Positions 1-24,828 of a stretch of 24,828 nt of DNA are shown here, piece after piece (position 1 is the stretch's first letter; each line of letters begins with the position of its first letter). The notes below the pieces were generated by a model that did not search any database, was not told where the DNA came from, and was given only the letters and a program-made list of their open reading frames with translations. The stretch is from a virus: positions 1 through 24,828 of the IMG/VR virus record IMGVR_UViG_3300020202_000210; one strand, 5' to 3'. The position numbers were made by a program, and so were the translations under genes.

Positions 1-2
1 GC

Positions 3-122
3 AGAAGCAAGGGTTACGGCAAGATCGCCCTCGGCCTTGAGAGCGGGCTTCCCAAGGGGAAGCGGGTGGTTAAGGCCCACCGGGTCTCATGGCTCATTCA
101 CTTCGGCCCGACCACGCCGTGA
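3..122 (+). pseudogene. HNH-endonuclease-like N-terminal remnant, cut by window start
   Basis: Frame 3 is open from the window edge to a TGA at 120-122. It reads GYGKIALGLESG, then KRVVKAHRVSWLIHFGP, then TTP and stop. The AHRVSWLIHFGP stretch resembles the segment just before the catalytic His-Asn-His core in phage HNH homing endonucleases (there usually AHRLSYELHHGP followed by a C/H-rich core). The stop falls exactly where that core should begin, and no core is visible in the other frames downstream, which instead hold the excisionase-like ORF. I read it as a truncated or decayed HNH gene whose 5' end lies outside the window. It could instead be a short intact protein that only shares this DNA-binding segment. 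Confidence 0.4.
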
Positions 123-547
123 CCTCCTACCTGTCCGTTCCGTCTCTCATGGCCCGGTGGGACGCTTCACGGTCCTTCTGCTACCGAGCCATTGCGGAGA
201 TGGAACAGGGCGGGTATCTCGCGCGCATCTGGCTGGGGGCGTCCGACCAACGGATTTCCCTGCAGTCGGTCGAAAGGTGGGAGGCATGCCACGCAAGGCC
301 CCGGAGCAAGTCAAACCGTGGCGAGCTCTTGGCGTTACGCTCGGCTTCATCCGGAACGGCACCTTCTACATCTACCGGGTCGTCCACGGCCGCCGTTATC
401 GGATTTCCACCGGCTGCCACACCGCCGAAGCCGCCCTCCTCGAGTACCGACGATTTGAGGCGGACCCTGCGCACTACATTCCGCGCCGCTCGGCGGGCAC
501 GGGCTTCGCGGCGGCCGTCATCGACTACCTCCGATACTCAGAGCTGA
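89..547 (+). CDS. excisionase-like helix-turn-helix protein
   Basis: Residues about 14-65 fit the small MerR/excisionase-type winged helix: YLSVPSLMARWDASRSFCYR, a short wing, then RISLQSVERWEACH, where the family usually reads 'is..dle.w'. Such proteins bend DNA at attachment sites and steer integrase towards excision. The position directly before and overlapping the integrase fits that role. The ATG at 89 has no clear Shine-Dalgarno site and lies inside the HNH-like frame. Beyond residue about 70 the frame runs out of phase under the first 262 bp of the integrase and is a low-complexity Ser/Thr/Arg stretch, so only the first half is convincing as a folded domain. It could be a control protein rather than an excisionase. 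Confidence 0.5.
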   Translation: MAHSLRPDHAVTSYLSVPSLMARWDASRSFCYRAIAEMEQGGYLARIWLGASDQRISLQSVERWEACHARPRSKSNRGELLALRSASSGTAPSTSTGSSTAAVIGFPPAATPPKPPSSSTDDLRRTLRTTFRAARRARASRRPSSTTSDTQS

Positions 548-1341
548 CCCTTCAAAACTCCGAGGGCCACGTCTCCAAGCAGGAGGGCTACTTCGCGAAC
601 CTCGGCAGCTTCAAGGTCGGCGGGCACTGCCCGTTCTCTAGCCTCGACACCTTCACCGCCTCCGACATCCGGGCCTATATGGCCTGGAGGGCAGACGGCG
701 GGGTGGGCGGCCGGAAGGTCGGGCGCGCGGCGGTGAACCGGGACCTGGCAGCCCTAAAAGGGCTCATGGCTTGGGCCCGAGCCGAGCGGCGGACCAACAA
801 CACCGCCGACACCGAGGTGCCGCTTCTCAGAGAAGACCTCGGGGCAGATGAGCCCAAGGAGGTGCCCGAGGCAGTTTGGCGATCCGTCCTCGAGAAGCTG
901 CTCCCTCGGTGGCGGCTCGCTTCACAGGTGCTGCTCGGAGCGGGGTTACGCTACGGGGAGCTGGCGCGGCTCCGTCAGGCTGATGTGCTACCGCACGCCA
1001 TCCATGTCCCCAAGGCAAAGAGCAGGCGAGCGCGCGTTGTTCCCGTCACCCCTCGGACCCGCCTGGCGGCTCTGCGACTCATCGCGATGGGCGGCGTGCC
1101 TGACGATGAAGCGGGTCAGATGGATCACCGGCTTGAGGTCGCGTGCAGGGCGGCGGGGGTCGACAAATTCACCGCCCACCGGTTCCGCCACACGTACGCC
1201 GTAGTCTCGCTCCGTAACGGGGTCGACCTGCGGGAACTCCAGGCGCGGCTCGGCCACTCGAGCATCCGCACCACGGAAAAATATCTGCGAGCCCTTCGCT
1301 CGGCGGATGGTCGGGGAAGTGCGATCGGAGCGCCGTTTTGA
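286..1341 (+). CDS. int: tyrosine site-specific recombinase (phage integrase)
   Basis: The 351-residue protein carries the full tyrosine-recombinase active site: Arg222 in GAGLRYGELARL, a Lys around 243-245 in the VPKAKSRRARVVPV hairpin, His298 and Arg301 in HRFRHTYA, His324 in LGHSS, and the nucleophile Tyr333 in TTEKYL. Residues 1-65 form a beta-rich arm-binding-type segment (GTFYIYRVVHGRRYRISTG), and about 70-180 is the SAM-like core-binding domain. It would recombine phage attP with a bacterial attB; the tRNA-Asn fragment about 90 bp downstream is the likely attP core. The start is the ATG at 286, preceded by AGGTGGGAGG. The reading frame extends upstream to 37, but that part is a shadow of the excisionase-like ORF. 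Confidence 0.95.
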   Translation: MPRKAPEQVKPWRALGVTLGFIRNGTFYIYRVVHGRRYRISTGCHTAEAALLEYRRFEADPAHYIPRRSAGTGFAAAVIDYLRYSELTLQNSEGHVSKQEGYFANLGSFKVGGHCPFSSLDTFTASDIRAYMAWRADGGVGGRKVGRAAVNRDLAALKGLMAWARAERRTNNTADTEVPLLREDLGADEPKEVPEAVWRSVLEKLLPRWRLASQVLLGAGLRYGELARLRQADVLPHAIHVPKAKSRRARVVPVTPRTRLAALRLIAMGGVPDDEAGQMDHRLEVACRAAGVDKFTAHRFRHTYAVVSLRNGVDLRELQARLGHSSIRTTEKYLRALRSADGRGSAIGAPF

Positions 1342-1363
1342 TGCCCCGCCCCCGCCCCACCCG
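1341..1363. repeat. left copy of 23-bp repeat flanking the att core (putative integrase arm site)
   Basis: The sequence begins ATGCCCCGCCC and ends GCCCCACCCG. It matches 1559-1581 at 21 of 23 positions in the same orientation. It starts on the last base of the integrase stop codon and lies 71 bp left of the tRNA-like core. Tandem direct repeats on either side of a core are typical arm-type integrase sites; the binding role is inferred. Confidence 0.6.
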
Positions 1364-1375
1364 CCGCCGCTCCAA

Positions 1376-1400
1376 CGAAAACGGGCGCCAGCCGTTTTCG
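1376..1400. repeat. 9-bp perfect inverted repeat after the integrase
   Basis: CGAAAACGG (1376-1384) and CCGTTTTCG (1392-1400) pair perfectly around a 7-nt loop, 35 bp after the integrase stop. There is no T-tract, so it is at best a weak terminator. It may equally be a protein-binding site within the attachment region. The element CCGTTTTCGG recurs in part at 1500-1511. Confidence 0.5.
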
Positions 1401-1430
1401 GTAAGCGCCCGCAACTACATCCAATTTCGT

Positions 1431-1475
1431 CTGCTCCCCAGCGAGGACTCGAACCTCGGACCCGGTGATTAACAG
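1431..1475 (-). other. attP: attP-like core: 3' half of tRNA-Asn(GTT)
   Basis: Read on the minus strand, 1475-1469 is an Asn anticodon loop (CTGTTAA) and 1468-1464 the 3' anticodon strand (TCACC). A 5-nt variable loop follows, then a perfect T-arm (CGAGG-TTCGAGT-CCTCG), the 3' acceptor strand CTGGGGA and discriminator G at 1434. The next bases are CAG rather than CCA. On the 5' side (above 1475) the D-arm is absent and the anticodon stem is only partly paired, so this is a tRNA 3' end and not a working gene. Phages that integrate in tRNA genes carry exactly this segment to rebuild the gene. Its place beside int identifies it as the likely attP (or attL/R) core. Confidence 0.8.
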
Positions 1476-1558
1476 TGTCCCTGTCTGTGTCACTGGGGCC
1501 GGTTTTCGGGGGTTTTACGGGGAAGGCGTCGCTGTTTGCCCCTCGGAATCCATGTCGA

Positions 1559-1581
1559 ATGCCCCACCCCTGCCCCACCCG
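1559..1581. repeat. right copy of 23-bp repeat flanking the att core (putative integrase arm site)
   Basis: This is the partner of the repeat at 1341-1363, differing at two positions. Inside it, TGCCCCACCC occurs twice in tandem (1560-1569 and 1571-1580), with an 11-bp period close to one helical turn. It lies 84 bp right of the tRNA-like core, so the two copies bracket the core almost symmetrically. The rest of 1342-1631 has no gene that I can support; it also holds a tandem GTTTTCGGGG / GTTTTACGGGG pair at 1502-1522. Confidence 0.6.
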
Positions 1582-1631
1582 ATGACGTAAAAGAATTTCG
1601 GCGTTTCCACCAAAACTAGGAGGCACGCACT

Positions 1632-1967
1632 ATGGCAAACCGAGGACCCGGCAGGCCCCGCAAGAATCCGATCGCCACCATCACCCCGGCCGCCGCGTCG
1701 AGCGTCAGCGGCACGACGCCGGCCGGCTGGAGCTCGGAGTACACCGCGCAGTACCTGATGGACCGGCTCCAGCAGCTGGACGTGTTCGTGGGGGCGCTGC
1801 ACCGCGACATCACCAGCCTGCGGACCGAATGCCGGCAGATGGTGTCAAACCTCAACCGCCAGAGCCGGGGCACATCGCGGAGCACCCAGCGCCGGCAGAC
1901 CATCCAGAGTGCCGCCCCGGAGGTCGTCAACGGGCGCGTGTACCAGCAGGAGACGGGGATTAACTAG
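1632..1967 (+). CDS. small basic protein with AT-hook-like N-terminus, function unknown
   Basis: The 111-residue protein starts at an ATG with a strong AGGAGG at 1618-1623. The N-terminus reads RGPGRPRKNP (residues 4-13), an AT-hook-like GRP core flanked by basic residues, of the kind that inserts in the DNA minor groove. A Ser/Ala/Thr-rich linker follows, then a helical stretch (about 36-75: EYTAQYLMDRLQQLDVFVG and on) that may dimerise, and a basic Arg/Gln/Ser tail. There is no transmembrane segment or enzyme motif. It is transcribed away from the integrase into a terminator at 1998-2029, so it is probably a single-gene unit. A DNA-binding accessory role is inferred from the motif alone. 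Confidence 0.75.
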   Translation: MANRGPGRPRKNPIATITPAAASSVSGTTPAGWSSEYTAQYLMDRLQQLDVFVGALHRDITSLRTECRQMVSNLNRQSRGTSRSTQRRQTIQSAAPEVVNGRVYQQETGIN

Positions 1968-1997
1968 ACCCCCAACCATCACCGTCTCTGCGCTGGG

Positions 1998-2040
1998 CGG
2001 CCCGTTCCCTGGAGGCAGGGGGCGGGCCGTTTGCGTTTCT
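1998..2040 (+). terminator. rho-independent-type terminator
   Basis: Stem CGGCCCG (1998-2004) pairs with CGGGCCG (2023-2029). An inner stem CCCT (2007-2010) pairs with AGGG (2017-2020). It is followed by TTTGCGTTTCT. It lies 30 bp after the stop of the 1632-1967 gene and before the ribosome-binding site of the next gene. Confidence 0.7.
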
Positions 2041-2083
2041 GGTAGTAAAGGCCACCCGCTTTGCAGGCGGGAAGGAGACAGCG

Positions 2084-2569
2084 ATGGACGAAGAGTTTCG
2101 GGGCCGGGCCTACCGCCCGATTACGGCCCGCACGCTTCAGTACTGGAAAACGCTCGCCGGAAAGAACTATCCGGAAACCGGTGAGTGGGGCGAAGACGAA
2201 ACGGGGTGGGCGGGGCGCGCTCTACGGGACTCGGCCGCCGCGATACACGACCTGGCCGTGGCCCTCGAGGGCGAAACGGTCTCCCCGCGGCTCGCGTCTG
2301 CGCTGCGAGGGGTGGTCGCGGCCGTGGTGCTCGAAGCCCGGCGGTATGACGACGCCACGGGCGCCCTATATGAAGTGAAGAGCTCGGAGCCGCCCAAGGA
2401 CGAGGAGCGTTATGATGCGGCGCTCTCCGCCCTCAAGGACGCGAAGGAGGCGCTTGAGCGAGAGATAACGCTTCTTGAGTCGGGGGCCTGCGATGACGAC
2501 GACGGACGCCTGACGGTTTCCGAAGCGGCCGGAGAGTACAGGCATTTGCGGTTTCTGGTGGAGGATTAG
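2084..2569 (+). CDS. acidic helical protein, function unknown
   Basis: The 161-residue protein starts at an ATG with AAGGAG at 2072-2077. The N-terminus is aromatic and basic (RGRAYRPITARTLQYWKTLA), and the rest is Ala/Glu/Asp-rich and strongly helical. Residues about 105-135 look like an amphipathic coiled coil (AALSALKDAKEALEREITLL), then comes an acidic patch (CDDDDGRLT). There is no signal peptide, transmembrane segment or recognised enzyme motif. It is the last plus-strand gene before the convergent intergenic zone and probably belongs to the non-structural part of the phage. I do not recognise the family. Confidence 0.7.
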   Translation: MDEEFRGRAYRPITARTLQYWKTLAGKNYPETGEWGEDETGWAGRALRDSAAAIHDLAVALEGETVSPRLASALRGVVAAVVLEARRYDDATGALYEVKSSEPPKDEERYDAALSALKDAKEALEREITLLESGACDDDDGRLTVSEAAGEYRHLRFLVED

Positions 2570-2661
2570 GCGCACCCCTCTCCGCGCCTGTCTCGCGGCC
2601 TGGGGCTGCAACCGAGCCGGCGGGCGCCGTCCCGGCCGTGGGGGTGGGATGCCCCCTTGCG

Positions 2662-2680
2662 GACAGACCCCGAGTCTGTC
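2662..2680. repeat. 7-bp perfect inverted repeat
   Basis: GACAGAC (2662-2668) and GTCTGTC (2674-2680) flank a CCCGA loop. It follows a GGGGG/CCCCC hairpin (2640-2656) directly. Together they may terminate transcription from either side. Confidence 0.55.
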
Positions 2681-2741
2681 ACCCGCCACAAGGCGCGGGG
2701 AGGAAGCGGCGGCGGGTAAGTGCCTCGGGGAGGGCCTGAGA

Positions 2742-2764
2742 TACCTAAACCGACGCTTTAGGTA
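2742..2764. repeat. 8-bp AT-rich inverted repeat, possible operator or hairpin
   Basis: TACCTAAA (2742-2749) and TTTAGGTA (2757-2764) pair perfectly around the loop CCGACGC. The arms are clearly more AT-rich than the surrounding DNA. The two half-sites lie 15 bp apart start to start, a spacing compatible with a dimeric DNA-binding protein. It could also be an RNA hairpin. Confidence 0.5.
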
Positions 2765-2891
2765 AACCACACTTGAGGGACGGCTGACCGCCTCCTAGAA
2801 GCGGCCGGTGCCCCGGTGGCCCGCGTCACCTAACCGTTTTGTTGTAGCGGACCCCTCCGAGCGCACCCGGGGACTACCCCCGGCGCAGCCG

Positions 2892-3380
2892 TCAGCGCTG
2901 GGACCTCCGCGGCGCCTTGGCCACGGGGGCAGGCTCCGGTGCGGGGGTCGGGGCGACGTTTACCGTCAGGCCTGCCGCCGGCTGGGCGGGCTCCTTGAAC
3001 GCCACCTTGGCGGCGAGCTCGCGGAGCATCTGGCCGTTGGCCTCGCAGGCTCTGGCGGTCGCATCGGTCGCCTTGGTGAGCCCCTCGATGGCAACCGTGA
3101 ACTTACCGAGGGCCTCGGTTTGCTCCTTGCGGTCCGCGCGGTGCTCGGTGCGCATGTCCTTCATGTCCGAGCGGTTCCAGTAGAGGAGGACCGCGAGCAG
3201 CACCAGGGCCACGCCGAAGCGCTCGATGGAGTGCCAGACGATGCGCACGCCCATCGGAATGTCAGAGCGGTCTAGTACAGGGACCCGCGCCATCGACATC
3301 GGTATCCCGTGCGGCGGGGTGAAGTCCGCCGACTGGTAGACCCGGGTTTGCTCTTCCTCTCTCCGTGCCGGCTCGCCCAT
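2892..3380 (-). CDS. single-span membrane protein with coiled coil, possible spanin-like lysis protein
   Basis: The start at 3380 gives 162 residues. This ATG overlaps the stop of the upstream ORF (TGATG) and has GGGAG just upstream; a start at 3392 lacks a Shine-Dalgarno site. A cytoplasmic basic N-terminus of about 50 residues is followed by one membrane helix at about 54-68 (RFGVALVLLAVLLYW). Then comes a charged helical/coiled-coil segment (about 70-125) and a Pro/Ala-rich tail ending KAPRRSQR. As the last gene of the lysis cassette, with one membrane span and a long coiled coil, it resembles inner-membrane spanins in layout. No lipoprotein partner (lipobox) is visible beside it, so the assignment is tentative. 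Confidence 0.7.
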   Translation of the reverse strand: MGEPARREEEQTRVYQSADFTPPHGIPMSMARVPVLDRSDIPMGVRIVWHSIERFGVALVLLAVLLYWNRSDMKDMRTEHRADRKEQTEALGKFTVAIEGLTKATDATARACEANGQMLRELAAKVAFKEPAQPAAGLTVNVAPTPAPEPAPVAKAPRRSQR

Positions 3381-3586
3381 CACCACTCCCATCGCAGGCC
3401 AACGCCTGCGCCGTAGTCAGGTCGACCGCCCCAAGGTCTCTCCCACCACCCCCTAGTGACAAACGCACCGCCGAGCACGAGGCCCATTCCGAGCTCCGCA
3501 TCTGCACGAAGGCCAGAACGCTGAATACTTGTCGTTGCCTGAGCCCAGCCGCGCCCCTCGAGTCCTAGAGCGCGCGTGAGCCCCAC
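3380..3586 (-). CDS. 68-residue beta-rich ORF with GTG start, between holin and membrane protein
   Basis: A simple ATG search finds no start for this frame. A GTG at 3586-3584 starts it 2 nt after the holin stop, and its TGA overlaps the ATG of the next gene (TGATG), as at the other junctions of this operon. The protein alternates hydrophobic and polar residues with many Gly and aromatics (AELGMGLVLGGAFVTRGWW, then YGAGVGLRWEW), ending in aromatic residues like the closing strands of outer-membrane barrels. It has no Cys and no signal peptide. It may act in lysis or be anchored in an envelope. There is no Shine-Dalgarno site, so expression would depend on re-initiation after the holin. Confidence 0.45.
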   Translation of the reverse strand: MGLTRALGLEGRGWAQATTSIQRSGLRADAELGMGLVLGGAFVTRGWWERPWGGRPDYGAGVGLRWEW

Positions 3587-3588
3587 CG

Positions 3589-3903
3589 TCAGGGCTGCGG
3601 CGGCGGGGCTGCCGGGGGGACCGCCTTGAGGGCCTCCACCCCCGCCTTGTGCGCCTCTGCCTGGATGGCTGTGGTCTTCACCGCCGCGCGGCTCCGGTCG
3701 TAGCCAAGGAGCTTTCCGAGCGCGAGGAGGGTGCCGCACACCGTCAGGGCGGTGCCGAGCCAGGGGGTCCCCGGGTGCAGGGCCTGGAGGGCGGGGATCA
3801 TCTCGGAGAGCTGCCCGAGCACGATCATGGCGGTGGAAATCCAGAGGCTCACCTTGGTGAGCTTGTACTCGGTGGTCTGCTCGCCGGGCTTGATGTCGGC
3901 CAT
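3589..3903 (-). CDS. holin, two membrane spans
   Basis: The 104-residue protein has two hydrophobic segments: about 18-35 (VSLWISTAMIVLGQLSEMI) and 47-66 (WLGTALTVCGTLLALGKLLG). A charged Ala/Lys-rich helix and a PPAAPPPQP tail follow. Small two-span proteins next to an endolysin are typical class II holins, which open the inner membrane at a set time so that the endolysin reaches the wall. I chose the ATG at 3903 because GGAG lies 6 nt upstream. An ATG at 3915 that overlaps the endolysin stop (TGATG) is also possible and would add four residues. Confidence 0.8.
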   Translation of the reverse strand: MADIKPGEQTTEYKLTKVSLWISTAMIVLGQLSEMIPALQALHPGTPWLGTALTVCGTLLALGKLLGYDRSRAAVKTTAIQAEAHKAGVEALKAVPPAAPPPQP

Positions 3904-3914
3904 GGGTCTCTCCA

Positions 3915-4394
3915 TCACTTCGGGTTGCGAAGCTTCTTCACCTGCTCCAGCCGCGGGTCGTAGAAGGCGTAATTGCGGCCGTCGAAGGTCACGAGGCCTT
4001 GTCGCCGGGGCACGCCTCCGCGCCGCGCGTTCTGTACGTGCACCCAGCGCCCAAACTCGAGAATGGCCTTGTCGAACGGAATCTGGCTCGCCAGGAGCTG
4101 CTCGAAGGCGTCCACGATGTTCGCGAGCTGCGGCTTAACGTCTGCCGCCCGGCCCTCCACGTGCGCGCTCTCCGGATGCCCGCCCACGCACTCATTGAGC
4201 CCGAAGCATCGGTAGCCGGAGGTGATGCGGACGAGGCCCCACAGGTTGAGGAGGGGCTCGTAGATGTCGACCGCCCAGCGCCGAGCGTTGGCGACGACCT
4301 GAGGATCGGGGTTCTCCTGCTCCTCCATGAACTCTCGGTGAGAAGTGTCCGCGAACACCTCCCACGTCAGGTGCTCTGAGAGGCGGCCTTTCAT
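3915..4394 (-). CDS. endolysin, M15 family zinc D-Ala-D-Ala peptidase
   Basis: The 159-residue protein matches the single-domain peptidase M15 endolysins. It has SAHVEGRAAD (residues 76-85) with zinc ligands His78 and Asp85 in the SxHxxGxAxD motif, ITSGYRC ahead of it, and WVHV with the third ligand His119. The enzyme would cut peptide cross-links in peptidoglycan. It has no signal peptide, so it needs the holin encoded next to it. The ATG overlaps the stop of the upstream tail protein gene (ATGA). Length is normal for the family and no cell-wall-binding domain is present, as is common for phages of Gram-negative hosts. Confidence 0.9.
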   Translation of the reverse strand: MKGRLSEHLTWEVFADTSHREFMEEQENPDPQVVANARRWAVDIYEPLLNLWGLVRITSGYRCFGLNECVGGHPESAHVEGRAADVKPQLANIVDAFEQLLASQIPFDKAILEFGRWVHVQNARRGGVPRRQGLVTFDGRNYAFYDPRLEQVKKLRNPK

Positions 4395-6823
4395 GGCGAG
4401 ATGACGGCCTTGACGAGGCCGGCGAGGTAGTCAGCGCCGGTCTGGTTGGGGTGGAGTCCGTCGCCCTGGTCGTAGGCGGTGGCGAGCGCGGCTGGGTCTG
4501 CGCCGCCCATGTTGCTGTAGGCTTCGATCTCGGTGACGCTCGCCCGGTTGCGGATGTTGGTGTTGAGCGTCTCTGTTTCGGTTTGCCGAGCCGCCGTCCA
4601 TGACGCGTCGTTTTTCCAGGGCAGGATCGTGACGGGATAAACGCTCACGCCGGCCGCCAGGGCGTCTGTGATGATCGCGTCGTAGGTCGTCCAGATGCTC
4701 GCGGCCGAAGTTCCCGCCCTCAGATCGTTCACCGAACAGAGCAGAATTAATTTTTTATTGGCCGCGTTCGTCGCCGCCAGCGCGGGCTTTACGTGGTTCG
4801 TCCACGTACTCTGGCAGTTGGAGATTAGGTGCCCGTTCGTCCCGTAGTTGCCGACGACGTGAACGGCGGAAAGCTGGCCCTGGAGCTTCGAGGGCGGGGG
4901 CGTGGTGACGCCGAAGCCAAAGGTTATGGAGTCGCCGATCCAGGCGACAGCGGTGGTGGGAGTGGTGCCGGCTCGGAAGGAGACGTCTTTGACGGCGTAC
5001 CCGTTGTTGTTGCCGTTCGCGTCCCCAAGGACGAGCATCAAGTCCGTCGAGAACGCCGGGACTGAGCCGGAGCAGGTCTCGACGCTGTCGACCGAGATGC
5101 AGGCGTTGCCGCCACGGGAGAAGCGCCAGCTTAGGTTGATGGCGGTGTTTGCCGAGAACGCATCCGCGGCACTGTCCACCGACACGCCTCCGGCGGTGAA
5201 GCGCCACACGTCGGAAGCGTGCAGGTACTTGAGGCTGATTCCGGGGCTTGAGGTGTTGAAGGCGGATGACGTGAAAATCCACTTATCGGAGCTCGGCTCG
5301 GTGTTTCCCCACTCCGGAGTAACGGTGAGCGAGCCGGAGGCCAGCGTGTTATCGAGCACGGCCCCCAGCGGAATCTTGATGCTGTCGGCGTAGGCGTTTC
5401 CGTAGGCCTGGATTGCATAGGGGGTGAGGTATTCGAAGGCCGCGATCTGCGCGCCCCACGCCCGCACCGTGCCCGTGCCGCTTGCCGTTCCAGGAAAGAG
5501 GCGGATTGCCAGGGTGTCGGTCGCGTTCACCGCCGCGGAGCTCGTGCAGTAGCAGCGGGCGTTGGCTTGCGGCCACGCGGCCGTTACCGCGCACGTGGCG
5601 GTGCAGAGGTCGCTATTGCTGGTCGTGTTCCGGAGAACGATGGACGCGTCGTGCGGCGTCGCAGCGTTGAGGAAGATGCTGGCGGTGTGCTTGGCGGTCG
5701 CGGCCGCCGTGGCGTTGGGGCTTTGGAGGTGGCCGCCGGATGCCGTGGTCGCGACCGTGTCCGCCGTGCTCCAGCCGAGCGGGCTCGACGCGTTGTCAGC
5801 CGTGACGCTCGTATTTGAGGTCGTCCAGGTGTTTAGCGTCTGGTCGGCCGACAGCAGGTTGATGATGGTGTCAGAAACGCCGATGCCCCGATCGGTGAGT
5901 CGCGGCAGCTCATCGCCATAGATGGTGAGCGTGGGCGAGGTGGATACGATGTTGTCCGTCTTCCGGACCGGCCGCGAATACGCGATGGCCGCGCCCGTTT
6001 CCGGCGTGTGCCGGAGGGCGTTTTTCATGATGGTGGCGACGCCCGTCGTGCTCCACGCGGTGGTGGTGAACCACGCCTCGACGATGTAGCCAGCGAAGGC
6101 TAGCGCGCCGTCGTCGCGGGTGCCGATCTTGGTGGTCGTGCCGGTCGAGGGCGTCCACGGGGCGACGAGTGCGCCGCTCTTTACTGCGCCGTTGTTGATT
6201 TGGACGAAGAGCGTCCCGCCGCTGCGGCCGAAGCACCCCACGTTAAGGCTGTTGGGTGAGGAGAAGCCGGTACCGCCGGTGTTGATGCTCGTCTGCCCCC
6301 CGCTCGAATACTGGAAGACCTCGAGATAGGAGTTGCCCCCGACGCCCGTGGAATTCACGCACGCCGCAAGCCCAGCCGCGCCGTTGTCGGAGTCGTTGAA
6401 GAGGCACTGATACGACCCGTTTTCGATGTGGTACCAGGCGAAACACGCGGTGAAGTCGCCCGAGAAATCGAGGGCGCTGTTTGCGTTGCTCGACGTGTAT
6501 CGGTTGGTTGCCGAGAACGGCCCCGCCCCCGGCTTCGGCGTGCTGTAGTTCGTGGTGAACGCGCCCGGCGAGGCGACCTGGGGGACGGTCCCGCCCATCG
6601 TCCACGAGAAGCCGGCGGAGTCACTTAGCGCCGTCCCGTTCCAGCTCATGTGAGAGACGGTGTTTCCGTCGCCCGGGAAGACGCGATAGTTGCCGGCCCA
6701 GGAGTTGGACCAGGTGGTAAGCGAGGCGACCTCGCTCGACGGTCCCCCGCCGTTGCGCAGCTGTCCTTGATGCGGGGCGGCGCCGAGGACCAGCAGCGCC
6801 AGCAGCGGGAGGGCGCGGCGCAT
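4391..6823 (-). CDS. large modular surface protein: leader, LamG-like, CBM-like, LamG-like, SGNH esterase
   Basis: The protein has 810 residues. Residues 1-20 are a Sec-like leader (MRRALPLLALLVLGAAP). About 60-260 is a LamG/concanavalin-like beta sandwich. About 315-470 resembles carbohydrate-binding jelly rolls of phage fibres (ending GTGTVRAWGAQI). About 480-620 is a second LamG-like domain. About 625-810 is an SGNH hydrolase: Ser632 in WIGDSITFGFG, Asn699 in SVND, and Asp788 and His791 in DGLHPN. SGNH enzymes remove acetyl or other ester groups, so this may be a tail-borne esterase acting on surface glycans. It follows the 6827-7228 gene closely. The leader is unexpected for a tail protein. 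Confidence 0.85.
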   Translation of the reverse strand: MRRALPLLALLVLGAAPHQGQLRNGGGPSSEVASLTTWSNSWAGNYRVFPGDGNTVSHMSWNGTALSDSAGFSWTMGGTVPQVASPGAFTTNYSTPKPGAGPFSATNRYTSSNANSALDFSGDFTACFAWYHIENGSYQCLFNDSDNGAAGLAACVNSTGVGGNSYLEVFQYSSGGQTSINTGGTGFSSPNSLNVGCFGRSGGTLFVQINNGAVKSGALVAPWTPSTGTTTKIGTRDDGALAFAGYIVEAWFTTTAWSTTGVATIMKNALRHTPETGAAIAYSRPVRKTDNIVSTSPTLTIYGDELPRLTDRGIGVSDTIINLLSADQTLNTWTTSNTSVTADNASSPLGWSTADTVATTASGGHLQSPNATAAATAKHTASIFLNAATPHDASIVLRNTTSNSDLCTATCAVTAAWPQANARCYCTSSAAVNATDTLAIRLFPGTASGTGTVRAWGAQIAAFEYLTPYAIQAYGNAYADSIKIPLGAVLDNTLASGSLTVTPEWGNTEPSSDKWIFTSSAFNTSSPGISLKYLHASDVWRFTAGGVSVDSAADAFSANTAINLSWRFSRGGNACISVDSVETCSGSVPAFSTDLMLVLGDANGNNNGYAVKDVSFRAGTTPTTAVAWIGDSITFGFGVTTPPPSKLQGQLSAVHVVGNYGTNGHLISNCQSTWTNHVKPALAATNAANKKLILLCSVNDLRAGTSAASIWTTYDAIITDALAAGVSVYPVTILPWKNDASWTAARQTETETLNTNIRNRASVTEIEAYSNMGGADPAALATAYDQGDGLHPNQTGADYLAGLVKAVISP

Positions 6824-6826
6824 TCG

Positions 6827-7228
6827 TTACCTCATCAACTTGGCCTGGCAGCGGCCAGAGGCGGCGGAGTCGAGGATGAACGAAACCCGGGTGGCCGAAG
6901 ACGTTGGCCCCATGGATTCCACGACCACCGTCTTTTTTGGAAGGAACGTATCCCCCGCCGCGGCGGTGACGCTGGAGTCGCCCATCTTGTAATAGGCGTC
7001 TTCGGTGCAGAGGAGGCGGACGAGCGCATAGGACGGGAGGTCCGATGCCGTCCGCGCCGCGGCGGCGTTGGACATGGTCGTCACGTCGGCGGGGGAGTCC
7101 GCGAGAACGGCATGGCCGAAGACGCGCGGGATCACGCCCTGGAAGTTATTGTTGCCGATGGCCTGAGCCACCCCGATAAAGCTCAGCCCCACCACGAGGC
7201 CGAGGACTCCGATTGCGACTTTCTTCAT
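6827..7228 (-). CDS. small exported beta-sandwich protein, probable virion or surface accessory
   Basis: The 133-residue protein has a textbook signal peptide: MKK, a hydrophobic core VAIGVLGLVVGLSFIG, and AQA as a cleavage site after residue 23. The mature part contains SYALVRLLCTEDAYYKMGDS, then VTAAAGDTFLP and VSFILD. This pattern resembles small beta-sandwich proteins encoded among phage tail or decoration genes, where 'yfk.Gds.vta...d.fLp' is common. The ATG has AGGAG a few bases upstream. Two Cys in the mature part could form a disulfide after export. It lies between two fibre-like genes and may associate with them; that role is inferred from position. Confidence 0.65.
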   Translation of the reverse strand: MKKVAIGVLGLVVGLSFIGVAQAIGNNNFQGVIPRVFGHAVLADSPADVTTMSNAAAARTASDLPSYALVRLLCTEDAYYKMGDSSVTAAAGDTFLPKKTVVVESMGPTSSATRVSFILDSAASGRCQAKLMR

Positions 7229-7243
7229 GACTCTCCTCGTTGG

Positions 7244-8467
7244 TTAGGGTTGGAAGACGCGGACGCGGAAGTTGCCGGAGCCCTGGTCCCAGGCCCCGCC
7301 GGTCAGGTTGCAGAGACGCACTTGGACGGTGTCCGCTGCGCTCACGTGGCAGTCCACGAGGGCGGCCACGTCGCCCGCACCGCCCAGGTCGGCGTCGGGG
7401 GACACCGTGCAGACGCCGCCCGGAGAAACACCGGTAAGGGTCTGCGCGGACAGCGAGCACACGCCGCTCGTGGCGATGTTTGGGAAGTCGATCACGTAAG
7501 TGGCGCCGTAGCTCGCCGAAATCGGCGTGCCGGTAGCGCCGATGGTCAAGCCGTCGTTGCCGATGCTCGCTCGCGTGGTGACGGTCGCCGTATCCCCGCC
7601 AGTGCCGCTTGCAGCGGTCTGGAAGAAGACGCGCGCCGCGGTAGTTGCCGTAACAGCAACCCCGGCGGCGTTGGTGTCGTATTTCCAATCCGTGCCGTCG
7701 AAAGTGAGGTTGAACCCGAACCCCGACGACGTGGCCGAGGCCATGGCCGCCATGGGGAAGCGGCTGCTAGCCTTCCAGCGCTGATAGGTCCCGCCGACCT
7801 GAGAGGCGACCTCTATCGGATAGGTCGGTGTCCCCCCGACACCGAAGAGCCCGCCGCTCGCAAGCTGGAGCGTTCCGGTGTTCGTGAGCTTGAGCCGCTC
7901 GGTGAGCGTGGCGACCGCTGCGGCTGTGCCGCTGCTCGCCATCTTGAAGAGCAGCGCCCCGTTGGAGTCAAAGAGGAGCTGCCCGCCCTCGTCGGTGGTG
8001 TCGTAACGGTAATCGGTGCCGTCAAAGGTAAGGTTGAAGGAGAGCGTGGAGTTGGTGCCGAACAGGTTGTGATCCCCGATGAGGCTGGATGTGGTGTGCG
8101 CCGTCCACTTCGCCACCCCGCCGCCGCCTGCGCTCATGCGCACGTCATCGGCGCCCGCCCGGTAAAGGCCGGTGTTTGTGTCGGAGGTAAAGGAGAGCGC
8201 CGGAGCCGCTGCGGTCCCGTCAATTCCTCGGAGGGCGGCGAGCATGCCTCCACGGCCGGAGCGGTCGAGGGACGATGTGATTTCCGTGGCGAGGTCGGAA
8301 AGGGTGTTGTTCGCCCAGGTGCTCGAGATGGTCTGCCCGGAGACGACCGGGTTGCCCGAGGGCAGAGAGTAAGTGCCCCCGGAGTTACGGGAGGCCCAGG
8401 CCGGGAGCATGAAGGCGACGGCGACGCCCAGCGTGATCCCGAGGATGATTGCGGCGGCTCTTTTCAT
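7244..8467 (-). CDS. tail-fibre-like protein with signal peptide
   Basis: The 407-residue protein opens with a hydrophobic leader (residues 4-22) and an AWA cleavage-like site near 26. Residues 31-75 (GTYSLPSGNPVVSGQTISST and WANNTLSDLATEITSSL, then RSGRGGM) match the segment found at the N-terminus of many podovirus fibre and structural proteins. It is followed by FTSDTNTGLYRAGADDV, another common phage-fibre motif. Two homologous repeats, 144-202 and 252-310, each begin FNLTFDGTD. The C-terminus (about 325-407) is a Cys-containing beta domain. The ATG overlaps the upstream stop (ATGA). It is probably a receptor-binding fibre; the leader ahead of the usual attachment segment is odd. Confidence 0.85.
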   Translation of the reverse strand: MKRAAAIILGITLGVAVAFMLPAWASRNSGGTYSLPSGNPVVSGQTISSTWANNTLSDLATEITSSLDRSGRGGMLAALRGIDGTAAAPALSFTSDTNTGLYRAGADDVRMSAGGGGVAKWTAHTTSSLIGDHNLFGTNSTLSFNLTFDGTDYRYDTTDEGGQLLFDSNGALLFKMASSGTAAAVATLTERLKLTNTGTLQLASGGLFGVGGTPTYPIEVASQVGGTYQRWKASSRFPMAAMASATSSGFGFNLTFDGTDWKYDTNAAGVAVTATTAARVFFQTAASGTGGDTATVTTRASIGNDGLTIGATGTPISASYGATYVIDFPNIATSGVCSLSAQTLTGVSPGGVCTVSPDADLGGAGDVAALVDCHVSAADTVQVRLCNLTGGAWDQGSGNFRVRVFQP

Positions 8468-10014
8468 CGGACACCTTGCATAGAGGCGAGGGTTTCGGCG
8501 TCCTTCTGTGGGTCGCCGGTGTAGAGGCCCAGGGCTTCGAGCAGCTCGCGTTGGGCGGTGACCTGGGTACCGCGGCCGAGGGCTTCGCTGGCGCCAGCCG
8601 GGACGCGGCTTCCGATGGCGGCGGCGGCGCGGGGGAGTGCCTTCAACCCACCGCCGGCCGCGTTGGCGAGGCGTGCGCCGGCCTGTGCGCCGTACTTATT
8701 GGCCATCTGCGCGGCGACGGCTCCCGCCAGCGCGCCCGGCCCTCCGCCCAGGCTCGTGCCCAGACCGGCGCCCGCCAGCGTATGGATGTTTTGCAGGAGG
8801 TTGTTTCCGGTCGAGCGCGCCGCCGTTCGTTTGGCCGCGCCGGTCGCGTTTAGGAGTCGCCGAAAGGCGAGGTTGGCCTCACCGAAGGCCGGCCCCACCG
8901 CCTCGTCGAGCTGCTGATCAACGGCGCGCTCGAACCTGGCGAGCCCCTTCGCGTACTCGCCAACGGCATGGACTCCCGTCCGCTCCGCCTCCTCCCCGGC
9001 GCCGTACGCGGCGTCGCCGAGGACGCGCTTCAACCGGAGCGCCTCCGACGCCGGGACCGGCTTCCCCGCGTAGCGCGCTTCATACTCTCCAATCAGTTCG
9101 GCAAGCCGCTGGCCCGTCCCCTTGGTGGTGGGCTCTGCCATTAGTTCGGAGGCGTTGCCCTTGGCTGCAGCGATGGCCCTGTCGAGGACAATGGGCTTGC
9201 CGCCCTGCGAGTCGTAGGCGGAGACGACGTCATCGATTTCCTTGCTGGCGGCCTGCTTGGCGGCCTCTAGCTGCTTAAGGGTGCCCTTTTTCGTCAGGCC
9301 GCCGATGCCGCGCTTAAGCACCTCGCGCCCCACCGCCGCCTCGCCGCCCGGGAGCGCCTCCATCGCCTCCGCAACCAGCGGGGTCGGCTTGAGGCTCGTC
9401 ACCTTGAGCTTGCCGCCGAGGTTTTGGAGTCCCTCACCGAGCCCGCCGACCATCTTGGTCGCGAGCGGCAGGGCCTTCGACGCGACGGCGTGGCCGGCCC
9501 CGCCGAGAACGAAATTGGTGGCCCCCTCCACCGCGGCGTTCTTGAGCGACTCGCCCACCGTGTCGCCGGTGCCTGCGCCGTGCGCGACGCCATACGCGCC
9601 GGCATTCTTGGCCGTCGCCAGCGCCCGGGGGAGTAGTCCGGCGCCCTGCGCGGCCTTGAATGGCATCGCCGCGCTAGACAGGACCGCCCCGCCGACCTTG
9701 CCAGCCGTGGTCAGGCCCGGATTGTCCCGCTCGGACTGCGCGAGCTTCTCCCGCTGCCGCGCGAGCTGGCCGGCGTAAGACGCGTCCATGTCCTGGTAGG
9801 CGGGGTTGCTCGACAGCGCCTTGACGAGCCTAAGAGCACCCGCGGTGCCGAGCGCCGAAAGCTTTTCGCCGAAAGGGATGGCGTCCACACCGCCGCGCAG
9901 GGCGGACTCGCCGCCCGCCATCTTCTGCCCCTGGGGCTTTTCGTCGGACAAGAAGCCGTCCGGGTCGAAGCCCTTGGGCGCATCGGACAGGAACGCGTCG
10001 GGGTCGAAGCTCAT
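8464..10014 (-). CDS. internal/ejection-type virion protein with duplicated FDPDxFLSD motif
   Basis: The 516-residue protein is Ala/Gly-rich and mostly helical. The N-terminus carries two copies of a short motif, FDPDAFLSD (3-11) and FDPDGFLSD (16-24). The same kind of acidic 'FDPDxyL' tag opens many large podovirus internal or polyvalent proteins. The middle (about 240-400) is charged and coiled-coil-like. The part around 405-470 is Gly/Ala-rich and moderately hydrophobic (AGAGLGTSLGGGPGALAGAV), possibly membrane-interacting. Its position after the nozzle and two other helical proteins suggests a protein packed in the head and ejected with DNA. The start overlaps the upstream stop (ATGA). 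Confidence 0.7.
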   Translation of the reverse strand: MSFDPDAFLSDAPKGFDPDGFLSDEKPQGQKMAGGESALRGGVDAIPFGEKLSALGTAGALRLVKALSSNPAYQDMDASYAGQLARQREKLAQSERDNPGLTTAGKVGGAVLSSAAMPFKAAQGAGLLPRALATAKNAGAYGVAHGAGTGDTVGESLKNAAVEGATNFVLGGAGHAVASKALPLATKMVGGLGEGLQNLGGKLKVTSLKPTPLVAEAMEALPGGEAAVGREVLKRGIGGLTKKGTLKQLEAAKQAASKEIDDVVSAYDSQGGKPIVLDRAIAAAKGNASELMAEPTTKGTGQRLAELIGEYEARYAGKPVPASEALRLKRVLGDAAYGAGEEAERTGVHAVGEYAKGLARFERAVDQQLDEAVGPAFGEANLAFRRLLNATGAAKRTAARSTGNNLLQNIHTLAGAGLGTSLGGGPGALAGAVAAQMANKYGAQAGARLANAAGGGLKALPRAAAAIGSRVPAGASEALGRGTQVTAQRELLEALGLYTGDPQKDAETLASMQGVR

Positions 10015-11402
10015 CGAGCCCCCCGCAGGCGCTCAATCTTCGCCTTAACCGCCCCCGCTCGCGGATCGTTCGGGTTGGCCTTGAGCCAGGCGTCCGCCTG
10101 CTCGAGCTCCGGGTTTGCGGCGTTGTCCGGCCGGCCCTGCTGGCCGCCGTAGAGCCCGCCCGTAATCTCCTTGAGGGCCTCGCGCGAGTATCCGTCCGCC
10201 TCAAGGGACCCCGCTTGGCGTCCGATCTTGTCGTCAACGATGCGGAGCAGCTTGGAGAACGTCTCGCGGACGATCTTGGGGCTGGTCTTCGGGGAGATGT
10301 TGCGCGCGTTTTCCCAGGACTGTTTTTCGCCCGCGGAGAGCGAGGCCCCGAAGATCTCGTTGCGGGCCGGCAACTCGATCAGCCGCTGGAAGTCCGCCCA
10401 GAACTGCGCGTCCTCCTGCATCGCCTCCGTGCCCGCGCTGCCCAGCATCTGATTGACGCTGGTGCGGAGACCGCCCGCCACCTTGCCCGCGTAGTCGTCC
10501 TTGAAGCGCGCCGACAAGTCAGCCAGGTTCTGGCGCTCGGTGGCGAGCCCACCAAGAATGGTCCGGTCCCCCTGACCCAGCGGTTTGCCCTGCTTGACGA
10601 CCGGCTTGCCGTCGGGGCCGGTGACCGGCGTGGCTCTCCCGTCGCGCGGGTTGAATCCGAACGCCTGACCATCGTTGCCGAAGAAGAGATGCAGACCGGC
10701 GGGGTTGTTCTCGCGCGCCTCCAGGCCCCGGAGCTTCAGCGCGGTATCAATGACCTCCTGCGCGTCCTGCCGGGTGGCGTCGGGTCGCAACGGCGCTTTG
10801 AGCTTCTGCGCCATGGCGCGCTGCTCGGGGGTCGCCGGGCCGGTCAAGCGCGCGCGCTCGCGCTCGGCGTCGCCGATCTTCCCCTGGTTAAGCGCGAGCT
10901 CTTGGTCGGTATGCTGGAGCTTCTTCGGCCGCAGGGTGCGCTCAAAGACGCGCTCCTCGGTTCCTCGCCCCCACTTCGACAGGTCCCCGCCCTGACTCAC
11001 GAGCGGCTGATACCCGGTGGACTGGAACACTGCGGCGACGCCCTGTGCGTCTTGCTGGGCCTGCGCAATGCGCGCCGGGTTCCCCGAAGCCTCCGCGTCC
11101 GCCAACGCCCGCTCGGCGGCGGCCCGCTGTTGGGCGGCGAGCGACAACCCCAACTTGCGCTTCTCGCCCAAGCCGCGCTGCTGCTGGTCGAGCTTGCGCG
11201 CGTGGAAGTCGCCGGCGATGCGGTTTAGGGCCGCAGCCGCGTTTCGCCAGACAGGCGAGATGTAGTGTCCGGAGACCATCTCGCCCTGCGAGAAGGGCGC
11301 CTCCTGCATGCCGCGCAGCTGCTCGCGCCGCTTGGCAAGGCTCTGCTCCTCCACGTCGAGGAGCCCCAGATCCATTAACTGCTGCAGGGTGTCGGCATCC
11401 AT
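10011..11402 (-). CDS. helical internal virion / DNA-ejection-type protein
   Basis: The 463-residue protein is rich in Ala, Gln, Arg and Glu, with long predicted helices (about 55-125 and 150-200). Mixed segments such as LHLFFGNDGQAFGFNPRDGR are followed by a second helical half (about 280-400). There is no signal peptide or enzyme motif. Together with its two neighbours it forms the set of three successive helical proteins found after the tail nozzle in podoviruses, which in T7- and P22-type phages form the ejection apparatus. The ATG is 8 nt after the previous stop. The specific role is inferred from position and composition. Confidence 0.7.
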   Translation of the reverse strand: MDADTLQQLMDLGLLDVEEQSLAKRREQLRGMQEAPFSQGEMVSGHYISPVWRNAAAALNRIAGDFHARKLDQQQRGLGEKRKLGLSLAAQQRAAAERALADAEASGNPARIAQAQQDAQGVAAVFQSTGYQPLVSQGGDLSKWGRGTEERVFERTLRPKKLQHTDQELALNQGKIGDAERERARLTGPATPEQRAMAQKLKAPLRPDATRQDAQEVIDTALKLRGLEARENNPAGLHLFFGNDGQAFGFNPRDGRATPVTGPDGKPVVKQGKPLGQGDRTILGGLATERQNLADLSARFKDDYAGKVAGGLRTSVNQMLGSAGTEAMQEDAQFWADFQRLIELPARNEIFGASLSAGEKQSWENARNISPKTSPKIVRETFSKLLRIVDDKIGRQAGSLEADGYSREALKEITGGLYGGQQGRPDNAANPELEQADAWLKANPNDPRAGAVKAKIERLRGAR

Positions 11403-11411
11403 GCGCGCCCC

Positions 11412-12380
11412 CTACTCGAAGAATTTGAGAATGGCCGGCAGCGCCTCCAGGCCCGCGCTGATCATCCCGGCGCGGTTGGCGTTGTTGGCGTTTGCGGCCC
11501 CGACTTGTGCGCCGTATGCCTGGCCGAGCGCACCCACGAGGTCCGGCGTCTGGGCCATGCCCGCACGGTGGTAGTCGGGCATTTGGAGCGCCTGCTGCAG
11601 CATCATCAGCTGCTGAAACGGCGCCATCCGGCTCGTCAGGTCCATCTGCTGCGCGCGCTGCCCTTCCGCGCCGCCGAAGATGATCGAATCGTTCATGGCG
11701 TTCGCGTAGGCGTCGTTGCGCTCGCGCCCCAGAGCGGCGGTCATCGACTGCGCGGCTTCGTCGTTGGGCGCGAATCCCTGGTTTTCGAGCCGGGTGCGCA
11801 TCTGCGCCTCGCGCTGCTGCCACATCGGATCCAGGCGGGATGATGCGCGTTGGAAGTGCGCGTCTTCGGCGCGCTGGCGGGCGGTAGCGCCGTTGTCGAG
11901 CGCCTCGCGCAACGAATTTTGAGACTGCCCGGCGAGCTGGTTAAAGATGCCCTGCATTGGCTCGGAAAGCTGGCTTTCCTGCCGCCACGAGCCATCGGGG
12001 TTACGGTGCCAGATGGACTGGCCGAACGCGGAGGACTGGCTCGCTCGGTTGGCCGCGGTCTGGTCGAGCCAGTCTTCGCGGGCCATGTTGCCCTGATGCC
12101 CGGCCATGCCGACGAAGTCGGGAGGAGCCGGCACGCCGCTTCCCCCGAACATGTCCTTCATCTGTTCCCACATCCCGCGTCCCTGCCAGCCGGTCATTGC
12201 CCCGGCCGCCGCCTGATTCCGGCTGACGGTGTCTTCGCCCTCGGGCTGCCACACGCCACGGGCAGCCCCCCACGCTCCCTGCGCCCCATCGCGGATGCCG
12301 TTCCAGGCGCCCCCCGCCGCGTTTCCGGCTGCCTGCCCGCCTTGCCGCGCAGAACCGCCCAGCCAGTCAAAAAAACCCAT
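11412..12380 (-). CDS. internal virion protein, podovirus type
   Basis: The 322-residue protein has a Gly/Ala/Trp-rich N-terminus (MGFFDWLGGSARQGGQAAGN). The central segment (about 180-235) with SSRLDPMWQQREAQMRTRLE, NQGF and ERNDAYANAMNDS is a pattern I recognise from phage internal proteins ('rLdp...qre.al.t.L.nqG..pg...'). It is followed by Gln/Met-rich helices and an Ala/Asn-rich tail. It has no enzyme motif. The ATG shares the A of the nozzle stop (TAATG). It is probably part of the ejectosome or a tail-tip plug. Confidence 0.7.
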   Translation of the reverse strand: MGFFDWLGGSARQGGQAAGNAAGGAWNGIRDGAQGAWGAARGVWQPEGEDTVSRNQAAAGAMTGWQGRGMWEQMKDMFGGSGVPAPPDFVGMAGHQGNMAREDWLDQTAANRASQSSAFGQSIWHRNPDGSWRQESQLSEPMQGIFNQLAGQSQNSLREALDNGATARQRAEDAHFQRASSRLDPMWQQREAQMRTRLENQGFAPNDEAAQSMTAALGRERNDAYANAMNDSIIFGGAEGQRAQQMDLTSRMAPFQQLMMLQQALQMPDYHRAGMAQTPDLVGALGQAYGAQVGAANANNANRAGMISAGLEALPAILKFFE

Positions 12381-14323
12381 TAGAGAAGCCCTCCCTGTTT
12401 GTAGGCGGCATCAAGCCCCACGAGCACCGTGCGGCTCGTGGCCGTTCCGCGGATGGCGATGGCGAATTCGCTTCCAATCCCGACCGCCCCACCCACCTGC
12501 TGCGTCGCTGAGTACTCACCGCCCCACACGGCCGAGTCCCACACGCCGGAATCCCAGGCGCTCGAGCCGAAGGCCCCCGGTGACACGCTGTCCACCTCGG
12601 CGAGCGAGTAGCGATAACGAGCCTCGGCGGTGAATGCGGGATTGCCCCCGTCGCAGAGCACGGTCGGGCGGATAATCTGCACCTGCTTCTGGTTGGCGTT
12701 CCCGAAGTTGTGGAAGCCGGTCAGCAAGCGCCACTGAATCGCGGTGTACGCGCTCGGGTCCGCCAGCGTCACGCCGTCGACGTAGCCGGAGTTTTTGCAA
12801 ACCTTCCCGTCCGGCGTGCCGTAGTAAAGCGTTCCATCAAAGGCGTCGCAGGAGAGCAGGTCGAGGTCGCGGTATTCCGTCCACGCCTTAGACGACAGCG
12901 ACATGGCCGCTTGTTCCGTCTCCGAGCCGTCGTAGGTCGGGATGGTGACGATGAGAGCGTTGTCCTCGGGATGGATGCGCGCGGACCAGCCGTCGAGGCT
13001 GTAACGGCTCGAAGGCAGCCGGTTGAAGAGGTTGGCAATCGGGGCCGTGCTGTATTGGTTCGAACCGGAGACGAGGTCGGAGACCGCTACCGGCCCGCCG
13101 CGGGTGATGATGAGCACATCCCCGCCGTGGCTCGTCGCGAACCGGCGGCCCTTCGGCACCTGCCCCACCGACCACACGCCCTTGAGCCCGAACAGCAGCG
13201 AATCGGTCGGGTCGGTGCCCTCGTAAATGACCACGTCCCCGCCGCCAGAGATGGCCACCAAGCGGTCATCGATGCCGGCCCCGCCGTCGCCGGTCCAGTT
13301 CCAGAGGCCCCGAAGGTCTCCGCCCTGGCGAAACTTGGAGCCGAGGTTGAAGGAGGTCGCGGCACCGGAAACGGCGGCGGTGTCGAGGTACCAGGCCTTC
13401 GCCGAGTCGCGCTGCACGAACCACAGGCGCTGTTTAAAGACGGTGCACGCGACGAGGTTTGCCGGGTCGACCCCGTTTATCTGCCCCGCGCCCGCGCCGG
13501 AGGTGTACTTGACCCACGTGTCGCTCGACTCGGTGTAGAGGTACGCGCCGTTGACCTCGTCGCAGTAAACGAGGAAGTGCCCGGCGGTGGTGACGAGCGT
13601 TGTGCAGACACCCCAGCCCGCGCGCCCCGTGGTCGTCGCGAAGGCGAGCTCGAGCACGGGAGCGGTGTTGTTGGAGACGTACCGCCAAGTCACCGTGCCG
13701 TCAGAGACCGACGTTTCCGCGGACTGGTAATCCCAAACGACAGTGCCATCGGTGATGCCGGTGCCCGTTCCCGAGGGGCCATCCGCGCCGGCCGAGGTGC
13801 CGCCGGTGGTGCAGATGTAGACGTTATTGCTGTTCCGGACTCGGTCCCCGATGACGTAAGCGGTCGTTGCGGCCCAGGTCGCAGGGAGCCCGCCCGAAGC
13901 CGCAGAGGTCCCCGCGGTCTTGCACGCGTAGGTATTGCTGTTGCTCGTGACGTGAGCGCCAACGGTGTACGCGGTGGCTCCGGCCCAAACCGTCGTCGGG
14001 GCGCCTTGGCTCGTCACATCCCAGATGCCGGAAGACGTGGTGGCGAAGAGCCGGTTTTGCCCCGAGCCATCGGAGCCCATGAACGGGATGATGGTCCGGA
14101 CCGTATTGTCAGAGGCACCTGTTAAGCCGGTCACCCACTCTTGAGACCCGAGCCGCGCCCGCAGCCCAGCATCCGAGGATATGAGGTTGTAGGCGCGGAG
14201 GCAGTGGGTAAGCGGAATCTGGCTCGCAGGCGAAAGCGTATCGAGTCCACCGACCGGAGCGGGGAAATGCACGGTCGCAACCGTTGACGGGAAGGCCCGT
14301 CGAGCGGAAGCGCGAGGGCTCAA
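12380..14323 (-). CDS. tail nozzle / stabilisation-type protein with CBM-like insert modules
   Basis: The protein has 647 residues from a TTG at 14323 that overlaps the adaptor stop. A GTG at 14272 (sequence MHFPAPVGGLDTLSP) is an attractive alternative start. The beta-rich body (GGLDTLSPASQIP, GVWSVGQVPKGRRFATSHGG, NALIVTIPTYDG) fits podovirus nozzle proteins of the T7 gp12 / P22 gp10 type, which close the tail tube. Inserted at about 112-150 and 150-199 are two tandem short modules of the form 'W...taYtvGd.V.n...tY.ct..Gts', a CBM5/12-like pattern, with a third partial repeat (DGTVTWRYV) ending near 216. The modules may bind glycans at the tail tip. Confidence 0.75.
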   Translation of the reverse strand: MSPRASARRAFPSTVATVHFPAPVGGLDTLSPASQIPLTHCLRAYNLISSDAGLRARLGSQEWVTGLTGASDNTVRTIIPFMGSDGSGQNRLFATTSSGIWDVTSQGAPTTVWAGATAYTVGAHVTSNSNTYACKTAGTSAASGGLPATWAATTAYVIGDRVRNSNNVYICTTGGTSAGADGPSGTGTGITDGTVVWDYQSAETSVSDGTVTWRYVSNNTAPVLELAFATTTGRAGWGVCTTLVTTAGHFLVYCDEVNGAYLYTESSDTWVKYTSGAGAGQINGVDPANLVACTVFKQRLWFVQRDSAKAWYLDTAAVSGAATSFNLGSKFRQGGDLRGLWNWTGDGGAGIDDRLVAISGGGDVVIYEGTDPTDSLLFGLKGVWSVGQVPKGRRFATSHGGDVLIITRGGPVAVSDLVSGSNQYSTAPIANLFNRLPSSRYSLDGWSARIHPEDNALIVTIPTYDGSETEQAAMSLSSKAWTEYRDLDLLSCDAFDGTLYYGTPDGKVCKNSGYVDGVTLADPSAYTAIQWRLLTGFHNFGNANQKQVQIIRPTVLCDGGNPAFTAEARYRYSLAEVDSVSPGAFGSSAWDSGVWDSAVWGGEYSATQQVGGAVGIGSEFAIAIRGTATSRTVLVGLDAAYKQGGLL

Positions 14324-15042
14324 GAGCCGAACCCCGTGTCAGGCACGATTGGGTCACGCAGGCCCGAGGACCCACCGGCGAGCCTGAGCGCGGGGGCCGC
14401 GCCGTCCTGGCTCGCGACCTGCTGGTAGCGCTCGTCGAAGTCGTCCTGTGCCGCCGAGGTGTCGAGCCCCTTCTGGCGGAGCCACTTGAGCTTGAGCGCC
14501 CGGAGGAAAAGGAGCGGCTCAAAGTGGATGGTGTCGGTGTTCGCGGTGGGTCGGTCGGTGGTGGGCGCCGACTGCCCCGAGGGCTTCACCCAGTAGCTCG
14601 AGATGTACTCATAAGCCGCGGTCTGCGCGCTCGACGGGGTCGGGTGAAACCAAAGCTCGTTATTTACGATGCGGACATACAGCGTGTAGGTCCCCGAGAC
14701 CGACCGCGCCTGGAAGTCCTGCCACTCGAGCGAGTCCACCGGCCCGCCGAGCGGGAGCTGGGTGGTGCGATTCCAGCCGCTCCCGTCGATGTAGCGGGCG
14801 AAGTCGTTGGGGAGCGCGTAGACGTACGTCCCGTTGACCAGCGAAACGGTCGTCTGCTTCTTGAGGTGCGACCAGTCGCGCTTGCCCACAAGCTCCCGGC
14901 CCACCGAGATGGCGAGTTGCCGGAGGAGCACCACGTTTTGATCGTTGGAGCCGTACGGATCGCCCAGGCTCGTGACGAGCCCAAGCTCGATGGCGGCGTC
15001 GGCCAGGATGGTGCCGATTGTCTCGAAGCTAACGCCAGCCAT
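14320..15042 (-). CDS. tail adaptor protein (head-to-tail), gp11/gp4-like
   Basis: The 240-residue protein starts MAGVSFETIGTILADAAIEL and contains ISVGRELVGKRDWSHLKKQ, VNGTYVYALPNDFARYIDGS, WQDFQARSVSG and NNELWFHPTPSSAQ. The order of helices, then 'yaLP.DF.r...', then 'l.f.P.p.s' is typical of podovirus tail adaptor (tubular protein A-type) proteins that attach below the portal. Its position directly before the nozzle gene supports the call. The ATG at 15042 has only a weak ribosome-binding site. Confidence 0.75.
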   Translation of the reverse strand: MAGVSFETIGTILADAAIELGLVTSLGDPYGSNDQNVVLLRQLAISVGRELVGKRDWSHLKKQTTVSLVNGTYVYALPNDFARYIDGSGWNRTTQLPLGGPVDSLEWQDFQARSVSGTYTLYVRIVNNELWFHPTPSSAQTAAYEYISSYWVKPSGQSAPTTDRPTANTDTIHFEPLLFLRALKLKWLRQKGLDTSAAQDDFDERYQQVASQDGAAPALRLAGGSSGLRDPIVPDTGFGS

Positions 15043-15057
15043 CGGGAGCCCCCGTCA

Positions 15058-15636
15058 TCACTTCTTGGTGCGGGACTGCTTCTCGAGCGCGTCGGCCATC
15101 TCCTGGAGCTTCTTCTCAAGGAACTCGCGCTTGCTGCGCTCCTCGGACAACGCCTCTTGCATCTTGGCGAGCGGGGCCTCGGCCTTCTTGGCGTCGAGGT
15201 ACTCGCGCGCCTTGTTCTGGAACTCGCGAGCGCGGCCACCGAGGTTGGACAGCTGCGAATCGGAGAGGGCCGCGAGCTGCTCGACCGTGCGGCAACCCAC
15301 CGCGATGAAGTCCTCCGCGAGCTCTTCGGGGATGCCCACCCACTCCTTGAGCGGCTGGCCCTGGTGCGCCTCGGCGTTGCCCTCCTGGAAGGCCTTGTAC
15401 GCGTCGCGCCACTTGCGCTTGTGCTCGGCGGTGGCGGGCTGGTCATAGATAAAGGTCTTGTCGCCAGGGAAGCGGACCTCGACGAACTCGACCTTTTTGT
15501 GGACCGGGCGACCGGCTTCGAGGGAAGCGGTTTCGTCGCGCACGGTGCGCCACTTGAACTTGACGAACTCGCCGTGCTGAGCGCGCATCGGCGCATCGTC
15601 GATACCTTCGGGAACATCCACGTCGATTGCGGGCAT
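15058..15636 (-). CDS. virion-operon protein with helix-hairpin-like segment and C-terminal coiled coil
   Basis: The protein has 192 residues with a strong AGGAGG 4 nt before the ATG. The N-terminal half (WRTVRDETASLEAGRPVHKK, then FPGDKTFIYDQPATAEHKRK) is of mixed charge. Residues about 115-147 (CRTVEQLAALSDSQLSNLGG, then AREFQNKAREYL) read like a helix-hairpin-helix-type unit ('tveqLA.lsd..l..lg'). The C-terminal 40 residues form a charged coiled coil ending KQSRTKK. I recognise the layout from podovirus genomes, where it lies between capsid and tail genes, but its role is not established. It may link head and tail assembly or bind nucleic acid. Confidence 0.7.
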   Translation of the reverse strand: MPAIDVDVPEGIDDAPMRAQHGEFVKFKWRTVRDETASLEAGRPVHKKVEFVEVRFPGDKTFIYDQPATAEHKRKWRDAYKAFQEGNAEAHQGQPLKEWVGIPEELAEDFIAVGCRTVEQLAALSDSQLSNLGGRAREFQNKAREYLDAKKAEAPLAKMQEALSEERSKREFLEKKLQEMADALEKQSRTKK

Positions 15637-15662
15637 CTATCCTCCTGGGTGGCTGGGTTCTG

Positions 15663-15703
15663 GGTAAAAGCAGGCCGGCCCCGACCCAGTGACGAGGCCG
15701 GCC
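15663..15703 (-). terminator. rho-independent terminator between capsid and tail genes
   Basis: Read on the minus strand, GGCCGGCC (15703-15696) pairs with GGCCGGCC (15680-15673). The stem extends inwards by three pairs to 11 bp around a loop of about 9 nt, followed by TGCTTTTA. It lies after the decoration-like gene and before the AGGAGG of the next gene. Read-through probably sets a lower level of tail proteins than of capsid proteins. Confidence 0.7.
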
Positions 15704-15718
15704 CTTGGTGCACCAGCG

Positions 15719-16225
15719 TTAGGCGTTGTCGTAGTCGGCGGTCGCCGGGTAGGTGGACATGTTGACGACACAAGTGTTGGTGTCGTCAGCGCTCACCGTG
15801 CGCATGCCGATGATCTGGTCGCCGGCCACAGCGGCGTCGTCCACGCGCCCGTTGGTGCCGTCGATGTAGCAGGGCGCATTGGCGGCGACGGTGTCGCACG
15901 CGGCCACGCCCTGGCCCAAGATCTGATACCAACCGAACTTGGTGTCGGCGTCCACGGGGGCAAGGGCAACCGCAAGCGCGCCCTTGTCACGCGCGGCAAC
16001 CAGCGACGTCGAGTAGTCGTCCTTAATGAGAACGACCGACCCGCGGACGGTTGAGGCAACGCCCTTGAGATAGATGAACTCTCCGAACCCGTAGGCGGTA
16101 GAGCCGGCGTCGCGCGCCTTGCAGCGCTTGCCGAGGACATGGGCGGCGGCGGTGTCGACAGAGTCGAGCGGGCCAACGCCGATGGGCTCGAGAACGATCC
16201 AGGTTCCAGCAGTCTTAGCGGCCAT
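15719..16225 (-). CDS. capsid decoration-like / minor head protein
   Basis: The 168-residue protein is encoded directly after the major capsid gene with its own AAGGAG 8 nt before the ATG. It is beta-rich, with short strands and turns (TWIVLEPIGVGPLDS, FIYLKGVASTVRGSVVLIKD, KFGWYQILGQGVAA, IIGMRTVSADDT). Proteins of this size and pattern after the capsid gene commonly decorate or cement the head; 'lk.g.....G.vv.......' with 'fGwv...G.a' is a recurring pattern there. It has no leader. It may instead be a head fibre base. A terminator follows, so it ends the capsid block. Confidence 0.65.
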   Translation of the reverse strand: MAAKTAGTWIVLEPIGVGPLDSVDTAAAHVLGKRCKARDAGSTAYGFGEFIYLKGVASTVRGSVVLIKDDYSTSLVAARDKGALAVALAPVDADTKFGWYQILGQGVAACDTVAANAPCYIDGTNGRVDDAAVAGDQIIGMRTVSADDTNTCVVNMSTYPATADYDNA

Positions 16226-16253
16226 TGTCTGGTCTCCTTTCTAGAGTCGGGGG

Positions 16254-17213
16254 TTAGCTGAAGATCCCGCGGCCCTGGAACTTGGCGCCGGACATGGTGA
16301 GAGCGCCGGCCCACGCTAGGTGCGTGACCTCGGCATCCTGGTTGAAGCTCTCGCGCTTCTTCAGTGGGACCATGTTCCGGTCCTTGTGGGGCCGGAAGTG
16401 GAGGTAGTTGGTGTTGAGGAAGTACATCGTGGTCGCGCTCGCCGCGCCGCCGATGCCGCCACCGAGGACCACCGGCGCGCTCATGAACGAAACGGCCTTG
16501 AAGCCCGCGTCGGCCATCTTCGAGTCAGTCACGCGCTGGATGTCCTGCAGCGACGCCATGAATGTGGTCCATACCGTCCCGCCCGCGATGATGAGGTCGG
16601 GGCTGTCGTTGCCTCGGGTGCAGGATGCCCACAGCGCGGTCATCTCGGCCTGGATGGTGTCCGCGGTGGGGGTCGACGCCGGGTCCTGCGTCTGGTTGCG
16701 CCAGAAGGAGTAGTTGGCGCGGTTGATCCCGCCGACCGTGCCGGTCGAGGGGGACGAGGCCACGAGCGAGTCGAGACCCACAAGCTGCTTGCCGCCGGAG
16801 CCCGTGCCGTCCGAGAAGAGACCGACTTCCAGGTCATTCTTCATGGTCGCCTTCGCCACCTTGATGCGGCCGGCGACGAGGTCGATCACCTGCTCCTTCG
16901 AGCTGTTCTGCAGCATCTCAAGGCCGGAGACCGGCACCGCGACGCTGTACTGCTTGATCGAGTACTCCGCGGCGCTGATGACGTCCTGCGCACCAACGGC
17001 CAGCGTGTCGTATCCGGAGTACCAGTCGCCGTTGGTGTTCTCGGCAAAGGACAGCGGCTCGTAGATGATCCGGCCGCCGGAAAACGGGCGAACGTTGCCT
17101 TTCTCGGAGAGCTTCAGAAGCAGAGCGATGTTGTTGGTGACGTTGTCAGCGATTTCGGGTGAGCGATGCTCGAGTGTCGTCGCGATGATGTCCGAAACGT
17201 TCGGGAAGGCCAT
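16254..17213 (-). CDS. major capsid protein
   Basis: The 319-residue protein, with GGAG 5 nt before the ATG, matches the major capsid type found after a scaffold gene in many tailed phages. Recognisable segments are SGGRIIYEPLSFAENTNGDW, WYSGYDTLAVG, AEYSIKQYSVAVPVSGLEML (long helix/beta region), GLFSDGTGSGGKQLVGL and TMYFLNTNYLHFRPHKDRNM. These fit an HK97-fold capsid protein with E-loop, spine helix and P-domain, without a fused protease or delta domain. A separate scaffold gene precedes it. I see no prohead protease in this window. Confidence 0.85.
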   Translation of the reverse strand: MAFPNVSDIIATTLEHRSPEIADNVTNNIALLLKLSEKGNVRPFSGGRIIYEPLSFAENTNGDWYSGYDTLAVGAQDVISAAEYSIKQYSVAVPVSGLEMLQNSSKEQVIDLVAGRIKVAKATMKNDLEVGLFSDGTGSGGKQLVGLDSLVASSPSTGTVGGINRANYSFWRNQTQDPASTPTADTIQAEMTALWASCTRGNDSPDLIIAGGTVWTTFMASLQDIQRVTDSKMADAGFKAVSFMSAPVVLGGGIGGAASATTMYFLNTNYLHFRPHKDRNMVPLKKRESFNQDAEVTHLAWAGALTMSGAKFQGRGIFS

Positions 17214-17338
17214 AGGCGCTCCAAAGGGGAGAGGTGTCCTGTCGCTGGCTTTTGCGCGTGGACGGCTAAGGCCGTTCGCTCACGCCCCGCCTGCGGATAG
17301 GGGCTCTGCTCTTCGGAGTGAGTGGGCCCAGGAGGCTC
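17214..17338 (-). promoter_or_regulatory. structured intergenic spacer between scaffold and capsid genes
   Basis: This 125-bp gap is the longest inside the late operon. On the minus strand it contains GCCCC/GGGGC (17304-17284) and ACGGC-CTTA-GCCGT (17275-17262) hairpins and a TGGGCCCA palindrome. Neither hairpin has a T-tract. A separate promoter, RNA processing site or partial attenuator that raises capsid output would make sense here, but I cannot point to a clear -35/-10 pair. Confidence 0.35.
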
Positions 17339-18448
17339 TCACCTACCGCTTAGTGCATCGATTGCTGCTTCAACCGCTTCGTAATCCGACATCTGCTTTT
17401 TCCGTGGGACAACCGGAACGGCGGGTGACGGTTTTACGCCAGCTGCTGCCTTGGCCCGCTGCGTGGACGCTTGCACGTTCGCTGCGGTTTCCTTGGCCTG
17501 CCGCTGCTTTACAATTGCAGCAATCTCGGGGTTCATCCCGATAGCGCGATTGTACGCGTCGCCCAGGGTCATCGCAACGCCGCGGGCCTTCGCCGCCTGC
17601 ATGATCGCGTCAATCTCGACCTGGAGATCATCGAAAAACTCGTGCTGCTGGGCGAACTGCGCGCGCTCGGCCTGCGCTTTCCGCGCGGCGGCCTGCTGCG
17701 CGTATGACTGGAGCTTCTTTTCAACGAGCTGCTCCACGTCCACGGGCGGTGGGGCTTGCTGGGTGCGCGGCGCTTCGCCGGACAGGGCGTGATCGAGGGC
17801 CTCGATGTCGACGTTTAGGGCGCGAATCATCTGCGCCACCATCGCGGCTTGCTGCGGGCCGCGGGCGTTTGTGAGCGCGTGTATATCCCGGGCCATGACC
17901 GCCACGCCCTGCACCGCGTCCGGGCCGAACATGTGCGCGTAGGGGGCGAGCTGCTCGCGGAACGTTGAATGGAATTTGCGTGCCTCGGCCGCCTCCTGCA
18001 GCACCTGGGCGGTCTCCTTCTCGCGGCGCATCACCTCGGCCTGCACGGACGGTGGGACCTTCGCCCACTCCTCGCGGGCGGCGGGCTTCCAGGATTGCGG
18101 AGCCTTAACCGCTTCCGGGGTCGAAACCGGCTCGGCAGGCGGGGTTTCGCCCGGGGGAGGTGAGGTGCCCCCGCCTGCCGTTGCCGGAGCCTCCGGGGGT
18201 GCCTTGGTTTTCACCTCCGGAGGTTTTTTGATGTCGGTAGAGCGCCGTGCGAATCGACCCTGCTCGTCGCGGACCCGCGCTTCCCGCTCCTGGGTGGTCT
18301 CGGGCTCGACGGGAGCGGCCTCGGTGGGCGCAGGTGTCGGCTCCGGCGCGGGCTCCGGGGCCGTGTCGCGGGCGGCGGCCTCGTCGAAGGCGGCGGCGAC
18401 GGAATCGGCGATAGATGCGTCGAGCGATACGGGCTTCTCTGGGTTCAT
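17339..18448 (-). CDS. capsid scaffolding protein
   Basis: The protein has 369 residues. The N-terminal 120 residues are disordered and rich in Pro, Ala and Glu (DTAPEPAPEPTPAPTEAAPV and similar). The segment APQSWKPAAREEWAKVPPSV (about 119-140) is a hallmark I recognise from podovirus scaffold genes. Long charged helices follow (about 140-180, 230-330) and a basic C-terminus (PVVPRKKQMSDYEAVEAAID), the type that binds capsid protein. The start overlaps the upstream stop (ATGA), and the gene lies directly before the capsid gene. The protein would template procapsid assembly and leave before DNA packaging. Confidence 0.85.
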   Translation of the reverse strand: MNPEKPVSLDASIADSVAAAFDEAAARDTAPEPAPEPTPAPTEAAPVEPETTQEREARVRDEQGRFARRSTDIKKPPEVKTKAPPEAPATAGGGTSPPPGETPPAEPVSTPEAVKAPQSWKPAAREEWAKVPPSVQAEVMRREKETAQVLQEAAEARKFHSTFREQLAPYAHMFGPDAVQGVAVMARDIHALTNARGPQQAAMVAQMIRALNVDIEALDHALSGEAPRTQQAPPPVDVEQLVEKKLQSYAQQAAARKAQAERAQFAQQHEFFDDLQVEIDAIMQAAKARGVAMTLGDAYNRAIGMNPEIAAIVKQRQAKETAANVQASTQRAKAAAGVKPSPAVPVVPRKKQMSDYEAVEAAIDALSGR

Positions 18449-18777
18449 GGCTTCCCTCGGTAAACGATGCGGGCCACGGTCTCCCGTAGGGCCTTGGTCT
18501 CTGCGAGCTCGGCGGAGCGGGCGCGCTTTTCCCGCCAGCTGTCGGAGTAATCGGAGGTGTCGGCGTAGCCGTGGCGCTTCATCCAGGCGCGGCGCTTCTT
18601 GCGGCTCCCGATGTCCGTGCCGTCCGTGGCGCGGATGCCCTCGTAATGGCGGTCAGTGACCACGGGAACGCGGCCCGGGGTTTCCTCGAAATCGTCGCCC
18701 AGGTCGCGCACGTCGACGAAGCCGCGTTCGTTGGCTCGTGGGTGCTTGGGGCGGTAGACGAGGACAATCCGGCTCAT
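18445..18777 (-). CDS. small basic protein between portal and scaffold, function unknown
   Basis: The 110-residue protein starts at the ATG at 18777, which overlaps the stop of the 59-residue ORF (ATGA), with AAGGAG about 11 nt upstream. The frame is open further upstream, but that part is a shadow of the 59-residue gene. The sequence IVLVYRPKHPRANERGFV leads to ATDGTDIGSRKKRRAWMKRH and GYADTSDYSDSWREK. The motif 'DGt.I.SRkkhr.ymK..G' recurs in small proteins encoded just before scaffold genes in podoviruses. It is basic and probably binds nucleic acid or the portal. No activity is known to me. Confidence 0.7.
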   Translation of the reverse strand: MSRIVLVYRPKHPRANERGFVDVRDLGDDFEETPGRVPVVTDRHYEGIRATDGTDIGSRKKRRAWMKRHGYADTSDYSDSWREKRARSAELAETKALRETVARIVYRGKP

Positions 18778-18953
18778 GGCTGGTTGAACTCCTTTCGCAG
18801 GGTCCGAATCTCCTTGAGCACGTGGGCGCGCTCGGGCTTCGAAAGCGGCGCCATCTCCGGCCACCACACCTCGCCCTCGTGGCGCTTGAGGCCGGCCTTG
18901 ACCGCCCGGTCGATGAGCTTCAGGCGGTAGACGATGCGAGGGTCAACGCTCAC
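18774..18953 (-). CDS. 59-residue protein, GTG start, overlapping portal and next gene
   Basis: The GTG at 18953 overlaps the portal stop (GTGA), and the TGA overlaps the next start (ATGA). Together these fill an otherwise empty 172-bp gap exactly. The protein reads VSVDPRIVYRLKLIDRAVKA, then GLKRHEGEVWWPEMAPLSKP, and continues with a charged helix (ERAHVLKEIRTLRKEFNQP). It is helical and basic, has no cysteines and fits a small protein of the head operon. There is no recognisable domain. The double coupling and protein-like composition make it likely to be real although it lacks an ATG. Confidence 0.65.
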   Translation of the reverse strand: MSVDPRIVYRLKLIDRAVKAGLKRHEGEVWWPEMAPLSKPERAHVLKEIRTLRKEFNQP

Positions 18954-20899
18954 GCTTCCCCCTCGGGAATCCCAGTCAGCGCCGCCTGCTTGAGCTGGAT
19001 TGCGTGGTCCATCTGCTTGAGCTGGGCTTCCGCGGCCATCTCCCGCATGCCCATCTGGTGCTCAGCGACGGACCGCTGCATGTCCATCTGTGACTTCTGG
19101 ATGTCTGTCTTTGCCTTCACCTGCGCGGCGATGAGCTTCGGGTCGGGCGGCGGGGGCTGCATGGCCTTCTGCTGCTGGGCCTCGGTCCACTTGGCGATGC
19201 CCTGGTCGATGATGGCTTCGCCCGTTGACGCGCCCTTGAAGCCGGCAAGCGCCCACTTCACCATCTCGAGCAGCATCGGCACGACCTCGGGGGAAACCTG
19301 CGAGGCCTGTAGCGCCTGCTGGAAGGCGGGGACGACCGCGCCGAGGAATTCCATCTTCTCGGACTTGAGCGCGGCCATGTCCTGCATGGAGACCTGCTCG
19401 TCTTCGATCTCAATCCGGTAATCCGCAAACTTGTCCTTAACGAGCTGCGCGGCCTGCGGGGCCAGCTGCGCGTCATGCCCGGTCTCCATGTTGGACTGGC
19501 GAACGATGGTCTCCGCGTCGAAGTGAAGCGCGATAATCTCGGCCTTGATGCGCAGCGCGTCGGTCGCGAAGGTCGAGAAGTCCTTTTGCTTCGACTGCCC
19601 GCGGATGCTCCCAAACTTGGCCTTGATGGCCTGCTCGGTGGCGGTGGCAGAGCTCGCCGCTTGCCCGCGCATGATGTCGCTCATGCCGGTCACCTGCTGC
19701 AGGAGCTGGATTTTCTCGGCCAGCTTCTGCGACAGGATGTTGAGGGCACTCGCGATCATGTCGAGCGGCACGAAATCGACCGCGCCCTTCAGCCCGCCCT
19801 TCTCGACGAACGCCGCCCAGTTCTTCACCGGGACCATGAAGTTTTCAGCGCGCGTGTTGAGCAGGTCTTTCAGGTCGGGTGAGTCCTTGTCGAAGAACCC
19901 CCGCACCGCCATCGCCTCCTCGAGGAGGCAGATGCGGCGGTAGAGCTCATCGCAGCCCCGGTAGAGGTCCTGCGCCACGCAGTAGAACGGGACGGGCAGG
20001 AGCTTTGTGGTCGTGACGACGGATAGGAGCGGCTCGGGGGACGGGAAGAAGCCGGCGAGGCCCAGCGGGTCCTCATCCACGCGGAGGATGACCGGATATC
20101 CCTCGTGGAAGTAGTAGCGCTTGCGGTCTTCCTTGCTCCAGATTTCCCAGACGTCCGCGCGGGCGCACGGGTCCTCAAGGGCCTCCTCGTCGGTGTAGCC
20201 CTCTTTTTTTGAGTTGAGCGGGACGGCCCGGGCGACCTTCTCGCCCACGAGCGCGGTTAGGTCCGACTCGGTGAGCTGCAGCCGATAGGCGACCCAGCGG
20301 CAGTCATCCCAGACGCGGCACGGGGACCACCGGAAATCCTTCCAGTGGACGTAGTCGGCGCATACGCGCTCGGCGGTCTTCGCCTCGTGGGCGGGGATGG
20401 CGGGGGCGAGCTCGCGCACCTCGCCGGTTAGCGGGTCGGGAGGGGAGAGCTTGGCGGGCGTCTCTGGTACCTGCTCGGTGTCGACCTCGTAACGCCACTT
20501 CACCTGGCCCAGGCCAGGGAGCAGCCAGTCCTCAAGCGCGTTCCAAAGAGCAGAGGCGAAGGTGTCGGAGCCCTTCTCGATGTCGGCGTTCAGGAGCCGC
20601 TCGAGCATCTCTCCGCCCACGCGCGCCACGTCGTCGTTCTGGTCGGCGTAGCGGCGCCCGGCCTTTACCTTCGGCATGTTGCCGTAGAGCTGGGCTTTCT
20701 GGATTTCGGTGTCGGAGTAGAAGAGCGAAAGCCGCTTCTCGTCCTTGGCGGTGCTCTCCCGCTCGTCGAGGTAAATCTTGATCACGTCCTCGGCGCGCTT
20801 GTGCCAGGACTCGGTCTGGCGCTTGGCGGCGTCGAGCTCGAGCTTCCAGCGGGTGGCCTGGGCGGTGGGCGACTCGTCGTATTTCTCTTGTTCGTCCAT
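18950..20899 (-). CDS. portal protein (podovirus type)
   Basis: The protein has 649 residues. Recognisable portal segments are KRLSLFYSDTEIQKAQLYGN, LEDWLLPGLGQVKWRYEVDT, DPLGLAGFFPSPEPLLSVVT, VPFYCVAQDLYRGCDELYRR and the long helical stem/wing region GAVDFVPLDMIASALNILSQ followed by QLLQQVTGMSDIMRGQAASS. The C-terminal 120 residues are Gln/Met/Lys-rich helices that may form a barrel. The portal forms the dodecameric DNA channel at one head vertex and docks the terminase and tail adaptor. The ATG follows the terminase stop directly (TAAATG). The length is typical for podovirus portals. Confidence 0.85.
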   Translation of the reverse strand: MDEQEKYDESPTAQATRWKLELDAAKRQTESWHKRAEDVIKIYLDERESTAKDEKRLSLFYSDTEIQKAQLYGNMPKVKAGRRYADQNDDVARVGGEMLERLLNADIEKGSDTFASALWNALEDWLLPGLGQVKWRYEVDTEQVPETPAKLSPPDPLTGEVRELAPAIPAHEAKTAERVCADYVHWKDFRWSPCRVWDDCRWVAYRLQLTESDLTALVGEKVARAVPLNSKKEGYTDEEALEDPCARADVWEIWSKEDRKRYYFHEGYPVILRVDEDPLGLAGFFPSPEPLLSVVTTTKLLPVPFYCVAQDLYRGCDELYRRICLLEEAMAVRGFFDKDSPDLKDLLNTRAENFMVPVKNWAAFVEKGGLKGAVDFVPLDMIASALNILSQKLAEKIQLLQQVTGMSDIMRGQAASSATATEQAIKAKFGSIRGQSKQKDFSTFATDALRIKAEIIALHFDAETIVRQSNMETGHDAQLAPQAAQLVKDKFADYRIEIEDEQVSMQDMAALKSEKMEFLGAVVPAFQQALQASQVSPEVVPMLLEMVKWALAGFKGASTGEAIIDQGIAKWTEAQQQKAMQPPPPDPKLIAAQVKAKTDIQKSQMDMQRSVAEHQMGMREMAAEAQLKQMDHAIQLKQAALTGIPEGEA

Positions 20900-22330
20900 T
20901 TAGATTCGCCTCGTGGTCGGACGGGTGCGCTCGTATTCGGCCCAAAGGTCATCAAGCGTCGCTTCCACGCGCGGCGGAGCGGCCGGGGCGGGCTTGCGGG
21001 TCAAAAGCTCGGAGTGCTTAAAGACGAGCGCGGCGTAGCGGAACGCGTCGGCGCTATGGCTCGCCCAGTTGTGCACGGGGTTCGGGGAGAAACAGCGGTT
21101 CTCCTCGTCCCACTCGAACCGGTATTCGCGCAGCGCATCGACGCCCGACCACTCGAGTCGCTCAGTGGGCTGCGTACAGCGGGGGTGGATGCGGGTCTTT
21201 TGCTCGAGCAGCCAGCGGGCCGCCGCGATGCCGTCTTTAACCGCCAGCATGGGGGCGATAGCGACCTTGCCCGAGCCCCAGCGCTGCAGGCACTGGTCTA
21301 GGACGCTCGCCTGGGTGGCCAGGGTCTTCTGCTTCGCGTCGTGCGGGAGCCAGTGGCGCTCGTATTCGTAGCCCCGCCGATCGACCACATCGAAGAAGTG
21401 GGAGAGCCCGCGCCCGTGGGCCTCGTAGTGGTCGATTACGTCCGCCACGCCCCACTCATTGACGCGCCAGAACCAGATCGAGGTCGAGTCTGAGCGCCCG
21501 AGGTCCCAGGACGTGAACACGCCGTCTGTCGGGTGGTCGAAGGCCTCAAGTCCGCCGCGCGCTTCGAGCTGGGAAATCCAGGCGCCGAAGATGCTGCCTA
21601 CGTCGCTCGACGGGTATTGGCCGTCGACGTAGGACCGCACCCACTCCGAATCCTTGCCGTGGCAGAGTCGGTCGTAATAGCCGGGCGGGAGGTTTTCGAC
21701 GTTCTCCGCCTCGGGCGACCGACCACCCGGCTGCTCGTACAGCTCGTAACCCGGGGGTTTGGTCTTACTGAAGAGCTTGTAACCCCAATGCCCCGTATGC
21801 CACGGGTTCGTGTCCAGCCAGATGCCGAACCACGTAGGCCCGCCCTGCATCTTCGCCGGGTAGCGGCCCACGCGCGTCTCGAGCACGTCGAGGATGTGCT
21901 TCGGTATCTCCCGCGCTTCGTTGATGTACGCGCCGGTGAGCTCGAGAGAGAGGAGCTTCTTCACGTCCTCCGGGCGGTCTAGCGCGCGGAAGAGCACCTC
22001 GCTTTGCACGCGCGTGCCGTCCGGGTGGGGAAAGTCGATATGGAAAGCGAATTGCTGCTCTTTCCACTCGCCCAGCGCGTCGGGCACCCACTGCTCGAAG
22101 GTCTTCCGGGTGGTGTCCCGTAGCTGCGAGTAGGTGTTCCGGATGATGGCGAAGCGGGTGCGGCGGATACCGTCTTCGCTGGGCGCCTGCTCGACCGCTC
22201 GACGGAGGATTTCGACCACGCACCCGGACGACTTGCCGGAGCCGACCGGGCCGACGCAGCAGCGGACGAACGCGGTGCTTTGGAGGAAGCGGCCGACCGT
22301 CGCGGGCGCGTTGTATTGGACGCGCACCAT
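20900..22330 (-). CDS. terL: terminase large subunit
   Basis: The 476-residue protein has a Walker A motif GPVGSGKSS (27-35), a Walker B-like ELTGAYINEA (catalytic Glu138) and a coupling-type segment FGIWLDTNPW. The C-terminal nuclease domain has Asp276 in FTSWDLGRSDSTS and Asp428 in SHSADAFRYA, with a likely third acid near 297-300. The protein pumps DNA through the portal and cuts the concatemer. I chose the ATG at 22330 because it overlaps the stop of the upstream fibre (TGATG). A start at 22351 would add seven residues inside the fibre gene. The family placement (pac or cos) cannot be read here. Confidence 0.92.
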   Translation of the reverse strand: MVRVQYNAPATVGRFLQSTAFVRCCVGPVGSGKSSGCVVEILRRAVEQAPSEDGIRRTRFAIIRNTYSQLRDTTRKTFEQWVPDALGEWKEQQFAFHIDFPHPDGTRVQSEVLFRALDRPEDVKKLLSLELTGAYINEAREIPKHILDVLETRVGRYPAKMQGGPTWFGIWLDTNPWHTGHWGYKLFSKTKPPGYELYEQPGGRSPEAENVENLPPGYYDRLCHGKDSEWVRSYVDGQYPSSDVGSIFGAWISQLEARGGLEAFDHPTDGVFTSWDLGRSDSTSIWFWRVNEWGVADVIDHYEAHGRGLSHFFDVVDRRGYEYERHWLPHDAKQKTLATQASVLDQCLQRWGSGKVAIAPMLAVKDGIAAARWLLEQKTRIHPRCTQPTERLEWSGVDALREYRFEWDEENRCFSPNPVHNWASHSADAFRYAALVFKHSELLTRKPAPAAPPRVEATLDDLWAEYERTRPTTRRI

Positions 22331-23985
22331 CAGAATCCCGACACCATGCATTGGCCCGCGAAGTCGATGGTGGGCGCGGCGGCGTTAGAGCCGGCGTTGT
22401 TGTAGAGCTCCCAACCCAAAGGCTGCGTCGTCGCCGGCAGGTCGCTGGAGATGGTCCCCGTTGTCGAGTTGGCGGAATCGTGGCGCTGTATCCCGTAGGA
22501 GACCGACGAGGAGTTGGGCGGGGCCCAGAGATAGATGGTGTACAGCGCGCCTACTGTCTTCGCGGGGTAGCTCGCCCCCAGGCTGTTACAGGTGGCTGTT
22601 CCGGACGAGTCGTTGCTGCAAATCGAAAGGTTGGTGTTCGCCGAGTCCACCGCGAACCCAATCATGTTGGTGTCGGCCGAAGGGTCGCCGGTTCCGGACG
22701 ACATCACCGAGGTGCTGGCGCGGAGCCCCGCGAAGACGCGGGCGGTGGAGTTGCTCGTGCCGATGGCGAAGCTCGCCCACCAGAAGAACCCGCCCGCCCC
22801 GGAAACATCCCCGCGCCACATGCCTTGGGCGTTTTGGAACACGCGCACGTAAGCGTTGGCGCCGCTTGTTGCGGCGTAGCGGACACGGATGGTCCGCCCG
22901 AGGGTCGTGTTCGCCCAAGACTGTCCGGTTGCCGCGAGCCCTGTGGTTCCTGCGGTGCTGTTGTTGCCGAGCCCCCAGTGGCTGATGGTGGAGTTGTTGA
23001 AGCCGACCGGGAGGCTGCAGCCGTAACGCGCCATGATGGCGCTCGTGAACGGGAACCCCATCGCATAGGAAAGCTGGTGCTGCGCGTCGATTGCCTTGAG
23101 GAACTTCGGCAGCACGATCGCGCCATTGCGCCGGGCGAATACCTTGATGGTTGAGCTGTGGGCGGCAGGGTCCGTGTCCTGGGAGCCCACGATGAGGTCG
23201 ACGCCGTCGGTCAGGATGTTGTTGATGCCGTCGAGGTTGCCGCCGTTGTTGAATTGAACTTGTCCTGTGGTGCCGCCGGCGAGCTTAGAGATGGTGCAGT
23301 TGGTTCGGCTGTTCGCCGCGTCGTCGGCGCAGGCCACCCCGGAGCCCGTGAAGTTGATAGAGCTGCGCGCCGTGAGCGGTGAGCCCTCGTCCCGTACGGT
23401 CGTGATCGTGTTGCTCGGGGCACCGGAGAGCTCGGAATAGGCAACCTGGCCACAGCTCAGGTTGCCGCTTGCCGCTATGGCGTTGGCGTATTGCCCGGCA
23501 GAGCAGTCGGTCGGGTTGGCAGCAAGCGCGGTGGCCGAGGCGACCGCGGATGTGATGTCCCCACCAGCGTGATTGTGCGACGCCGCTGCGACCGCAAAGC
23601 ACCCCTCCGACGCTCCAGAGGCATCGACCCCCAGGGGCGCGTTCCCGGCTGCGCAGTTGGCTCCGTTGGCGGAGAGCTGGGAGACCCCACCACAGGTGAG
23701 CGCCCCGCTCGCGTTGGTGCTCGTCGCGTACTGGTTCGCCCCGCACGAGCTCCCGGCGTACGCCCCGAACCCACCAGCCCCGTCGTTCGTCTGGAGGTTC
23801 CCCGAGGCTCCGCCCGGAGAGCCTGAGCCCCCGGAAGCGGAGATGGCCGCCTTGCCGCCCGAGACCGTGCAGGTGACGTTGGCGCCGCAGTTGAGGGTGT
23901 GTGCTTGGCCCTGGGTGGTGCCGCCCTGCTGGATACGGATGGCGGGCGGGTTCGTTGCGAGGAGCAGGAGGAGGAGGGCGCTCAC
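22330..23985 (-). CDS. tail-fibre-like protein with hydrophobic leader, inserted between terminase genes
   Basis: The 551-residue protein starts with a GTG that overlaps the previous stop (GTGA). Residues 1-11 (MSALLLLLLAT) form a short hydrophobic leader. About 75-190 is a set of imperfect Cys-containing repeats of the form 'CxaGqYan.i.asGnlsCgqv' (for example CSAGQYANAIAASGNLSCGQ). GGTTGQVQFNNGGNLDGINN is a common fibre motif. The C-terminal half (about 350-550) resembles lectin-like fibre tips (ADTNMIGFAVDSANTNLSIC, YLWAPPNSSSVSYGIQRHD). It is a probable adhesin. Position between small and large terminase genes is unusual for a fibre. Confidence 0.8.
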   Translation of the reverse strand: MSALLLLLLATNPPAIRIQQGGTTQGQAHTLNCGANVTCTVSGGKAAISASGGSGSPGGASGNLQTNDGAGGFGAYAGSSCGANQYATSTNASGALTCGGVSQLSANGANCAAGNAPLGVDASGASEGCFAVAAASHNHAGGDITSAVASATALAANPTDCSAGQYANAIAASGNLSCGQVAYSELSGAPSNTITTVRDEGSPLTARSSINFTGSGVACADDAANSRTNCTISKLAGGTTGQVQFNNGGNLDGINNILTDGVDLIVGSQDTDPAAHSSTIKVFARRNGAIVLPKFLKAIDAQHQLSYAMGFPFTSAIMARYGCSLPVGFNNSTISHWGLGNNSTAGTTGLAATGQSWANTTLGRTIRVRYAATSGANAYVRVFQNAQGMWRGDVSGAGGFFWWASFAIGTSNSTARVFAGLRASTSVMSSGTGDPSADTNMIGFAVDSANTNLSICSNDSSGTATCNSLGASYPAKTVGALYTIYLWAPPNSSSVSYGIQRHDSANSTTGTISSDLPATTQPLGWELYNNAGSNAAAPTIDFAGQCMVSGF

Positions 23986-24263
23986 TTCTTCCCTCCGGCC
24001 AGGTTGATCTCGATGCTCACCTTGAGCGGGCCGCCGTCAGGACCGGAGTGCTCGTGCTTCTGGGCGAGCGGGCCGTTTACTTCCTCGCGGATGACGTTGC
24101 AGGCCTTGAGAACCATCGCCGCCATCTGCGGCTCGACCTCTTCGAGCAGCACCCGGGAGACCTGGCGCTCGACCGTGGCGATGGCTTCGAGCTCGGCGGG
24201 GTCGGCGTCCTTGGGGACGCGGCGGCGGATGAACTTGAGGGCTTTGACCGAACCACGTGGCAA
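23982..24263 (-). CDS. putative small terminase subunit (start uncertain)
   Basis: The protein has 93 residues from a TTG at 24263. It contains PRGSVKALKFIRRRVPKDAD, a helical ELEAIATVERQVSRVLLEEV and AMVLKACNVIREEVNGPLAQ, and ends EHSGPDGGPLKVSIEINLAG. 'K.eh.G.dGGPl.v.i' closing the chain is common for small terminase subunits, which recognise the packaging site. Its place upstream of terL fits. The frame is open upstream to a TGA near 24356 and encodes a basic GRRGGRREGAGRPPGVLEPL segment that looks protein-like, so the true start may lie near an ATC at 24335. The whole N-terminal DNA-binding domain seems short for the family. Confidence 0.55.
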   Translation of the reverse strand: MPRGSVKALKFIRRRVPKDADPAELEAIATVERQVSRVLLEEVEPQMAAMVLKACNVIREEVNGPLAQKHEHSGPDGGPLKVSIEINLAGGKK

Positions 24264-24370
24264 TGGCTCAAGGACACCGGGCGGACGCCCAGCGCCTTCA
24301 CGCCTGCCCCCGCGGCGCCCCTTCGGTCGGTCGATGGCCCTACCCCCGTAGAATCAATCCGGCGCGGTGC

Positions 24371-24673
24371 TCAGCGCTTGGCTTTGATTCTCACCGGGGG
24401 TGTCTCGCCCCTGTCTCGCTGGGCGACCTGAGCATGCTCGAGCGCCCAGTCCTCGAGGATGTCCCACATGCGCTCTTGAGCGACGCGGGCCATGTCCTCG
24501 GAGGTGGTGTCGGGATCGAGGAGCCAGAACGCGGCCATGGCTTCTTCGACGACTTCGCGGAGCTTGGGGCGGGGGACCTTGGCGCGGGCGCGGTCTTCTT
24601 TCTTCGCGTGAGCCCAGCAGAGGCCACGGCGCGCCGAGGGCTTTGGGCAGCCGGGGGCGCGGCAGGGTCTCAC
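24371..24673 (-). CDS. zinc-knuckle protein, function unknown
   Basis: The 100-residue protein starts at a GTG at 24673 that overlaps the upstream stop (GTGA), with GAGG 5 nt before it. A GTG at 24706 would add eleven Gly-rich residues that overlap the previous gene. The N-terminus MRPCRAPGCPKPSARRGLCW followed by AHAKKEDR has three Cys and one His spaced C-x4-C-x8-C-x2-H, a zinc-binding pattern seen in small phage DNA-binding proteins. The remainder is helical and acidic (EVVEEAMAAFWLLDP, MWDILEDWALEHAQVA) and ends in a basic PVRIKAKR. It may take part in packaging or gene control; an alternative reading is that this is the DNA-binding part of the packaging initiation complex. Confidence 0.65.
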   Translation of the reverse strand: MRPCRAPGCPKPSARRGLCWAHAKKEDRARAKVPRPKLREVVEEAMAAFWLLDPDTTSEDMARVAQERMWDILEDWALEHAQVAQRDRGETPPVRIKAKR

Positions 24674-24828
24674 GCCGCCCTCACCACCACCGCAAACCAC
24701 AGACACCCGGTGTAGTGCGGCCCGGGCCTCTTCGCCCCACAGAACCCGCAGAACGTCCCCCGGTCCGCCCGGGTGAGGTCGTCGCGGCTGCAGAACTCGT
24801 AGAGGCGCGAGACGCGCTCTAGCTCGGC
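24670..24828 (-). CDS. C-terminal part of a zinc-ribbon-like protein, cut by window edge
   Basis: The last 52 residues are visible: AELERVSRLYEFCSRDDLTR, then FCGFCGAKRPGPHYTGCLWF, ending AVVVRAA. The CGFCGAK turn plus a later Cys suggests a zinc-ribbon knuckle, with the earlier FCSRDD possibly supplying another ligand. The TGA overlaps the start of the next zinc-knuckle gene (GTGA), so the two are probably translated together. The upstream part lies outside the window, so I cannot assign a family. Confidence 0.5.
   Translation of the reverse strand, partial: AELERVSRLYEFCSRDDLTRADRGTFCGFCGAKRPGPHYTGCLWFAVVVRAA

Follow-up and report, generated by a model that had tools for sequence, protein, structure and literature searches.

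The stretch of DNA analysed here in its full length of 24,828 nucleotides (the window; IMG/VR record IMGVR_UViG_3300020202_000210) reads, from its gene content and Pfam/PHROG matches, as a 24.8-kb contig of a temperate podovirus. An integrase gene lies at the left end on the plus strand, and the minus strand carries genes for terminase, portal, capsid, tail, internal virion proteins, a fibre module and endolysin. The capsid protein shares 61% identity with that of Myxococcus phage Mx9 and 59% with that of Mx8, and it is from similarity to these two phages that the host of the window phage is deduced. The features on which the analysis draws, all on the minus strand, are as follows.

22330..23985, minus strand: 551-aa fibre-like protein with a hydrophobic leader and 14 Cys; GTG start with a good SD site; C-terminal part corresponding to phrog_13925
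16254..17213, minus strand: major capsid protein (phrog_9953), which placed the phage with Mx8/Mx9
14320..15042, minus strand: tail protein without leader, probable hub/tubeA partner of the fibre (phrog_6013, E=3e-47)
12380..14323, minus strand: 647-aa tubeB-like tail protein without leader (phrog_5107, E=2e-96), syntenic with Mx8 p52
8464..12380, minus strand: three internal virion/ejection-type proteins (516, 463 and 322 aa) without leader and without Cys (PHROG matches, N-terminus scan, Cys counts)
7244..8467, minus strand: 407-aa tail fibre with a Sec leader; ORF with an ATGA overlap with the stop of the preceding gene
8393..8467, minus strand: 25-aa leader of the fibre, MKRAAAIILGITLGVAVAFMLPAWA then SRN, with an AWA/SRN cleavage-like site (homologue comparison)
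8156..8392, minus strand: conserved N-terminal adaptor domain of the fibre (SRNSGGTYSLPSGNPVVSG...), from two alignments and the survey of 136 fibres
6827..7228, minus strand: 133-aa small protein, leader MKKVAIGVLGLVVGLSFIGVAQA then IGN, 2 Cys; strong SD site GAGGAG
7160..7228, minus strand: 23-aa leader of the 133-aa protein with an AQA site before IGN
4391..6823, minus strand: 810-aa protein with a leader, a C-terminal GDSL/SGNH hydrolase (Pfam PF13472) and 12 Cys; SD site GAGGT
6779..6823, minus strand: leader of roughly 15-17 aa on the 810-aa protein, MRRALPLLALLVLGA then APHQ, with an LGA/APH site
4433..4939, minus strand: GDSL/SGNH hydrolase domain (Pfam), with motifs GDSITFG ... VND ... 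DGLHPN from the translation
3915..4394, minus strand: endolysin (Pfam Peptidase_M15_3), its start overlapping the stop of the 810-aa gene

The 407-, 133- and 810-aa genes thus lie inside the late cluster, between the internal virion proteins and the endolysin. The initial annotation had described Sec-like leaders on these three consecutive products, two of them with AQA or AWA sites, and our reading agrees in coordinates, lengths and leaders, the AWA belonging to the 407-aa and the AQA to the 133-aa protein. All three N-termini have K/R at positions 2-3 and a 9-residue hydrophobic core. A fourth leader had been overlooked: the 551-aa protein begins with MSALLLLLLATNPPA, a weaker leader with no basic residue, and the homologues of this protein elsewhere are 355 aa long and leaderless. 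Its gene lies between a small gene (23982-24263) and the large terminase gene, an odd location for a fibre gene. Besides these four, none of the further late genes of the window encodes a Sec-type leader. The cleavage sites in the 810- and 551-aa leaders are weaker than the A-x-A of the fibre and the AQA of the 133-aa protein. Leaders were scored with a rule-based n/h/c-region score devised for this analysis, not with SignalP, and the evidence is otherwise comparative. On this score three consecutive genes among about 21 late genes reach 4.8-5.2, whereas only 4 of 753 well-started ORFs of leaderless relatives exceed 4.5, two of those being spanin-like; given this background, a chance occurrence of three consecutive leaders is very unlikely.

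The PF13472 match in the 810-aa protein covers residues 629-797 (E=1.1e-12; 49.3 bits against a cut-off of 32.9), and the GDS block (GDSITFG) and the D-x-x-H block (DGLHPN) are both present. The protein shares fold family and motifs with extracellular GDSL/SGNH hydrolases (PF13472) but belongs to a leadered late module of a phage. No relatives of it were found in the phage or viral collections searched, and the 133-aa protein has no Pfam or PHROG family and no relatives among the viral contigs searched. The quality of the AlphaFold models for the 407-aa (pLDDT 44.5) and 810-aa (pLDDT 34.3) proteins was too low to support fold searches. A CBM_5_12 carbohydrate-binding match was also seen within the tail protein at 12380-14323.

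The fibre leader stands in front of a domain that opens many phage fibres, with the consensus RNxxGTYxLPxGNPVVxGTxIxxxWANxTL after the AWA. We surveyed 136 unique fibres sharing this adaptor domain, counting as leadered neither L281, an apparent leader produced by a start mis-call, nor L178, a frameshifted remnant. The great majority (121/136) are leaderless and start at the domain itself, two residues before R[N/D] and nearly all with M[P/S/A]R. Podovirus fibres of this leaderless kind include those of BUCT555, ppBjS10J-1 and most IMG/VR relatives. Twelve of the 136 carry a leader of 19-48 residues, and in 12/12 an A-x-A lies at exactly -3/-1 before [T/S/A/G]-R-[N/S], while at any different offset it occurs in at most 1/12. 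Ala makes up 22% of leader residues, and even seven independent cases would arise by chance with a probability of about 6e-10. The junction residue in the leadered fibres is T, S, A or G, never Met. As the initial annotation had noticed, the leader of the 407-aa protein precedes a segment normally found at the very start of fibres, and the leaderless homologues begin exactly there. The initiator methionine is normally lost when P, S or A follows it, and the start residues of all 121 leaderless fibres are compatible with such removal, so that the predicted mature N-termini of leadered and leaderless fibres coincide. That the leader ends exactly where leaderless relatives begin suggests that the receptor-binding parts leave the cytoplasm before reaching the particle.

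Over residues 1-123, leader included, the 407-aa fibre shares 61% identity with Mx8 p64 and 59% with the Mx9 tail fibre, and the leader is shared by the Mx8, Mx9 and Myxococcus sp. CA023 fibres with only conservative hydrophobic changes. A scan of 195 Myxococcota genomes found phage fibres in CA023 (G001), G029, G036, G038 and G123, all leadered; with Mx8 and Mx9, 7/7 clean Myxococcota cases carry the leader, Mx8, Mx9 and CA023 being close kin. The CA023 prophage looks degraded: its leadered fibre frame is short, and the ORF behind it is similar to a group II intron reverse transcriptase (L171:8001-10127). A frameshifted remnant in Corallococcus (G002) was left out of the counts, and a match in G057 (L321:3925-4998), a Myxococcota signal-peptide protein weakly resembling the adaptor domain and lying outside any visible prophage, was excluded as a phage fibre. 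Every clean leadered fibre of known host comes from Myxococcota, whereas in hosts outside this phylum 0/13 are leadered (11 genomes, Stenotrophomonas phage BUCT555 and Bradyrhizobium phage ppBjS10J-1).

Four leadered metagenomic contigs have no assigned host (L091, L094, L218 and L257). We do not extend the restriction to Myxococcota to these, as composition is uninformative: the leaderless L007 is the most Myxococcota-like and L094 the least. Nor does the adaptor-domain tree favour a single origin of the leader. It requires six changes of leader state, at least two of them forced by supported branches, as where leadered L257 stands beside leaderless L007, although few columns enter the tree. 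A leader rule for all myxophages is contradicted by the contractile-tailed Mx1 and Mx4, which share the host of Mx8 and Mx9 and in which none of the tail genes inspected encodes a leader; the trait therefore belongs to the phage type and not simply to the host. Separately, in a phage with a leaderless fibre, a serine-rich protein of 819 aa begins with a Sec-type leader (MKGLLALLLMGTAVAQ; L232:14202-16661).

The leadered fibre does not stand alone. In the window, Mx8 (p64-p67), Mx9 (p14, p15) and one Myxococcota prophage (G123), small proteins and GDSL hydrolases that likewise have leaders come after a leadered fibre bearing this adaptor domain. In Mx8, p66 and the GDSL protein p67 are leadered and the gene for the leadered small protein is frameshifted in the deposited sequence; on the plus strand opposite annotated p65 lies a leadered but frameshifted counterpart of Mx9 p15 (MRRVLLLALVALPALAGQ; L086:19855-20180). 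Probably either p65 is mis-annotated or the small-protein gene is broken. In Mx9 a single leadered protein fuses the small protein to the GDSL domain, and in G123 additional leadered proteins, including a GDSL hydrolase, lie downstream of the fibre. The Mx8 and Mx9 proteins are annotated merely as hypothetical or tail fibre. The window differs from both phages in the C-terminus of its fibre, in having a GDSL protein of 810 aa, and in the additional leadered 551-aa protein. In the L094 phage a leadered fibre is accompanied by a leaderless pectate-lyase-type protein (L222:11006-12778).

Cysteine is also about 3-4 times as frequent in the leadered proteins as in the other late proteins. Per 1000 residues, leadered mature proteins contain 17.5 Cys against 6.4 in other late proteins in the window, 20.0 against 4.4 in Mx8 and 16.2 against 5.0 in Mx9; the value for leadered mature proteins in G123 is 22.2. 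All four leadered window proteins have even Cys counts (2, 4, 12 and 14). Among fibres alone the difference is modest (7.3 leadered versus 3.8 leaderless; p=0.03, uncorrected for kinship). This enrichment fits folding in an oxidising compartment, without proving it, and together with the cleavable-looking leaders it backs export, which the initial annotation had listed among its explanations, as the best reading of the leadered proteins.

The leaders, their fixed cleavage register, the conservation of the module, its cysteine enrichment and its distribution are read from sequence, and from them we infer export, cleavage and docking. The best explanation, which we consider probable, is Sec export and cleavage of the receptor-binding module, which would be oxidised outside the cytoplasm and join the virions at lysis. 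The Mx8-type podoviruses of Myxococcota, and very likely the window phage with them, would produce the fibre, small proteins and GDSL hydrolase as late proteins, each with a Sec signal peptide that can be cleaved off. Signal peptidase I would cut the leader at the start of leaderless homologues, giving an exported fibre with a normal adaptor N-terminus; that the leadered fibre is exported and cleaved seems to us highly probable. The cysteine-rich module may then fold and oxidise outside the cytoplasm. Lysis would mix periplasm and cytoplasm, and docking would have to come after it.

With less confidence, we consider it likely that the mature fibre ends on virions. For this podovirus group, published work treats the fibre N-terminus as the conserved hub-binding part and tubeA as a major attachment point (PMC10386132). 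Residues of the adaptor domain are invariant in leadered and leaderless fibres alike, and within the window the domain occurs only in the leadered 407-aa protein, at the usual position after the internal virion proteins; this conservation, the lack of a second such protein and the published role of the N-terminus argue for a fibre destined for the particle. On balance we favour docking of the mature fibres at lysis, through the adaptor domain, on particles made in the cytoplasm, so that attachment would be the last, extracytoplasmic step. Counterpoints to the explanation as a whole are the leaderless pectate-lyase-type protein of L094, the modest Cys difference among fibres alone, and the leaderless Mx1 and Mx4, which imply that the host does not demand leaders.

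There are partial parallels. Coat proteins of filamentous phages carry Sec signal peptides and are exported before assembly, but these phages assemble at the membrane, whereas the window phage is tailed and its head and tail hub genes are leaderless. The P22 tailspike is the final component to join a particle that is otherwise complete, which resembles the proposed late joining of a receptor-binding protein, but it is cytoplasmic and has no signal peptide. To our knowledge, fibre export ahead of assembly is unusual among tailed phages. The literature searched, subscription papers excepted, yielded nothing on signal peptides in myxophage fibres and no virion proteomics for Mx8-type fibres.

The main alternative, which we regard as unlikely, is that the exported products do not join virions: fibre, small proteins and GDSL esterase would instead work on the infected cell's envelope, where they mask, deacylate or destroy the receptor, so that superinfection, or renewed adsorption of progeny to debris, is lessened. 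The superinfection exclusion, free esterase and decoys of the initial annotation are, like assembly onto virions after export, possible outcomes of exporting the module. The entire module is leadered, an esterase-type enzyme included, and SGNH enzymes are plausible receptor-modifying enzymes. However, a module acting solely on the envelope sits poorly with a tail-hub adaptor domain equally conserved in leadered and leaderless fibres, and would leave the window phage with no second adaptor-bearing fibre for its virion. The location of the genes in the late cluster argues against a purely lysogenic role.

Retention in the inner membrane by hydrophobic N-termini that stay uncleaved, one of the possibilities listed in the initial annotation, is improbable. 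The weaker cleavage sites of the 551- and 810-aa leaders and the long, 48-aa leader of G029 would suit an anchor, but a lasting one is contradicted by the A-x-A found in 12/12 fibre leaders at one fixed position, exactly the leaderless start; in the window the hydrophobic stretch is followed by A-x-A in the fibre and by AQA in the 133-aa protein. More improbable still is a signal for loading or assembly into the particle in place of Sec, as with the cargo of contractile injection systems. N-terminal loading sequences have reportedly been described for PVC cargo (work cited in PMC13314943), but the n-region, hydrophobic h-region and A-x-A fit Sec and signal peptidase I, and the leader sequences diverge yet stay hydrophobic. 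Chance or mis-annotated starts are hardly credible: hydrophobic reading frames are common in high-GC DNA, but good SD sites, the 4/753 background, conservation of the leader in Mx8, Mx9 and CA023 and the missing Met at the junction speak against both, and on the SD sites and the junction we reject mis-called starts.

Export with late docking thus being the reading that we prefer, we put forward more tentatively, at slightly less than even confidence, that a lineage of tailed phages finishes its virions outside the cytoplasm, with fibres and esterase exported by Sec, cleaved, oxidised and attached only after lysis, and that this was gained more than once in Myxococcota podoviruses. In the textbook view, tailed phages assemble entirely in the cytoplasm, fibres included. 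With its precisely placed, conserved signal peptide, the fibre of Mx8, a model transducing phage, opens all-cytoplasmic assembly to direct testing in a standard laboratory system. Fibre export could also account for the oxidation of cysteine-rich phage fibres, and an A-x-A before the adaptor start offers a simple sequence mark by which further exported phage fibres may be sought.
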